64,000 bases of DNA from an uncultured Granulosicoccaceae bacterium (GTDB taxonomy: Bacteria > Pseudomonadota > Gammaproteobacteria > Granulosicoccales > Granulosicoccaceae): positions 1-64,000 of the forward strand of contig CALKXD010000089.1 of NCBI GenBank assembly GCA_938003855.1, written 5' to 3'. The notes beneath the pieces were generated by a model. That model was not told the origin of the DNA. It worked only from the letters and a program-made list of their open reading frames with translations, and searched no databases. A program made the position numbers and the translations under genes. Position 1 is the stretch's first letter. Each line of letters opens with the position of its first letter. Of the stretch, positions 1 through 64,000 are shown piece after piece.

Positions 1-35
1 ATGTATCCTGTTCAAATAAGCGGAGTTTTCTTAAA

Positions 36-695
36 TTGGCTATTCAATCCATTGATCGCGCAAGCGAGCTAACCACCAACAAAGTACTCCGGGATACTTA
101 CCGGCTACTTTCACTCACACTTATATGGAGTGCGTTCACCGCCACGGTGTCCTACTTCCTGCAATTGCCTCACATTGCCTCGCTCGGCTGCAGTATCGCC
201 GCCATGGGCCTGCTGTTTTTTGTACTCCCAAAAGCCGCCAACAGCTCGAACGGCATCTGGGTGGTGTTTGCTGTCACCGGCCTGCTGGGTGTGGGTCTCG
301 GCCCTATGCTGAACCACTACCTCGCGACTTCCAACGGAACCACCATGGTCGCGACCGCACTGGGCGGCACTGGCGTAATCTTCATGGGTCTGTCCGGCTA
401 TGCTCTGGTAAGCAAAAAGGACTTCTCTTTCCTGGGTGGCTTTTTGTTTGCGGGCTTCATTGTCGTAATACTGGCGATGGTTGCCAACATATTCATGCAG
501 ATGCCAGCACTGTCAATTGTCCTGTCCGCTGCAATTATCCTCCTGATGAGCGGCTTCATACTTTTCGACACCAGCCGGATTATCAACGGTGGTGAAACCA
601 ACTACATCAACGCGACGATTGGTCTGTATCTGTCGATCTACAATATTTTCCAGAGCCTGCTGATGCTGCTGGGCATTGCCGGCGGCGACGACTAA
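36..695 (+). CDS. Bax inhibitor-1/YccA family membrane protein
   Basis: A 219-residue polytopic inner-membrane protein with about seven hydrophobic segments and almost no soluble parts. The C-terminal block around residues 178-212 (DTSRIINGGETNY followed by ATIGLYLSIYNIFQSLL) is the hallmark of the Bax inhibitor-1/YccA family. In E. coli, YccA modulates the FtsH protease; other members are proposed calcium-leak channels. The start is a TTG at 36, with GGAG about ten bases upstream; no ATG or GTG fits as well. The gene is followed by a strong intrinsic terminator at 720-749, so it ends its transcription unit. Family assignment is secure; the specific role is not. Confidence 0.93.
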   Translation: MAIQSIDRASELTTNKVLRDTYRLLSLTLIWSAFTATVSYFLQLPHIASLGCSIAAMGLLFFVLPKAANSSNGIWVVFAVTGLLGVGLGPMLNHYLATSNGTTMVATALGGTGVIFMGLSGYALVSKKDFSFLGGFLFAGFIVVILAMVANIFMQMPALSIVLSAAIILLMSGFILFDTSRIINGGETNYINATIGLYLSIYNIFQSLLMLLGIAGGDD

Positions 696-719
696 CAACC
701 CCCCTGACAACGCTCTGCT

Positions 720-749
720 AAAAACCCCGGTTATCCGGGGTTTTTTTTA
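720..749 (+). terminator. Rho-independent terminator after the YccA-like gene
   Basis: A perfect GC-rich stem (AACCCCGG / CCGGGGTT, loop TTAT) flanked by an A-run and followed by eight T residues. It lies 25 bases after the stop codon. Confidence 0.9.
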
Positions 750-859
750 ACCACAACAAAGCCCTGGCGGTCTTTACCGTTGAATTCTGCGCATCGTACC
801 AAACACGGCACAACGCTACTCTGCCTCATTGCCCCGGCAGATATCTAAGGAGAACTATT

Positions 860-1042
860 TTGGAAATGATCGGCCAACTCGCCATCGCAGGCCTGATGCT
901 CTTTTTTGTTTTTCGGTTGTGGCCAACCGCCAAAGAATGGATGGCCAACGGCCCGAAAGGCAACAGCAACGATTGGATCACAGCCGCCGCTCTGCTCGGG
1001 GGCGTAATGCTTTTTGTCTGGGTTCTTTTAAAGATTGTGTGA
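860..1042 (+). CDS. Small conserved-looking two-helix membrane protein (60 aa)
   Basis: Encodes 60 residues with two hydrophobic segments (about residues 5-20 and 41-58) around a polar centre containing RLWPTAKEW and NGPKG. A strong Shine-Dalgarno (AAGGAGA, 847-853) sits six bases before the TTG at 860; an in-frame ATG at 866 is the alternative start. Short membrane proteins of this pattern occur in other gammaproteobacteria as I recall, but I do not know a function. The good ribosome site and preserved frame argue that it is a real gene. Confidence 0.65.
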   Translation: MEMIGQLAIAGLMLFFVFRLWPTAKEWMANGPKGNSNDWITAAALLGGVMLFVWVLLKIV

Positions 1043-1256
1043 TCGAGACCGCAAACCCGCCCCTCTCCGGGCTTAGCGAAGCATTCTCCACGAGGCCATA
1101 TCTCCACCAGCCTCTAAAAACCTACCCCTGATAACTTACTTGTCAACAAGAACCCAAGTCATTAAATTAATTACAAATCAACCGTAAAACGCCCTCCAGT
1201 TAACTTGGCAACAGCCGATTTTTCTGTTACCCACAGACAAAATCGCACTTACGGCA

Positions 1257-4200
1257 TTGAAGCTCCGCACGCGCCCCCAACCTCCAGTGACATCGCCGAG
1301 AATCGAGCCGCTGGAGCCCCGCGTCCTTTTCTCAGCCGATATCCCCGGACTTGGTGACCTGGCAGCAAGCGACGATAACACCGCTGACTTACCCACTGAA
1401 CTACCCACAGTCACCGCGACAGCCGACGATCCTGCGGCTGTAGAAGATCTGCTGGCAGAATTACCCACGGAACAGGCAATACAACCGCGCTCAGAAGTGG
1501 TTTTTGTCGACACCAGCGTCAACGCATACCAGACGCTGATTGCGGAGATCCTTAATCGCGGGGATCCGACCCGCGAAATAACCGTCTACACCATCCAGCC
1601 GGATGAGTCGATCACGGAAATCAGCCTGACCCTGGCGACGCACAGCAATCTCGACGCCATTCACTTTGTGACCCATGGCACAGACGCCAGCGTTCGACTC
1701 GGCAGCTCAACCCTGAGCTCGTCCACCATGCCGGATTTCAGTGCTGATCTCAGCGCCTGGGGCACCGCGCTGAACGTAGACGGAGATATTTTACTGTACG
1801 GCTGCAATGTCGCGTCAAGCGCTTCAGGACAGGATTTTATTGCCCAACTGGCCACAGCAACCCAGGCCGACATCGCAGCAAGCACTGACCCCACTGGCCA
1901 CCACGCGCTGGGCGGAGACTGGGCACTGGAGTTCGAGCACGGACCCATCGCTTTTGAAGCGGCCGTACTATCAAATGATGTGGACTCGTGGGAGTCGCTG
2001 CTTCAATCAATTACTGTGACAACAAAAAGCGATGATGTTGATGCTACAGATCTTTCGTCAGTCACAGCGCTTCTTGCCACTGATGGCAACGGCGACCTGA
2101 TCAACGCCGGCCCTGACCAGGTTATTTCTCTTCGCGAAGCAATAATTGCCGCAAATGCCGAGCCCGATGCAGATGTTATTTACCTCGCGGATGACAAATA
2201 TGAAGTCAACCTGACAGGAGGTGGCAGTGATGAATACATCGGCGATCTAAACATCACCAATCCGCTAACCATTATAGGCGACAGTAATCCGGGCACAGCG
2301 GATGGAACCACTATAGATGGTAAAAATCAGTCGCGCCAATTCTCGATTGTGGACGCCGGAGAAGTGACGCTTTCCAACTTGCATTTTCATAACGGAATAG
2401 AGACTGGCGATGGTGGCGCAATATATACCAACAATACGCTGCTAACTATGGATAACGTAACAGCGCACAACAACGAAGCCGGTCGTGGTGGTGTTTTATA
2501 TGCCGGGCTTAACTCGAACGTCAACTTACATGATGTCTCATTCTATAATAATATCGCCACAGCCAACGGCGGCGCTATCTATGTGGAGCAGGATGCGTCT
2601 AACTATTCCAACAACGCAATAGTACATATTTACGATTCGGCGTTTAGCGCTAATGCCGCAAAGGACGGCGGAACCAAAGGGCCCGGCGGAGCGATATACA
2701 ACGGTGGCGGAACACATGCCTACCGGACCACATTCGACAACAATTCGGGGAGCGACGGTGGCGCAATATATAATCTGGGTGAATTAAGAACACACGACAC
2801 CACCTTTAAAAACAATGACGCCGATAATAGCGGTGGCGCATTATTTACCACGGGCCCTGCCTACCTGAACCGAACACTGATCAGCACAAACACAGCCACT
2901 ACCGGCGCAGGGGCATATAACCAGGACTACCTTGAGATCAGCGACTCGACATTGGCGAAAAATGTCGCCAGTGGCAATGGCGGCGCCATAATGGCCAATG
3001 GCAGCACCACTACGTTGATTCGATCGACAGTGGTTGACAATGAAGCCGCGACACATAGCGCCATGGAAATAAACTCCAGCACCGTAAATTACACCGGGTC
3101 ACTTTTCTCGCGCAACAACAACACCTCATCCGACCCTGATATAGGCGGCACAGGGTCCGCGTTTAACTCACAGGGGTTCAATCTCACCACAACATCACTG
3201 CAGGGCTCAATCGCAACAGATATTGTAATCCCGGGAGGAGATGCAAAGCTCGCCGCGAATCTTGCCAGCAACGGTGGTATCGTTGAGAGTTACGCACTAG
3301 TTGCGGACAGCCCTGCAGTCAATGCCGGTGCGGCAATTGATAACAACAGCGCAACGACAATCGTCGACAGCACCGGTGTACCACGCAACACGGTTGCCGA
3401 CATAGGCTCATTCGAGTTACGCCAGTCCACTGAAACACCACTGCTCTACTGGACTGACCGGGCTACAAACGCAATCTATAGAAGCGACCCGATAAACGAT
3501 ACCACCCAGAAATTACTCGACACCAACCAGTTGCCAATAGACATTGAGGTGTCTCTGGAGACCGGGCGCATATACTGGGTAGAAACGGACGCCCCCGGAA
3601 CACCGGATGGGAGTTGGGGCACATTGAATTCAGCCAATCTCGATGGCACCGATAAAACCGAGCTGCAAAACGCACTACAATACCCGATGGGCCTGGCAGT
3701 CGACGCTGCCAGCAACCGGATTTATGTTACATCAGACCTCACTGCCAATAACAGTGGCGGCGTAAATGCGATCAACGCGTACCAGCTTGACGGCTCGTTT
3801 GTAGAGGCCGTTGTGACAGATGGTGATGGCGTTGCGTTCTCGGCACCGACAGATGTAGAAATTGACCCTGACACCGGATTGTTGCTGTGGACCGACCGGG
3901 GTCAGAATGACGCAGATGGCACAGCGCTGTCGCGCGCGGTACACACTATTGATAGCGCCGGTGTAATCAATACCAGCTTCTCATTGCCATCAAGTTCTAC
4001 CACCATTATCCCATACGGCGCGAGCTTTGCCGCAGATACCACCGAATTCTACTGGGCGGGTTCCAACAAAATAGACCTGTCCAACACAACAACGGGCTCG
4101 GCAAACAATACTCGTGCGATTACCACCAACTATTCACTCGACTACTACGCTACCACCGACACCGTCTACGCGATACAAACCCTGGCAACCAACAGTTCAA

Positions 4201-7200
4201 AAATCATCAGTCTGTCAGGAGATTTAGCAACAGAAACCACACTTCATCAAAGCCTGCCGGCGCCTGCCGGCATTGTGGCAGCCGGCATTGAGAGCGTCGG
4301 CACCGGGCCGGCACTGACAATTAATACGGGCATCACCTTAAACGACAGTGAAAGCACTACTATTGTTTCGGGTAATCTGTACGCCATAGATGCCGATTCT
4401 ACACCGACAGAAATCGTTTTCACTCTAAGCAATCCACTACCCGTCTACGGCACATTGCTGCTTGACGGTATGCCATTGGCTACATCTGGTGACACATTCA
4501 CTCTAGACGATGTAATAGCAAACCGCCTGAGCTATCAGAACAACGGCACCAGTGGCTCAGACTCATTTGCTTTCACGGTAATGAGCTCTCTGGACACCTC
4601 AGATGTCACCGACATAAAAACGTTTGCCTTTACCGTACTGTCCGTGAACGATGAACCGGTACTTAGCGGCATCGAGCCCGCAACGCTTTTGTATTCAGAG
4701 AACGCCGGGCCGGTAGAGCTAAGCAACACGGTTACGGTCTCCGACACCGATGACAGCAATCTGGAATCTGCCACCGTCATTATCAGTAATAACTATAACG
4801 CCACTGAAGACTTGCTGGACTACACTGACACAGCCAATATCAGCAGCACCTGGGATCCTGTCGCGGGTATGCTGACACTCACCGGCACAGACTCAATCGC
4901 CGCCTATCAGACGGCGTTAAGATCAGTGGTGTACGAAAACAACAGCGAAAATCCGGACACATCAGCAAGAACCATCTCCATCACAATTGAGGATGGCGAT
5001 GAAAAATCGAAAGAGGTCACCCGGGTGATCGCTCCGGGCGCCGTCAATGATAAACCCGTGTTCACGGCCTTCGAAGCCAGCACGCTAACTTTTACCGAAG
5101 GCGATTCCGCAGTCACAATCACAACCGGCGCTGATCTCCTCGACGCCGATCATATCAATCTGGCTTCAGCCACAGTGGTCATCAGCAGCAACTACGCTGC
5201 AGGCGAAGACCTGATCAATTTTACCAATACAGCCAACATTAGCGGTAACTGGAACAACACCACCGGCACGCTTGTTCTGAGTGGCGGTGATAGCGTTGCT
5301 AACTACCAGGCTGCCCTGCGCTCCCTGACTTATTCGAATTCGAGTGATGCGCCAAATGAAGCGATCCGCACCATTACTTTTACCGCCTCTGATGGCATAG
5401 ACGATTCTGATCCAGTGGCAAGATCGATCAGCGTATCAGCCAAAAACGATGCGCCGCAACTCGACAACAGCGGGACCATGACACTCAGTGCAATATCAGA
5501 AGACGACTTAGACCCCACCGGCAACACGGTCGCGCAGATTGTCGCCAGCGCCACTGGCGATCGAATCACCGATGTCGATGATGGAGCCGTTGAGGGAATA
5601 GCGATCATCAACGCCGACAACTCGTACGGCATCTGGCAATACAAAACAACACCGCTTTCGCTGTGGACCGGTATCGGCTTAGTGTCGAACAGCAGCGCGC
5701 TATTACTTAACAGCGACTCTTCCGTTCGATTTCTACCATCGATTAATTATAACGGTACCTCCGGGAATATTGAATTTAGAGCGCAGGACCAAACCGGAGC
5801 TGATAGCGCCGGAAACTATGTGGACACCTCGTCAAACGGGGGTACGTCACCATTTAGTATTACTACAGAAACCGCCAATATCAGCATTACCCCGCAGAAT
5901 GATGCGCCGGTGCTCAGTGCTATAGAGACCGCCAATCTCAGCTACACCGAAGATGATGGGGCGGTTACTGTTTCCTCCACGATTGCTGCTACAGATCCGG
6001 ACGATACGTTAATAGAGTCCGCCACGATCACTATCATCAGTGGTTACGATGCCAGCCAGGATGTGCTCGGGGTTATCGATGTTGCCCCTGTGGTCAGCAC
6101 ATGGGATAGCCTGACCGGAACACTCACACTGACCGGTCAGGACACAATTGCCAACTACCAGTCACTGTTGCGATCGGTCACGTATGAAAATACCAGCCAG
6201 AAACCAGATCCTACCGAGCGCACCCTTTCATTCTCTATAAACGACGGGGACGCTGACTCAACCCCCGTCAACCGCGGCATTTCGGTTAATCCACTTAACG
6301 ATGCACCGACTTTCGATAACAGTGGCACCCTGACACTAGACACCATCATAGAAGACGCGGTTAATCCTGCCGGCAACTCGATACAGCAAATCCTGCAGTC
6401 CGACGGCGGTGATCGAATCACCGATGTCGACGACAATGCCGTTGAGGGCATCGCCATCACCAGCGCTGACAACAGCAATGGCACCTGGCAATACAAAGAA
6501 TCCGTGAGCGACAGCTGGATTGACCTGGCACCCGTCTCCTTAAGTAACGCACTGCTCCTGCACGACACTTCTTATTTGCGTTTTATCCCTGCAGCAGACT
6601 ACCATGGCACGTCCGGCCCGATAGGCTTTAAGGCCTACGATAGAACCTCGGGCACCCTGGGGAGCTACGTCGACACCGTCCCCGACGGAGGCACATCTGC
6701 ATTCAGCACCAACCGCGACAATGCCTCACTAACGATTGATGCCGGGAACGATCCTGCCGTAATTACCGCTCTCGAAGGTACCGCAATAGCCTATACCGAG
6801 AATGACGGACAGCAACAACTGAGCACACTACTGACCCTTACTGATGTAGACAATACCACCCTGGAATCTGCGACCATAAGTATAGCCAGTGGTTACCTCG
6901 CGGCCGAAGACATACTGCAATTCACTGACACGACAACCATTGGCAGCACTTGGAATAGTGCCACAGGCACTCTGACACTGACAGGTACAGACTCGCTTTC
7001 CGCCTATCAGACAGCGATCCGGTCAGTCACCTACGAAAACACGAGTGACAACCCGGACACGACCGACCGCCGATTTTCTATTGTGGTGTACGACGGCGGT
7101 ACCGACTCGGCGGCTGTTTTGCGATCGATTGAAATTACACCCCAAAATGACCTGCCCGAACTCTCTAGTCTCGAAGGTTCTGCAGTGCTTTTCGATGAGA

Positions 7201-10200
7201 ACGATCCGGCGACTGGCATCACATCGACAATCACACTCAACGACGTGGACAACAACAGCATTCAGTCGGCCCGGGTTATAATCAGCAACGGCTATGAGAC
7301 CGGTGCAGATAAACTTTTATTTACCGATACCGCCAACATCGTCGGCAACTGGAACAGCGCAACCGGCACGCTCACTCTGAGCGGAGCAGACTCACTGAGC
7401 AGCTATCAACAAGCATTGCGCTCGGTGACTTTTCACAACCCGACCGACAACCCGTCTGCAGCTGATCGAACCCTATCATTCAGTGTTAACGATGGCGCGG
7501 GAAACTCTGCCATTCAGACCCGAACGATTGACTTCACTGTTGTTAATGACGCACTGATGTTGTCCGGCATTGAAGTCGCGCCACTGAATTTTACCGAAGA
7601 CACTACCGCTGTAGTCACAACGTCGACGATCACACTAAGCGACGCGGATGACACACACATTTCCCTTGCTACTGTCGGCATCAGTAGTGGCTATATCGCC
7701 GGTGACGATCACCTGTATTTTACCGATACGGCCTCTATTACCGGCGCATGGAATGCCGGCACTGGTGTATTGACGCTGTCTGGTGCGGATACCGTGCTGT
7801 CATACCAGGACGCATTGCGCAGCATCCGCTATGAGAACACCAGTGACGCCGCCAATGTGAATCCGCGGACACTCAGTTACCACACCGACGATGGCAAAGA
7901 CTCCACCGCCAGTATCACTCGAGCGTTGACCGTAACACGGGTAAATGACGCCCCCGTCATCGCCGATGCTTCGCTCGCACCTATAGACGAAGATACACCT
8001 ACCCCCACCGGGGCTACTGTCGCAAGCTTGTTTACCACCTTGTTTGCCGATCCCGATGCCGGCAGCTACCTGGCCGGCATTGCAATCACCGGCAACACGG
8101 AGGACATCAACATCGGTGTGTGGCAATACTCCACCGACGGCCTTAACTGGCAACCGGTAGGCACGGTATCCGACGACGCCGCACTGGCCGTCAGAGCGTC
8201 CAGTCTGTTGCGATTCCTGCCCACCGAACACTATAACGGCAACCCCACCGGGCTCACAGTACGAGCAATCGACGACAGCTACACAGGTCAGTTTTCAAGC
8301 AACACGAACGTCACCATCATTGACGTGCAATCGAATGGTACGCCCACTTCCTTTTCGGCCACTGACGCGAACGTCGCCACAAGTGTCACCCCGGTGGGAG
8401 ACAGGCCAACAGCAACCAATGCAACAATGTCTCAGCTTGAAGATGCCAACCCGCCCGCACAGGCAACCATTAACTCGTTGTTTCAAGGCACCTTCACTGA
8501 CGCCGACAGCGGCCAAAGCCTGCTTGCAGTTGCCGTCAGCAGCAATGCCGCCGATACCACCGGCCAATGGCAGTACAGCAGTAACGGTAGCAACTGGTTT
8601 GATGTGGGCACAGTCAGCCCCGTCAACGCATTATTGCTGGGTCAGGCGACACAACTGCGTTATGTACCTGTGGAAGATCATAATTCAAGCACACCTGATC
8701 TGGAGGTCTACCTTATAGACACCAGCGCCAGTCATGTTCTGACGAGCGGGGCATCTAGAGCAACACTTGATATTTCAGCCACCACCAATGATCAATCTGT
8801 CAGCAACAGTCCGTACTCGGTAGCGCTCGACATCACCGCGGTAAATGACGCCCCCGAAGCACTCGACAGCACCGTCACTGTCACCGAGGACACACCCTAT
8901 TTATTTGCCACAAACGATTTCGGGTTTCGCGACACTGCCGACGGCCACAACCTGAGTAACGTACTCTATGGCACGGCAACCACAGGCACCCTAGCGGTCG
9001 AGAGCGGCGGCCTGACCTATACACCTGCTGCCAATGACGACGGGCCGGCTACTCACTCGTTCAGCTTTAGTGTGGTTGATGACGGCGGTACCGTGAACGG
9101 TGGTACAAACACCTCGACCAACACCGCGACAATGACTATTGTCATGCAACCGGTAAACGACGCACCAACGCTGTCGGGCAGTACACTGCCGGCTATTAAC
9201 GAAGACACCATTGCCCCCGGCCAATCGGTTAACGACCTGCTCAGCGGGCATTTCCACGATGTGGATACCGGAGCCAGCCTTCACGGCATTGCGATTTCTG
9301 CTAACCACGCACCGGTCACCAGTGGCGCCTGGCAGTATTCACTAAATGGTCTTGACTGGACAGACGTCGGGACAGTCGATACCAGCACCGCCTTGCTGGT
9401 GGACGCAAGCACATTGATGCGCTTCCAGCCGTCAGTACACTTTAACGGGTCACCGCTTTCACTGACTATTCACGCAATAGACAACAGCCACTCAGTTGTT
9501 TTCAGCACTGATCTGGTGCCGCGCCATGGTGATATAACAATTACGGGTGGCGCAACCGCATACAGTGCTGCCAGTGAACTGCAAACGCAGGTAGTTTCTG
9601 TTAACGATTCACCGACTGGCGCACCAGCCAGTATTGATGCCACACTGGAAGACAACACAGCAGGTCATCCACACAGCATCGATGAGTTATTCCTGTCAGG
9701 ATTTACCGATGCGGATGGCACGCTGGCCGGACTGGCAATCACCGGCAACACGGAAGTGGCAGCCGGACAATGGCAGTACACGACAAATAACACATCGTGG
9801 AACAACATTAGCACCACCAGTCCGTCAAGCGCACTGATTCTCCACAACACCAGTCAACTGCGGTTTATCCCGTCGGCCGATTTCAACGGCGACCCCGCAC
9901 CGTTAACCGCACGCCTGATCGACAACACCTACGCAGGCCCCTATACCAACGATGCAACTCGATCAATTGTTGATTTAAGTGGCCTGAGCGATAGCTCGGC
10001 GTTCAGTCAGTCAGACCTCAGTATATCGACCAGCATTCTGAGCGTGAACGACCCACCTGTGAGCAACGGTAGCAGGGTAGAAGGTACGGAAGACACTGCC
10101 ATTACGCTTGCAGTAACCGACTTCCATTTTGAAGATCTCAGCGACGGCGATGCCTTTGCCGCAATTACTATAGTTTCAGCACCCTCCTCCGGCATGCTGA

Positions 10201-13187
10201 CTGCCAACGGCTCACTGGTGGCGACAGGCACTGTCATTAGCGAAGCAGACATCAACGACGCACGGCTGATATATGAGCCGGCAGCTAATACCGCCGGCAA
10301 CAATGTTGCCGGCTTCACCTATCGAATCGCCGACGACGGGGGCACCGCTAATGGCGGGCAGGATACCGCCAGCGCTGAGGCGACTATTACGTTTAATCTG
10401 GCAGCGGTTAATGATCCGCCAGCGGGGTCAGATGCCATCCGTGTGATTCTTGAAGATACGCCATTGGTACTCAGCCGTGCCGACTTCGGGTTTACCGACC
10501 CGGTAGACAGCAATGGCCTGTTAGCCATAACCATAGCGCAGATTCCCGCCACCGGCCAACTCACTCTAAACGGGTCACCAGTCAGCCAGAATGACAACAT
10601 CAGCGCAGACAATATAGACGACGGCCTGTTGCTGTACACACCACCTGCGTCGTTTAACGGGTCGCCAGCTCCGGAATTTCGTTTTCGGGTAATCGATGAC
10701 GGTGGCACTGCCAACGGCGGACTGAACAGTGCGGCCAGCACCAACAACTTGACCATTGATATCCTTGCGGTCAACGATGCCCCTCAAGGTACTGATAGAG
10801 TTATCGGTGTCACGGAAAATCAGTTTGTTCAACTAGACCTGACAAGCATCGGCTTCTCTGACCCCCTCGACACCGGTCATCAGCTAAAAGCCATAGTGAT
10901 AGATAGTCCGCCCGCAAACGGTCATCTGACTCTGGATGATGACGTTGTGTCTGTCGGTGCCATCATTAGCAGGGCAGACATACTCGCTGGCAAGCTCCGC
11001 TACACCCCGGTGCTCAACGAAAGCGGTGACGCTTACACGAGCTTCCGCTTTTTTGTGCAGGATTCCGGCGGTACGGACAACGGCGGTCAGGACACTGCAA
11101 CTGCCACAAACACTATTACCATCAATGTTCGAAACACAAACGCACCACCGGTTGCTGAAGACCGCATCATCAGCACCCTGGAAGACACGGCCATCCCCTT
11201 GCAGGTAGATGACTTCGGCTATGCCGATCCGATCGACAACCACCTGCTGAAAAGTGTTTTCATTGATGCTCTGCCAGAGTCAGGCACACTCTCTTTGAAT
11301 GGCGCTGCCGTGCAACCGGGTGATGTTATCAATGCTAATGAAATAGCCGGCCATAAACTGGTTTTTACACCGGTAGCATCAGAGCACGGCGATGATTACG
11401 CGCGTATAGAATTTAGAGTTACCGACTCAGGGGGCACACCGAATAACTCCCGCGATACCTCGGCACCCGCGACTCTGACGATAGACGTGACAGCAGTTAA
11501 CGACCCACCTGCCGCCGTTCATACCACCGAAACCACTCCCGAAGACACCCCACTGATCCTGACCGGCAACAGCTTCGGCTTCAGTGATGACACTGACGGC
11601 GATTCATTGGCGAGCGTTATTATAGATACACTCCCGGCAAACGGATTGCTGAGCCTGGCTGCCACCACAGTGGAACCGGGTGCGGTAGTGCCGATTGAAT
11701 CTATAAACACCGGCCTGCTGACCTTCCAGCCCTCCGACAACGCCAGCGGCAGTGCCTACGCGTTGATACAGTTTAGGGTGATCGACTCCGGTGAAACTGT
11801 ACACGGCAGCAATACGTCGATAGAACCCGCTGTTTTGACCATAGACGTCACCCCGGTCGACGACCCACCACATGCAATCGATCTTTCAAACCGCACCATC
11901 ACTGAAAATGAAGTATCTGCGGTCGCTGGCAACGTCAGCGTAATTGATCACGATAGCGGCGACACCCACACTGTCACCGTTAATGACGACCGCTTCGAGG
12001 TCGTTGGGGACCTACTGCAACTTAAACCCGGCTTAAGCGTCGACTTTGAGACAGGACAGACTATTCCGCTGGTTCTGACCGCAACCGACGCCGCCGGCCT
12101 TCAGTTCAGTCAATCAATCGAGTTGGCCATCCTGGACGTCAATGAAGCCCCGTCGGTACGCAGTACCCCCGGCAACCAGGTTATAGAAGACACAAGCCAA
12201 CCTTTCAATTTCTCACTACCCGACAGGGCGTTTATCGATGAAGACGGGGACATCCTACAGTACACGGCAACTCAAACTGACGGGTCGCCCTTGCCGGACT
12301 GGATTACCTTCAGCGCTGACACCCGAAGCTTCACGGTTAACGTAACAGACAACGACCGTGAGACCTTAGCAATTCAGGTAACTGCCAACGATCCCTCCGG
12401 CGCGACCGCTAACATTCAGTTCGATCTCGAATTCCCGCCAACACTGGCGGCAGCGGAATCCGCCACAACCACAACTTTGATATTTCCCGACACCAGTACT
12501 TCGGCAGTTACTGAATCAACAGAAGATAAAGAGCAACCGACTGTGGCAGGCAAAGACGATACAGCCATCGACAAATCATCCAGTACAGCCGTCGATTCTG
12601 ATAGCACATTATTGCCTGACCCCAACAATCAGAAACCCATTGACGACGAATTGTTCAGCGAAAACGAAATCACAGAAATTGAGCACAAAGCCCCCATCAC
12701 CGTGGAGATCATACCCACGTCTTATCTAAGCCTGTCAAAGTCGACAGAGGAACAAGTGGTGTCGCTGCTCAATGACGCTGATGCAGTACGAAAAACCGAA
12801 CAAAAAAATACCGAGATAGATCACGCCTTCAATCGACTGTCGAAGGAGATGAATAACACACAATCTGAATCGCTGCGGAATCAGGCACTCAGCCAGCAAG
12901 TCGTGGGGGCAACAGTCACCCTGTCATCAGGACTATCAGTCGGATACATAATCTGGCTAATTCGCGGGGGTACGTTAATGGCCAGTATGCTAACCAGTTT
13001 ACCCGCCTGGCGAATAATCGATCCGTTACCTGTCCTGCAAAGTCCGGGCAGTAGTGAAACCGAAGATACCGAATCACTGGAAACGATGGTAGAGAAAACC
13101 ACTGACGACGATAATGTGCCTACCACAGAGACAACAGCCGCAAAGACGGCGGATTTACAAACAGGCCGACACACAAACACCCATTAA
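1257..13187 (+). CDS. Giant LEPR-motif/DUF4347 cadherin-repeat surface protein
   Basis: About 3,976 residues. Order seen: LEPRVLFSAD motif (19-28); DUF4347 domain (about 79-250, with FVTHG at 137-141 and LLYGCNVA at 179-186); right-handed beta-helix (about 255-715, opening with SLREAIIAAN); YWTD-like propeller (about 726-1015, LLYWTDRATNAIYRSDP); one cadherin-like module; eighteen cadherin/VCBS-like repeats of three types joined by ND-x-P linkers (about 1131-3535); two further Ig/cadherin modules to about 3730; an acidic linker; a hydrophobic segment (about 3882-3912) followed by SLPAWRIIDPLPVL; and an acidic tail of about 50 residues. Likely a surface adhesin or matrix protein. No RTX nonapeptides and no type I secretion genes are seen nearby. 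The TTG at 1257 is the first standard start after an in-frame stop, but no Shine-Dalgarno is evident, so the start is uncertain. Confidence 0.9.
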   Translation: MKLRTRPQPPVTSPRIEPLEPRVLFSADIPGLGDLAASDDNTADLPTELPTVTATADDPAAVEDLLAELPTEQAIQPRSEVVFVDTSVNAYQTLIAEILNRGDPTREITVYTIQPDESITEISLTLATHSNLDAIHFVTHGTDASVRLGSSTLSSSTMPDFSADLSAWGTALNVDGDILLYGCNVASSASGQDFIAQLATATQADIAASTDPTGHHALGGDWALEFEHGPIAFEAAVLSNDVDSWESLLQSITVTTKSDDVDATDLSSVTALLATDGNGDLINAGPDQVISLREAIIAANAEPDADVIYLADDKYEVNLTGGGSDEYIGDLNITNPLTIIGDSNPGTADGTTIDGKNQSRQFSIVDAGEVTLSNLHFHNGIETGDGGAIYTNNTLLTMDNVTAHNNEAGRGGVLYAGLNSNVNLHDVSFYNNIATANGGAIYVEQDASNYSNNAIVHIYDSAFSANAAKDGGTKGPGGAIYNGGGTHAYRTTFDNNSGSDGGAIYNLGELRTHDTTFKNNDADNSGGALFTTGPAYLNRTLISTNTATTGAGAYNQDYLEISDSTLAKNVASGNGGAIMANGSTTTLIRSTVVDNEAATHSAMEINSSTVNYTGSLFSRNNNTSSDPDIGGTGSAFNSQGFNLTTTSLQGSIATDIVIPGGDAKLAANLASNGGIVESYALVADSPAVNAGAAIDNNSATTIVDSTGVPRNTVADIGSFELRQSTETPLLYWTDRATNAIYRSDPINDTTQKLLDTNQLPIDIEVSLETGRIYWVETDAPGTPDGSWGTLNSANLDGTDKTELQNALQYPMGLAVDAASNRIYVTSDLTANNSGGVNAINAYQLDGSFVEAVVTDGDGVAFSAPTDVEIDPDTGLLLWTDRGQNDADGTALSRAVHTIDSAGVINTSFSLPSSSTTIIPYGASFAADTTEFYWAGSNKIDLSNTTTGSANNTRAITTNYSLDYYATTDTVYAIQTLATNSSKIISLSGDLATETTLHQSLPAPAGIVAAGIESVGTGPALTINTGITLNDSESTTIVSGNLYAIDADSTPTEIVFTLSNPLPVYGTLLLDGMPLATSGDTFTLDDVIANRLSYQNNGTSGSDSFAFTVMSSLDTSDVTDIKTFAFTVLSVNDEPVLSGIEPATLLYSENAGPVELSNTVTVSDTDDSNLESATVIISNNYNATEDLLDYTDTANISSTWDPVAGMLTLTGTDSIAAYQTALRSVVYENNSENPDTSARTISITIEDGDEKSKEVTRVIAPGAVNDKPVFTAFEASTLTFTEGDSAVTITTGADLLDADHINLASATVVISSNYAAGEDLINFTNTANISGNWNNTTGTLVLSGGDSVANYQAALRSLTYSNSSDAPNEAIRTITFTASDGIDDSDPVARSISVSAKNDAPQLDNSGTMTLSAISEDDLDPTGNTVAQIVASATGDRITDVDDGAVEGIAIINADNSYGIWQYKTTPLSLWTGIGLVSNSSALLLNSDSSVRFLPSINYNGTSGNIEFRAQDQTGADSAGNYVDTSSNGGTSPFSITTETANISITPQNDAPVLSAIETANLSYTEDDGAVTVSSTIAATDPDDTLIESATITIISGYDASQDVLGVIDVAPVVSTWDSLTGTLTLTGQDTIANYQSLLRSVTYENTSQKPDPTERTLSFSINDGDADSTPVNRGISVNPLNDAPTFDNSGTLTLDTIIEDAVNPAGNSIQQILQSDGGDRITDVDDNAVEGIAITSADNSNGTWQYKESVSDSWIDLAPVSLSNALLLHDTSYLRFIPAADYHGTSGPIGFKAYDRTSGTLGSYVDTVPDGGTSAFSTNRDNASLTIDAGNDPAVITALEGTAIAYTENDGQQQLSTLLTLTDVDNTTLESATISIASGYLAAEDILQFTDTTTIGSTWNSATGTLTLTGTDSLSAYQTAIRSVTYENTSDNPDTTDRRFSIVVYDGGTDSAAVLRSIEITPQNDLPELSSLEGSAVLFDENDPATGITSTITLNDVDNNSIQSARVIISNGYETGADKLLFTDTANIVGNWNSATGTLTLSGADSLSSYQQALRSVTFHNPTDNPSAADRTLSFSVNDGAGNSAIQTRTIDFTVVNDALMLSGIEVAPLNFTEDTTAVVTTSTITLSDADDTHISLATVGISSGYIAGDDHLYFTDTASITGAWNAGTGVLTLSGADTVLSYQDALRSIRYENTSDAANVNPRTLSYHTDDGKDSTASITRALTVTRVNDAPVIADASLAPIDEDTPTPTGATVASLFTTLFADPDAGSYLAGIAITGNTEDINIGVWQYSTDGLNWQPVGTVSDDAALAVRASSLLRFLPTEHYNGNPTGLTVRAIDDSYTGQFSSNTNVTIIDVQSNGTPTSFSATDANVATSVTPVGDRPTATNATMSQLEDANPPAQATINSLFQGTFTDADSGQSLLAVAVSSNAADTTGQWQYSSNGSNWFDVGTVSPVNALLLGQATQLRYVPVEDHNSSTPDLEVYLIDTSASHVLTSGASRATLDISATTNDQSVSNSPYSVALDITAVNDAPEALDSTVTVTEDTPYLFATNDFGFRDTADGHNLSNVLYGTATTGTLAVESGGLTYTPAANDDGPATHSFSFSVVDDGGTVNGGTNTSTNTATMTIVMQPVNDAPTLSGSTLPAINEDTIAPGQSVNDLLSGHFHDVDTGASLHGIAISANHAPVTSGAWQYSLNGLDWTDVGTVDTSTALLVDASTLMRFQPSVHFNGSPLSLTIHAIDNSHSVVFSTDLVPRHGDITITGGATAYSAASELQTQVVSVNDSPTGAPASIDATLEDNTAGHPHSIDELFLSGFTDADGTLAGLAITGNTEVAAGQWQYTTNNTSWNNISTTSPSSALILHNTSQLRFIPSADFNGDPAPLTARLIDNTYAGPYTNDATRSIVDLSGLSDSSAFSQSDLSISTSILSVNDPPVSNGSRVEGTEDTAITLAVTDFHFEDLSDGDAFAAITIVSAPSSGMLTANGSLVATGTVISEADINDARLIYEPAANTAGNNVAGFTYRIADDGGTANGGQDTASAEATITFNLAAVNDPPAGSDAIRVILEDTPLVLSRADFGFTDPVDSNGLLAITIAQIPATGQLTLNGSPVSQNDNISADNIDDGLLLYTPPASFNGSPAPEFRFRVIDDGGTANGGLNSAASTNNLTIDILAVNDAPQGTDRVIGVTENQFVQLDLTSIGFSDPLDTGHQLKAIVIDSPPANGHLTLDDDVVSVGAIISRADILAGKLRYTPVLNESGDAYTSFRFFVQDSGGTDNGGQDTATATNTITINVRNTNAPPVAEDRIISTLEDTAIPLQVDDFGYADPIDNHLLKSVFIDALPESGTLSLNGAAVQPGDVINANEIAGHKLVFTPVASEHGDDYARIEFRVTDSGGTPNNSRDTSAPATLTIDVTAVNDPPAAVHTTETTPEDTPLILTGNSFGFSDDTDGDSLASVIIDTLPANGLLSLAATTVEPGAVVPIESINTGLLTFQPSDNASGSAYALIQFRVIDSGETVHGSNTSIEPAVLTIDVTPVDDPPHAIDLSNRTITENEVSAVAGNVSVIDHDSGDTHTVTVNDDRFEVVGDLLQLKPGLSVDFETGQTIPLVLTATDAAGLQFSQSIELAILDVNEAPSVRSTPGNQVIEDTSQPFNFSLPDRAFIDEDGDILQYTATQTDGSPLPDWITFSADTRSFTVNVTDNDRETLAIQVTANDPSGATANIQFDLEFPPTLAAAESATTTTLIFPDTSTSAVTESTEDKEQPTVAGKDDTAIDKSSSTAVDSDSTLLPDPNNQKPIDDELFSENEITEIEHKAPITVEIIPTSYLSLSKSTEEQVVSLLNDADAVRKTEQKNTEIDHAFNRLSKEMNNTQSESLRNQALSQQVVGATVTLSSGLSVGYIIWLIRGGTLMASMLTSLPAWRIIDPLPVLQSPGSSETEDTESLETMVEKTTDDDNVPTTETTAAKTADLQTGRHTNTH

Positions 13188-13501
13188 GCACTTTGGTTTC
13201 ATTTCAGCCGCAGGCCAGGCCATTGACCGCAGCGCAGGTGATTCTGCGGTGACAGGATTACCGTTATCGATCAGAAGCTATCGGTAGCAGCAAACGACCC
13301 CGCACGGCAATCAGGATTCAAAAGATAAAACGGCAATGCGGCAGCGAACACTCTGATCGTTCAGCCCGTCAATGCGACAGGCATTGCCAATAATTTGACT
13401 TTGCGTATGCTCTGCCATTGAATTGTCGAATAACGTCAATTATTCGACACCAGACGATCACACTGATCGCCCGTTAATCGCCTGCAACTCAACGCCAAGG
13501 G
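13188..13501. other. Convergent intergenic region, giant gene / rpoS
   Basis: No gene seen. It holds the inverted repeat listed at 13424-13449 but no stem followed by a T-run on either strand, so the 3' ends of both convergent genes remain undefined. Confidence 0.6.
13424..13449. repeat. Perfect 10-bp inverted repeat
   Basis: TGTCGAATAA (13424-13433) and its exact reverse complement TTATTCGACA (13440-13449) are separated by six bases. It is AT-rich with no T-tract, so it could be a weak bidirectional terminator or a protein-binding site; sequence alone does not decide. Confidence 0.6.
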
Positions 13502-14533
13502 CTACTGCCCTTCCAGCAACGCTTCCCAGGTATAGCCCGAGCCTTCCAGTATGCGTCGCAGCTTTTTCAGCGCCTCCATCTGAATTTGACGCACCCGCTC
13601 ACGGGTCACCCCCAACTCCTTGCCAACATCTTCAAGGGTTGTGCGCTCGTAGCCATGCAATCCAAAACGACGCACAACAACTTCACGGTGCTTGCTTTCG
13701 AGCTTCATCAGCCAGTTGTTGATCTGCTTGTGGATGTTGTCGTCCTGCAGTTTCCAGGCGGGATCGGGATTGTTATCGTCAGGTATGATATCCAGCAATG
13801 GACGATCGCCCTCAGGCCCCATCGCCACATCAACCGATGATACGCGGTCACGCAATCCGAGCAGACGCTTCACATCAGCAACCGGCTTTTCACACTCGGC
13901 AGCAATGTCTTCAGCGGTGGGCTCTTTATCCATCTTTTGCTGCAGACGACGTTCTGCCTTCAGATAGACGTTCATTTCTTTGACGACGTGGATCGGCAAC
14001 CGAATCGTCCGCGTCTGGTTCATCAGCGCCCGCTCGATGGTCTGGCGAATCCACCAGGTAGCGTACGTTGAGAAACGAAATCCACGCTCGGGATCGAACT
14101 TCTCAACCGAGTGAATCAGACCCAGGTTACCCTCTTCGATCAGATCCAGCAGCGTTAAACCACGGTTTAGATAGCGTCTGGCAATCTTGACGACAAGCCG
14201 CAAATTGCACTCGATCATCTTGGCGCGCGCTTTCTCGTCGCCTTTCTGCGCTAGACGGGTGTAGGATTTCTCTTCATCCGCCGTCAGCAACGGTGAATGC
14301 TCAATCTCTTTAAGGTAGAGACGGGTGGCATCCATGTCACGAGAGCGCGCTTTGTTACTTGGCGATTTTTCTTTCGTGCGCGTCAATTGCGCCGCAAATG
14401 TTTCCTCGTCCTCTTCTTCCAGTTCTTCCTCTTCAACTTCTTCACTTACATCTTCCACACGAGTGTCGTGCACATTGGCGCGATCTTCGTTCTCGTCACT
14501 GGAATCCCATGTTGTTAGTTGACTCTGGCCCAT
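13502..14533 (-). CDS. rpoS: RNA polymerase sigma factor RpoS (sigma-38)
   Basis: Stationary-phase/general-stress sigma factor that directs core RNA polymerase to stress promoters. The 343 residues show an acidic N-terminal extension ([14 protein letters not shown]), region 1.2 ([20 protein letters not shown]), region 2 ([19 protein letters not shown] then [16 protein letters not shown]), region 3, and the region 4 helix-turn-helix ([20 protein letters not shown]). It is the last gene of surE-pcm-nlpD-rpoS, the classic order, which separates it from RpoD/RpoH. GGAG sits eight bases before the ATG. As elsewhere, an rpoS promoter may lie inside nlpD; none was pinned down. The acidic stretch is longer than in E. 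coli RpoS. Confidence 0.96.
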
Positions 14534-14690
14534 TGTTAAATCTCCGCTATACTGATTAGTTATTTTATTTTTGTTATTTCAGCGAAGTTGTTATTACCGC
14601 TCTCACCCAGAAAACCCGGTTGCGCCAACTCTGTGGCGCACAATAACAACGTCGGGTTCTGATAATGCAAAAAGCGTGCCAAATGGCTAT

Positions 14691-15776
14691 TTACAAAGTA
14701 GGAAGATAGTCTACAGGATTGACAGGTTCGCCATTTCGGCGGATTTCGAAGTGTAATTCAGTGCCTTCAGATTGCTCACCGCCAACCACAGCGATCAAAT
14801 CTCCCGCCTTAACCTCTTGATTTTCCTTAACAAAAATATCACTGACTTTTGAATAGGCCGTCAGGAAATTATCTTTGTGCCGTAAGATTACTAAATTACC
14901 GTAGCTTGCCAAATCTCTGCCGCTGTACACCACCTCACCGTCAGCAGCCGCCTGAACTCCAGCACCTGGCCCAGTGTCGATGTCGAGTCCTTGTCGATTT
15001 ATCTCACGCAGATCAAATTCCCGGGTAATTTGACCCAGCGCCGGCCAGTTCCAGCCATCGGCTCGAGTATTTACCGTCACACGCTTGACCGCTGCAGTAA
15101 CGTTTATGTCGTCCTGAATGGCCACAGTATCGGCCAGTGGCACAACGGCCCCGGCTGCGCCATCGCTTTGGCCAATAATGGTTTCTTTACCTTCAGGCCG
15201 GTCGACTTTGGAGATTTTCTGATCAACGCGAATATCGTTTATCAGGGTCGGATCAGGCAATGTTGGCAACGCAACCGGTAGATTGCCCGGTGGTGGCAGC
15301 GTTGGCAGCTCAGAAACAAACACAGGCTCGTCGTTTAACAGCGCATCCCGGTCTTCGACGGTTTCACGCACACCGATAATCTCTTCCTGCGGAATGATCG
15401 ATCCTACGACGGTATCCTGAGTCTTGAGGACCGCATCGGAATTTGCCTGACTGGCAGCAGGCACCATGACTACTTCCTGATCGTCGGCAACCGGATTACG
15501 ACGCGCAAGTTGCTCAAACGCATCTTCATCGCGAATCAGCATCAGGCGCTGCCCGGGTATCAGCCGGCTCTGCCCGATCGCATTCGCAGAGGCCAGCGCG
15601 TTGGGGTCGATCTGATAGCGATTAGCCACGGATTGCAGGGTATCGCCAGGTTGCACAATATAAGTATTCGAATCGAATTTAATATCGGGGAGATCAACGG
15701 TTTCCAGCAAGCCGCAGCCACCCAGCGACAATAACGAGCCAGCACAAACAACGGTGCGTAACTTTGAGTAATTCAT
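14691..15776 (-). CDS. nlpD: NlpD-type lipoprotein, LysM plus degenerate LytM domain
   Basis: Outer-membrane lipoprotein (361 residues) of the EnvC/NlpD group, which activates septal amidases rather than cutting peptidoglycan itself. It has a lipobox LSLGGC with Cys21, a LysM domain at 39-81 (YIVQPGDTLQSVANRYQID), a variable linker, and a C-terminal M23 domain. The zinc ligands are lost: the first block reads RQGLDIDTG with no His, and the last reads TELHFEIR in place of HLHFEIR, as expected for NlpD. An upstream in-frame start exists at 15848, but the ATG at 15776 follows GAAAGG and begins a proper lipoprotein signal, so it is preferred. Lies between pcm and rpoS. Confidence 0.93.
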   Translation of the reverse strand: MNYSKLRTVVCAGSLLSLGGCGLLETVDLPDIKFDSNTYIVQPGDTLQSVANRYQIDPNALASANAIGQSRLIPGQRLMLIRDEDAFEQLARRNPVADDQEVVMVPAASQANSDAVLKTQDTVVGSIIPQEEIIGVRETVEDRDALLNDEPVFVSELPTLPPPGNLPVALPTLPDPTLINDIRVDQKISKVDRPEGKETIIGQSDGAAGAVVPLADTVAIQDDINVTAAVKRVTVNTRADGWNWPALGQITREFDLREINRQGLDIDTGPGAGVQAAADGEVVYSGRDLASYGNLVILRHKDNFLTAYSKVSDIFVKENQEVKAGDLIAVVGGEQSEGTELHFEIRRNGEPVNPVDYLPTL

Positions 15777-16125
15777 ATTCAACCTTTCAGATGCGTTGTA
15801 ACTTAAGCTCAACGGCGGGCACAGGGGTTCGCGGGAAGGGAAATTCACGAACAGCCTTTAGCCAATCAGGCGATTGGGTTGCGGACCCGACCGAATGAGC
15901 AAGCGATGAGCAGCCAGCTGTGCGTGCAGACAGGCTGTCTCTTACACTGAACTTTATACAGTGACAAAAAAAACTGCAATGAAAACAGCAAGGAAGAGTA
16001 CCTAGTTAATCCAGTTACTACCTATTTGTAACCTAAATGGTCCATTCTGACGAGGAAACAGTGGTTTCTGTGTCGAACTGAGTGCTGTTAACCCTCCACA
16101 AAGTCACTGCAGCAACACTACTGAT
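15777..16125. other. Intergenic region between pcm and nlpD
   Basis: About 350 bases with no gene. The spacing suggests that nlpD-rpoS has its own promoter here rather than relying only on surE-pcm read-through; no promoter could be assigned confidently. Confidence 0.5.
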
Positions 16126-16809
16126 CTAGCACTTCCCGGATAAAAATGGCACAAAGCGAACATCTTCGACTTTCTGCAGTCTCGGCGCCTGTCCTGCCTG
16201 ACATCGCATGGTGGCCAGCTGCTGCGCCCCATCCGGTGCTCCGATCGGCCCAACCAGTACACCACCGTCGACAACCTGATCAATCAGGGCCTGTGGAACT
16301 GTCTCCATTGCTGCGGTAACAATTACGGCATCAAACGGCCCGTGCTCGGACCAACCTTCGATACCATCCACATAGCGCGTGCGAATATTGCGCAGACCCA
16401 GTTGACGCAGACGGTCACCGGAGCGATGCGCCAGTGTTCTGATGCGCTCCAGCGTATAAACCTTCGGCACCAGCTTGGATAACACAGCCGCCTGGTAACC
16501 GGATCCGGTGCCTATCTCCAGCACTTTCTGTATCGGCCGTCCATTAAACCCGCTGTTGACGACCAACTCTGTCATCAGCGCCACCACATAAGGCTGGGAA
16601 ATAGTCTGCCCCTCACCAATCGGCAGGCTGCAATCATCGTAAGCTCTGCTCGCCATTGCCTCATCGACAAAGCAGTGGCGAGGTACATCGGCAATCGCCT
16701 GCAAGACGTTTTCATCACAGATGCCGGCAGCACGCAGTCTGTCGACAAGACGCATCCGGGTTCGCGGCGAGGTCATGCCTATACCGCGAATTCTAGCTTC
16801 CATATTCAT
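16126..16809 (-). CDS. pcm: Protein-L-isoaspartate O-methyltransferase
   Basis: Repairs isoaspartyl residues in aged proteins by SAM-dependent methylation in the cytosol. The 227 residues show the family signatures GIGMTSPRTRMRLVDRL near the N-terminus, the substrate loop GEGQTISQPYVVALMTE, and the SAM motif VLEIGTGSGYQAAVLS. The ATG overlaps the surE stop by four bases (ATGA), the usual translational coupling in surE-pcm. Length is somewhat above the 208 residues of the E. coli enzyme because of N- and C-terminal extensions. Confidence 0.96.
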   Translation of the reverse strand: MNMEARIRGIGMTSPRTRMRLVDRLRAAGICDENVLQAIADVPRHCFVDEAMASRAYDDCSLPIGEGQTISQPYVVALMTELVVNSGFNGRPIQKVLEIGTGSGYQAAVLSKLVPKVYTLERIRTLAHRSGDRLRQLGLRNIRTRYVDGIEGWSEHGPFDAVIVTAAMETVPQALIDQVVDGGVLVGPIGAPDGAQQLATMRCQAGQAPRLQKVEDVRFVPFLSGKC

Positions 16810-17555
16810 GCGGCACTCCCCAGTAACCAGTCATCAAGCAAAGACACCCGTCGATGGTGCGTCATGTCTACATCGAGTGGCGTCACTGAAACGCGGTCGC
16901 TGTGTATGGCATGGAAATCGGTGCCTTCAGCATCATCAAGCGCTTCACCGATACCACCAATCCAGTAGATCGGTTCACCACGCGGATCAATCTGCTTGAT
17001 GGCCTCCTGAGACGGATGCCGACTTCCCAGACGGGTAACTTCGCGTCCCTGCAGCTGGTCGTAGGGAACTGAGGGTATGTTGACATTAAGTATGCTGTTT
17101 TCAGGCAACGGTTTCTGTATGCAGCGCTTAATGATTTCAGTCGCGACGCGAGCGCCTGTTTCATAATGGCCGGTGTAACCCGCCAATGAAAAAGCAACCG
17201 CAGGATATCCGTGAAAACGCCCTTCCATGGCAGCGGCAACAGTGCCGGAGTAGACGACATCATGGCCTAGATTCGGACCGGCGTTAATGCCACTGACGAC
17301 AAGATCGGGAACCCAGTCGAGCAACCCGTTTAAGGCGATATTGACGCAATCGACCGGAGTCCCTTCAGCAGAATAAATACCGTCGCCCTGCTCAGTGATA
17401 CGAATAGGGCGGGACAACGTCAAAGAGTTACTGGCAGCGCTGCAATTGCGATCCGGCGCAACAACTTTTACCTCTGCCAGATCACGCATAGCCTCTGCCA
17501 GCGCGAGGATACCCGGCGCATGCCAGCCATCGTCGTTGGACACCAGAATTTTCAT
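16806..17555 (-). CDS. surE: 5'-nucleotidase SurE
   Basis: Metal-dependent nucleoside/exopolyphosphate phosphatase linked to stationary-phase survival. The 249-residue protein begins MKILVSNDDGWHAPGI, with the DD metal pair, followed by APDRNCSAASNSLT and VVSGINAGPNLGHDVVYSGTVAAAMEG, all conserved SurE blocks. It is the first gene of the four-gene minus-strand block; its start is 95 bases from the divergent hydrolase gene, so its promoter must lie in that gap. Confidence 0.96.
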   Translation of the reverse strand: MKILVSNDDGWHAPGILALAEAMRDLAEVKVVAPDRNCSAASNSLTLSRPIRITEQGDGIYSAEGTPVDCVNIALNGLLDWVPDLVVSGINAGPNLGHDVVYSGTVAAAMEGRFHGYPAVAFSLAGYTGHYETGARVATEIIKRCIQKPLPENSILNVNIPSVPYDQLQGREVTRLGSRHPSQEAIKQIDPRGEPIYWIGGIGEALDDAEGTDFHAIHSDRVSVTPLDVDMTHHRRVSLLDDWLLGSAA

Positions 17556-17650
17556 TGAGATGGATCTTCTTTTATTATTTTTATTGTTTTTTCAGGGTTA
17601 CCCCTATATTGCCAGTGTAACCAAAGCTTTCCACCGGCATGCTTTCCTGA

Positions 17651-18625
17651 ATGATAATAAACAGCAGTTTCCGCCCAGCATGGTGGCTTCGTAATCCACA
17701 CCTGCAAACGCTATGGGCTTCCAAAGTGCAACCTGCGCCCTGCCCCGCCACCACCCGCGAGAGACTTACCACGCCCGACAACGACTTCCTGGACCTCGAC
17801 TGGAATAACTGCAGACACACCGGCGCTGACCAACCACTGATTGTTGCGTTTCATGGATTAACCGGGTCGTCGAATTCTCGCTACATCCGCCACCTGTTGC
17901 AGGTGACTTCAGAGGCCGGTATTGCCTGTGTATTGATGCACTTCAGGGGTTGCAGCGGAGAACCCAACCGCACACGCGGCTCTTACCATTCCGGGCACAC
18001 TGCTGATATAAAGTTTGTTATCGACACTCTGGCAAAGCGCTTTGCCACACGACCTGTTGCCGCCGTCGGTTACTCACTCGGTGGCAATGCGCTGCTGAAA
18101 TATCTAGCTACAGAACCGGATATCCCTCTGCACTACGCGGTGTCGGTATCACCACCACTGGTGCTGGCAGAAGGTGCCAAGCGCATGAGTAAAGGTTTTT
18201 CCAGACTCTACCAATGGAATCTGATCAAGCAAATGAAGCGCGCTTTGCGAGACAAAGACCAACGCTACCCGGCAATGAATTTAAGCGAGCTAAACTATCA
18301 GGCAGTCGACGACTTCTGGTCTTTCGACAATAACATCACCGCGGTACTGCACGGCTTTGACTCGGTAACCGACTACTACACCAAAGCCAGCACCCTGAAT
18401 GACCTGCCCGCCATCAGCACCCCGACGCACATTATTTTTGCGCGCGATGATCCGTTTTTCAGCGAGAAGTGTCTGCCGCAGGACAATCACTCCATGAGTG
18501 CTGCGGTGACCTTTGAAATAGCCGGGCATGGGGGACACGTCGGCTTTATAGGACCGGGGAAGCTGTTCCGTGGTGACAACTGGCTACCACGCCGGGTAAC
18601 CTCACTGATCCGCACCAACGTATAA
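17651..18625 (+). CDS. YheT family alpha/beta hydrolase
   Basis: A 324-residue alpha/beta-hydrolase of the YheT/ABHD family. It opens with the signature FRPAWWLRNPHLQTLW and has AFHGLTGSSNSRYIR (oxyanion region), the nucleophile elbow GYSLGGN with Ser142, ARDDPF with the acid at Asp266 or Asp267, and GHGGHVGF with His296. The natural substrate is unknown; esterase activity on short acyl esters is typical of relatives. It is divergent from surE and convergent with the PilZ gene at 18656. Confidence 0.92.
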   Translation: MIINSSFRPAWWLRNPHLQTLWASKVQPAPCPATTRERLTTPDNDFLDLDWNNCRHTGADQPLIVAFHGLTGSSNSRYIRHLLQVTSEAGIACVLMHFRGCSGEPNRTRGSYHSGHTADIKFVIDTLAKRFATRPVAAVGYSLGGNALLKYLATEPDIPLHYAVSVSPPLVLAEGAKRMSKGFSRLYQWNLIKQMKRALRDKDQRYPAMNLSELNYQAVDDFWSFDNNITAVLHGFDSVTDYYTKASTLNDLPAISTPTHIIFARDDPFFSEKCLPQDNHSMSAAVTFEIAGHGGHVGFIGPGKLFRGDNWLPRRVTSLIRTNV

Positions 18626-18636
18626 CCGGCAGTTGT

Positions 18637-18663
18637 ACCGGCTGTAGCCGGTCAGTTAGTTTT
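18637..18663 (+). terminator. Probable terminator between convergent yheT-like and PilZ genes
   Basis: ACCGGCT and AGCCGGT (18637-18652) form a compact stem, followed on the plus strand by CAGTTAGTTTTT. It lies 11 bases after the hydrolase stop and overlaps the last codons of the minus-strand PilZ gene. Confidence 0.45.
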
Positions 18664-19114
18664 TGTACACCAGTTTGACAGCGCCACCAAAGGATTGCCG
18701 GGCAACCGCATCGATGTGCTCAAGCAAAGTGTTTCTGGTTTCGTCGGTGACTTTCTGAAACGCCATTCCCGCAAAAAAACGGTCATTCTTGCCGCCCCTG
18801 GGCAACTCACCTGAGTTCACCACGTTGGCCTCTACATCAATCCGTGCCTTGTCCGGAAACAACACCATGCTCAAGCGAACACGGTCACCATCGTTGAACG
18901 GCTGCGAGTGGTAGCACTTCAGCCCGGACGGACTCAAGCTAACGACATGTGTCGGGTGATCGGGAAGTTCAGCTAACTCAAGGCTTGCATCATTGGCCGC
19001 CTCAGAGTCCACTACTTCAATGTGCAGCGCAACGGCATCGGACACCCGTCGATAGTTGCGTCGCTCTTCCGCCTTAACCTGCGCATTGCCACCCATGATC
19101 TTGTTACCTGTCAT
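18656..19114 (-). CDS. PilZ domain protein, probable c-di-GMP receptor (152 aa)
   Basis: Single-domain protein with both c-di-GMP-binding elements of PilZ: an arginine motif (ERRNYRR, about residues 17-23) and a DxSxxG-like motif (SLSPSGLKCY, about 59-68), then beta-barrel strands. Expected to read the second messenger c-di-GMP in the cytosol. An ATG six codons in (19096) is an alternative start. It is divergent from a second PilZ gene at 19577, separated by about 460 bases. The regulated target cannot be read from the context. Confidence 0.82.
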   Translation of the reverse strand: MTGNKIMGGNAQVKAEERRNYRRVSDAVALHIEVVDSEAANDASLELAELPDHPTHVVSLSPSGLKCYHSQPFNDGDRVRLSMVLFPDKARIDVEANVVNSGELPRGGKNDRFFAGMAFQKVTDETRNTLLEHIDAVARQSFGGAVKLVYKN

Positions 19115-19576
19115 TCTGTCTGCGAATTTACGGAAGACCGGTTTGTCAATCGACTCCCGCCCTTCGATGCAGTAAATAACGGCAGGGCAAATTGGTAATT
19201 GAGGGCGCAGATCACAAGTTACCGATTAACCCAAGCCTCACGTTTGTGCCATTGAGTTTCAGTAAAAAAAGCCCGGCCCCCAACGCAGAATCTTCACGGC
19301 CAACACAGATTGCCGGCCACGGCCACTTTGCGCGTTAAACCGGCAGGCACGCCACCGGATCATTCCCCAGATTAATAACACCGAAACGCCAACGGAATCA
19401 GCACGGCAAACTCACCCGGAATCCGCGCCAGTGCAGGGATTGTTGGGCTGTTTCGCCCATTCCTGCTGCACAATTGCACCAAGGCCACCCTACACTATAA
19501 TATCGGGAGTTGTTCAGTCAGCCGCCATTTTGAGGTGGCGAGCCCTGCACCGTAAACACCAATTAACTGGAAAAAA
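19115..19576. other. Intergenic region between two divergent PilZ genes
   Basis: No gene seen. It contains a good sigma-70-type promoter pointing right (19474-19501) and otherwise no repeat or stem that stands out. Confidence 0.55.
19474..19501 (+). promoter_or_regulatory. Sigma-70-like promoter for the PilZ gene at 19577
   Basis: TTGCAC (19474-19479) and a consensus TATAAT (19496-19501), separated by 16 bases, lie about 75 bases upstream of the ATG. Confidence 0.65.
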
Positions 19577-19894
19577 ATGAGTTTGGAAAGACGACAGTCT
19601 GATCGCATGCTGGCCGAACCCGGTGATGTTGAACACACAGTGCACCGATGCTTCGATATTTCCGAAATCGGGATGAAATTTCACACATCGCAGGAAGTCA
19701 CTCGCGGCGACACTTTTACAATTCAGGTGAATACCATCGGCGAACCCATGTCCGTGGTATGCCGGGTAGTGTGGTGCCGCGATCTGGTCACACCTGAGGA
19801 CGAACGCTATCATTTCGGGGTAACGTTTGATGGCTTCACCAATGCCAAACAATTGCGGCTGAGGGAATTGATCAGCTCACGTGCCGCCACTTAA
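19577..19894 (+). CDS. PilZ domain protein, probable c-di-GMP receptor (105 aa)
   Basis: A compact PilZ domain: arginine motif ERRQSDR at residues 4-10 and DISEIGMKF at about 27-35 (the D-x-S-x-x-G motif), followed by strands VVCRVVWCRDL and YHFGVTFDGF. Length equals one bare PilZ domain, so it probably acts by binding a partner protein. The promoter at 19474-19501 is unusually clear. It is not similar enough to the neighbouring PilZ protein to look like a recent duplicate. Confidence 0.83.
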   Translation: MSLERRQSDRMLAEPGDVEHTVHRCFDISEIGMKFHTSQEVTRGDTFTIQVNTIGEPMSVVCRVVWCRDLVTPEDERYHFGVTFDGFTNAKQLRLRELISSRAAT

Positions 19895-20270
19895 AAAAAC
19901 AAGCCACCCTAACTGATGTAAAACGACGGATCATCGTCGCCGCAATGAATCGAAAAGCAGTAGGCGGAGTACATCCGAACACCGGCTCTGCCAACAACGC
20001 ATCACTGAACGACACAAAATGCAGTCGCGAGGAAGACCCACTGACATCAAACGGCACTCGAGCACACCATTAACAGCCCGTTGCCGACCGCACTGCACAG
20101 ATTACCCTGACCACTACTCACCTGGCGGCGAACCGGATTAGTCGATACAATCAGTCCACGTGGTCATTCAGACTCCCGTACAAAATGGCATACAATCAAG
20201 TAGTATCAAGTGCCGCAGCAATCACTAAGCGGACGATTTTACAGACCGAAAGGCCAGTCATCTTTTAAAG
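19895..20270. other. Intergenic region upstream of tRNA-Arg
   Basis: About 375 bases with no convincing gene. A TACAAT about 80 bases before the tRNA could be its -10 element, with only a poor -35. Confidence 0.45.
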
Positions 20271-20347
20271 GCGCCCCTAGCTCAGCTGGATAGAGCGTGC
20301 CCCTCCTAAGGGCGAGGTCGCTGGTTCGAATCCAGCGGGGCGCACCA
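20271..20347 (+). tRNA. tRNA-Arg (anticodon CCU)
   Basis: A 77-base cloverleaf: acceptor GCGCCCC pairs with GGGGCGC; D-stem GCTC/GAGC; anticodon stem TGCCC/GGGCG with loop CTCCTAA, giving anticodon CCT, which reads AGG; T-stem GCTGG/CCAGC with TTCGAAT. The 3' CCA is encoded. No integrase or direct repeat of its 3' end was noticed nearby, so it does not look like an occupied attachment site. Confidence 0.97.
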
Positions 20348-20866
20348 TTTCTCCTCCCTCTGCCGTGACCGTGTTCCGAGCGGCTTCAGGCAACTTCAGT
20401 CACCGCTGGCGATAACCTGGCCCCACACACACCGATAGATAGAGTGATAACACTCTAGCCGGGCCTTGCACCGCCACTGGATTCACACCACAGCGCCACA
20501 TGATCACCTTGGCAGGTAACAGGCAACGCTGTTGCCACACGGCTGACCACTCTGCCCTGCCTCCCAAAGATTCCAGGGATGTCCTGTGTACCGATGCGTT
20601 AGCCCGATGGCCGCATATGTCACCTTCAAGCGTTACCGCCCCCATTGCACTGCTCTGTCAAAAACTGCCTGGGGACAAACCGGCACGGTGGCTCTGCCTG
20701 TTTTCCTCTGACTAGCTGTACAAAAAATCGACTAGACAATCACCGCGGTAGTTTGACACTATCAACGACGAGCAAATGGAACAACACCCTTCAACCAGCT
20801 CCATATTCTGTTAGCTCATAGATACTCGATAAATTGTAAGGGTCAAGACCCGGGGGAAACAGTGAT
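20348..20866. other. Intergenic region between tRNA-Arg and tctC
   Basis: About 520 bases without a convincing gene. A TTGACA occurs near 20754 but lacks a good -10 at the right distance. It presumably holds the promoter and any operator of the tct operon; no regulator gene is adjacent. Confidence 0.5.
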
Positions 20867-21871
20867 ATGAGATTCACCTTAAAACCAATGGCCTGCGCCA
20901 TTGCAGCACTTTCCATGGTGGCCGGTACGGCCCAGGCAGACTTTCCGCAACGAGAAGTACTTGGGGTAGTAATGTGGGGTGCCGGGGGAGCGACTGACAC
21001 GGTTGCACGCGCAGTTAATCCTGCCGCGGAAGAAGCCTTGGGAAAGCCCATTGTGGTACTGAACAAATCCGGGGGCGCGGGTGCAATATCGACAGCCTAT
21101 GTCAACGCAGCACCTGCTGACGGTTACACGTTTCTATACGGCGCAGAAAACCCGCAACTGCACTCTGTTATGGGCGTATCAGATCTAGACTACGGCAGTT
21201 TTTACCCAGTGAATATTCTGGGTCGTGGCATCGGAGTGATCGCCGTAAAGGCAGATTCCAAATACCAAACCATGCAAGACCTGATGGCAGACATCAAAGC
21301 CAACCCCGGCGACGTGCTGATGGGGTCTACCGGTCCGGGGGGCTTACCCGGTACCATTGGCGCTATTATTTCAAACTCCGCAGATTTTGACGTCACCGCT
21401 ATTCCATTTGATGGCGAAGGCCCGGGCCTTACCGCTATGCTCGGGAACGAAGTCGACTTCATGCCTGCCGGTATTTCCGCCGCCGCAGAGCAAATTAAAG
21501 CAGGTAACCTGCGAGCGCTTGCAGTGGTTAATACCGAATCTGTCGATACCTTGCCCGATGTTCCACCGATAACCGATGCAATCCCGGGTATGGCAAAATT
21601 TTTACCGTGGGGCCCCTTCTATGGGGTGTTTGTCAAGCAAGAGGTTCCTGATGACGTCAAAGCCACACTGGTTGATGCGTTCGCCGTGGCTGCCAAGAGC
21701 GAGACATTCACCACCCTGATGGCAAACAAAGGCAATATCATCATGGATATATCAGGTGATGAAGCTGCAGCATTTTTAAAGAAGTGGCAACAGGTAACAA
21801 CCTGGGTATTGCAAGATACCGGTGCGGCAAAAGTTAACCCGGAAACCCTGGGGATAATGCGTCCGGAATAA
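20867..21871 (+). CDS. Tripartite tricarboxylate transporter substrate-binding protein (TctC family)
   Basis: Periplasmic solute receptor of a TTT transporter. The 334 residues begin with a Sec signal peptide (cleavage after GTAQA, about residue 24). It then has the TctC/Bug fold landmarks: MWGAGGATDTVARAV as the first ligand loop, VVLNKSGGAGAISTAYVNAAPADGYT, and a second loop at STGPGGLPGTIGA. It delivers an organic acid to the membrane components encoded next. GGGGGA stands about nine bases before the ATG. The ligand cannot be predicted; the family binds citrate, aromatic acids, terephthalate and others. Confidence 0.93.
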   Translation: MRFTLKPMACAIAALSMVAGTAQADFPQREVLGVVMWGAGGATDTVARAVNPAAEEALGKPIVVLNKSGGAGAISTAYVNAAPADGYTFLYGAENPQLHSVMGVSDLDYGSFYPVNILGRGIGVIAVKADSKYQTMQDLMADIKANPGDVLMGSTGPGGLPGTIGAIISNSADFDVTAIPFDGEGPGLTAMLGNEVDFMPAGISAAAEQIKAGNLRALAVVNTESVDTLPDVPPITDAIPGMAKFLPWGPFYGVFVKQEVPDDVKATLVDAFAVAAKSETFTTLMANKGNIIMDISGDEAAAFLKKWQQVTTWVLQDTGAAKVNPETLGIMRPE

Positions 21872-21893
21872 CGGGTACTCCTGACGACTGTTG

Positions 21894-22376
21894 ATGCCTG
21901 GTTATTCACCACAACGGCAGGGGGAACGTGGCTTTTCCCTGCTGCTTATTGTTTTCAGCGCAACCGCGTTCTGGCAATCGTATGCGATATCCGGATTTAC
22001 CGGATTATCTACCCCCGGTGTTTTTCCAATGCTGGCATCGGCCACGATGCTTGTGTCTGCGGTGTGCCTACTGCTGCAAAACATCGATCGACGAAATATC
22101 CCGGGTTCCTCACAGACCTCTGCAGCAAGCGTTCTGCCATTGCGTATTGTCGTCATGCTGATGTTAATCACGGGCTATTTATTCGCCATGCCGCTTATTG
22201 GATTTATTCTGTCATCCGCGGTTTTTTTGTTTTTATCTTTTAGTTACCTCTGGCGCAAGCCAATACTGGTCTCGCTGTTGGTCACGGGTGGATCAGTCGC
22301 CTTTGTGTACTTGATTTTTAGAAAACTGTTTCAAGTGGTTCTACCGAAAGGGTCGCTATTGCAGGGCATGTTCTAG
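21894..22376 (+). CDS. Tripartite tricarboxylate transporter small membrane subunit (TctB family)
   Basis: A 160-residue protein with four predicted transmembrane helices, the size and topology of TctB. It lies between tctC and tctA, the standard order. The ATG at 21894 is preceded by an in-frame TTG at 21891; neither has a strong Shine-Dalgarno, so translation may be coupled to tctC. TctB sequences are poorly conserved, so position supports the call as much as sequence. Confidence 0.85.
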   Translation: MPGYSPQRQGERGFSLLLIVFSATAFWQSYAISGFTGLSTPGVFPMLASATMLVSAVCLLLQNIDRRNIPGSSQTSAASVLPLRIVVMLMLITGYLFAMPLIGFILSSAVFLFLSFSYLWRKPILVSLLVTGGSVAFVYLIFRKLFQVVLPKGSLLQGMF

Positions 22377-22378
22377 CC

Positions 22379-23896
22379 ATGAGTGAAGTTATATCAAACC
22401 TGGCTATAGTGTGGACAGACCCATGGCTGTTGTTTCTAACGGCTGCCGGTACACTGTCTGGTATCTACGTGGGGGCTATTCCCGGGTTGTCCGTTACCAT
22501 GGCAACTTCCATACTTATTTCGTTTACGTTCAAATGGCCGGTTAACGATGCACTCGCCTTAATTACCGGCATTTTCATGGGCGGAGTCTATGGCGGTTCG
22601 CGTAGCGCTATATTGTTAAATATCCCGGGCGCTCCCAGCGCCATTGCCACAGCCATCGAAGGATACCCGATGGCAAAGCGCGGCGAAGCCGGAGAGGCGA
22701 TTGGACTGACGACGGTAATGTCTGTCATCGGGGGCTTTATCGGCATCGCAGCTCTCGCCACGCTTGCCCCGGTGATCTCATCCTTCGCAATTTTGTTTAA
22801 TTCACGTGATTACCTGCTACTCGGGTTGATCGGTATTTTACTGGTCGGCACACTGTCGGGTGAGAGCTTCGCCAAAGGCGTGTTCGCCGGTGCGCTTGGT
22901 GTACTGATTGGTATGATCGGTCTCGACCCGATGACTGCTGAAGGCCGCTTCACGTTTGGCAACGTATCGTTGATGGGTGGTATTCCATATGTGGCCGCAA
23001 TGATCGGTTTTTTCGGAGTCGCCGAAGCACTGGTGCAGCTTCATCAACTGGATGTTGCGGTCGTCAGGCAAAAAGTTGATCGCATTGTTCCAAAGCTGCA
23101 CGACGTAAAGCGCTACCTCGGCCTGGCACTCCGCGCTTCAGGGATAGGCACTATCATTGGGGCGCTGCCCGGCACCGGTGGCGACATAGCCGCCTTGCTC
23201 GCCTATGATCACGCCAGGCATTCCACTAAAGACCCTGATGTGCCTTTTGGAAAAGGTTGTAAGGAAGGTCTGGTGGCACCGGAGGCTGCCAACAATGCCG
23301 CCGTTGGCGGTGCCTATATCCCCATGCTGACACTCGGGATACCCGGTGATGCTGTCACGGCGGTGATCATTGGTGCTTTGTTTATACACGGGCTTAAACC
23401 CGGACCGCTGTTGCTGGTGGAAACCCCACACTTGTTCTGGTTTATAGTTGGCGCGTTGCTGCTCGCAAATAGCTGCCTGCTGGTTTTCGGCTTAACAGGG
23501 ATTCGAATCTTCAGCAAAATTGTCGAGTGCCCTAAAGGCGTTCTGATCCCGCTTATCATTGTGCTTTCCGCCGTCGGTACCTACGCGATTCAGAATAACC
23601 CTGTGCACATCTACTGGATGCTGCTATTTGGCGTAATCGGCTACTTCATGAAAATGTATGGTTATCAGGTGGGGCCGGTGATCCTTGGGGTGATTCTCGG
23701 CCCGATGATGGATTCAAACTATCGACGGGCAATGCTTGGCGCTCGTGGTGATGTAAGCACGTTCTTATGGAATTTTGTTTCTCATCCGATCTCATTTATC
23801 CTGTCGCTCGCACTGATTATAATGCTGCTGTCACAAACCCCGCTGCTGCGATGGTTTCACCACTGGCGCAGCTCAGATCACCAGCGCGGCATTTAA
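22379..23896 (+). CDS. Tripartite tricarboxylate transporter large permease subunit (TctA family)
   Basis: A 505-residue, roughly twelve-helix permease that carries substrate across the inner membrane, driven by the ion gradient. Family blocks include GAIPGLSVTMATSILISFTF, GGSRSAILLNIPGAPSAIATAIEGYPMAKRG, GALPGTGGDIAALLAYDHAR and the C-terminal VGPVILGVILGPMMDSNYRRAM. It starts two bases after tctB, so the three genes are one operon. No terminator was seen after it. Confidence 0.95.
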   Translation: MSEVISNLAIVWTDPWLLFLTAAGTLSGIYVGAIPGLSVTMATSILISFTFKWPVNDALALITGIFMGGVYGGSRSAILLNIPGAPSAIATAIEGYPMAKRGEAGEAIGLTTVMSVIGGFIGIAALATLAPVISSFAILFNSRDYLLLGLIGILLVGTLSGESFAKGVFAGALGVLIGMIGLDPMTAEGRFTFGNVSLMGGIPYVAAMIGFFGVAEALVQLHQLDVAVVRQKVDRIVPKLHDVKRYLGLALRASGIGTIIGALPGTGGDIAALLAYDHARHSTKDPDVPFGKGCKEGLVAPEAANNAAVGGAYIPMLTLGIPGDAVTAVIIGALFIHGLKPGPLLLVETPHLFWFIVGALLLANSCLLVFGLTGIRIFSKIVECPKGVLIPLIIVLSAVGTYAIQNNPVHIYWMLLFGVIGYFMKMYGYQVGPVILGVILGPMMDSNYRRAMLGARGDVSTFLWNFVSHPISFILSLALIIMLLSQTPLLRWFHHWRSSDHQRGI

Positions 23897-24314
23897 AACG
23901 AGGCAGCTTCTAAATTGATATCGTTTTTTTTAGCAGGGTGATCACCGCAATCGGCTGTGACAGTTCATCACTACACAGGCTCCGTTACCAACAGCATGAG
24001 GGACTGAGGCAACTCTATCGAGCCCGTGATAAACCTTTTCTCAACTGCACGCTATCTGACAAACCGCACACTCTTACCAGACGGTGACGCGATGCAGTCA
24101 CTTCTGTACACTGATAGCAACCTTCAGTCAAAATCGAACAACCATTCGCGTTATTGACTGAAAATCAAATATTAATAAGAAATCCGGTCTTCCTTACCCA
24201 GAGAGACCGCGGGCTAACATCCCGCAACGCGCACCAGACAAACAACCATTGAATGCATAGTGCGTGCATTGCCAAAACACAACTGAACTTACCTATTCTT
24301 ACGGGGGATAAAAC
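23897..24314. other. Intergenic region between tctA and frmA
   Basis: About 420 bases with no supported gene; a minus-strand frame running into frmA is only its shadow. A T-run near 23926 lacks a stem, so it is not called a terminator. Confidence 0.5.
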
Positions 24315-25424
24315 ATGGAATCCAGAGCAGCAATTGCAGTTAAGGCCGGTCAACCACTGGAGGTTGGAACTGTCGACGTACAGGGCCCGAGAGCTGGCGA
24401 GTGCCTGGTCGAGATCAAAGCAACCGGTATCTGTCACACGGACGAATTCACCTTGTCCGGCGCTGACCCCGAGGGCATTTTTCCGGCAATACTGGGTCAC
24501 GAAGGTGCCGGTGTTGTGGTGGAAGTCGGCCCGGGTGTGACCAGCCTGAAAAAAGGCGACCATGTTATTCCACTGTACACACCGGAATGCCGCACCTGCG
24601 ACTACTGCACGTCGGGCAAGACAAACCTGTGTCAGCAGATCCGGGAGACTCAAGGCCAGGGCGTAATGCCCGACAGCACCAGTCGCTTTTCACGCGGCGA
24701 TGACAAAATCTTCCATTACATGGGCACCTCCACCTTCTCAAACTTCACCGTCGTGCCAGAAATCGCGCTGGCTAAGGTTCGTGAAGATGCACCGTTCGAT
24801 AAAATCTGCTACATCGGCTGCGGTGTCACCACGGGTATCGGCGCGGTGATCAACACCGCTCAAGTCAAACCTGGTGACAACGTGGTGATTTTCGGTCTCG
24901 GTGGCATTGGCTTAAACGTCATCCAGGGCGCACGTCTGGCAGGTGCCAACATGATTGTCGGCGTCGACCTGAACCCGGCTCGCAAGGAAATGGCCGAGCG
25001 CTTCGGCATGACGCACTTCGTCAATCCCTCAGAAGTCGAAGACGAGCTGGTCCCCTACCTGGTCAATCTGACTAAAGGCGGCGCGGATTACTCTTTCGAG
25101 TGCATCGGTAACGTTGACGTCATGCGCCAGGCACTGGAGTGCTGCCACAAGGGCTGGGGTACCTCCATTATTATCGGTGTCGCACCAGCGGGTGCCGAAA
25201 TATCTACCCGCCCCTTCCAGCTGGTGACCGGCCGCAACTGGCGCGGTACAGCATTCGGCGGTGCCAAAGGACGCACGGATGTACCGAAAATTGTTGATTG
25301 GTACATGGACGGCAAAATTGAAATCGATCCGCTGATCACCCACACCATGGGTCTGGACGACATCAACACCGCTTTTGACCTGATGCACAAGGGCGAATCT
25401 ATTCGTTCGGTGGTGATGTTCTAG
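24315..25424 (+). CDS. frmA: S-(hydroxymethyl)glutathione dehydrogenase / class III alcohol dehydrogenase
   Basis: Oxidises S-hydroxymethylglutathione (the formaldehyde-glutathione adduct) with NAD, the main formaldehyde detoxification step; the enzyme also reduces S-nitrosoglutathione. The 369 residues show catalytic zinc ligands Cys40 and His62 (GHEGAG) plus the Cys in IGCGVTTG, the structural zinc lobe CRTCDYCTSGKTNLC (Cys92/95/98/106), and NAD-binding GLGGIGLNV. GGGGGA precedes the ATG by about eight bases. No S-formylglutathione hydrolase or FrmR-type repressor is adjacent. Confidence 0.96.
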   Translation: MESRAAIAVKAGQPLEVGTVDVQGPRAGECLVEIKATGICHTDEFTLSGADPEGIFPAILGHEGAGVVVEVGPGVTSLKKGDHVIPLYTPECRTCDYCTSGKTNLCQQIRETQGQGVMPDSTSRFSRGDDKIFHYMGTSTFSNFTVVPEIALAKVREDAPFDKICYIGCGVTTGIGAVINTAQVKPGDNVVIFGLGGIGLNVIQGARLAGANMIVGVDLNPARKEMAERFGMTHFVNPSEVEDELVPYLVNLTKGGADYSFECIGNVDVMRQALECCHKGWGTSIIIGVAPAGAEISTRPFQLVTGRNWRGTAFGGAKGRTDVPKIVDWYMDGKIEIDPLITHTMGLDDINTAFDLMHKGESIRSVVMF

Positions 25425-25488
25425 GGGCGGGATAAAAACAGTACTAGCCGACACTCATTGCGTTGCTTGTCGGCTGCCTGTTTGACTT

Positions 25489-25522
25489 CTGTTTGTTGCC
25501 TGGCTTACCGGGCAACAAACAG
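25489..25522. repeat. 12-bp inverted repeat in a convergent intergenic region
   Basis: CTGTTTGTTGCC (25489-25500) and its exact reverse complement GGCAACAAACAG (25511-25522), with a 10-base centre that can add two more G-C pairs. It lies between convergent frmA and the coiled-coil gene. No T-tract follows on either strand, so it may be an atypical bidirectional terminator or an RNA-stabilising hairpin. Confidence 0.65.
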
Positions 25523-25680
25523 TACCGCCTATCTTGTCGACCCATCGCCTGCTGCTGCACCGGGTCAAATCAACCGGCGACTGATACATTGTTCTGTTCA
25601 GTGTACGCTACCCGCGTTTGTCTATCACAGCCGACGGCATACCTGCCCAGTAGGCGAGCTCTTGTCAGCGTAGATTGCTA

Positions 25681-26325
25681 CTACACCGCAGGGGTTGGTC
25701 TTTGTGCAACAAGGTTTTTACCCAACACCTTACGGATAGAACCGACCGCATCGCCTACTCTAGCGGGAAAACTTTGCTGCTCGCCGACATCCATCGGCAG
25801 AAATTCACCGGCATCGAACTGCTCATACCCGAAACCACTGTCCGGCGCTGGCTGCTCAGCGGGATCCTCTGTCACCTCGATACCACCAATCCGCATCAGA
25901 GCGCCACGCAACGATTGAACTCTCACGTCACGCGCCGGGCGATCCTCGGCCGCCGGATGCATGGCCTTATACCGTGCAATCTGCTCCTGCGCTGCGCGAA
26001 GATCGTTATCCTGTTGACTGATCCGGTCGCGAAGATGCCCAACCAGTTTGCGTTGCATGCGTACACGTCTGGCTTCTCGATCTGCGGCATTTTTGGCCTC
26101 TGCAACCCGGGTTTCCAGCACCTCTACCCGGCTTTGCAGACGTGCCACCAGGCGCTGGTACTCTTCACTGGTTAATAAGCAGGGTCTGGCGTTGGTCACC
26201 TTGTTAATTCTCTGGTTACCGGCGCAAGCCATAGGCTCCCCGGCTTTATTTTCTGGCAGAAATTCCAGTACTGCATCTCCCGACCCGGTCGGGCGTTCGC
26301 TACAGTCATTTGGATTAGTTTCCAT
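25681..26325 (-). CDS. Hypothetical protein with central coiled coil (214 aa)
   Basis: Not recognised. The middle (about residues 50-130 from the chosen ATG) is a charged heptad-rich helix, EEYQRLVARLQSRVEVLETRV through QDNDLRAAQEQIARY, predicted to form a coiled coil. Both ends are low-complexity, and the C-terminal third is acidic and Pro-rich. There is no signal peptide and no membrane segment, so it is probably a cytosolic oligomer or scaffold. An in-frame TTG at 26364 is possible, but the ATG at 26325 is preferred. It is convergent with frmA and isolated from hpaH by about 250 bases. Confidence 0.6.
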   Translation of the reverse strand: METNPNDCSERPTGSGDAVLEFLPENKAGEPMACAGNQRINKVTNARPCLLTSEEYQRLVARLQSRVEVLETRVAEAKNAADREARRVRMQRKLVGHLRDRISQQDNDLRAAQEQIARYKAMHPAAEDRPARDVRVQSLRGALMRIGGIEVTEDPAEQPAPDSGFGYEQFDAGEFLPMDVGEQQSFPARVGDAVGSIRKVLGKNLVAQRPTPAV

Positions 26326-26572
26326 GATGAAGTGCCCTTTAAATAGAGTTCCACAGTCTCGCAAGCCGGCCTGAAGTCCTTCTTAGGGCAACCTGCGGCG
26401 TCGTAAGAAAACGCATCACAACGCTTCAAAAATGAAACAACAACACATCACACTGCTAAATACGGAATATCGCTGACGCGTATTTCACACTGACCCACAA
26501 CTTATAAGCAGTTTCGCCTCGAATCACAACCGCAAACCAACCGAAAGTGCACTGTCGGCAACGATGAATTGC

Positions 26573-27373
26573 CTATTCAAAGAACACGCTCACAGAACCC
26601 AAAGATCCATAGTCGGCTGTGATGGTGGTTTGGTGTGCCGTCTCAACCGGCCGGATAAACGAACCGGATATAACAACCTGTCCGGCAGTGATTGCCTGAT
26701 CATACTGCGCCAACCGGTTCGCCAGCCAGACTATCCCCTGAGCCGGGTGATTCAGCACTCCGGCACCCAGACCGGTTTCTTCAACTTGTGCGTTGCGGGA
26801 TACAATCGCACCCACCCATCGTAAGTCGATATCCGTAGGCTTTCTTGGAAACCCTCCCAGCACAATTCCGGCGTTGGCAGCGTTATCGGCAATGGTATCA
26901 ACGACGGTTCTGATACTGCCGGACTCCGGATCGCGGCGCACGATGCGGGTATCGAGAATCTCCAGTGCCGGACAGATGTAGTCGGTGGCGTTGAGCACGT
27001 CGAAAAGCGTCACGTTCTTATTCGGCAGATCGTCTTTGAATATAAAAGCGATCTCCGCTTCCACACGCGGCTGAATAAAGCGCGTGGCCGGCACGGTACC
27101 GCCATTCTCAAAAAACATGTCATCGAACAGCACCCCGGAGTCGGGGATATCGATATTTAGTGCCTGCTGCATGGCACGCGACGTCAGACCGATTTTCCAG
27201 CCCTTGACCGTCGCCCCCTGTTTGACCTTGTGATCGACCAGCGCGCTCTGTACCGAGTAGGCATCGTCCATGGTCATATCCGGGTACTGCCCGGACAGCA
27301 AGGCGATTTGAACACGGTTTTTTTCAGCCTCGTACAAACGGCTCGCGGCATCCGTTAATTGCTGAGCGTTCAC
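26573..27373 (-). CDS. hpaH: 2-oxo-hept-4-ene-1,7-dioate hydratase
   Basis: Adds water to 2-oxohept-4-ene-1,7-dioate in the homoprotocatechuate meta-cleavage pathway. The 266 residues align by eye along their length with E. coli HpaH: AEKNRVQIALLSGQYPDMTMDDAY, GWKIGLTSRAMQQ, FIQPRVEAEIAFIF (metal-binding acidic residues), NATDYICPALEILDTR and TIADNAANAGIVLGG. It starts with GTG and overlaps the upstream hpaG stop by four bases (GTGA), so the two are translationally coupled. Last gene of the hpaFGH operon. Confidence 0.92.
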   Translation of the reverse strand: MNAQQLTDAASRLYEAEKNRVQIALLSGQYPDMTMDDAYSVQSALVDHKVKQGATVKGWKIGLTSRAMQQALNIDIPDSGVLFDDMFFENGGTVPATRFIQPRVEAEIAFIFKDDLPNKNVTLFDVLNATDYICPALEILDTRIVRRDPESGSIRTVVDTIADNAANAGIVLGGFPRKPTDIDLRWVGAIVSRNAQVEETGLGAGVLNHPAQGIVWLANRLAQYDQAITAGQVVISGSFIRPVETAHQTTITADYGSLGSVSVFFE

Positions 27374-28251
27374 GATGGAGATCCTTCCTCGTCGACCACT
27401 GTATTACTCAGCGATCCTATGCCTTCGGCCGAGACCTCTACCACATCCCCCGGCACCAGCCACTTCGGTGGATCAAAGCGGGCACCGGCGCCGGTGGGTG
27501 TGCCGGTAACGATGATGTCACCGGGGACCAGCGTGGTAAAGGTCGAGATGTAATTGATCAGATAACGGAAATCAAACATCATGCGACCGGTTCGATCATC
27601 CTGCCGCAGCTCGCCGTTGACGGTCGTTGTCAGGCGGATATCGGCAATCTGGTCCTCCGACTGATAGGGCACCAGCCATGGGCCAATCGATCCGCTGGAA
27701 TCAAAATTCTTGCCCTGAGTGACATTAAACTTCGCATGGCGCAGCCAGTCTCGCAGACAGGCCTCGTTACACAGCGTCACCGCAGCGATATGCTCCAGCG
27801 CCGTGTCGCGAGGGATGTGCCGCCCGGCTTTACCGATAACCAGAACCACTTCGCCTTCATAATCAAATTGAGTAGAGGCCGCTGCCCTGACGATACCTTG
27901 CCCGTGGCCGACGAAGGATCGGGCAAAACGCGGGAACAATGACGGATACGGGGGCGCTTCCTGTCCGTCTTTATATTCCTCGTTGCGGGCCGGGTAATTC
28001 ACGCCCACGCAGAGAATTTTTTCAGGCCGGGTTACCGGGATGCAAAATTCAATTTCATCAACGCCGAAATCGGCAGACAGCCCCCCGGCATCGTCGGCCA
28101 GTTTATTCAGGCTGCCCTGCTCTATGACCTGCAGCAGACTATCCCATTTAGACGCATAGCGCGCAGAGAGATCAACCACGCCATCGTCGTGGATAAGACC
28201 GTATTTTAAAACGCCCTGATGATTAAAGCTCGCAAATTTTGCGTGTGTCAA
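27370..28251 (-). CDS. hpaG: Fumarylacetoacetate hydrolase family protein, probable HpaG-type decarboxylase/isomerase
   Basis: A 293-residue FAH-fold enzyme: ILCVGVNYPARNEEY, metal site FDYEGEVVLVIGK, GKNFDSSGSIGPWLV and IVTGTPTGAGARFDPPKWL. Located between hpaF and hpaH, it most likely performs the intervening step, decarboxylation of 5-oxopent-3-ene-1,2,5-tricarboxylate (OPET). E. coli HpaG is a fused two-domain protein of about 430 residues; this is one domain, as in split HpaG1/HpaG2 systems. Start is TTG with GGAG six bases upstream. The FAH family also includes acylpyruvases, so the activity is inferred from context. Confidence 0.75.
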   Translation of the reverse strand: MTHAKFASFNHQGVLKYGLIHDDGVVDLSARYASKWDSLLQVIEQGSLNKLADDAGGLSADFGVDEIEFCIPVTRPEKILCVGVNYPARNEEYKDGQEAPPYPSLFPRFARSFVGHGQGIVRAAASTQFDYEGEVVLVIGKAGRHIPRDTALEHIAAVTLCNEACLRDWLRHAKFNVTQGKNFDSSGSIGPWLVPYQSEDQIADIRLTTTVNGELRQDDRTGRMMFDFRYLINYISTFTTLVPGDIIVTGTPTGAGARFDPPKWLVPGDVVEVSAEGIGSLSNTVVDEEGSPS

Positions 28252-28330
28252 TGTGCTCTCCGAGCGTAGTTACTGATTAAGAAAAAAAAGTGTGCCCGAC
28301 GACGTCAGGGGCAGTTTGTCGTAGTGGCTG

Positions 28331-28717
28331 TCAGGCCGGTCTTAAACGCGGGTGAATCGCATTGCGCTTCCAGCTTAGCGCGGCGTTGATCTCACGAATT
28401 TCAAACGACAAGGCAAAGTGAGGTGCAGCCAGCTGTGCGGCTAAGAATTCCTCGAGCATACTGAATATGGCATCGCCGATGCTTTTTTTGTCGGCGTCTG
28501 CCCGCCCCTCGCCCAAGCGCAACGATAGATCAATGAAACTGTTCTCGGGCAGATCATCAGCGACAGTGTATACCTCGCAGCGCACACCTCGGACACGCAC
28601 TGCACCAACTTCAAAAAAACCGGTGGCCAGCGCTGTCGCGAGAATTTTCTCACTCATCGCTTTCAGGTCAACCTGCCCTTCAAGATTTGCCGAATATTCA
28701 AAACTAAAATGTGGAAT
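28331..28717 (-). CDS. hpaF: 5-carboxymethyl-2-hydroxymuconate delta-isomerase, ATT start
   Basis: Isomerises 5-carboxymethyl-2-hydroxymuconate in homoprotocatechuate degradation. The family uses the amino group of Pro-1, exposed after removal of the initiator Met, as catalytic base. In frame, the codons read ATT-CCA-CAT-TTT-AGT, giving (M)PHFSFEYSANL, which matches E. coli HpaF (MPHF...) exactly where it matters. AGGAG (28729-28725) lies seven bases before the ATT at 28717. Between the upstream in-frame TAA and this ATT there is no ATG, GTG or TTG; the first ATG (28657) would drop 20 residues including Pro-1. The 128 residues match family length (126 in E. coli). First gene of hpaFGH. Confidence 0.85.
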   Translation of the reverse strand: MPHFSFEYSANLEGQVDLKAMSEKILATALATGFFEVGAVRVRGVRCEVYTVADDLPENSFIDLSLRLGEGRADADKKSIGDAIFSMLEEFLAAQLAAPHFALSFEIREINAALSWKRNAIHPRLRPA

Positions 28718-29046
28718 GACCGTACTCCTGCTAAACCGTTGAAGAAATTGTTAACCCGCACAGTGTCATCACAGTATGCCGCATGATTCACCCTACCATC
28801 ATCCACCGCAACCAACCCGGGGACGAGCTAATTGATCATCGCTGAAAGCTTGCCGCTTGCAGAAAACTGCACGGGCTTAAACACCACCAGCCGATTGCCG
28901 GTAGCGCCAGTGCCGGTTCTCTGTTCAGGAACGCAAATAATGTATCGCAATCGATCATTTTGTGCCATAAAACGGCACCGGTCAGCAGGTTGCTCGCACG
29001 CACCAACCAGCTGCGCCGATAAAAACCGTACCGCACCGGAACCCTA
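28718..29046. other. Divergent intergenic region hpaF / waaA
   Basis: About 330 bases with no supported gene. It must contain the hpaFGH promoter; no hpa regulator gene is adjacent and no operator-like palindrome stood out. Confidence 0.5.
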
Positions 29047-30309
29047 ATGAATTTCTGGCGAACCATTGCCTACAATTTTCTGCTGTTTATGCTGTCACCG
29101 CTACTGCTCGCTCACACGGTTCGGCAAAGCGTCGCCCGCAAGGGTGGCCAATCCTTTATTGTGCAGCGCATGGGCTGGCAGATAAATACCGTGACACCAG
29201 CCGCCAGCTCGATCTGGCTGCATGCCGCATCGGTCGGCGAGGCACGCGCCGTGATGCCGCTACTGGACGCGCTGCAAAAGCATTTTCATCGCTGCCATTT
29301 CACGCTCACCTGCAATACCCCCGAAGCCCTGCAGATTCTGACCCCCTGCCTGACCGAAAAAACGACGTTGCAGTACTGCGCAATCGACTTCCCCGCTGCC
29401 ACCCGCCAGATGTTCCGGCAGATCAAGCCATCGCTGCTGATTCTGGTCGAGACCGAGCTGTGGCCCAATATGCTGTCAAACGCTGCACACCAACAAGTGC
29501 CAGTGGTGGTCATTAACGGACGCTTGAGCGCCAAAACTCTCAAAACACCCGACTTCATTCAGAGTTTTTACCGCGATGCCTTACGCCACGTAACACAGGT
29601 ACTGGCACGTTCCACCGCAGACGCCGAGGGTTATCAGCAACTCGGCGTGCAGCAATCGAAGATCACCGTTCTCGGTAATCTGAAAAACGCCTATCAAAAG
29701 GGCAGTCGTGCCACCAGCCTGCCGGAACTCAACAATCGCCGCTATATATTAGCCGCCTCAACCCATGCCCCCGAAGAAGCACTGTTTGCAAAACTGGCGA
29801 GTCAGTCTGACGAGTTGCCGTTGGTGGTCATCGCCCCCCGTCATCCGCAGCGAAGCACCGAAATCCAGCAGATACTGGGTTCTTTCTCAACGGCTGTTCG
29901 CAGCCGTGGTGAACCAGTAACCGACACGACACGGTTCTATCTGGCCGACACCACCGGTGAGCTCGACAGTCTGTTTGCCGATGCTGTGGTGGTCTACATG
30001 GGCGGCTCGTTGTCGCAGACCGGAGGCCACAACCTGCTTGAACCAGCCGCCTGGGGCAGGCCAATCATCAGCGGGCCACAGCTTTGGAATTTTACCGACG
30101 AAAGCGAGCTACTGCTCCGCCACAAAGGCATGCTGGTTGTCAAAGACGCCGATCAACTGGCCGCAGCACTTAGCGATCTTGCAACCAATCCGCAGCGCTG
30201 TCAGCAACTGGGGAATGCAGCGCTAAAGGCCGTCTCGGAGCAAAGCCGAGAAACGCTGGACCGCTACCTGGCCGGGATCATCCGGCACCACCCTCAGGAG
30301 CGCCCCTGA
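29047..30309 (+). CDS. waaA: 3-deoxy-D-manno-octulosonic acid (Kdo) transferase
   Basis: Transfers Kdo from CMP-Kdo to lipid A precursor at the inner-membrane face, starting the LPS core. The 420 residues show an N-terminal membrane anchor (YNFLLFMLSPLLLA), SSIWLHAASVGEARA (acceptor-side glycine/Glu motif of GT30), VETELWPNML, ARSTADAEGYQQLGV and GGHNLLEPAAWGRPI near the CMP-Kdo site. Its 3' end overlaps the convergent kdkA gene by 16 bases. The pairing with kdkA suggests a Kdo that is phosphorylated, as in Haemophilus and Vibrio, where WaaA is monofunctional. Confidence 0.95.
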   Translation: MNFWRTIAYNFLLFMLSPLLLAHTVRQSVARKGGQSFIVQRMGWQINTVTPAASSIWLHAASVGEARAVMPLLDALQKHFHRCHFTLTCNTPEALQILTPCLTEKTTLQYCAIDFPAATRQMFRQIKPSLLILVETELWPNMLSNAAHQQVPVVVINGRLSAKTLKTPDFIQSFYRDALRHVTQVLARSTADAEGYQQLGVQQSKITVLGNLKNAYQKGSRATSLPELNNRRYILAASTHAPEEALFAKLASQSDELPLVVIAPRHPQRSTEIQQILGSFSTAVRSRGEPVTDTTRFYLADTTGELDSLFADAVVVYMGGSLSQTGGHNLLEPAAWGRPIISGPQLWNFTDESELLLRHKGMLVVKDADQLAAALSDLATNPQRCQQLGNAALKAVSEQSRETLDRYLAGIIRHHPQERP

Positions 30310-31043
30310 TAGCCGCTCATCAGTGCTGACCAGTCCGCCCTGACGTAACAAAACCCCGAGTGCTTTGCGGCAAACGATTCCAGAGACCGCTTCAAACGTC
30401 GAAGGTTTGATACAAAGGCTTCGACGCCAGAGGTGGTAACCCGATGACCACGATCAAAATCGATCAGGTAAGCCTGACCGCTGCCGTCCAGCATAATGTT
30501 GCCCGCGTTCAGATCGGCGTGGAAAACGCCTCTGTCGTGAAAATTCCGCACCACCCGCCCGACAGCGCCCCACTGCTCTGCAGACAACGATTGCGATGAC
30601 AATATTTCAGCCAGGGTACGGGCATCGGCAATTTTCCGGGTCGCCAGATCACCGCAATACTGAAACCACGAGAGTTGTTCGATCCGCGCCGCAACCGGCA
30701 CTGGCACCGGCAACCCCTCAGCGTGCAGCTGCAGCAGCAGCTCGAATTCACGCCACATGCGAGTTCGGTTAAGCCCGCTATAGATATAGCGGTCAGCACT
30801 CAGATGGCGGATTGCGCCGCCTCTGCGATAATGCCGCACGACCACCGCGTGGCCCTCGAAGTCGCGATAGTGAACTTGTCCACGACCAGTGTTCACCCCC
30901 GTAGCGGCAAACTCAGTGGACTGAGCGGGCTGGCTGAACAGCACCGGGTCAGGGCAACTATTCAGTTGACTGCAATAGAGAACCACACTGCTACCGCTGC
31001 GCTGAACTTCAACTTCCATAGACGGCTGCATTGCGGTGGACAT
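30294..31043 (-). CDS. kdkA: 3-deoxy-D-manno-octulosonic acid (Kdo) kinase
   Basis: Phosphorylates lipid A-bound Kdo at O-4 using ATP. The 249 residues have a kinase-like fold: GRGQVHYRDFEGHAVVVRHYRRGG, the typical KdkA opening, RMWREFELLLQLHAEGLPVP, catalytic loop HADLNAGNIML and metal-binding LIDFDRG. It is convergent with waaA, sharing 16 bases. The start is uncertain: the ATG at 31043 is chosen, with an upstream in-frame start at 31067. Confidence 0.9.
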   Translation of the reverse strand: MSTAMQPSMEVEVQRSGSSVVLYCSQLNSCPDPVLFSQPAQSTEFAATGVNTGRGQVHYRDFEGHAVVVRHYRRGGAIRHLSADRYIYSGLNRTRMWREFELLLQLHAEGLPVPVPVAARIEQLSWFQYCGDLATRKIADARTLAEILSSQSLSAEQWGAVGRVVRNFHDRGVFHADLNAGNIMLDGSGQAYLIDFDRGHRVTTSGVEAFVSNLRRLKRSLESFAAKHSGFCYVRADWSALMSGYQGRS

Positions 31044-31442
31044 TGTCACCCACCGCATCCAGGCCACAGGCTGGCCGGTATTTTCTGCCCATTATTGCTT
31101 ACACATTAAGTAGATGTCATCGGTTGCCACTTACCCGCATGGGAAATTTCCGGCACAGTACACCGGCCGGTGCAATGTTAACAGTGTAGAGACCAGTCGC
31201 GAACCCGCTTGTCGTCTGTCGGTTTCACGATCAAGACAACCCCGCTCACTCTGGCTTGTATGCCACTGCCCGCTATGGAAGCCCGCTGCCTCGAATTCGC
31301 TACTCGTGAGTATCGGCCTGCGCACCTGTTTGCCGCATTCAGCACGGTGATGCGTTTGAGAAATCAAACGACTACCATGCAGGGACGGAAAACAGGCACG
31401 TAAGAAAAAACGCACAGAAACCCAACCGGATACCAGCCACCC
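31044..31442. other. Divergent intergenic region kdkA / glycan cluster
   Basis: About 400 bases with no convincing gene. Both the kdkA promoter and the promoter for the five-gene plus-strand run should be here; none was identified confidently. Confidence 0.45.
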
Positions 31443-32150
31443 ATGAAACTGAAAAACCGCTCGCTATCGAAAAGACTCAGACACCCGGTGCGCGAGCTGT
31501 TGCTCGATCGCTCCGGCCGTACCGACCTGGTCAGGCTGACCGCAAAGCTCCCGGAGCTTGCAGACTGCGCCGCCAGTATGGAAACCTGCGCCACCTTGCT
31601 GCGACCCGCGTACCAGCACTACATTGAGCATGTCTCGAGTGATTTCATGGCAGCGTCGCTGGAATCCTCGGCATTTCTGTACAGCTTTGCACGCGCCACC
31701 CAACCGCGCACAATTGTCGATCTAGGTAGCGGATTCAGCTCATTGGTGCTGCGCAAGTATGCCGCTGAAGCCACCAACAATCCGACTGTCTGGTCGGTTG
31801 ACGATCACGGCGGATGGCTGGAGAAGACCGCTGAGTTTCTGCAACAGCAGGGCTGTCCGTCAGACAATCTTCTGGAGTGGCCTAACACCGCCGCCATCGA
31901 CGATCTGAAATTTGACCTGATCTTCCACGATATGGGCAACATGACCACCCGCGCCGCTGCCCTGCCCTGGGTCACCGATCACCTGAGTGACCGCGGCTAT
32001 GTGATCCTCGACGATATGCACAAAGCAGCCTACCGCAAAAAAGCCTCTGCCCATATGGAGCGCACCGGCACAGAGCAATACTCCCTGCGCGCGCTGACGC
32101 ACGACTTCCTCGGCCGGTTTGCGGTGATGGCAGGTCCGCCAAAGGCCTGA
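31443..32150 (+). CDS. Class I SAM-dependent methyltransferase
   Basis: A 235-residue soluble methyltransferase. The SAM motif I is TIVDLGSGFSSLVLRKYA (about residues 89-106), followed by the acidic ribose contact VWSVDDHGGW and FDLIFHDMGN, with VILDDMHK at the motif corresponding to the Methyltransf_24 group. It is first in a plus-strand run with an epimerase and two glycosyltransferases, so the acceptor is plausibly a sugar, nucleotide sugar or glycan intermediate. The substrate is not predictable from sequence. Confidence 0.8.
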   Translation: MKLKNRSLSKRLRHPVRELLLDRSGRTDLVRLTAKLPELADCAASMETCATLLRPAYQHYIEHVSSDFMAASLESSAFLYSFARATQPRTIVDLGSGFSSLVLRKYAAEATNNPTVWSVDDHGGWLEKTAEFLQQQGCPSDNLLEWPNTAAIDDLKFDLIFHDMGNMTTRAAALPWVTDHLSDRGYVILDDMHKAAYRKKASAHMERTGTEQYSLRALTHDFLGRFAVMAGPPKA

Positions 32151-32222
32151 CCGGACCGCGTGAATCAATTCACTGCAATGAATCTCCCGCTGCTTACCGC
32201 CATACCTTTGTGACAAAAACCT

Positions 32223-33383
32223 GTGACTGCGAAAAAAAAAGTACTGGTGCTGATTGGTACACGGCCCGAGTGTATCAAACTGGCACCGCTGGTATATGCA
32301 CTACAGCACGCAGACCAACTCGAGGTCTGCGTGTGCCTGACCTCACAGCACAAGCAAATGTTGCAGCAGGCGCTGGAGTGGTTTCCGCTGCCGGTCGATC
32401 ACGATCTAGACATCATGACCGACGGCCAGCAACTGCCGGCACTCTACAGTCGGTTGCTGACAGGCATCAACGACGTTATTGATCACGAAAAGCCCGATAT
32501 GGTTGTTGTTCAGGGAGACACCACCACCGCGCTGGCCGGTGCCACAGCCGCCTTCATGCACGACCTGATCGCCGTTCACCTGGAGGCCGGTCTGCGTACC
32601 TATAATCGCCGCTCGCCATGGCCGGAAGAAACCAACCGGGCCGTTATCAGCCGGCTGGCACTGATACATCTGGCACCGACTCAGCAAAATGCTGACGTGC
32701 TGGTGAGTGAAAACGTCGATGGCATCGTTGAGGTGGTCGGCAACACCGTGATCGATGCCTTGCTTGATGTCAGAGACCGGATCAACCAGAACCCCGCAAT
32801 CCAGCAGAATATAGAAGCCAGCTTCAAAGACTACGACCTGGACGCCCGACACGATAAATTTATACTCGTCACCGGTCACCGCCGTGAAAGCTTCGGTGAA
32901 GGCATGCAGGATATCTGCACGGCGCTGGTCGCCATTGCAGACGCCCACCCAACGCTCAAGATTGTCTATGCGGTGCACCTGAATCCGCAAGTGCATCAGG
33001 TGGTGCACCAGCGACTCGGCAGCCACAATCGCATTATCCTGATGCCACCGCAGGACTATGGCACTTTTGTTTACCTGATGGACAAGAGCCACCTTATCCT
33101 CAGCGACAGCGGCGGCATTCAGGAAGAAGCACCGTCGTTAAACAAGCCGGTACTGGTCATGCGCGAGACCACTGAACGCAAAGAAGCCGTAGATAGCGGA
33201 GCGGTGAGGCTGGTGGGAACAAAAGCCACCACCATCATAGATGCAACCAATACCCTGCTGCATGACGACAGCGCCTACCAGCGCATGGCAGATGTCGAAA
33301 ACCCGTTTGGCGATGGCCACAGCAGCCAGCGAGTAGCCACTCTGCTGTATCGACATGCACACGACAATACCTTGCTGCACTAA
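32223..33383 (+). CDS. wecB: UDP-N-acetylglucosamine 2-epimerase (non-hydrolysing)
   Basis: Interconverts UDP-GlcNAc and UDP-ManNAc for surface polysaccharide. The 386 residues contain the family landmarks GTRPECIKLAPL, VVQGDTTTALAG, HLEAGLRTYNRRSPWPEETNRA (catalytic Glu residues), VTGHRRESFGEG and SDSGGIQEEAPSLNKPVLVMRE. The start is GTG. It lies about 70 bases after the methyltransferase and before two glycosyltransferases, suggesting a ManNAc-derived sugar in the product. Confidence 0.94.
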   Translation: MTAKKKVLVLIGTRPECIKLAPLVYALQHADQLEVCVCLTSQHKQMLQQALEWFPLPVDHDLDIMTDGQQLPALYSRLLTGINDVIDHEKPDMVVVQGDTTTALAGATAAFMHDLIAVHLEAGLRTYNRRSPWPEETNRAVISRLALIHLAPTQQNADVLVSENVDGIVEVVGNTVIDALLDVRDRINQNPAIQQNIEASFKDYDLDARHDKFILVTGHRRESFGEGMQDICTALVAIADAHPTLKIVYAVHLNPQVHQVVHQRLGSHNRIILMPPQDYGTFVYLMDKSHLILSDSGGIQEEAPSLNKPVLVMRETTERKEAVDSGAVRLVGTKATTIIDATNTLLHDDSAYQRMADVENPFGDGHSSQRVATLLYRHAHDNTLLH

Positions 33384-33455
33384 CTACTCAAACCCGGCCA
33401 CCAGACCCGACAGCAGATGCCTTACTCACGATCAATCACCGGCGAATAACACGCG

Positions 33456-34415
33456 ATGAGTTCAACAGACAACAAGCGCCGCAGCCGCCCGGCCCGAAGC
33501 CCGGGAGCGGCAATAAAATGGTGGTGGAATACCCGCATACGGTCATGGTGGACGGTGCGCCTGCCAGCGCGCAGACAACAGCAACAAGACGCGGCACGCA
33601 AAATTCGTTTTGAGCACAACGCCACCGAGCTTGCACCGCCCACCGTCGATACAACCACGGCTATTCTCACCGTCTATAAACGCTCTGAGTTTCTAGCCGC
33701 GCAAATAGAAGCATTAAAAAATCAGACACACCCACCAGCAGAAATCTGGGTGTGGACCAATAGCAGCGACACGCTACCCACCGACTTCTCCGACCAGGTC
33801 GACCGGGTGATTGTGTCCAACACCAACTGGAAATTCTGGGGCCGGTTTGCCATTGCAAATCTGGCGCGCACGTCCTACCTGTGCATTCTGGACGACGACA
33901 CCCTGCCCGAGCCCCGCTGGCTGGAGAACTGCATTGCCACCTATCACTCCGGTGTGCAAGGCATACTGGGCGGATCAGGGGTTATTCTGCCCGAGTCCGG
34001 CGGTTACTCATCGAAGCACAAGGTCGGCTGGAACGGCAACCACTACGACCACGCCGTAGAAGTCGATCTGGTTGGTCACGCCTGGTTTTTCCGCAAAGAG
34101 TACCTGCACTATATGTGGATGGAGCAACCGCACTCATGGGAAAACGGTGAAGACATTCACTTCAGCTATATGGCGCTCAAACACGGAGGCCTGAGTACCT
34201 GGGTCCCACCGCACCCCGACCACCGGCAAGCGCTGTGGAGTTGCCGGCCGGACTTCGGCAAAACGGTTGGCAGAACCAAAGCCGCCACCCACAAAAGCAG
34301 CGGGCATCACAATGTCAGGGACGATATTGTCGACACCTATCGTCGCGACGGATGGCAGCTGGTCAGCCAGAGACAAGCAAAGCCCGTCACCACAGAGACT
34401 GCCGATGGCCATTAA
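33456..34415 (+). CDS. Glycosyltransferase family 2 protein
   Basis: A 319-residue GT-A-fold transferase. After a basic N-terminus (RSRPAR...KWWWNTRIRSWW, possibly membrane-associating), the GT2 domain begins at TTTAILTVYKRSEFLAAQIEALKNQ, with the metal-binding CILDDDTLPEPRWLE and the acceptor-side WENGEDIHFSY. It uses a nucleotide sugar to extend a surface glycan. The 3' end overlaps the next gene by 11 bases. Donor and acceptor are unknown. Confidence 0.87.
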   Translation: MSSTDNKRRSRPARSPGAAIKWWWNTRIRSWWTVRLPARRQQQQDAARKIRFEHNATELAPPTVDTTTAILTVYKRSEFLAAQIEALKNQTHPPAEIWVWTNSSDTLPTDFSDQVDRVIVSNTNWKFWGRFAIANLARTSYLCILDDDTLPEPRWLENCIATYHSGVQGILGGSGVILPESGGYSSKHKVGWNGNHYDHAVEVDLVGHAWFFRKEYLHYMWMEQPHSWENGEDIHFSYMALKHGGLSTWVPPHPDHRQALWSCRPDFGKTVGRTKAATHKSSGHHNVRDDIVDTYRRDGWQLVSQRQAKPVTTETADGH

Positions 34416-35199
34416 CTGGAGGCGGCTGATCGGCCGGGCCACAGCACGCTATGAGGTAGACAACCCGGCGGATAAAAACTTTACCGACGAACTAGCGCAA
34501 TTCAATGCACGACTTAAGCGCCACGAAGATTTCGCACTGGTACGCTTTGGTGACGGCGAGATGGTCATCATCAACGGCGAGGCCATAGATTTGTCGGGAA
34601 AGTTCAACGGCGAGCACCAATATATACCCGGCGATACGCGACACGAGCAGCAACGCACTTTACTGCACAACTCGCTAACATGGCAGGCAGCACATTATTT
34701 TGTCGGCATTGCCTGCCCCTGCTGTGTGGGCACACCGGCCTTTCTTGCGCTCAAGGGGCAATCACAACAACCCGAAGCTCAGCTGACCTGGGCAAACCTG
34801 TTTGTTAACTCGAACTTTTCACCTTTTATGTCTGACACTGTCGCCGCACTGAGTGATCGCCATGTCAATATGATATGCCATCAGAAAGCAGACATCAGCC
34901 AGTTACCGTTTACTGTCAGCACTTCATTTAGAAGCGGGCCTAACTCGTGGCTTAACGATCACCCGCGATTGCTCGATGAAATATCCAGCTACATAGACAA
35001 TAACAACAGCCGCAATGAAGTCTTTCTTTTCTGTGCCGGCGTGCTGTCCAACATACTTGTTCACCAACTCAGTGAACGCTACCCGAACAATACTTATATC
35101 GACATCGGCTCCGTGTTTGATCGCATCATGAACCTTGGAAAAACACGGCGATACCTGCGTAACGGACGCTCACTGCGTCAGACCTGTGTCTGGATATAG
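34405..35199 (+). CDS. GT-D-fold (DUF1792-like) glycosyltransferase
   Basis: A 264-residue protein whose N-terminal ALVRFGDGEMVIING (about residues 45-59) matches the RFGDGE signature of GT-D-fold transferases, where the D-x-E pair binds metal and nucleotide sugar. Later blocks, FLFCAGVLSNILVHQLSERYP and IDIGSVFDRI, also fit that fold. It starts inside the end of the GT2 gene (11-base overlap). An upstream start at 34267 in this frame would run 149 bases inside the GT2 gene and is not preferred. Fold assignment is by motif only. Confidence 0.7.
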   Translation: MAINWRRLIGRATARYEVDNPADKNFTDELAQFNARLKRHEDFALVRFGDGEMVIINGEAIDLSGKFNGEHQYIPGDTRHEQQRTLLHNSLTWQAAHYFVGIACPCCVGTPAFLALKGQSQQPEAQLTWANLFVNSNFSPFMSDTVAALSDRHVNMICHQKADISQLPFTVSTSFRSGPNSWLNDHPRLLDEISSYIDNNNSRNEVFLFCAGVLSNILVHQLSERYPNNTYIDIGSVFDRIMNLGKTRRYLRNGRSLRQTCVWI

Positions 35200-35221
35200 T
35201 CCCCTGGTTAACGAGACTACT

Positions 35222-36052
35222 ATGAGTTCCACCGAATTACTGCCCAGCGGTATTCCAGATACCACCGAGTACCAGCGCGCGCTTGCGCTTCCTGCCTTTA
35301 AATCCCTGAAATCATTCTCGGATAACTTTCTGCAGACTAACAACACCTCACTGGGAGAATACTCAAAAAAATGGGTGCAGGACCCGCTGTACCAGTGGTC
35401 GCGTCAGTGGGAGTATCACTACGTGCACAACCGCTTGCAACCATTGTTGTCGACGGGCGGCGGCACTGTTCTGGACGCTGGTGCAGGCTTTACCTTTTTT
35501 CCCTACTACCTCACGGCGAATTTCAACGACTGCAATATTTACTGCTGCGACTACGACCCGATGCTGGAAACTCTCTACAAGCAGGCCAATGATAAAACCG
35601 GCGCCGCTATAAAATTCGACGTTGCCGACATGAAGCAACTCGCCTACGACGATAATTTTTTTGACACCGCCTATTGTGTCTCTGTGCTGGAGCACACCGA
35701 CGACTACGATAAAATTATCGATGAGTTTTATCGGGTACTGAAACCCGGTGGCAGGCTGATCATAACGTTTGATCTGTCGATTGACGGCCAGAGAGATATC
35801 AGCCGCGAGCGCGGTGAGGGATTGTTAAAATCACTCACCCGGCAATTTACCAGTGACACCGACACAACCACAGCACTCTCTGTAGCCATGGACTCACCAG
35901 AGTCCTTTACAACGCTACACGCCGAGAAAATCGACCCTGCGCTGCTGCCGTGGAAACCCCGTTCAGCAATCAGAAAAACTGCCCAGAAGCTGATCGGTAA
36001 AAACTGGCCACCGCCACTGACGTTTTATTGCATTTGCCTGAGCAAGCCATAA
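35222..36052 (+). CDS. Class I SAM-dependent methyltransferase (Methyltransf_11 type)
   Basis: A 276-residue methyltransferase. Motif I is TVLDAGAGFTFFPYYLT, the acidic contact is YCCDYDPMLETLYK, then FDVADMKQLAYDDNFFDTAYCVSVLEHTDDYDKIIDEFYRVLKPGGRL, the full Methyltransf_11 pattern. It follows the GT-D gene by about 20 bases, closing the glycan run; O-methylation of the product is a reasonable guess. The ATG at 35222 gives an N-terminus of normal length; a frame start at 35135 would overlap the GT-D gene. Confidence 0.85.
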   Translation: MSSTELLPSGIPDTTEYQRALALPAFKSLKSFSDNFLQTNNTSLGEYSKKWVQDPLYQWSRQWEYHYVHNRLQPLLSTGGGTVLDAGAGFTFFPYYLTANFNDCNIYCCDYDPMLETLYKQANDKTGAAIKFDVADMKQLAYDDNFFDTAYCVSVLEHTDDYDKIIDEFYRVLKPGGRLIITFDLSIDGQRDISRERGEGLLKSLTRQFTSDTDTTTALSVAMDSPESFTTLHAEKIDPALLPWKPRSAIRKTAQKLIGKNWPPPLTFYCICLSKP

Positions 36053-36238
36053 ACGCATTTTGCATTACCGCCACTAACCAGCGGGTGCTATCGCCCTAAC
36101 CACTACCGATTTTGGCCGTGATTAAGCACTATTTATAGTGTTTGGCACATCAGGGACGTTACCAGTCTGACAACGGAGAGCCACTTTCCTGGGTGGCCTC
36201 TGTCGCAAGATTCAGCACTGGCTGGCCTGTAGCACAGG

Positions 36239-37114
36239 TCAGCCGGTCAGCCCTAACAGACGCGCGGCATTGCCTTTGATGATGTCGGGTCTTATTTCAT
36301 CTTTTATGTTTATTTTGTCGAAATCTGCCAGCCAGCGTTCCGGTGTGATCATCGGCCAGTCAGAGCCGAACAGTACTTTTTTCTTTAAAATAGAATTGCA
36401 GTATCTGACCAGAATCTCAGGGAAATACTTCGGCGACCAGCCGCTCAAGTCAATATACACATTGGGCTTGTGCTGAGCCACCGCCAGCGCTTCTTCCTGC
36501 CAGGGAAAAGACGGATGCGCCATTATTATTTTCAGATCCGGAAAATCAACGGCCACATCATCCAGGCACATCGGGTTTGAATACTTCAGGCGCATACCGT
36601 TGCCACCCGGCATACCAGACCCGACGCCGGTCTGGCCGGTGTGAAACAAACCAATACAACCGTTTTCTTCAAGTACTTCATACAGCGGATACGCCATCCG
36701 ATCATTGGGGTAAAACCCCTGAAACGTCGGGTGAAACTTAAACCCCCTGATGCCGAAATCCTGAATCAAGCGACGGGCTTCACGCACTCCCATTTTGCCT
36801 TTGTGCGGGTCAATAGAGGCGAATGGAATCAGCACATCGCTGTTTTCAGCAGCAATTGCTGCGACTTCTTCATTCGCATAGCGGCGGTAACCGGTCTCTC
36901 TCTCGGCATCTACCGGGAAGATAACTGCCGCGATATTCTGCTCACGATAATGGGCCGCAGTCTGCTCGATGGTAGGTGGGTGATCCCACGGCGCACGAAA
37001 ATATTTCGCCATGGTTGATTGAAGATCGTCGTAACCATCGTCCGCATGACAACCACAGGGCTCTTCGGCGTGTGTATGAATATCGATAGCACGCACTTTA
37101 TCCAGATCAATCAT
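36239..37114 (-). CDS. Amidohydrolase-2 family metal-dependent hydrolase or decarboxylase
   Basis: A 291-residue TIM-barrel enzyme of the ACMSD/gamma-resorcylate decarboxylase superfamily. Metal and active-site residues are visible: AIDIHTHAEEP (HxH), RGFKFHPTFQGF, GLFHTGQTG, KIIMAHPSFPW and LFGSDWPMIT with the Asp. Its ATG overlaps the upstream CoA-ligase stop by four bases (ATGA), so the two form one operon. Relatives decarboxylate or hydrolyse aromatic acids, which suits the neighbour, but the substrate is unproven. Confidence 0.82.
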   Translation of the reverse strand: MIDLDKVRAIDIHTHAEEPCGCHADDGYDDLQSTMAKYFRAPWDHPPTIEQTAAHYREQNIAAVIFPVDAERETGYRRYANEEVAAIAAENSDVLIPFASIDPHKGKMGVREARRLIQDFGIRGFKFHPTFQGFYPNDRMAYPLYEVLEENGCIGLFHTGQTGVGSGMPGGNGMRLKYSNPMCLDDVAVDFPDLKIIMAHPSFPWQEEALAVAQHKPNVYIDLSGWSPKYFPEILVRYCNSILKKKVLFGSDWPMITPERWLADFDKINIKDEIRPDIIKGNAARLLGLTG

Positions 37115-38925
37115 GTTTCTTCTCTAGTAATACTTGAAAACAGCAATACAGCCGGGTCTGTATCATCATACAAACGCTCCAGCAAATGCGCTCTGCACGT
37201 TAATACCGCACTGATGTTTAAACTGCCCTTGGCAGTGATTTCAGCATTTTTTACTGACGGCGGCTGCGCCATTACCAGTGCCCGTGCAATGCGGTTTGAT
37301 GAGCCGGTCGACTCGCCGTAAAGCTGCTGCAACCGTTCACTGATCGCCTGGCAGTAGTCCGACTCAGTAACAACATCCCCGTCAACTGGTGCGATGGACG
37401 GTGATGCAAAGATTAGCAGACCCACTTCGTGGTGATCAGCACCGGTGACGACAACATCCTGCACAAGCTCCCGCAGGCAATCCAGAGCACGCACCCTCAC
37501 TTCAGCGGCCTGCACCCAGGTCCCGGTCAGCAATTTAAAATCTTCCGTGATACGGCCGTCAAAGCGAACGCCGGCAGCCGGGTCAGCGGGATCGACAAAA
37601 ACAATAGCATCATTGGTGATGAAGTAACCCTCTTCATCAAACGCTTCGGCGTCTTTATCCGGCGCCCTGAAGTACGATGAAATCACATTAGGGCCGCGTA
37701 CGCGGATCTCGAATCGCTCACCCTGCCAGGGGATAAGTTTTACGTCCAACTCAGGCACCGGCACACCGATCATGCCCGTGGCAGCGCCCCCTTGGTGATG
37801 AATCAGACACGCCGGTGCGGTTTCCGTCAGCCCCCAGCTGGAAGTCATCATCGGCACTTTTCCGGAGACCTCTTTCGACATTCTCTCCAGCGCTTCCCAC
37901 AGATCAGCCGGCAGTGAAGCGCCGGCATAGAAAATTAAATCCAGGTCTGCAAAAAAACGCTGTCGCAGTGATTTATCGTGCCGGAACGCATCGACCAGCA
38001 AACTGTAGGCAATCGGTACATTAAAGCTCAGAGTACCGGCGTGCATTGCTAGATTTTCCAGTGTTCTGTCGAACAGACCTTTCACCGGCTTGCCATCATC
38101 CAGAATCAGGGTACCGCCATTGGCCAGAATAATATTGAAGTTGGAATTACCGGCAAATACATGATTCCACGGCAGCCAGTCAACAATCACCGGCGGTCGC
38201 GCCCCCAGCATCGGCATGCAGGCCAGATACTGAGCCTGGTTTACCGTCATCATGCGCTGAGACTGCGGAACTCCCTTGGGGTTACCCGTCGACCCCGACG
38301 TAAAAAGTATTTTGGCCAGCGTCTCAGGTTGCACCCGATCACTTGCAGCGGCAAGTGAATCATCAGCCGCGCCTTTCTGGAAGTCTGAAAACGCACACGC
38401 ACCCTGCGGTACATTTTCAGACACAAGTTTTACCACAGAGCGCAAGGACTCCCGATCAAGCGCCTGAGCAAACTTCGCCCCGTCATGCGCATAAACAAGT
38501 GCCGGTTTAATTTTTCTGACGCAATAATCCAGCCGCGCGCCGGCATCAGGAATTAACGAGTACTGCTCTGCCAGCGGCGCAATCGGCACACCGATGTAGA
38601 GCGCTGCAAGCATTAGGATGCCATGATCAATACCCGCGCCAGAAAGGATAACCAGCGGAGTGTCAGGTCCCATGCCACGCGACAGCAGCGTTGCCGCTAC
38701 GGCCCGCACCTGCTGGAGCGTTTCGGCATAGCTTATCTCGCGCCATCCCGGCCCGGAGCGTTCCATTAAAAAGATCCGATCCGGCGCTTCTTGCGCCCAC
38801 TGGTGCAACCACTCACTGGTATGCCTGGCAACAGGCCCTATCGGCAGTTTGGAGGTTAAAATCAAGCTGCCGTCGTCGCACACCGATTTTGACACCTGGT
38901 GCTTGATGTAATTATCCGATGCCAT
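37111..38925 (-). CDS. fcs: Feruloyl-CoA synthase-like AMP-binding acid:CoA ligase
   Basis: A 604-residue adenylate-forming enzyme activating an aromatic or related carboxylic acid to its CoA thioester. The P-loop-like A3 motif is ILFTSGSTGNPKGVPQ; SWGLTETAP is the A5 block; the D-x-x-K/R hinge region is VRFDGRITEDFKLLTGTWV, with the FKLLTGTWV variant and the overall length typical of feruloyl-CoA synthases. The catalytic C-terminal Lys region includes AEITAKGSLN. No enoyl-CoA hydratase/lyase or vanillin dehydrogenase follows, so ferulate use is not demonstrated. It is the first gene of a two-gene operon. Confidence 0.8.
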   Translation of the reverse strand: MASDNYIKHQVSKSVCDDGSLILTSKLPIGPVARHTSEWLHQWAQEAPDRIFLMERSGPGWREISYAETLQQVRAVAATLLSRGMGPDTPLVILSGAGIDHGILMLAALYIGVPIAPLAEQYSLIPDAGARLDYCVRKIKPALVYAHDGAKFAQALDRESLRSVVKLVSENVPQGACAFSDFQKGAADDSLAAASDRVQPETLAKILFTSGSTGNPKGVPQSQRMMTVNQAQYLACMPMLGARPPVIVDWLPWNHVFAGNSNFNIILANGGTLILDDGKPVKGLFDRTLENLAMHAGTLSFNVPIAYSLLVDAFRHDKSLRQRFFADLDLIFYAGASLPADLWEALERMSKEVSGKVPMMTSSWGLTETAPACLIHHQGGAATGMIGVPVPELDVKLIPWQGERFEIRVRGPNVISSYFRAPDKDAEAFDEEGYFITNDAIVFVDPADPAAGVRFDGRITEDFKLLTGTWVQAAEVRVRALDCLRELVQDVVVTGADHHEVGLLIFASPSIAPVDGDVVTESDYCQAISERLQQLYGESTGSSNRIARALVMAQPPSVKNAEITAKGSLNISAVLTCRAHLLERLYDDTDPAVLLFSSITREET

Positions 38926-39184
38926 TGCAGTTTTTTCCTCCAGATCCAGCAGTCACATTAAACTATCGCAAAGACCTGAAGCGATTGTGAGATGCAGCCA
39001 CATTAAGGACTTCTATTCACCGATAACACTCTACTAACTGTTTGCAGAAAACGGTTACAGCGGTCAACAGTGATCAGCCCCCTAAACACGTCTTAGTCGT
39101 TGCAACAGAGTTGCCGGTATATTCCCCGGGGCTATAAAATCAAAACACCGGGAGTGCCGGCGATGGCATCGGTAATCCCCTCAC

Positions 39185-41077
39185 TCACACTTCAGCCAGA
39201 TCACCCTTGTCTTCCAGCCACGACTTGCGATCTGACGAACGCTTCTTCGCCAGCAGCATATCCATAATTTTATTGGTGGCGTCGTAGTCATCGACGGTCA
39301 GGCAGATCAGCCGCCGGGTGTCCGGTGCCATACTGGTTTCACGCAGTTGGATCGGGTTCATTTCACCCAGCCCTTTAAAGCGGGTGACGGTTACCTTGCC
39401 CTTGAGTTTTTTGTCTTTTTCGATCCGAGCCAGTTCTCGCTCTTTTTCGCCCTCGTCGAGCGCATAGACTTTTTCCTTGCCGATATCAATGCGGAACAAT
39501 GGCGGCATCGCGACATAGACATGCCTGGCCAGTACCAGCGCCCGGAAATGACGCACAAACAATGCACACAATAGTGTTGCGATGTGAGCGCCGTCGGAGT
39601 CGGCGTCAGCCAGGATACATACTTTGCCGTAACGCAAACCGCTGAGATCGGAAGAGCCGGGGTCAATGCCTATCGCTATAGAAATATCGTGTACTTCCTG
39701 CGAACCCAACAATTGGTCGGGGCCGACTTCCCAGGTGTTCAGTATTTTCCCGCGCAGCGGCATGATGGCCTGAAAATCCCGTGACCGTGCCTGCTTGGCA
39801 GATCCACCAGCCGAGTCTCCTTCCACCAGAAACAATTCTGTTCGACTGAGATCAGTAGAGACACAGTCTGCAAGCTTGCCCGGCAACGCCGGTCCGCTGG
39901 AAATTTTCTTGCGCACCACTTTCTTGCCTGCACGCATGCGCTGCGTCGCAGCGGCTATCGCCAGTTGCGCTATCTGGTCGCCGGTTTCAGGGTGCTGATT
40001 CAGCCAGTGCGCAAAGTTGTCTTTGACCGTGCTGGAGACAAACGCCACGCAGTCACGGCTGGATAACCGCTCCTTGGTCTGACCGGCAAACTGCGGATCG
40101 GCCATTTTCACCGACAGCACAAAGCTGATTCGCTCCCAGGTGTCTTCGGGCGTTAACTTAACCCCACGCGGCAGCAAATTTCGAAACTCGCAAAAGTCAC
40201 GAATCGCGTCACTGACACCGGTACGCAACCCGTTAACGTGCGTGCCACCCTGTGCGGTAGGCACCAGGTTGACATAGCTTTCCTGTACCGCGTCGCCGCC
40301 ATCCGGCAACCACAGCAGTGCCCAATCTACCGCTTCATTTTTTTCCGTGCGCGACCCGACAAACGGCGTGGCCGGCATGCAGGTGAACCCTTTTATCGCT
40401 TCTGCCAGGTAATCCTGCAAGCCGTCCTGGTAGCACCACTCCAGTTTTTCGTTGGTTTCTTCAATGTGCAGCCGCACGCGCAGTCCGCTGCACAAAACCG
40501 CCTTGGCGCGCAACACATGCTTGAGACGCGGGATGGAGTATTTTTCACTGTCGAAATATTTTTTATCAGCCCAGAAGCGTAACGTGGTGCCGGTGTTGCG
40601 TTGCCCCACTTTGCCAACGACCTTCAGTGGATCAGCCTTGTTGCCGCCTTTGAAGCTTGCCATGTATTCTTTGCCGTCGCGTCGAATTTTCACTTCGAGC
40701 TTTTTCGACAAGGCATTTACCACCGATACCCCAACCCCGTGCAGGCCACCGGAAAACTGGTAACCACCGGCATCGGAGAACTTACCACCGGCGTGCAGAG
40801 TACATAGAATCACTTCGACCCCCGGCAATTTAAGCTTGGGGTGTTTATCGACCGGCATGCCGCGTCCGTCGTCAGTGACTTGCAACGAACCGTCTTTGTA
40901 CAGCACAACGGCTATTTCACTGGCATGCCCGGCAATCGCCTCGTCAACGCTGTTGTCGATAACTTCCTGAGCCAGGTGATTGGGTCGGGTGGTGTCGGTG
41001 TACATCCCGGGACGCTTGCGCACCGGATCGAGTCCGCTTAAGACTTCTATCGATGCGGCATCGTATTTCGCAGCCAT
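39185..41077 (-). CDS. parE: DNA topoisomerase IV subunit B (ParE)
   Basis: ATPase subunit of topoisomerase IV, which decatenates replicated chromosomes. GHKL ATPase motifs: EVIDNSVDEA, VTDDGRGMPVD and GGLHGVGVSVVNALS; Toprim motifs: FLVEGDSAGGSAKQA and LADADSDGAHIATLLCALF; C-terminus RFKGLGEMNPIQLRETSM to LEDKGDLAEV. The chosen ATG gives 630 residues, the same length as E. coli ParE, and the absence of the GyrB insert separates it from gyrase. An in-frame TTG at 41101 lies eight codons upstream. parC is not in the window. Confidence 0.96.
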   Translation of the reverse strand: MAAKYDAASIEVLSGLDPVRKRPGMYTDTTRPNHLAQEVIDNSVDEAIAGHASEIAVVLYKDGSLQVTDDGRGMPVDKHPKLKLPGVEVILCTLHAGGKFSDAGGYQFSGGLHGVGVSVVNALSKKLEVKIRRDGKEYMASFKGGNKADPLKVVGKVGQRNTGTTLRFWADKKYFDSEKYSIPRLKHVLRAKAVLCSGLRVRLHIEETNEKLEWCYQDGLQDYLAEAIKGFTCMPATPFVGSRTEKNEAVDWALLWLPDGGDAVQESYVNLVPTAQGGTHVNGLRTGVSDAIRDFCEFRNLLPRGVKLTPEDTWERISFVLSVKMADPQFAGQTKERLSSRDCVAFVSSTVKDNFAHWLNQHPETGDQIAQLAIAAATQRMRAGKKVVRKKISSGPALPGKLADCVSTDLSRTELFLVEGDSAGGSAKQARSRDFQAIMPLRGKILNTWEVGPDQLLGSQEVHDISIAIGIDPGSSDLSGLRYGKVCILADADSDGAHIATLLCALFVRHFRALVLARHVYVAMPPLFRIDIGKEKVYALDEGEKERELARIEKDKKLKGKVTVTRFKGLGEMNPIQLRETSMAPDTRRLICLTVDDYDATNKIMDMLLAKKRSSDRKSWLEDKGDLAEV

Positions 41078-41518
41078 AAATTCTTCTGTGTTGAGTTGCA
41101 CCTGGATTCTGCGCGGTGGAATTCCGCGTGGCGGGATCTGCCTTGGCGAGGACGATTTTTGATCAGCTAAAGGTGTACAGCGGTGCTAGCGCGGCATACA
41201 GTGATCACAAAAACGCACCGTCACGGCGAGTTCCCGGACCGGCGCCCAGGTTGGCGTGGGCTAAGCAGGGCATGGTAACCGAACTGCCGCCGTTCGTCAG
41301 TCCGCAAACCGTTAATAGCATATTGCAACTCAGGCAATTTAGGCTGTTTTCACCACCATAGCCCGGCAAATGACGCATTCAGACGGCTTATCAAACCGGC
41401 TTTGGACCACGCAATGATGCTGTTGACCTCGAAGCGATAGCTTTACCGGCCGGTTCCCTTGATAATACGGCCGCGTTCCCTCACATTCCCTTATTGACTT
41501 TTATTTCCACGGAATCCC
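41078..41518. other. Divergent intergenic region parE / cnoX-like
   Basis: About 440 bases with no supported gene and no stem that stands out. A GATAAT near 41460 may be part of the cnoX promoter; no matching -35 is convincing. Confidence 0.45.
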
Positions 41519-42397
41519 ATGGCTGAATCACCCTACATCATTGATGTAACGAAGGAAAATTTTGAAAGCGTCATTCTGCAAGGCTCAATGCAGACACCGG
41601 TACTGATTGATTTCTGGGCCGATTGGTGCGAACCCTGTAAAACACTGATGCCGATACTGGCGAAGCTTGCAGAAGAGTACCAGGGCGGCTTTATCCTCGC
41701 CAAAATCGACACGGAAGCCGAGCAGGAAATCGCCCAGCAGCTGGGTATCCGCAGCCTGCCCACGGTAAAGCTGATCGTCAACGGTGCTGCAGTGGACGAA
41801 TTCAGCGGCGCACTGCCTGAATCTGATGTGCGCACATTCCTTGAAAAGCACATCGGGCCACCGGTCGCGGCCGAGCCTGTCGACGACGACCCTGTGGTAG
41901 TCGCTGGCAGTCTGCACGCCGCCGGCAATACCGACGCTGCTGTCGCACTGCTTCGCGAGGCACAGGCGCAGTCACCGGAAAACGGCGACATTGCCACGGC
42001 TCTCGGTCAGATGTGCGTTGCCAGTGGCCTGTTTGATGATGCTCGTCAATGCTTGTCGATCCTCAGCGACGAAGACGCCAAAAAACCCGAAGCCGGCAAA
42101 TTGCGTGGACTGATTTCGTTGTCGGATGCTGACGACGCCAGCAGCGACGAGGCCACCGTGGCCAGCGCACTTGCGCAAAACCCGGAGGACAGCAAAGCAG
42201 CCTACCAGTTGGGTATCAAGCAAGCCCTGCGCGGCGATTTCGACACCGCCGTCGACACGCTGCTGAAACTAATGATGCGCGATCGTGAATTCGGTGACGA
42301 CGGTGCACGCAAGGCCGTTCTGTCTATTTTCGACACCATGGTCGGCGACCCGCAAGTGGGTGTGTTGCGCCGCAAGATGTTTAACATGCTGCACTGA
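41519..42397 (+). CDS. cnoX: Thioredoxin/TPR co-chaperone, CnoX (YbbN) family
   Basis: A 292-residue cytosolic protein with an N-terminal thioredoxin domain (residues 1-112) and C-terminal tetratricopeptide-like helices (about 120-290), the CnoX/YbbN architecture. CnoX holds oxidised clients and passes them to GroEL or DnaK. The active site here is FWADWCEPCKTLMP, a true CxxC, whereas E. coli YbbN has SQHC. The protein may therefore be an active disulfide exchanger as well as a holdase. It appears monocistronic, divergent from parE and convergent with def. Confidence 0.9.
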   Translation: MAESPYIIDVTKENFESVILQGSMQTPVLIDFWADWCEPCKTLMPILAKLAEEYQGGFILAKIDTEAEQEIAQQLGIRSLPTVKLIVNGAAVDEFSGALPESDVRTFLEKHIGPPVAAEPVDDDPVVVAGSLHAAGNTDAAVALLREAQAQSPENGDIATALGQMCVASGLFDDARQCLSILSDEDAKKPEAGKLRGLISLSDADDASSDEATVASALAQNPEDSKAAYQLGIKQALRGDFDTAVDTLLKLMMRDREFGDDGARKAVLSIFDTMVGDPQVGVLRRKMFNMLH

Positions 42398-42570
42398 TAC
42401 ACCCGGGTCCAGCACATGGCCGGTGATGCTGCCTTCAGTGATGGCAGCATCACCTATCCGGTAACCGTTTTAAAAAAAAGCTCTCCCTTCACGACACGCC
42501 TCAGGTTGCTCTGCCGCCGGCGACAGGTCGGGTGCTTTTGCTCTCCGATCCAATCTGCTGCCGCTTCCGG

Positions 42571-43146
42571 TCAGCTGCCCCATTGCGCAACCACCTGTTT
42601 TACCGTCCGCTTGAAGCCATCTTCGTAACGCAGCGAAAATTCCTCCCAGGTACACATGGTGGTGCGGTCGGTGATGATATCGGTAAACAGCACTCCGTTG
42701 AGGTGATCGTCTTCGTGCTGAAAAGTGCCGGCTGAAATACCTTTCACTTCAAAGTCTACCGGCTGCGCTTCGCGGTCGTAGCCTTCAACGCGAATATGCG
42801 GACATCGATGTACCAGCCCGCGCAGGTTGGGAATCGACAGGCACCCTTCAAAGTTCTCGAAGCGCTGCTCGCTTAAAAAAGTGATCCTGGGGTTGATCAT
42901 TACTGTCAACGGATAGGACGGCTTGTACGGATAACGCGGATTGTTGCCCACCTCAACAACGAAGATCCGCCAGGTATTGTCGACCTGATTGGCGGCGATC
43001 CCTGCCCCTTTGGCTTCGCGCTTGGTGGCAATCAGCTGATCGATGAAGGTCTGCACCTGCTGGCTTTTAATCTGATCGACCGGCACCTCACTGCCAACTT
43101 CCCTGAGCGTCGGGTGGCCGATGTCTATTATTTTTAATGTGGTCAT
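42571..43146 (-). CDS. def: Peptide deformylase
   Basis: Metal enzyme that removes the N-formyl group from nascent proteins. The 191 residues carry all three motifs: GAGIAANQ (48-54 region), EGCLSIP with Cys102, and QHEDDHLNG with metal ligands His144 and His148 and catalytic Glu145. The ATG at 43146 gives the standard N-terminus MTTLKIIDIGHPTLRE; a longer frame start at 43377 would overlap the VOC gene. It is not beside fmt, so it may be an additional deformylase rather than the housekeeping def-fmt copy. Confidence 0.93.
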   Translation of the reverse strand: MTTLKIIDIGHPTLREVGSEVPVDQIKSQQVQTFIDQLIATKREAKGAGIAANQVDNTWRIFVVEVGNNPRYPYKPSYPLTVMINPRITFLSEQRFENFEGCLSIPNLRGLVHRCPHIRVEGYDREAQPVDFEVKGISAGTFQHEDDHLNGVLFTDIITDRTTMCTWEEFSLRYEDGFKRTVKQVVAQWGS

Positions 43147-43183
43147 TGTTGCTTCCGTAAGGTGGTGCGTAGGGTTAAGCGTA

Positions 43184-43621
43184 TCAGGACACGGGAGGAT
43201 CTTCGGGACCAATCCATAAAAACGGGTTATAGGCGACCTCCCACAGGTGGCCATCCGGGTCGGTAAAATAGCCCGAGTACCCGCCCCACACTGTCGCTGC
43301 CGGTTGTCGGGTGACCACCGCCCCTGCAGACGCAGCAGCAGCGACAATCGAGTCAACTCCGGCCTGTGTGCTGACATTATGTGCCAGCGCTACCGGTGCG
43401 GCTGCCACCCGGCCCGACGTCCGATCAGCGGCAAACTCAACACCGGCCTCGGCTGCCATTGTGTGCCGCGAGCACAACCCCAGCCAACTGCCATTCAGGT
43501 TAAAAAAAGCCACTTCCGGCGGTGATTGCAGGCGTGGTAAACCCAACCCCTGTTGGTAGAATGCTATCGATCGCTGCAAATCGCTGACCGCGAGACTGAC
43601 CATACTGATCCTGGGCTGCAC
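43184..43621 (-). CDS. VOC (glyoxalase/bleomycin-resistance fold) protein
   Basis: A 145-residue vicinal-oxygen-chelate protein: MVSLAVSDLQRSIAFYQQGLGL opens the first beta-alpha-beta module and GGYSGYFTDPDGHLWEVAYNPF closes the second, with the His/Glu metal positions present. Substrate unknown. GTG start with GGAG eight bases upstream. It ends 37 bases before def on the same strand and is likely co-transcribed with it. Confidence 0.85.
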   Translation of the reverse strand: MQPRISMVSLAVSDLQRSIAFYQQGLGLPRLQSPPEVAFFNLNGSWLGLCSRHTMAAEAGVEFAADRTSGRVAAAPVALAHNVSTQAGVDSIVAAAASAGAVVTRQPAATVWGGYSGYFTDPDGHLWEVAYNPFLWIGPEDPPVS

Positions 43622-43689
43622 GCTATAATCTCCAGATCCGCCGGGCTTATGAGATGATACCGTGTCAGCTACCAGGAAAGAACGCTAAC

Positions 43690-44406
43690 GTGACTAAAGA
43701 ACTATTTCGCGAAGATGCTTACATCAAGCAATGCCAGGCGGTCGTTACCGCTGTGGATGATCGCGGTATCCAGGTTGACCAGTCGGTGTTTTACCCGAAT
43801 GGCGGGGGCCAGCCCGGTGACACCGGCAGCTGTGTCTGCGCTGACGGTACAGTCATACCGATTCTGGATACGATAAAAGATCGCGAATCCGGTGATCAGA
43901 TTCACTGCACTGACGCTGCCACACCGCTAGCCCTGCAGGTCGGTGATACCGTTGAACTGACCCTCGACTGGCAGCGGCGCTACCAGCTAATGCGCATGCA
44001 CAGTTGCCTGCATATGCTGTGCGCGACAATACCGGCCCAGGTAACCGGCGGCAGCATTCAGGAGCAGCGCGGCAGACTGGACTTCAATCTACCGGACACC
44101 ATCGACAAGGAAAAAGTCACCGACGATCTCAACCGCTTGATCACCTCTAACGCGGCGATGACAATGCGCTGGATCAGTGACGCCGAACTGGAAGCCAATC
44201 CCGGCCTGGTGCGCACCATGTCTGCACCGCCGCCAATGGGCAGCGGTCATGTCAGGCTGGTCGAGTTCGAGGGTATTGACTTGCAGCCCTGCGGTGGCAC
44301 GCATGTCGCCAATACCGCTGAAATAGGCAAAGTGCGCGTGCAAAAAGTAGAAAAGAAAGGAAAACTAAACCGGCGTATTATCGTCGTCTTTGAAGATCCG
44401 GCCTGA
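43690..44406 (+). CDS. Alanyl-tRNA editing protein (AlaX-like)
   Basis: Free-standing editing domain related to the AlaRS C-terminal part, hydrolysing mischarged Ser- or Gly-tRNA(Ala). About 238 residues with FYPNGGGQPGDTG, the zinc-site HxxxH (RMHSCLHML) and the second metal pair in QPCGGTHVANT, all AlaX/AlaRS editing motifs. The GTG at 43690 gives the familiar N-terminus (M)TKELFREDAY; an in-frame ATG at 43654 would add 12 residues. It lies just before cysS, so both belong to translation. Confidence 0.9.
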   Translation: MTKELFREDAYIKQCQAVVTAVDDRGIQVDQSVFYPNGGGQPGDTGSCVCADGTVIPILDTIKDRESGDQIHCTDAATPLALQVGDTVELTLDWQRRYQLMRMHSCLHMLCATIPAQVTGGSIQEQRGRLDFNLPDTIDKEKVTDDLNRLITSNAAMTMRWISDAELEANPGLVRTMSAPPPMGSGHVRLVEFEGIDLQPCGGTHVANTAEIGKVRVQKVEKKGKLNRRIIVVFEDPA

Positions 44407-44478
44407 TACCTACCTGACTCGACACACTCAACCCCTTACTCTAAAGTTTTTTTAAAATCGCGGTTCTGTAAAACGACA

Positions 44479-45861
44479 ATGACTATAAAACTCTATGACA
44501 CCTATGCACGTGAAACACGTGAGTTTGTGCCAATCAACGACAACGAACCGGTTGGCCTGTACTGCTGTGGCCCGACGGTTTACAACTACGCGCACATCGG
44601 CAACCTGCGAACTTACATCTTCGAGGATGTTCTCAGACGGGTGCTTGAATTCAATGATTACCGCGTCAAGCATGTCGTTAACATCACAGACGTCGGCCAT
44701 CTGGTGTCCGATGCTGACGACGGCGAAGATAAAATGGCGGCAGGCGCAGCTCGGATGGGCAAAACCGCCTGGGAGATCGCTGAAATATATACCGAGGCCT
44801 TCATGCAGGATCTCACCCATCTGAACATAAAAACCCCTGATATCCTCTGCAAGGCAACCGACCATATCGCCGAACAAATCACCGCGATAAAGCAAATTGA
44901 AGAAAAAGATCTTTGCTACATCACCAGTGACGGTGTGTATTTCGACACCAGCAAAGATCCCGACTATGGTTATCTGGCACGCCTCGATGTCAAAGGCCTG
45001 CAGGAAGGTGCACGGGTAGATAAAGGCGAAAAACGAAACAGCACTGACTTTGCGTTGTGGAAATTCAGCCCGCAGGACGAACAACGACAAATGGAATGGG
45101 AGAGCCCGTGGGGCAAAGGCTTCCCCGGCTGGCATATCGAATGTTCCGCAATGGCCAACAAATACCTGGGGGCTTTATTCGATATCCACTGCGGCGGCAA
45201 GGATCACATTCCCATTCACCACAGCAACGAAATCGCCCAGGCACAGGCCTGCTATGGCACCCGACTGTCAAACTACTGGATGCATGGCTATTTTCTGCAA
45301 ACAGACAAAAACAAGATGTCGAAATCATCCGGTGAATTTCTGCGCACCGAAACCCTGATAGAAAAAGGCTACGACCCTATTGCGTATCGTTTTTTCTGCC
45401 TGCTGGCACACTACCGAAGTGACATTGCCTTCAGCTGGGAAAACCTCGACAGCGCCACCATCGCACTGAATCGACTGCGTGAGGCATTCTATAGCTGGGA
45501 CGACGGTGGCAGCATACTCGACGACTACGCACAACGGTTTCGCACGCATGTCAACGACGACCTCAATACCTCTCAGGCAATTGCACTGGTGTGGGAACTG
45601 GTCAAAAACAACGACGCTGAGAGTGCCGACAAAAAAACCACCCTCGTTCACTTTGATCAGGTGCTGGGTTTACAGCTAACCGAGTGGGCACCGGCTGCTA
45701 CAGCAGCAATTCCGCACGACATAACAGCGCTGGCGCAAACCCGACAGGACGCACGCAAAGCCAAAGACTGGGCAGCCGCCGATGCCGCGCGCGACGCAAT
45801 TGCCGCCAAGGGTTACGAAGTGGTCGACACACCGGACGGATTTGACATCAAAAAAATCTAG
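44479..45861 (+). CDS. cysS: Cysteinyl-tRNA synthetase
   Basis: Class I aminoacyl-tRNA synthetase charging tRNA-Cys. The 460 residues show LYCCGPTVYNYAHIGN (zinc Cys plus HIGH-type motif), WHIECSAMANKYLG, HCGGKDHIPIHHSNEIAQAQA, with the zinc ligands that select cysteine, and KMSKSSG near residue 280. The C-terminal anticodon-binding helices end with DFG-like DGFDIKKI. Size matches the E. coli enzyme (461). Confidence 0.97.
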   Translation: MTIKLYDTYARETREFVPINDNEPVGLYCCGPTVYNYAHIGNLRTYIFEDVLRRVLEFNDYRVKHVVNITDVGHLVSDADDGEDKMAAGAARMGKTAWEIAEIYTEAFMQDLTHLNIKTPDILCKATDHIAEQITAIKQIEEKDLCYITSDGVYFDTSKDPDYGYLARLDVKGLQEGARVDKGEKRNSTDFALWKFSPQDEQRQMEWESPWGKGFPGWHIECSAMANKYLGALFDIHCGGKDHIPIHHSNEIAQAQACYGTRLSNYWMHGYFLQTDKNKMSKSSGEFLRTETLIEKGYDPIAYRFFCLLAHYRSDIAFSWENLDSATIALNRLREAFYSWDDGGSILDDYAQRFRTHVNDDLNTSQAIALVWELVKNNDAESADKKTTLVHFDQVLGLQLTEWAPAATAAIPHDITALAQTRQDARKAKDWAAADAARDAIAAKGYEVVDTPDGFDIKKI

Positions 45862-46184
45862 TGTCCGGGCGATAAAACTACGGTCGTCGGGTATCGCTGA
45901 CGGCCTACCCTGAGAATGCGACCATCCGTAGGTCAGGTCGTCAGTCTGGCCTGACTCGACAATCCAGTGGTAACATGCAACAAAGCCGTTGGCAGATGCG
46001 AAGCCGGTTCTTGCTGCCAGTAGCGTTTTTTCGACAAGTAACAACCCGTTTGCCCGTGCCAACACACGCCGCCACGCAGGATGTCACCGGTTGGAAAACG
46101 AATGCTGATTATCTCGCGGGCAATAGTCCGTCATTTAAAGCCATTCCAGTTCTTTTTGGCATGGCCCGCTGGAGGAAACACTGA
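45862..46184. other. Gene-poor region after cysS
   Basis: No confident gene. An open frame of 69 codons (45975-46184) abuts the next gene but has no good ribosome site and no recognisable protein. No terminator for cysS was seen. Confidence 0.4.
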
Positions 46185-46541
46185 ATGATGTACTGGTCAA
46201 TCGGATACGATGAACACTGGAATCGAGACATCGGCTACGACGTGCCTGCCACTTGCGACCACCCGGGTTGCAACAAAAGCATCAACCGCGGCGTAGACCA
46301 CGTTTGCGGTGGAGAGCCCTATGGTGGGGATTCGGGTTGTGGCCTGTACTTCTGCGAAGACCATCTTGCCTCGAAAATACTCACTGAAGGAGAGGAGCCA
46401 ACAGCCGCATGCGTCCAATGCGCCTCTGGCAAAGCTCCCTTTGAACCCACGCCCGATACCGAGGAGTGGGTTAACTACAAGCAAACCAGTCACTACTGGG
46501 CTGGCTGGCGCACCTATCATGAGAAAAAAGCGGCTTCCTGA
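46185..46541 (+). CDS. Cys-rich small protein, probable zinc-binding, unknown function (118 aa)
   Basis: Seven cysteines arranged as CDHPGC, a CGG-containing loop, SGCGLYFCEDH and CVQC suggest two zinc knuckles. The N-terminus MYWSIGYDEHWNRDIGY and the pattern as a whole recall small proteins I have seen in phage and mobile-element contexts, though no other phage gene is present. GGAGG ends nine bases before the ATG at 46185, and a second ATG follows at 46188. Its surroundings are gene-poor, consistent with acquired DNA. Confidence 0.7.
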   Translation: MMYWSIGYDEHWNRDIGYDVPATCDHPGCNKSINRGVDHVCGGEPYGGDSGCGLYFCEDHLASKILTEGEEPTAACVQCASGKAPFEPTPDTEEWVNYKQTSHYWAGWRTYHEKKAAS

Positions 46542-46907
46542 CACAGCTGCAACTAGTGTCTCCGCAGCGTTGCGTCAAGATCCATTGACCGACGCTTTTA
46601 ATACAGCCGAAAATCACGGCTTTGACCCCGCCTGCCGGCTCGAGTAAAGCCGCATCCACGAATAGTCTCACAGATAGCAAACGCAAAATCGGGATACTCA
46701 ATCGACTTAAGTGGCGCCCTTCGATTAGTCAGGTATGCACACTCAGTTTACAGACTCAACCTTAATCGTCGATGAGCGTTAGATCTCTGAGATACCACCC
46801 GCAACCAATAAACCAATCTTACGCTTACAGGTAACACCGGATTACCCGTGTAATTGATCACCATGCCTGCCGTCGGCGCAAATTAATTGACAGGCACAGT
46901 GAGATAG
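46542..46907. other. Intergenic region, Cys-rich gene / VOC gene
   Basis: About 365 bases in which no gene, stem or repeat can be supported. Confidence 0.45.
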
Positions 46908-47249
46908 TCAACCCTGATGAAAGTGAAATATATTGCCATCGAGATCCTGCAGCGTAAATTGCCTTAACCCCCAGGGCTTATTCTCAATAGGCTCAAGTAG
47001 ATTTGCTTTGGCGATTACCAGTGCTTCGTAAGCAGCATCCAGGTCCTCACAATAAACCCAATGTACTGCGGGTTCAAAAGACCCGGTACGCCTGCGAAAG
47101 AAAATGGCGGTTTCCCCATTTGACACCGCCCCAATGTCTTTGGTCGGGTGCAGCCATTCAATCTCGCAACTCAGAATGTCTCTGTAGTACCGCTGAGCTT
47201 TTTCAACGTCTGACACTGGCAGTTCCGGGACTGGCTGATTAATTTTCAC
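46908..47249 (-). CDS. VOC family protein (glyoxalase/bleomycin-resistance fold)
   Basis: A 113-residue single VOC domain: PVPELPVSDVEKAQRYYRDIL, AIFFRRRTGSFEPAVHWVYCEDLDAAYEAL and WGLRQFTLQDLDGNIFHFHQG, including the conserved D-x-D-G-N-x-x-x-F ending. Probably a dimeric metal- or small-molecule-binding protein; substrate unknown. GTG start with AGGA just upstream. It is distinct from the VOC gene at 43184. Confidence 0.83.
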   Translation of the reverse strand: MKINQPVPELPVSDVEKAQRYYRDILSCEIEWLHPTKDIGAVSNGETAIFFRRRTGSFEPAVHWVYCEDLDAAYEALVIAKANLLEPIENKPWGLRQFTLQDLDGNIFHFHQG

Positions 47250-47420
47250 TATCCTGACCCTGTAAGTTCACACTATTATGTTATCAACACGAATTTGTAC
47301 ACACAGGAGTTACGCGTGCTTTGTCAGTCTCTTTGCTAGAGTCGATCCATAAACGAGTAAATTTCCGGACGGTAAATAACCCAACCTGTTTTGAATTTTT
47401 TCGGAGATGTCAGCTGCCCC

Positions 47421-47834
47421 TTAAATGCAAACATATTCCAAAATACGATAGCCGCCCCCACCCGCTGACAACGCCACGGCGACTTGCAAAGATAAGGTTG
47501 CCCCTTTTACTTCACCGGGCAAAGGCCCTAAATCATCCACCGCAAGCGAGTAGGATCTATTTACAATGAATAAAGGAACAATAGCAAGGCACACAACCAT
47601 AAGCCAAAATAAGGCAGATGGCTCATAGATTGTGAGCGATTGCTTACGACACAGCTCTCCGGATTTAACCGCCCCTTGAATCATCCAAACACTCAGTCCC
47701 GCCAGGCAATAACCCAATGCTTTTGACCAGAACAACTCAGGATTTTCTATTGATGGAATAAACGACCTTCCATACTTTTTCTTATAATAGAGATGGTACA
47801 TCCCGATCAAAACGGCCAAACCCGGAATTTCCAC
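47421..47834 (-). CDS. Hypothetical membrane protein (137 aa)
   Basis: Not recognised. Three hydrophobic segments are visible: EIPGLAVLIGMYHLYY at the N-terminus, WSKALGYCLAGLSVWMI in the middle, and LFWLMVVCLAIVPLFIV. A periplasmic or cytosolic tail follows with a conserved-looking DDLGPLPGEVKGAT. The GTG start has GGAG seven bases upstream. It is isolated, in a stretch of lower gene density between 45.9 and 48.9 kb. Confidence 0.5.
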   Translation of the reverse strand: MEIPGLAVLIGMYHLYYKKKYGRSFIPSIENPELFWSKALGYCLAGLSVWMIQGAVKSGELCRKQSLTIYEPSALFWLMVVCLAIVPLFIVNRSYSLAVDDLGPLPGEVKGATLSLQVAVALSAGGGGYRILEYVCI

Positions 47835-48331
47835 ATCGAACTCCAGTAGCTTCTCACTATGCCGGCAAAACGCAGCAGGGTAGCTTTTAACGTATAAAGA
47901 CCTTTGGCATCTTCACAAAACAGCAAAGCTGGTAAGCATCAGCCACCAGTTACAAAAAAGGTGACTCAACGCTCGCCCGCCATTCAGTCACTGCAACAGC
48001 AGCGATCAGTATCGCAACCCGCTATGACGAGGGCAAAAAAAACCAACTCACTACCGTTAATCTTATCCTCAACAATCACGATAACAACTCTATTGAACGC
48101 GCAATAGTGAAACAGCGCGCCGTTGCGGGGACAGAGAATCACCATAGAGCCATAGTTCACTTCAGTGGGTTCTCAATAGAACAGGTAGGGGCTGCGCCTA
48201 ATTCACTGAAGATCTGCCTGACTAAGATAATACAATAGCAGCGCAGTGCTGTACGCTGTATCAACCAAAAAACATGAGCAAGTGTACCAGTATAAAAATG
48301 GCACTCCCCCGCCGGTGTGTTTCAACACGTC

Positions 48332-48457
48332 TCAGACACCATGCCCGAAGATTGCTGCGATTAGTAGTAACGGGGATAGTATCAATCCCATCACTGAGGC
48401 AAATATTAATGTTGCGGCTACCACCGCTTCGGTCTTGGCATGAGACTTTAGCGACAT
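48332..48457 (-). pseudogene. 41-codon hydrophobic ORF, possible remnant of a membrane protein
   Basis: Encodes MSLKSHAKTEAVVAATLIFA then SVMGLILSPLLLIAAIFGHGV, one clear transmembrane helix. It has no Shine-Dalgarno and lies in the same frame as the 28-codon ORF upstream and a further open stretch downstream, separated by in-frame stops. Either a decayed membrane-protein gene or one of several independent small proteins. Confidence 0.3.
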
Positions 48458-48529
48458 CGCTTAGGTAAGATAAGTGAAATTCATCAGAATCGAATAAACA
48501 ACCGCAATCACCCACACATGTGATTCAGG

Positions 48530-48616
48530 TTATTGCCAGTGTGTCGTGATCAACATAACAACGTAAGCAGTCGCGGCAATGCCCAGCAGCGTCTGACGAC
48601 CTTTGAAAAACGACAT
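48530..48616 (-). CDS. Possible 28-residue single-helix membrane peptide
   Basis: ATG at 48616 preceded by AAGAGG five bases upstream; reads MSFFKGRQTLLGIAATAYVV then MLITTHWQ and a TAA. The ribosome site is good, so it could be a genuine small protein; equally it may be the 5' end of a gene broken by stops, since the same frame continues with hydrophobic sequence to 48332. Confidence 0.35.
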   Translation of the reverse strand: MSFFKGRQTLLGIAATAYVVMLITTHWQ

Positions 48617-48906
48617 TGCAGCCTCTTAGGGTTATTTTACGCTATTGAAATTTAGACTCGTTCCATCGGAAATAGCGAAAATAGAAATACCACAGATTTC
48701 TTACCGGTACAGGCCCTATATCCTGACAGGGGTTAGAACGCCATTTCCAGGCGAGGCGATAATCCATCCTCCTTTGGCAACACACCGGGTCGGGCGTTTT
48801 ATCAGAGCAGTGCTGTCGACGTTATATCTGCCCATACTGTTAGCTGCCAATTACCGGCACGGCATCTAATCGCAAAGGTCAGGCGCTCAACGGTAGCCCG
48901 CTGTGC

Positions 48907-50694
48907 TTAACCAGAGGTGTTTAACGCACTCACTATTTCGGCCGCCAGAACACCGACATCAACGGGCTTGCTCAATACTTTGGTGTCACCTATTTTGACC
49001 GACTCCCGCTCCAGAGAGTTTTCTTCGCTGAATAGAATCAGCGGCAAATGCGGCTGACTGATTTTTAATCCGTTGGCGATCTCATAGCCACTCTCATTGA
49101 TCAGCTGGAGATCACACAACACTACATCGGGAGGCTCAAACCTTATAGATAAACTGGTGGAGTGCCAGTCTGTTGCCACTGACACATCCATATTCCACGA
49201 CTCCAGCAACGTCCGTGTTGCATCACGGAGTACCGGATCGTCCTGGATAAGCAATATCGGCCGGTCGGACAAACTGCGCTCATGTGGCGCGGTAGCGAAG
49301 TCAATGGACCGCCTTTCATTCCGGTCGCAAGCGCCCGTAAACTCGAGGCGAAAACAGCTGCCCTTATGCAGGGTTGAGTCGACGGACATGACAGCGTCAA
49401 GCAACGGCACAATGCGCTGTACCGCCGACAGCCCCAACCCCAGGCCCTTACGGCGATCACGCTCCGGGTTATCGGTCTGATAAAACTCGTTAAAAATAAG
49501 CCCCAGATCTTTGCTGTCGATGCCAACGCCGGTATCTTCAATCTCCACCACCACTTTCGCATCAACGATATGCAGAAAAATTGTCACAGAACCTTTATCG
49601 GTATACTTGACTGCGTTATCCACCAGATTGCGAAACAGCCGATTCAGCAGAACCGTGTCGGTTTCTATAGTCGGCCGGGCATCAAAACGACCGGTCACCA
49701 CCACGCCTTTGCTCGACGCTATCGGTTTGAACAAGTCGATAATATCTTCCAGCAAGGCAGCGACATCAACCACGGTTTTGTTTAACGTGAGGGTGTCTGA
49801 ATCAAGCTCGGCAATCTCCAGCAGCATGTCCAGCTCCTGCGATAGCGCGGCCACACTCTTGCCGATCGAGTCAACAATCTTGGTATTTTCCGCGCTAAGA
49901 TTGCGATTGGATAGATTGTGGCTCATGATGGTGATCGACTGCAGTGGCTGCCTCAGATCATGACTGGCTGCCTGGAAAAAATGCGTCTTGGCGGCATGGG
50001 CAGCCTGCGCCGATTCCAGTGCTTCCTGCAGATCGGAATTCATCACTTGCATAGCCGCAACAGACCGATAGGTGTAGCGGGAGAATCCAAACATATAGAC
50101 AAGCAGCAACAGTAGCAGTCCCGCCAATGCATAATGTACCCAGTAATTGCCATCATTCGGACTGGACACCAGCCAGCCCAGAGTTACCGCCCCTATATTC
50201 GGCACCGCAATACTGAAATGCAGAGGCGGATACCCGTGCAATGTGGCGATACCGCCCACCACCAGTGCGATCATGATAATCGTCAACACAAACCGATAGG
50301 TGTCATTGGCAAACGGTACAAACGTCACCGATAGCGCAAACAGACACGACCCCCAGAAAAACAGCTGCACACAGGTATTGAGTCGCTCTGCCGTTTTGTC
50401 GTCGTCGACGGCACTTATCCGCCGAACCCACCAGGTGCGAAAAACCTGATAAAGCAACACTGAAACAAACCACATTGCCGGCCAGATCAGTGGCACAGAC
50501 TGCGCAGCCATGGCAGCGATCAGCGCGGCGGCCAACAGCACGGCAAACGGCACACGCACGACATGCAAATAGATATTGTTAAGCACCGCTTTATCTACTT
50601 TGTCAGCAACCGCGGGCTCTATTGCTTCAGGCTTCCACCAGCGCTGAAAGAGCTCTGGATAAATAAATTGAATCACCCGGCCGCTCCCGGCCAC
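48907..50694 (-). CDS. Hybrid sensor histidine kinase with receiver domain
   Basis: A 595-residue two-component sensor. The N-terminal third has about six membrane helices (residues 40-205) with little periplasmic loop, so it likely senses in or near the membrane. HisKA H-box ASHDLRQPLQ (His about 244), N-box RLFRNLVDNAVKYT, G-boxes IEDTGVGID and GLGLGLSAVQRIV, then a C-terminal receiver (ILLIQDDPVLRDATRTLLES, phospho-acceptor in VVLCDLQL about 526, Lys in VLSKPVD). The HDLRQPLQ subtype usually works with LuxR-type regulators, but no response regulator gene is adjacent. Signal unknown. Confidence 0.92.
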   Translation of the reverse strand: MAGSGRVIQFIYPELFQRWWKPEAIEPAVADKVDKAVLNNIYLHVVRVPFAVLLAAALIAAMAAQSVPLIWPAMWFVSVLLYQVFRTWWVRRISAVDDDKTAERLNTCVQLFFWGSCLFALSVTFVPFANDTYRFVLTIIMIALVVGGIATLHGYPPLHFSIAVPNIGAVTLGWLVSSPNDGNYWVHYALAGLLLLLLVYMFGFSRYTYRSVAAMQVMNSDLQEALESAQAAHAAKTHFFQAASHDLRQPLQSITIMSHNLSNRNLSAENTKIVDSIGKSVAALSQELDMLLEIAELDSDTLTLNKTVVDVAALLEDIIDLFKPIASSKGVVVTGRFDARPTIETDTVLLNRLFRNLVDNAVKYTDKGSVTIFLHIVDAKVVVEIEDTGVGIDSKDLGLIFNEFYQTDNPERDRRKGLGLGLSAVQRIVPLLDAVMSVDSTLHKGSCFRLEFTGACDRNERRSIDFATAPHERSLSDRPILLIQDDPVLRDATRTLLESWNMDVSVATDWHSTSLSIRFEPPDVVLCDLQLINESGYEIANGLKISQPHLPLILFSEENSLERESVKIGDTKVLSKPVDVGVLAAEIVSALNTSG

Positions 50695-50787
50695 AGGCGC
50701 TTTTGCTTTATGGATTTCATCTGCAGTCCCTTTATTTTACAGTTTTCTCCGTGCCGCAATTCACTGTAATAGCTATTCCCGCCCAGC

Positions 50788-51798
50788 CTAGATGTTGCCG
50801 ATAAAGATACCCGCAGCAAATACCAAAGCACCACCGAGAATCACCTGTATGGCTGCCCTGCCCCAGGGCGTCTCCATGTATCGGTTTTGAATCCAGGTAA
50901 TGGCCCACAACTCAACAAATACAATGGCTATAGCAAGCCCGGTGGCTACTTTAAAATCGGGGATCAAATAGGGCAGCGTATGTCCGAGCCCACCGATAGT
51001 CGTCATAATACCCGATGACAAACCACGCTTTATAGGCGAACCACGGCCGGACAACACCCCGTCATCGTGAACCGCCTCGGTGAATCCCATAGAAATTCCG
51101 GCTCCGACCGATGCGGACAACCCCACCAGAAAAGTCGTCCAGGTATTACCGGTCGCAAACGCGGCGGCAAAGATAGGAGCAAGCGTGGAAATCGAGCCGT
51201 CCATCAGTCCAGCCAGTCCGGGCTGCACATAGGTCAATAAAAAGCGACGTTTTTCGTCATTTTCTTCGCTTTGGCGTACGCCCTCTGGAAGCAAGGCTTC
51301 TTCGAGCCGGGCCGCTTCGTCCTGATGATCAGCTTCCGCGGCGGCCAGATCCCCGAGCAGGCGGCGGGTGTCTGCATCTTGTGTTTGCGCCGCCGCTACA
51401 CGGTAGAAGCGTGCTGCCTGACGCTCCATGTCTTCCGCCTGAGCACGGGTTTTTTCCAGGTTCAGCGGTCGTACCAACCAGTCCGGGCGACGCTCGTAAT
51501 AACCACGCACGTGCTCACGACGAATCAATGGAATGGTGTCCCCGAAACGTTGCTTGAAGATGTCGATCAGGCTTTGCCGGTGCTGGTTTTCTTCATCGGC
51601 CATACGCTCGAATATTTCTGCCGACGCGGGATACTCAGCACGCAGACCATCGGCGTAAGATCGATAGATTTGCGCATCGTCTTCTTCGGATGAAATAGCC
51701 AGGGCCAGTATTTCTTTTTCAGAAAGCGAAGCGAAGCTTCGGCGGCCGGTAGAGAATAAACGTGTAATCAAATCAGTCTCGCTTTGTTGTTGTAGCAC
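50788..51798 (-). CDS. mbfA: Membrane-bound ferritin-like iron exporter (MbfA/Er-VIT1 family)
   Basis: A 336-residue fusion of an N-terminal rubrerythrin/ferritin-like four-helix domain and a C-terminal VIT1/CCC1 membrane domain. Iron-ligand Glu/His clusters are seen in AISSEEDDAQIYRSYADGL, MADEENQHRQSL, DMERQAARFYRVAA and AAAEADHQDEAARLEEAL. The membrane part begins VQPGLAGLMDGSISTLAPIFAA and has several helices. MbfA exports iron to limit oxidative stress and is typically iron- or H2O2-regulated; no Fur or Irr site could be assigned. Start taken as GTG without a clear ribosome site. Confidence 0.92.
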   Translation of the reverse strand: MLQQQSETDLITRLFSTGRRSFASLSEKEILALAISSEEDDAQIYRSYADGLRAEYPASAEIFERMADEENQHRQSLIDIFKQRFGDTIPLIRREHVRGYYERRPDWLVRPLNLEKTRAQAEDMERQAARFYRVAAAQTQDADTRRLLGDLAAAEADHQDEAARLEEALLPEGVRQSEENDEKRRFLLTYVQPGLAGLMDGSISTLAPIFAAAFATGNTWTTFLVGLSASVGAGISMGFTEAVHDDGVLSGRGSPIKRGLSSGIMTTIGGLGHTLPYLIPDFKVATGLAIAIVFVELWAITWIQNRYMETPWGRAAIQVILGGALVFAAGIFIGNI

Positions 51799-51956
51799 TC
51801 GCGGCGCTGCACATCTAAATAACTGGCGGGTGCGTACCGATGCGCTCCTTCAGATCGATCACCCGCCCACTTCACAGGTCTACACGCCAGGCGCAATTCT
51901 ACCGCGCCGACACCGCAGGTGCTGTAACTGACAGCCGGACCCGGTGTACGGTGGCT

Positions 51957-54251
51957 CTAGCGTTTTTCTTTGCGCACATGCTGCCAGACACGGTGTGACG
52001 AATACGGCATATCCATCGGTGGAACACCCGCAGATCTTAAAACATCCATCACCGCATTGGACAACGCCGGCAATGATCCCGAGCACCCGGATTCACCCAC
52101 CCCTTTAGAACCCAGTTCATTCAACGCCGTTGGTACGGCGTGGGTATCGCTGACCACTTTATCGAGCGCACCCGCACGTGGCATTGCATAATCCATGAAG
52201 CTACCGGACAGCAATTGCCCGCTGTCGTCGTAGATAACCGCTTCACCGAAGGCCTGGCCTGCGCCCTGCACGACTCCTCCATGCACCTGCCCGCGAACAA
52301 GCTCCGCTGAAATCACATTGCCCAGATCATCCACTGCCGTGTACACCGGCACGTCAATCTCACCGGTTTCAAGATCAAGTTCAACTTCGGCGATATGGCA
52401 GCCATTCGGATAATTGGCACCGGTGACAGTCTCAGCGGAACTGTCCAGCGGATGAGCCGTTTGACTGTCGATATAGTGCTTTTTCGCAAGCTCGATCAAA
52501 TCAACGCCCTTGGCACCATTGCGACCAATAAACCGGCCATTGGAAAATGCCACATCCCCCGGTTCAACATTCAGGTGGCGTGCGGCCAAGGGTGCTGCCT
52601 TGGCAATAACCACATCCACCAGGTTTTTAAACGCCGAGCCAGTGCCATAGAGTGAACGCGAGCCACCAGTACCATTGCCAACCAAACGCTGATCCGGCGC
52701 ACCCGCCCGATAGCGGATTTGCGCTGCCGGAATACCAAGTCCATCGCCAACAATTTGCGCATAGGCGGTTTCGTGACCCTGGCCCGAGGGCCCTGACACC
52801 GCATGCAGCAGCAGACCACCATCTGAATCAAACTGGCACGATACCTCATCTTTGGGCGCACCGCCGGCACCGGATTTCTCGACATAATAACCAATGCCAA
52901 TTCCACGTAGCCGCCCGCGCGCTTCAGACTTGGCGCGGCGTTCTGGAAACTCATTGTAGACCGCTGCATCAAGCGCTTTGTCAAAGACGGCGTTGAAATC
53001 ACCGCAGTCGTACTCAGTCCCGTTTGCCGTAGTGTACGGAAATTGATCTGCGCGGATAAAATTAGCACGGCGAAACGCTACGGGATCGAGACCATGCTCA
53101 CTAGCCGCGTGGTCAATCAGTCGCTCGATCGCAAAGGCGATATCCGGTCGACCGGCGCCACGGTAGGCTGACACCGGCGAGGTGTTGGTTACTGCCAGCG
53201 TCGAACGCATATACAAGGCTGGCACATCGTAGGCTCCGCCCATCGTTACACTGAGATTATTGGTAGCGATGAAACCACCGAAGTAGCAGTTGTATGCACC
53301 AAGATCGGCGTGATCGTCAAAACGTATTGCACTGATCCGGTCGTCCGCATCAAGTGCTAGCGACCCAGTCAGTTTGAGCGCACGCCCGTGCCACTCAGCA
53401 GCAAATAACTCCGACCGCGACGACACCCATTTTACCGGCCGACCAAGACGGCGTGTCGCCAGCACCAGCAAACCATGTTCAACCCCCGGTCCGCCCCGTA
53501 AGCCGAATGATCCACCGACATCCTCAGCGACTACTTCAAGGTCGGTGGTGGTCAGCCCGGTGATCGCCGCGAGTGATGCCCGCATCCCAAGCATGCCCTG
53601 CGTCGGCGTATAGACAACGGTAACGTTACGGCTGGCATCGTGAGTTGCCAGTATTGCCTTGGGCTCCATCGGCGCACCGTAGAGCCGCTGACTTTGAATG
53701 CTTAACGTGGAGGTTCTAGAAGCGCTGGCAAATGCCTTGTCGACCGCTTCACGATCACCGTTTTCGAAAGTCAAGGATACGTTTCCGGGTATCGTCGGGT
53801 GCAATTGTACGGCGTTATCGGCGGTCGCCTGCTCGACGGATGACACCGCGGGAAGCACCTCGTAGACAACATCCACTAATTCTGCAGCATCGTGGGCGGC
53901 AGAGGCGGAATCGGCAATCACCATTGCCACCGCCTGACCGACAAAGCGAACCCGGTCAATGGCCAGCAGCGGCATGCTTCCTTTACTGATGACGCAGCCG
54001 TCGACACCCTGAATTTCAGGTCCGGACGGGATCTGCCCATAGCGTGCTGCCGTCACATCAGCCGCCGTCAGCACCGCCACTACGCCCTTTGCTTTTTCTG
54101 CAGCGTCCGTGTTTACGCTCAGCACACGCGCGTGGGCATGCACCGAACGCACGACCGAGGCGTGCAACTGCCCGGCAAGATTCCAGTCTGCGGTAAATTT
54201 TCCGCTGCCAGTGATCAGCCGGTGATCTTCATGCCGCATTAGTTCCATCAT
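51957..54251 (-). CDS. Xanthine dehydrogenase/CoxL family molybdopterin-binding subunit (form II type)
   Basis: A 764-residue large subunit binding the molybdenum cofactor. It carries AYRGAGRPDIAFAIERLID (about residues 360-378), the signature of form II CoxL-like proteins, not the AYxCSFR of true form I CO dehydrogenase, so CO oxidation should not be assumed. The catalytic Glu is in GSKGVGESGCSGS (about 720). Its ATG shares one base with the stop of the 2Fe-2S subunit gene (TAATG). The FAD-binding medium subunit usual for this family is not in the window. Substrate could be an aldehyde or N-heterocycle. Confidence 0.9.
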   Translation of the reverse strand: MMELMRHEDHRLITGSGKFTADWNLAGQLHASVVRSVHAHARVLSVNTDAAEKAKGVVAVLTAADVTAARYGQIPSGPEIQGVDGCVISKGSMPLLAIDRVRFVGQAVAMVIADSASAAHDAAELVDVVYEVLPAVSSVEQATADNAVQLHPTIPGNVSLTFENGDREAVDKAFASASRTSTLSIQSQRLYGAPMEPKAILATHDASRNVTVVYTPTQGMLGMRASLAAITGLTTTDLEVVAEDVGGSFGLRGGPGVEHGLLVLATRRLGRPVKWVSSRSELFAAEWHGRALKLTGSLALDADDRISAIRFDDHADLGAYNCYFGGFIATNNLSVTMGGAYDVPALYMRSTLAVTNTSPVSAYRGAGRPDIAFAIERLIDHAASEHGLDPVAFRRANFIRADQFPYTTANGTEYDCGDFNAVFDKALDAAVYNEFPERRAKSEARGRLRGIGIGYYVEKSGAGGAPKDEVSCQFDSDGGLLLHAVSGPSGQGHETAYAQIVGDGLGIPAAQIRYRAGAPDQRLVGNGTGGSRSLYGTGSAFKNLVDVVIAKAAPLAARHLNVEPGDVAFSNGRFIGRNGAKGVDLIELAKKHYIDSQTAHPLDSSAETVTGANYPNGCHIAEVELDLETGEIDVPVYTAVDDLGNVISAELVRGQVHGGVVQGAGQAFGEAVIYDDSGQLLSGSFMDYAMPRAGALDKVVSDTHAVPTALNELGSKGVGESGCSGSLPALSNAVMDVLRSAGVPPMDMPYSSHRVWQHVRKEKR

Positions 54252-54763
54252 TATCTGCGCCCCCGGCCACCTTCGACCACACCAGCAGCGGGTGACGCCA
54301 CTCGCATGGCGGTCGCCGCAGCACGCACCGAAGCTTCGATATTGACGTAACCGGTGCAACGACACAAATTGCCGGACAAGCCCTCACGTATCTGTTCATC
54401 GGTGGGATCGGGAAAACGCTCAAGCAGCTCTACCGTTGCCATGATCATACCCGGTGTGCAGAACCCGCATTGCAATCCATGACACGCTGAGAACGCCAAC
54501 TGCACAGGATGCAGGCGTTCATTGTCTGCCAGTCCTTCGATGGTTGTGATCTCGGCCTCGTCAGCCTGCACTGCAAGCATGGTGCACGATTTAACGGCGC
54601 TGCCATTGAGCCGGACAGTACAGCAGCCACACTGACTGGTGTCGCAGCCGATGTGGGTCCCGGTAAGCTGAAGATTGTCTCGAAGCACATCTGCCAAAAG
54701 CGCTCGCTCTTCGATATCCACAGAGACTTTTTGACCATTAACGGTAAACGACACTTTACTCAT
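54251..54763 (-). CDS. 2Fe-2S subunit of molybdenum hydroxylase (CoxS family)
   Basis: A 170-residue electron-transfer subunit. The N-terminal plant-type ferredoxin cluster site is [18 protein letters not shown] plus a later Cys, and the C-terminal cluster site has [10 protein letters not shown] and [10 protein letters not shown]. It passes electrons from the molybdenum centre of the partner subunit encoded immediately downstream (one-base overlap). The C-terminal tail (GGRGRR) is slightly longer than usual. First gene of this two-gene operon. Confidence 0.95.
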
Positions 54764-55719
54764 AACTATTTTGTTCCTTACACCGCAGGTCCACCGGGAA
54801 CCTACGCGCTAACATTCTGCACGCCCGGGCACACCATCGTGAGCGAGGTTCCCCGACCATTTTGACTAACGTAGTTACTCTACGCCACAGTCAATGGTGG
54901 AACGACGCATCGTCAGGGTACATTCGCACTAGCCGATAGTCTGTCGCGCGCACTCCTAACCTGCATTTTATGTAGATTCAACGCCCGCAGTCATTAGCAC
55001 GATACGGGTCAGGCTGTCGGCCGACAAACGCGGCTCACCACATACGATGCAGGACTGCCTGAAACGTGAAGCGATTTTGAACGTTGACGATAACTAAGCG
55101 GTATGCCCTGGTAATCTTGTCACTTTGATGCCATTAAATCACTTATAAAATCGCACCGACACTGAAATACCACACTGGCTGCTTCATTATACACGTGGCG
55201 GAGGGGTGACAGTATTGCCGGCGCGAGGCTCTGTGCGCTGGAAAGCAACGCTTGATGAATATCGCAAACACCGGCAGCGCAATTTTACGCCGGGCGCACG
55301 GACAACCGATCGCGCTCCACGCTCACGGGTCAATGCCAACTGCGCCAGACTATTCCCTGCGCGCTGCATGGCAGTAACCGGTCGCCCCGCATAATGCTGT
55401 GTTAACGCTCTGCGGCAGTGCAGGTATCAGAACAGTCGGGCACCACCCCGTACGTTGTCACAGCGAAAAAAACGGTCTCTCTGCATTTAACCGTATCTGG
55501 CTTACCAAAGGCCAATCCACTGCGTTTAATCTGAAACGGGGGTGCCAGTCACTACCGTTTACCTGCCGCAATACCAGGGTCTGACCAGTGCGCGACCCGG
55601 TATTATCCATTAATTTGTTATAGCCGTTGCGGATGGTTAGAATTCATCCCAGGAAGCGCAAAAACACTGTGAAGAGACGAAAGTCCCGCACAATTATCAA
55701 TACCACCGGGGGATCACTC
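54764..55719. other. Divergent intergenic region of about 950 bases
   Basis: No supported gene. Plus-strand frames at 55206-55394 and 55399-55584 have no ribosome sites or recognisable content. A frame entering the OmpA-like gene begins at 55627, but the signal peptide starts at 55720. The region must hold promoters for the hydroxylase operon and the OmpA-like gene; none is confident. Confidence 0.5.
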
Positions 55720-57303
55720 ATGGTCAGAACAATAACCACAACAAGCGCATCACTATTGCTGCTCGCGTCAGTCAGTGCCGTCAATGCCACCACACTGCCA
55801 CCGGGATCCGGCGTATCGGCGATTGTTGTGAATAACGGAAGTGCCGGCGGTGGACACGAGACCGTTGAAGCCCTGAAAACCGAAGTCGCCTCTCTGCAGG
55901 AAAAACTCGGAAATGCCACCACCGGTAAAGAGTATTTGCTGCGCCAGCTGAAAGAAGCCATTGCTGAACGCAATGAGCTTCAATCCGGCAAGCCGGCCAG
56001 TGATGCACGCATTGCCGAGTTGGAAAAGTCACTATCGTTCATGACTGATAGCAGAGACTACCTCTACGAAGAACTCTCAACCGCCACTAACCAGCTTAAC
56101 GAAGCCAACGCAAGCTCAAGTGCTGCGACTCAAACAGCGGCGGAAGATAAAAGCAAACTGCACGCACAGGTACGCAAGGTGGCCGATCAGCGTGACGAGC
56201 TGAAAGCTCAATTGGCCACAGCGCAGGAATCCGCCGAATTGGCCGTCAGTGCCGAAATCGCTGACCTCCAGTCGCAGATCGAAAGCCTCAGCACCAGTCG
56301 CCGTTATGTTGCAACCCAACTGGAAAATTCTATCGAAACCAGTTCGGCTAGAATCGCCGAGCTCGAAGCAGAACTCCAGTCTGAAATGACCGGACGTGAC
56401 TATCTGTCCGGTCGCCTCGAGACTTCCCTCGCCGACAACGATGCAATGAAGCAGCAAATTGAACAATTGAACGGTCAGCTGCAATCACTGCGTGGCAGTC
56501 AGGCCGAGGTCGCGTCGGAACTGGAAAACTCTATGGCGAGCAATTCGGCCGAAATAGCCAAACTGGAAAAGCAATTGAACGCCGCCAACACCGGACGTGC
56601 CTACCTGACCGAGCGCCTCGAAAAAAGCCTGACCGCCAACAAGGCTATGAAGCAGGAAATCCAGGACCTGGCCGATGTTTCTTTTGCGCAAATAAACAGT
56701 GCTATTGCGGAGCGTGACAACGCTATCGCCCGAGCCGATAACGCTGAGCAGGAAATTGAAGCGATCGCCGAAGTGTCTTTCGCGCAGATAAACAGTGCCA
56801 TCGCCGAACGCGATTCTGCCAAACAAGCACAGATCGATGCGGCATCGAGCACCGAATGGGCTGACTCCCTGAGTGCCGAACTCTCAGAAACCTTTAGCAA
56901 CCTCGATGGCACAGCGGTGACAGCACGCGCCGACAACAGTGTCAGCATCAAGGTAGGAAATACCGGGCTGTTCCGGTTAGGTGGCACCAATTTAAGTAAT
57001 GCCGGTCGGGGCGTACTGGGCTCTATCGGTTCGGCACTGGCATCCCGAGGTGACGCCGATATCAAGCTCGTTGGTCACACCGACAACGTGCCAGTCGGGT
57101 CAGCAAGCCGCTTTGCCAGCAATGCTGAACTATCACTGGCGCGGGCATCATCTGCCCTCAAATACCTGGTGTCTGTCGGGCTGCCTTCAGAGCGTCTGTC
57201 AGCATCCGGCGTTGGAGAAATCTACCCAATTGACACCAACGATACCGAGGAAGGCCGCCTTGCCAACCGCCGTGTTGAAATTGTACTAACCCCGATGAAG
57301 TAA
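55720..57303 (+). CDS. OmpA-family envelope protein with long periplasmic coiled coil
   Basis: A 527-residue exported protein. Signal peptide at residues 1-23 (SASLLLLASVSAVNA), a short Gly/Ser segment, a coiled coil from about 46 to 375, and a C-terminal OmpA/MotB peptidoglycan-binding domain (about 395-527: IKLVGHTDNVPVGS, ELSLARASSALKYLV, GRLANRRVEIVL). The coil contains a recurring GRxYLxxxLExSL element (near 69, 111, 193, 225 and 292) and a 33-residue tandem repeat around VSFAQINSAIAERD (320 and 353). GGGGGA precedes the ATG at 55720. It probably tethers or spans between membrane and cell wall. Partner unknown. Confidence 0.88.
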   Translation: MVRTITTTSASLLLLASVSAVNATTLPPGSGVSAIVVNNGSAGGGHETVEALKTEVASLQEKLGNATTGKEYLLRQLKEAIAERNELQSGKPASDARIAELEKSLSFMTDSRDYLYEELSTATNQLNEANASSSAATQTAAEDKSKLHAQVRKVADQRDELKAQLATAQESAELAVSAEIADLQSQIESLSTSRRYVATQLENSIETSSARIAELEAELQSEMTGRDYLSGRLETSLADNDAMKQQIEQLNGQLQSLRGSQAEVASELENSMASNSAEIAKLEKQLNAANTGRAYLTERLEKSLTANKAMKQEIQDLADVSFAQINSAIAERDNAIARADNAEQEIEAIAEVSFAQINSAIAERDSAKQAQIDAASSTEWADSLSAELSETFSNLDGTAVTARADNSVSIKVGNTGLFRLGGTNLSNAGRGVLGSIGSALASRGDADIKLVGHTDNVPVGSASRFASNAELSLARASSALKYLVSVGLPSERLSASGVGEIYPIDTNDTEEGRLANRRVEIVLTPMK

Positions 57304-57360
57304 CGCTCGACAGACTTGTGTCAGCCGGTCTCTAGCCTGCATCAGTATCGATGACTAAAC

Positions 57361-57389
57361 GCCGCTCCCCGTTTTGCAGGGGAGTTGGC
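57361..57389. terminator. Candidate hairpin between convergent OmpA-like gene and glk
   Basis: CTCCCC (57365-57370) and GGGGAG (57379-57384) form a stem with an eight-base loop, and flanking GCC/GGC can extend it. It sits 60 bases after the OmpA-like stop in a convergent gap, but has no T-tract. Confidence 0.35.
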
Positions 57390-57530
57390 AGAGAATTGAA
57401 GCGGTTTCGTACTCGGGTGTGAAACAGACGGCTAAGGTTTTACTCCTTTGCAATACTTTGCAGCACCGGATCACTCTACACATTAGCACTGACCAACCCG
57501 GCAGGTCGCCTGACCCGGGTCGACCGGTAT

Positions 57531-58514
57531 TTAAGCGTCGACGGTAAAGCCAAAGCCATCGTAATGACTGCTTAGGCAGGTATAGCAACCATGCAATGCG
57601 GGGTCCCCCCCTATCACCAGTCGCACTGGCATCTCTGAGACAAATTCCGAAAACCTGCCTTTGTTTTGCAACGATGCGATAAATCCGGACTCGAGGAAAA
57701 AGTCCCCGAGACGCGGCACAATTCCACCGGCCAGATAAACGCCGCCGGTTGATCCCAGTGTCACTGCCAGATCACCGGCAATCACACCCAGCCACTTGCA
57801 GAAAAGCTCCATCGCCTCAACGCAGATTTCGCACTGACCGGACATTGCCGCCGCGCTTATTTGCGATGCCTCGGTAAATTGCACCGGTCTGGCATCAATA
57901 GCGCACAGCGCGTTATACAGATTCACCGTACCCGGCCCCGAGATATAGCGTTCAGCGGAGACATGACCGAACTGCGAAACCATGAATTGATAGATCAGCA
58001 GTTCGCGTTCATTCTGCCCGGCCATAGAGACATGCCCGCCCTGACTTTGCAAAGGCATCCAGTACTCTCCGGTGTGCAACAAGCCGGACACCCCCAGACC
58101 GGTGCCGGGCCCGAGAACAGCGCGCGGCCCCAGGGGGTCGGCTATCCCTTCATTGATGGTTTGAAGGTCACTATCGGGCAGACTCAACACGCCCACCGCC
58201 GCTGCGGTGAAATCATTCACCACCCGGGCACGCTGCAAGGCAAAGCGACGAACCATACCGGAGACAGACAGCGTCAGTTTACTGTTGGTCAATGCCATTT
58301 CATCGCAGTATTCATGCGTGCTGGCAAACGAAAAGGTGGCTTTATCGAGCTTGCTGACGTTGATGCCGGCCAGGTAATCAGCCACGGCATCACCGAGATC
58401 CAGATACTCACCCACGGGCATGACACGGAAGGTGTCACTTTGAATGGAGCTGTTCTCAAATAGAACAAATCTCGCATTGGTGCCGCCCACATCGGCGGCC
58501 AGAACTGTACTCAT
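57531..58514 (-). CDS. glk: Glucokinase (E. coli Glk type)
   Basis: ATP-dependent hexokinase of 327 residues, collinear with E. coli Glk (321): VLAADVGGTNARFVLFE, VVNDFTAAAVGVL with catalytic Asp101, GPGTGLGVSGLLH, HVSAERYISGPGTVNLY and GGVYLAGGIVPRLGDFF. One key difference is that the glucose-contact Glu of the GEGGH motif (E. coli Glu157) is Gln158 here (QSQGGH). This might lower activity or alter sugar preference. Start taken at the ATG five codons inside the longest frame. No sugar-pathway neighbours. Confidence 0.9.
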   Translation of the reverse strand: MSTVLAADVGGTNARFVLFENSSIQSDTFRVMPVGEYLDLGDAVADYLAGINVSKLDKATFSFASTHEYCDEMALTNSKLTLSVSGMVRRFALQRARVVNDFTAAAVGVLSLPDSDLQTINEGIADPLGPRAVLGPGTGLGVSGLLHTGEYWMPLQSQGGHVSMAGQNERELLIYQFMVSQFGHVSAERYISGPGTVNLYNALCAIDARPVQFTEASQISAAAMSGQCEICVEAMELFCKWLGVIAGDLAVTLGSTGGVYLAGGIVPRLGDFFLESGFIASLQNKGRFSEFVSEMPVRLVIGGDPALHGCYTCLSSHYDGFGFTVDA

Positions 58515-58575
58515 TGATGAACCCGGCAACGCGATTCATCACGGTGGTACTGCTGTCTGAGGTTCATTGGCATGT

Positions 58576-59271
58576 CTACAGCAGAGGTTTCATGTAGAGG
58601 TTGACGCGCATTGGCTGTGTCAGTGTGTAAGATCCATGACTGTTGGCGCAGCTTTCAAAACGTTTACGGACTTTGTCATTGCGCACGTCACTTTCCGCAT
58701 AGTTGTTGTAGCTCAACAAGCAATAGTGATTGGCAAACTCTTCGAAGTCGCTGTAGGTGTGCTCAACATCGAAATAGATCTCCCGCATTTTCGCGAAACG
58801 CGGATTAGCGAGCTCAACCAAGGCGCGATAAGCGCGCAGGCGCACGTCGGTTTCATCGTGGAATAGTTCGATCGCATATTGATGGCTGCCATTGGCAATT
58901 GGCTCCTGAACATAGACAAAGCCGTCTCTGTGCAGAACCCGGCGCATCTCCTGAAACACCTGACGATAATGTGCGGCCGGTATATGGTGCATCGAGTTGG
59001 CAAAGATGACGCCATCTACCGAGCCTGGTTCAACTGGTATTGCGCCTGCCCCGGCTTGCACAAATCCGACATTCGGGGTTACCGGTGCACGGGCATTGAT
59101 CTCTGCCTGGACGGGATCGGGTTCAACCCCGAGCACCCGCGCACCACGTGATGCCAAGGCGCGTGATAGTTCTCCGCTACCACACCCGGCATCGACAATA
59201 AACCGGTCTTCGAGCCTGATCAGCCCTTCCAATACTTCCAGTTTGGTTTGGTATCCCCATTCTTCTGCCAT
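58576..59271 (-). CDS. Class I SAM-dependent methyltransferase
   Basis: A 231-residue methyltransferase with SAM motif FIVDAGCGSGELSRALASRG, acidic contact VLGVEPDPVQAEIN, GSVDGVIFANSMHHIP and MRRVLHRDGFVYVQEP, the Methyltransf_11 pattern. The C-terminal part (HTYSDFEEFANHYCLLSYN) is family-specific but gives no substrate. It is 61 bases upstream of glk on the same strand, so co-transcription is possible without functional linkage. GAG six bases before the ATG. Confidence 0.87.
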   Translation of the reverse strand: MAEEWGYQTKLEVLEGLIRLEDRFIVDAGCGSGELSRALASRGARVLGVEPDPVQAEINARAPVTPNVGFVQAGAGAIPVEPGSVDGVIFANSMHHIPAAHYRQVFQEMRRVLHRDGFVYVQEPIANGSHQYAIELFHDETDVRLRAYRALVELANPRFAKMREIYFDVEHTYSDFEEFANHYCLLSYNNYAESDVRNDKVRKRFESCANSHGSYTLTQPMRVNLYMKPLL

Positions 59272-59487
59272 GTTCAGCTCATTCGTTATTTGTTATTACC
59301 GGACCCTGCCCAACCGCTCTACTGCTCGACGGCGCAGACAGTACTGACTATCAGGTGTTTGAATATTGCGGCCCTGACTCACTACCACATGCTCGCCTGG
59401 CAGTCGATCCGACGCTGGCGATGGCGACAACACCCGCCCTGCGTTTGATTATACCAGTCAGCACCGATCAACATTACTCTGTGTGCT

Positions 59488-60504
59488 CTATTGACCGGCA
59501 GCACGATGAGGATTCACATCCGGATCGTAGATACGACGCATCAACGTAGGCATTCGCGAGAAATCCCGCTCGACTTCAGCCTCACGATTCGGCACCGCAA
59601 CAACCCCGTCGTCAGTCACCTCAGCCACAATGAAGCTGAATATATAAGCGCTTTCCACCCCCATTCGCAAATCGCTGATGAGCACGTCATTGTTGTGCTG
59701 GCTGACAGCGTAGAAACCGTGTGTAAAATACTGCAAACGTGGCACGGGCCAGTGATGCTGCAAGCCACTTAGCAGGTGTTCTGCGCTGTCGTGGTGCACC
59801 GCTACCACCTCGCGCGCGGGCGGATCCAGCAGTGAGTAAAAACCCGTCAGGTAGCCACTATTCTGCATCGCCACAAATCGCCAGCCCAGAGTGTTAAACG
59901 GCATTGGCGTAGTAAGCAACCGATCAAATTCTATCGATTGCGCCTCCAGTGACTGCTTCACTTTCGACTCGACGTGATACTTTGCCACCTGCGACCAGAG
60001 TAAATAGCCCCCTGCCAGACACAGAAAAACCGTATTCCAGCGATGACCGCCCGGCTGCCGACGAAACGCCAGAAACAATCCCATCAACAGCAACAACGTG
60101 TATACAGGATCGATAATAAACACACTGGATCCCGACACCGGATAATCGGTCAGCGGCCAGAGCAACTGAGTGCCATAGACGGTAAATCCGTCCAACAGCG
60201 GGTGAGTCACCAACGCAAGCCAGGTCATCAGCCACCAGGCCTTGAAACTGACATCGCTACCGGCAAATACTCTGGACAGTAATCCAGCCAGCAACGGTGC
60301 CACCGCTGTCAGCACAATCAACGAGTGGCTGAAACTTCGATGGTAGGTAAAATCCTCGACGGCACCCCCAAAGGGCACGAGCACATCCAGATCGGGCAAA
60401 CTACCCACCACAGCACCGATGATCAGCGCTTTGTTACCGATACGGCGCCCGAGAACCATCTCGCCGACAGAAGCGCCCAACGCCATTTGGGTCACAGAAT
60501 CCAC
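59488..60504 (-). CDS. YdjM-type membrane-bound metal-dependent hydrolase
   Basis: About 338 residues; the N-terminal half has several membrane helices with conserved polar residues in between: DSVTQMALGASVGEMVLGRRIGN, GSLPDLDVL, TYHRSFSHSLIVL (the H-R-x-x-x-H core) and VTHPLLDGFTVYGTQLLWP. These are the landmarks of the YdjM/DUF457 family, annotated as metal-dependent hydrolases with unknown substrate. The GTG at 60504 follows GGAGAG and yields the family-typical N-terminus; two upstream in-frame starts (60516, 60546) are less likely. The C-terminal third is soluble. Confidence 0.85.
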   Translation of the reverse strand: MDSVTQMALGASVGEMVLGRRIGNKALIIGAVVGSLPDLDVLVPFGGAVEDFTYHRSFSHSLIVLTAVAPLLAGLLSRVFAGSDVSFKAWWLMTWLALVTHPLLDGFTVYGTQLLWPLTDYPVSGSSVFIIDPVYTLLLLMGLFLAFRRQPGGHRWNTVFLCLAGGYLLWSQVAKYHVESKVKQSLEAQSIEFDRLLTTPMPFNTLGWRFVAMQNSGYLTGFYSLLDPPAREVVAVHHDSAEHLLSGLQHHWPVPRLQYFTHGFYAVSQHNNDVLISDLRMGVESAYIFSFIVAEVTDDGVVAVPNREAEVERDFSRMPTLMRRIYDPDVNPHRAAGQ

Positions 60505-60778
60505 ACACTCTCCCATCGTGTTAAAAGGTTGCCTGCAATGGCTCAAGTCTGCATTATCAACAGGGCATTTACTCTTGCCAGCACGTTACCTCGCAAGAAA
60601 CAGGACAACGGGCGAAATTGACCGGGCAACGCAGTGATCTGTCGACGGCGTGTTGCAATCAGTCAGCGGGTTGATCGCAAAAGCCGGCTGCAGATTTCGT
60701 CTCTTCGCGACCGTCATCCTACGCCTACCGGGTCCTGACACAAGCAAGGCCCACCGATCGTTAACCGGAGAACTATCC

Positions 60779-61555
60779 ATGTCAGCAGAGCATCAGGCAC
60801 TACTGGGGCAGCACCTTGCTACCGCGCGTCGGAATCAGCAGCAGGTCGCACCTGAGCCCTACGATTTGCTGGCCACTGTGTCAGACGCGTATCGAGTACA
60901 GCAGCACGCCATCGCAGCCCGCAACGAGGTGCAGACAGGTTACAAAATCGGCGCAACCAACGCCGCCGTACAAAAGATGTTCAACACCGATTCTCCATTC
61001 TACGGGCCATTATTCGATTGCGACCACCTAAGGTCGGGCACAACAGTGCCAAACAGCCCGGCGCTTGTTGGCGGCGAAGCGGAATTTGCTTTTCGCTGCG
61101 GCGCGGACTTTCCAGCCGACCACGATCTTAAGGCCGAAGACCTGCCAGCGTTAATATCCGGTTGCTGTATTGCCGTGGAAATTGTCGGTAGACGACTGCA
61201 AGGCAGCGGCCTGCAAAGTTTGCACGGAGCAATTGCCGACTTTGGCGCTAATGCAGGGTTCATCACCGGTGACTCCATTGCAGACTGGGCCACAAGGGAT
61301 CTCTCAACGATCCGTGTCACTGCGAGTGTCAACGGCACTGAAACCAACAACGGCACCGGTGCGGCGGTGCTCGGCAACCCGCTCAACGCAATCCTGTGGC
61401 TCCACAACAGTCTGAGCGACCGGGGACAGCACCTCAAGGCTGGCGACTGGATCTCAACCGGCACCTGTCTCGGGGTGATCGCGCCTGTCGCAGGCTCTCA
61501 GGTCGATGTGGACTTCAGCGGATGCGGCAGCATTACCTACCAGATCTCTGCCTGA
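60779..61555 (+). CDS. 2-keto-4-pentenoate hydratase family protein (MhpD/HpaH-like)
   Basis: A 258-residue enzyme of the hydratase branch of the FAH-like superfamily: GYKIGATNAAVQKMFNTDSPFYGPLFD, GGEAEFAFRCG (metal-binding Glu), AVEIVGRR and HGAIADFGANAGFITG. Likely hydrates a 2-oxo-alkenoate from aromatic ring cleavage. It is clearly different from hpaH at 26573. GGAG eight bases before the ATG at 60779; a longer frame from 60650 is not preferred. A thioesterase follows 37 bases downstream. Confidence 0.85.
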   Translation: MSAEHQALLGQHLATARRNQQQVAPEPYDLLATVSDAYRVQQHAIAARNEVQTGYKIGATNAAVQKMFNTDSPFYGPLFDCDHLRSGTTVPNSPALVGGEAEFAFRCGADFPADHDLKAEDLPALISGCCIAVEIVGRRLQGSGLQSLHGAIADFGANAGFITGDSIADWATRDLSTIRVTASVNGTETNNGTGAAVLGNPLNAILWLHNSLSDRGQHLKAGDWISTGTCLGVIAPVAGSQVDVDFSGCGSITYQISA

Positions 61556-61592
61556 GCATGTCAATGAACTCAGGCCACACAGGCATTTAGTT

Positions 61593-62030
61593 ATGACGAC
61601 AACAAACCTGGATTCTCCCATCACGCTGGACACCGCCAACCAGCGATTGAAGGAGGTTTTCGCGCCGTGGATACAAGAGCTCAACCTGACCATCGAAGCG
61701 ATCGATGGCGACACCGTCAGCATGCGATTGCCCTACAGCGATTCGCTGTGCCGCTCGGGCAGTATGGTTTGCGGACAGGCACTGATGGCATTGATCGATA
61801 CCTGCATGGTGTATGTCTGCTATGGCGCTTTAAACTCCTACGCTGATTGCGCCACTGTCAGTCAAAACACCAGCTTTCTTCGACCGGTTAAAGGCAAAGA
61901 TGTCATCGCTACCGGCAAAGCAGTCAAAGCGGGCAGAACTCTGGTGTTCGGAGAGGTGACACTGCGCTGCGACGGTGACGATAGACCGGTATGCGTCGGC
62001 GCGCTGACCTACGCGGTTCTGCCGTCCTGA
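61593..62030 (+). CDS. PaaI-type hotdog thioesterase
   Basis: A 145-residue single hotdog domain with MRLPYSDSLCRSGSMVCGQALMALIDTC (the helix-lining segment carrying the catalytic acidic residue) and TSFLRPVKGKDVIATGKAVKAGR. Expected to hydrolyse an acyl- or aryl-CoA thioester. It follows the hydratase gene closely on the same strand, so the two may serve one catabolic pathway. Substrate unknown. Confidence 0.82.
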   Translation: MTTTNLDSPITLDTANQRLKEVFAPWIQELNLTIEAIDGDTVSMRLPYSDSLCRSGSMVCGQALMALIDTCMVYVCYGALNSYADCATVSQNTSFLRPVKGKDVIATGKAVKAGRTLVFGEVTLRCDGDDRPVCVGALTYAVLPS

Positions 62031-62165
62031 CTCGGGGGCAGTCGACTTGACCGGTCTCCGCGACGGGTTACCGACCCGGTCAGGGCAACTCCTCAGTAAC
62101 ACTATCACCGCCCAGCGCCAGTAGGTTTCAGGGGTCACCCCACCAGAGGCCCGGCGGCTTTGGTA

Positions 62166-62795
62166 CTAGGCGCACACCGATGGACGCACCGATACCTCAG
62201 ACTGCCAGCGTTTCAAGGCGGTGTGATCGTCCGGTATCTCCAGCTTGATCCAGCGCGCAAAATCCAGCGTGACAATAGCGGTGATGTCGGCAATCGAAAA
62301 AGCGTCTCCGGCTACATACGGCTGATCGGCCAACTGAGCATTCAACCACGCGAAGAACTCCACCGCACGCCGCCGGCCACGCTCTACCAATGGCGGGATT
62401 TGCGGATACTCATGCGCGCCGGTGAAGGCATGACGAGCAAACGCTTTCGATTTATTTCGAAAAGACTCACCCACCGCCATAAAGCCCTGTTGCTCAATGT
62501 GCCACTCCAGATCAACAATACGGCCTCGCTCGGCGGCGGTGCAACCGATCAAAGGTTTGTGTGGATAGCGATGTTCAAGGTAGTGCCAGATGGCGGCGGT
62601 CGACGTCAACACGGAGCCATCGTCAAGTTCAAGCACCGGCACCGTGCGATGCGGGTTCAGTCTGGCAAAGGCTTCGCTGTGTTGTTGCCTCGCAGCGAGG
62701 TCGACCTCTTCTACCGGAATAACCAAACCCTTTTCGGCGATAAAGATTCGCACCCGCCTGGGGCTTGGTGCTGTCGCGCAGTCATAAAACTTCAA
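62166..62795 (-). CDS. Glutathione S-transferase family protein
   Basis: A 209-residue cytosolic GST. Thioredoxin-fold N-terminal domain with CATAPSPRRVRIFIAEKGL, NPHRTVPVLELDDGSVLTSTAAIWHYLEHRYP (cis-Pro and the glutathione-binding Ser loop), and an all-helical C-terminal domain with AGDAFSIADITAIV. Start is TTG with GAGGA seven bases upstream. Substrate unknown. It is convergent with the thioesterase gene. Confidence 0.9.
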   Translation of the reverse strand: MKFYDCATAPSPRRVRIFIAEKGLVIPVEEVDLAARQQHSEAFARLNPHRTVPVLELDDGSVLTSTAAIWHYLEHRYPHKPLIGCTAAERGRIVDLEWHIEQQGFMAVGESFRNKSKAFARHAFTGAHEYPQIPPLVERGRRRAVEFFAWLNAQLADQPYVAGDAFSIADITAIVTLDFARWIKLEIPDDHTALKRWQSEVSVRPSVCA

Positions 62796-63120
62796 TTGAA
62801 CTTCCTCGCTTTTCTGCTGCCCAGTGTACGACGACGTCTATGCCGATGCATCCACTAACACTCCGGTGCTGGCCGGCACCGCGTGGCGAAGCGTTAACAG
62901 TGCATTGCGGTTTGTTGCGGCAATGGCTTGCGATAGCGATCGGCTGCTACAATTGAAGTCACCATTCAGTCGGCGTCTGCAAAAACGCCACCCGGAATAT
63001 TAATGCCCACCATCGATTCCAATCTCTGACTGACAGGCGCTTTCAACGCAGCACGACAGCGCCCAAAAACCTTCAAAACCATATACATCAACCACTTACA
63101 CCAGGACCTCTGACACTTTC
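62796..63120. other. Divergent intergenic region, GST / FKBP
   Basis: About 325 bases with no supported gene; promoters for both flanking genes must lie here, but none is clear. Confidence 0.45.
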
Positions 63121-63807
63121 ATGAAAAAAATATTATTGGCAGCAGCAATCGCCAGCAGCTTAATCACGGGACAGGCAATGGCCGAATTCGATCTTGAAAA
63201 CGAGCAGGACAAGCTAAGCTACAGCCTCGGCATGATGCTCGGAGCGAATATCACCCAACGCTTTGGCGACCTGAACTTCGACGCACTGATTGAAGGCTTG
63301 AGCAAGCAACACCAAAATCTGGAAACCGCCGTTGCCATTCAGGAAGCGCAAAGCGTCATTGGTGCCTACGAGCAAAAGGCTGCAGAAGAAGCGCAGGCCA
63401 AAGCAGCAGAAAAAGCCAAAGTAGCCATAGCCGAAGGTGAAGCGTATCTTGCCGAGAACAAGGCACGTGAAGGGGTCATGGTCACGGACTCCGGCCTGCA
63501 ATACGAAGTACTAACTGAGGCCGATGGTCCAAAGCCGGCGCTAACCGATACTGTCAGCGTTCACTACGTCGGCACGCTGCTGGACGGCACTGAATTCGAC
63601 AGCTCAATTTCACGTGGCCAGCCTGCCGAGTTCGGCCTGCAAGGTGTGATTCCAGGCTGGACCGAAGGACTTCAGTTGATGAACACCGGATCGAAAGTTC
63701 GATTCGTCATTCCGTCAGAGCTGGCCTACGGCAAGCGCGGCGCCGGCGGTCAGATCGGCCCCGATGAGACACTTATTTTCGAAGTGGAGCTGCTGGAAAT
63801 CAAATAG
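63121..63807 (+). CDS. Periplasmic FKBP-type peptidyl-prolyl isomerase (Mip/FkpA-like)
   Basis: A 228-residue exported foldase. Signal peptide to GQAMA (about residue 21); an N-terminal dimerisation domain with a long helix (DKLSYSLGMMLGANI to EQKAAEEAQAKAAEKAKV); then the FKBP domain (about 125-228): VHYVGTLLDGTEFDSSISRG, GVIPGWTEGLQLM, FVIPSELAYGKRGAGG and ETLIFEVELLEI, containing the usual active-site aromatic and Asp residues. It helps periplasmic and outer-membrane proteins fold. Monocistronic as far as visible. Confidence 0.95.
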   Translation: MKKILLAAAIASSLITGQAMAEFDLENEQDKLSYSLGMMLGANITQRFGDLNFDALIEGLSKQHQNLETAVAIQEAQSVIGAYEQKAAEEAQAKAAEKAKVAIAEGEAYLAENKAREGVMVTDSGLQYEVLTEADGPKPALTDTVSVHYVGTLLDGTEFDSSISRGQPAEFGLQGVIPGWTEGLQLMNTGSKVRFVIPSELAYGKRGAGGQIGPDETLIFEVELLEIK

Positions 63808-63902
63808 CCGCCGGGCATCAGTGCAGCACGATCACATCGCCGGCCCCCCCTGGAAGTGGCATAACATTCAGGCCCCGGCGATGATCAATCAAAAGGCTGC
63901 AT

Positions 63903-63920
63903 TACGGCGTATGCGCCGTA
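63903..63920. terminator. Weak hairpin downstream of the FKBP gene
   Basis: TACGGCG (63903-63909) and CGCCGTA (63914-63920) with a TATG loop, followed ten bases later only by TTTT. It is about 95 bases after the stop; a terminator role is uncertain. Confidence 0.3.
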
Positions 63921-64000
63921 GCGCAGTTTTGCAGTAATACCTTGCAACAATCAGCTCGCGACCGGTGCCGGCAATCAGCATCCGCACTACCACCTCACGC

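Follow-up and report, generated by a model that had tools for sequence, protein, structure and literature searches.

A probable AUU start codon directly before the catalytic proline of HpaF in a Granulosicoccaceae bacterium

AUU start codons and the case of hpaF

The infC gene of Escherichia coli, which encodes the initiation factor IF3, has an AUU start codon and is under IF3 autoregulation. The hpaF gene of the bacterium studied here, which is a CHMI gene encoding a predicted isomerase, resembles infC in its putative AUU start, IF3 being expected to discriminate against both codons, and infC of the same genome is likewise near-cognate (ATA). Unlike hpaF, infC encodes the factor that reads its own codon, which forms a feedback loop, whereas hpaF is a catabolic gene without such a loop. 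In E. coli pcnB, an AUU start limits expression (Binns and Masters, 2002, as described in PMC13009471). As in pcnB, AUU would be carried in hpaF by a gene other than that of an initiation factor, and the output limitation considered for hpaF is that of pcnB, although pcnB is an RNA-processing gene.

An earlier note on this DNA, made from the sequence, held that ATT starts are known mainly from infC and pcnB; the list is longer and includes pncA, cvfC1 and a Deinococcus deserti gene, for which PMC5559785 cites an AUU start. The closest parallel to hpaF is Borrelia burgdorferi pncA (BBE22), a metabolic enzyme gene with an AUU start in which, as in hpaF, a catalytic residue is missing from the protein when a later start is annotated (PMC13398362). 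The pncA start is proven by genetics, biochemistry and a crystal structure, whereas that of hpaF is known from sequence, and the two cases concern unrelated enzymes and phyla. Staphylococcal cvfC1 (AUU), ccpN and citZ (both AUA) have non-canonical starts with strong Shine-Dalgarno (SD) sequences, and in Staphylococcus aureus reporters in poor medium the output from AUU and AUA was about 10% of that from AUG (PMC13009471). As in hpaF, the cvfC1 and ccpN starts are conserved and combined with a strong SD, and cvfC1 is first in its operon; unlike hpaF, the staphylococcal starts were measured by reporters, with Ribo-Ret in addition for cvfC1 and ccpN, in a Gram-positive background with an extended SD. 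Streptomyces sigR has a GTC start that is repressed by IF3 (PMC5472188); like that of hpaF, this start is non-canonical, conserved across species and misannotated, but it is a GTC, belongs to a sigma factor gene, and its repression by IF3 is demonstrated. AUU starts are thus already known, though from only a few genes, and hpaF is a further, unusually well anchored case; a literature search with enzyme name and start codon found no earlier report of an AUU start in hpaF.

In CHMI, Pro-1 acts as the catalytic base. It is difficult to prove a bacterial AUU start from sequence, since most N-termini are unanchored; the hpaF start is fixed by chemistry, because the mature enzyme has to begin with Pro-1. 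The case illustrates how an active site can be lost unnoticed in gene calling, and Pro-1 tautomerases are suggested as a natural group in which to survey non-canonical starts.

Gene context and start region of hpaF

The window, which is the whole stretch of 64,000 nucleotides analysed, lies on a contig of a 6.8-Mb draft genome, and the relatives found carry the labels Granulosicoccaceae or 'Chromatiales bacterium (ex Bugula neritina AB1)'. A local hpaFGH cluster begins with hpaF, and an hpaG-like gene and hpaH follow it downstream in the same direction (Table 1). Another contig (C50) carries hpaE, a gene for a MarR-type regulator and a glyoxalase-superfamily dioxygenase gene, which we read as hpaD, encoding a putative ring-cleavage enzyme. 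The presence of hpaE, the regulator gene and the dioxygenase gene together with the hpaFGH cluster suggests that the 4-hydroxyphenylacetate/homoprotocatechuate pathway is probably present. In this pathway HpaF acts after HpaD and HpaE. The description of hpaF in the earlier note as encoding the first enzyme of a catabolic operon therefore had to be dropped, hpaF being only the first gene of the local cluster. In one of the relatives (G004), hpaF stands directly behind a PhyH dioxygenase gene and ahead of a convergent adhC, with neither hpaG nor hpaH between. Since hpaF lacks an adjacent hpaG there, the first position in an operon is not a general reason for ATT.

Table 1. Positions of hpaF, its initiation signals and the downstream genes in the window
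Feature	Positions	Strand	Remarks
hpaF (CHMI) coding sequence, ATT to TGA	28331..28717	minus	Mature protein of 127 aa from Pro-1
ATT initiation codon (predicted)	28715..28717	minus	Strand re-read; same codon in L003 and L031
Shine-Dalgarno AGGAG, 7-nt spacer	28725..28729	minus	GGAG core kept in 4/4 species
In-frame TAA, upstream bound of the hpaF frame	28751..28753	minus	Strand re-read and translation
First in-frame ATG of hpaF, mature codon 20	28655..28657	minus	Gene-caller start; missing from G011 and G004
hpaG-like FAA-hydrolase family gene, TTG start	27370..28251	minus	Downstream of hpaF, same direction
hpaH, 2-oxo-hept-4-ene-1,7-dioate hydratase, GTG start	26573..27373	minus	

On the minus strand, the frame reads from the bounding stop as TAA CAA TTT CTT CAA CGG TTT AGC AGG AGT ACG GTC ATT CCA CAT TTT AGT TTT GAA TAT TCG, and the start region on the coding strand is AGGAG-TACGGTC-ATT-CCA-CAT-TTT-AGT. 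The Pro codon is immediately 3' of ATT, and this proline (P1) is invariant in the CHMI alignment. Over the full interval between the in-frame TAA and Pro-1, the window sequence contains no ATG, GTG or TTG. The claims of the earlier note that ATT directly precedes Pro-1 with AGGAG 7 nt upstream, and that a canonical start is missing from this interval, were borne out by the re-read strand and by the ORF listing with translation, respectively. Also as the note proposed, a gene caller limited to ATG, GTG and TTG truncates HpaF, the loss being 19 mature residues including Pro-1 (20 with the initiator). A promoter scan of the hpaF leader gave no signal above chance.

CHMI membership was assigned on a whole-length match to Pfam PF02962 (CHMI; cut-off 26.5 bits), and HpaF read from Pro-1 scores 144.6 bits (E 2.6e-42) over profile positions 1-124. 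With the stricter NCBIfam equivalog NF011605 the score is 74.2 bits, below the cut-off of 215. The alignment of HpaF with the solved CHMI structure 1otg (1-122) starts at residue 1, as does that with 4jcu. The view that an ATT start preserves the catalytic Pro-1 held.

Ala takes the place of Pro after ATG (MAHLSFEYSANLE, MAHFxLEYS) in five CHMI relatives from alphaproteobacterial records (L097, L103, L104, L110 and L111), and the same exchange occurs in three from Gammaproteobacteria (L151, L152 and L154); in all eight the remaining N-terminus is kept. Tautomerases without Pro-1 are reported mainly from another subgroup (PMC5818174).

Conservation of the start region and origin of hpaF

This hpaF type was found in 4 of the 48 genomes of the family that were searched, and the codon before Pro-1 is ATT in three of the four species, i.e., the window genome, G011 and G004. 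G011 and G004, whose HpaF proteins are each 75% identical to that of the window, have ATT in the corresponding position, 7 nt behind GGAG; G012, the closest relative (86% protein identity), has TTG with AGGAG at 6 nt. The GGAG core thus lies 6-7 nt upstream of the start in all four species. Since the closest relative uses TTG, ATT is not indispensable; its recurrence in G011 and G004 leaves the reading of the earlier note standing.

The hpaF tree, ((window,G012) 98/88,(G011,G004) 92/73), pairs the window with G012 and G011 with G004, so that by parsimony ATT was most likely ancestral in the four-species clade and later changed to TTG in G012. Two independent gains of ATT keep some probability, as the grouping of G011 with G004 is not strong. 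The G004 row of the tree consists of two joined contigs, 30 overlapping residues having been entered twice as an insertion, which leaves the N-terminus unaffected and calls for caution in reading the placement of G004. G004 hpaF is split over these contigs (L031 = C193, L143 = C315), whose 90-nt overlap contains 2 mismatches, perhaps reflecting two strains or copies.

At fourfold-degenerate sites of hpaF, the window is only 30-41% identical to the other three, which is near saturation; the corresponding values are about 35-42% in adhC and hpaG. The 14-nt block from GGAG to ATT is identical at 13/14 positions between the window and G011, 11/14 between G011 and G004, and 10/14 between the window and G004, and the sequence upstream of it is largely unalignable among the clade members. 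The weight of this block is limited, because it was picked after the fact and covers three lineages only; the comparison speaks well for a functional initiation region but only moderately for selection acting on ATT itself. Downstream of the start, the N-terminus PHF-FEYSAN is kept while synonymous codons differ among the clade members, which argues beyond chance that this part is coding.

As ATT recurs in two related species whose DNA has diverged strongly, it looks like a real, lasting weak start signal and not like a sequencing error. The assemblies of the four species that make up the clade are all drafts, which leaves some room for an error at a true ATG. This is very improbable, because the same ATT occurs in three separately assembled, 75%-identical genes, and in G011 also in a named public record (L033). 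The persistence of ATT across near-saturated divergence indicates a possible stable evolutionary state for a catabolic enzyme.

The start is ATG, GTG or TTG in all of 125 other non-redundant CHMI genes, a set drawn from 80 named CHMI loci, same-family loci and 27 loci of the class after removal of duplicates and of the four clade members. The SD energies of the ATT-started hpaF genes are -6.4 to -7.4 kcal/mol, compared with 0 to -5.9 kcal/mol in ATG-started CHMI genes of the same genus. Because the SD of ATG-started Rhizobium CHMI relatives is stronger still (-10.3 kcal/mol), the hpaF SD was probably inherited and is not necessarily a compensation for ATT. Outside the clade, the nearest genes to this hpaF type are from Rhizobium (L034-L050; 57-61% identity), whereas the CHMI found elsewhere in the same genus is a different one, with 41-45% identity. 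The closer relationship to Rhizobium than to the same-genus CHMI suggests that hpaF was replaced horizontally in the four-species clade.

Initiation at AUU and alternative explanations

With a probability of roughly 0.87, hpaF is translated from AUU with the help of a strong SD and ordinary fMet-tRNA, and the output is probably reduced and IF3-sensitive. The AGGAG with its 7-nt spacer would set AUU in the ribosomal P site, where the initiator fMet-tRNA (anticodon CAU) would pair with it except for a mismatch at the third position. As residue 2 is proline, the initiator Met would then be removed, leaving Pro-1 as the catalytic base. By analogy with the known cases, we infer that IF3 discriminates against this AUU, so that HpaF output per mRNA would be about one order of magnitude below that from AUG and should increase at lower IF3 levels; a throttling of hpaF expression by ATT, as the earlier note supposed, is plausible in this sense. 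AUU would have been present in the common ancestor of the four hpaF-type species and have been replaced by UUG in one.

Two other positions of the start can be weighed against AUU. The ATG at 28657 is the first canonical start in the hpaF frame, and its use would give a protein without Pro-1; this gene-caller view has very little probability, since the codons ahead of it encode the conserved N-terminus with synonymous differences, and since the ATG is missing from G011 and G004. There the next canonical start is GTG at codon 41; a protein begun at this codon would lack a third of the enzyme, which makes an internal start untenable. An upstream non-canonical codon such as GTC or ACG is similarly improbable. 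GTC is immediately 5' of ATT in the window and G011, and GTC is able to initiate, as in sigR (PMC5472188), but G004 has GTT at this place, the SD spacing would be only 4 nt or less, and a start at GTC would yield a Met-Ile-Pro product with Pro-1 buried.

Whether AUU has a role of its own is a separate question from where translation begins. We give about even odds to the explanation that ATT is the true start without a regulatory role, a weak start tolerated by drift because the demand for CHMI is low and the SD strong. The TTG of G012, the hpaG and hpaH starts, which range over TTG, GTG and ATG in the clade comparison, and the retention of ATT by G004 in a different gene neighbourhood favour a low HpaF output that is tolerated; the strong SD of the ATG-started Rhizobium relatives also fits, indicating that the SD predates or is independent of ATT. 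Against drift, three lineages keep ATT at near-saturated neutral divergence though a single substitution would give ATG, which favours a low output that is selected. Switches from AUG to AUU are moreover very rare, with 1 per 61,358 ancestral AUG starts in reconstructions, a rate based on annotations that disfavour ATT (PMC5622118). That AUU is kept by selection as an IF3-linked throttle, tying a post-ring-cleavage step to the translation state in this clade, is a tentative proposal that is rather doubtful at present. If true, it would extend such control to a catabolic enzyme, beyond the housekeeping and regulatory genes for which it is known.

A changed initiator tRNA, or a clade-wide relaxed start choice by which ATT would be ordinary in these bacteria, is highly unlikely to explain the hpaF start, and no support for it was found. 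The initiator tRNA found in the genome has the anticodon CAU, and a search of the genome for an altered one found none. ATG is the start of two other tautomerase genes of the genome, so that ATT does not go with Pro-1 genes in general here. In a survey of all reading frames of the window against the matching G012 and G011 contigs, hpaF was the only clear gene with homology far upstream of (more than 20 codons beyond) its first canonical start. pcnB was considered as a second ATT gene of the genome and set aside, its N-terminus being too variable and unanchored in the clade to call.

The infC gene of this genome (L112, G000:C79) starts with ATA behind TGGAGGAC, and no canonical start lies between the stop and the infC N-terminus. 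The same-genus copies (L113, L114, L116, L117 and L119) also have ATA before the conserved N-terminus. A near-cognate IF3 start is thus in place, which is consistent with normal IF3 control. As no ATG, GTG or TTG precedes the infC N-terminus here, automated annotation would truncate IF3. The infC genes of the genus appear to have an SD-like GGAGGA or GAGGAT 5' of ATA.
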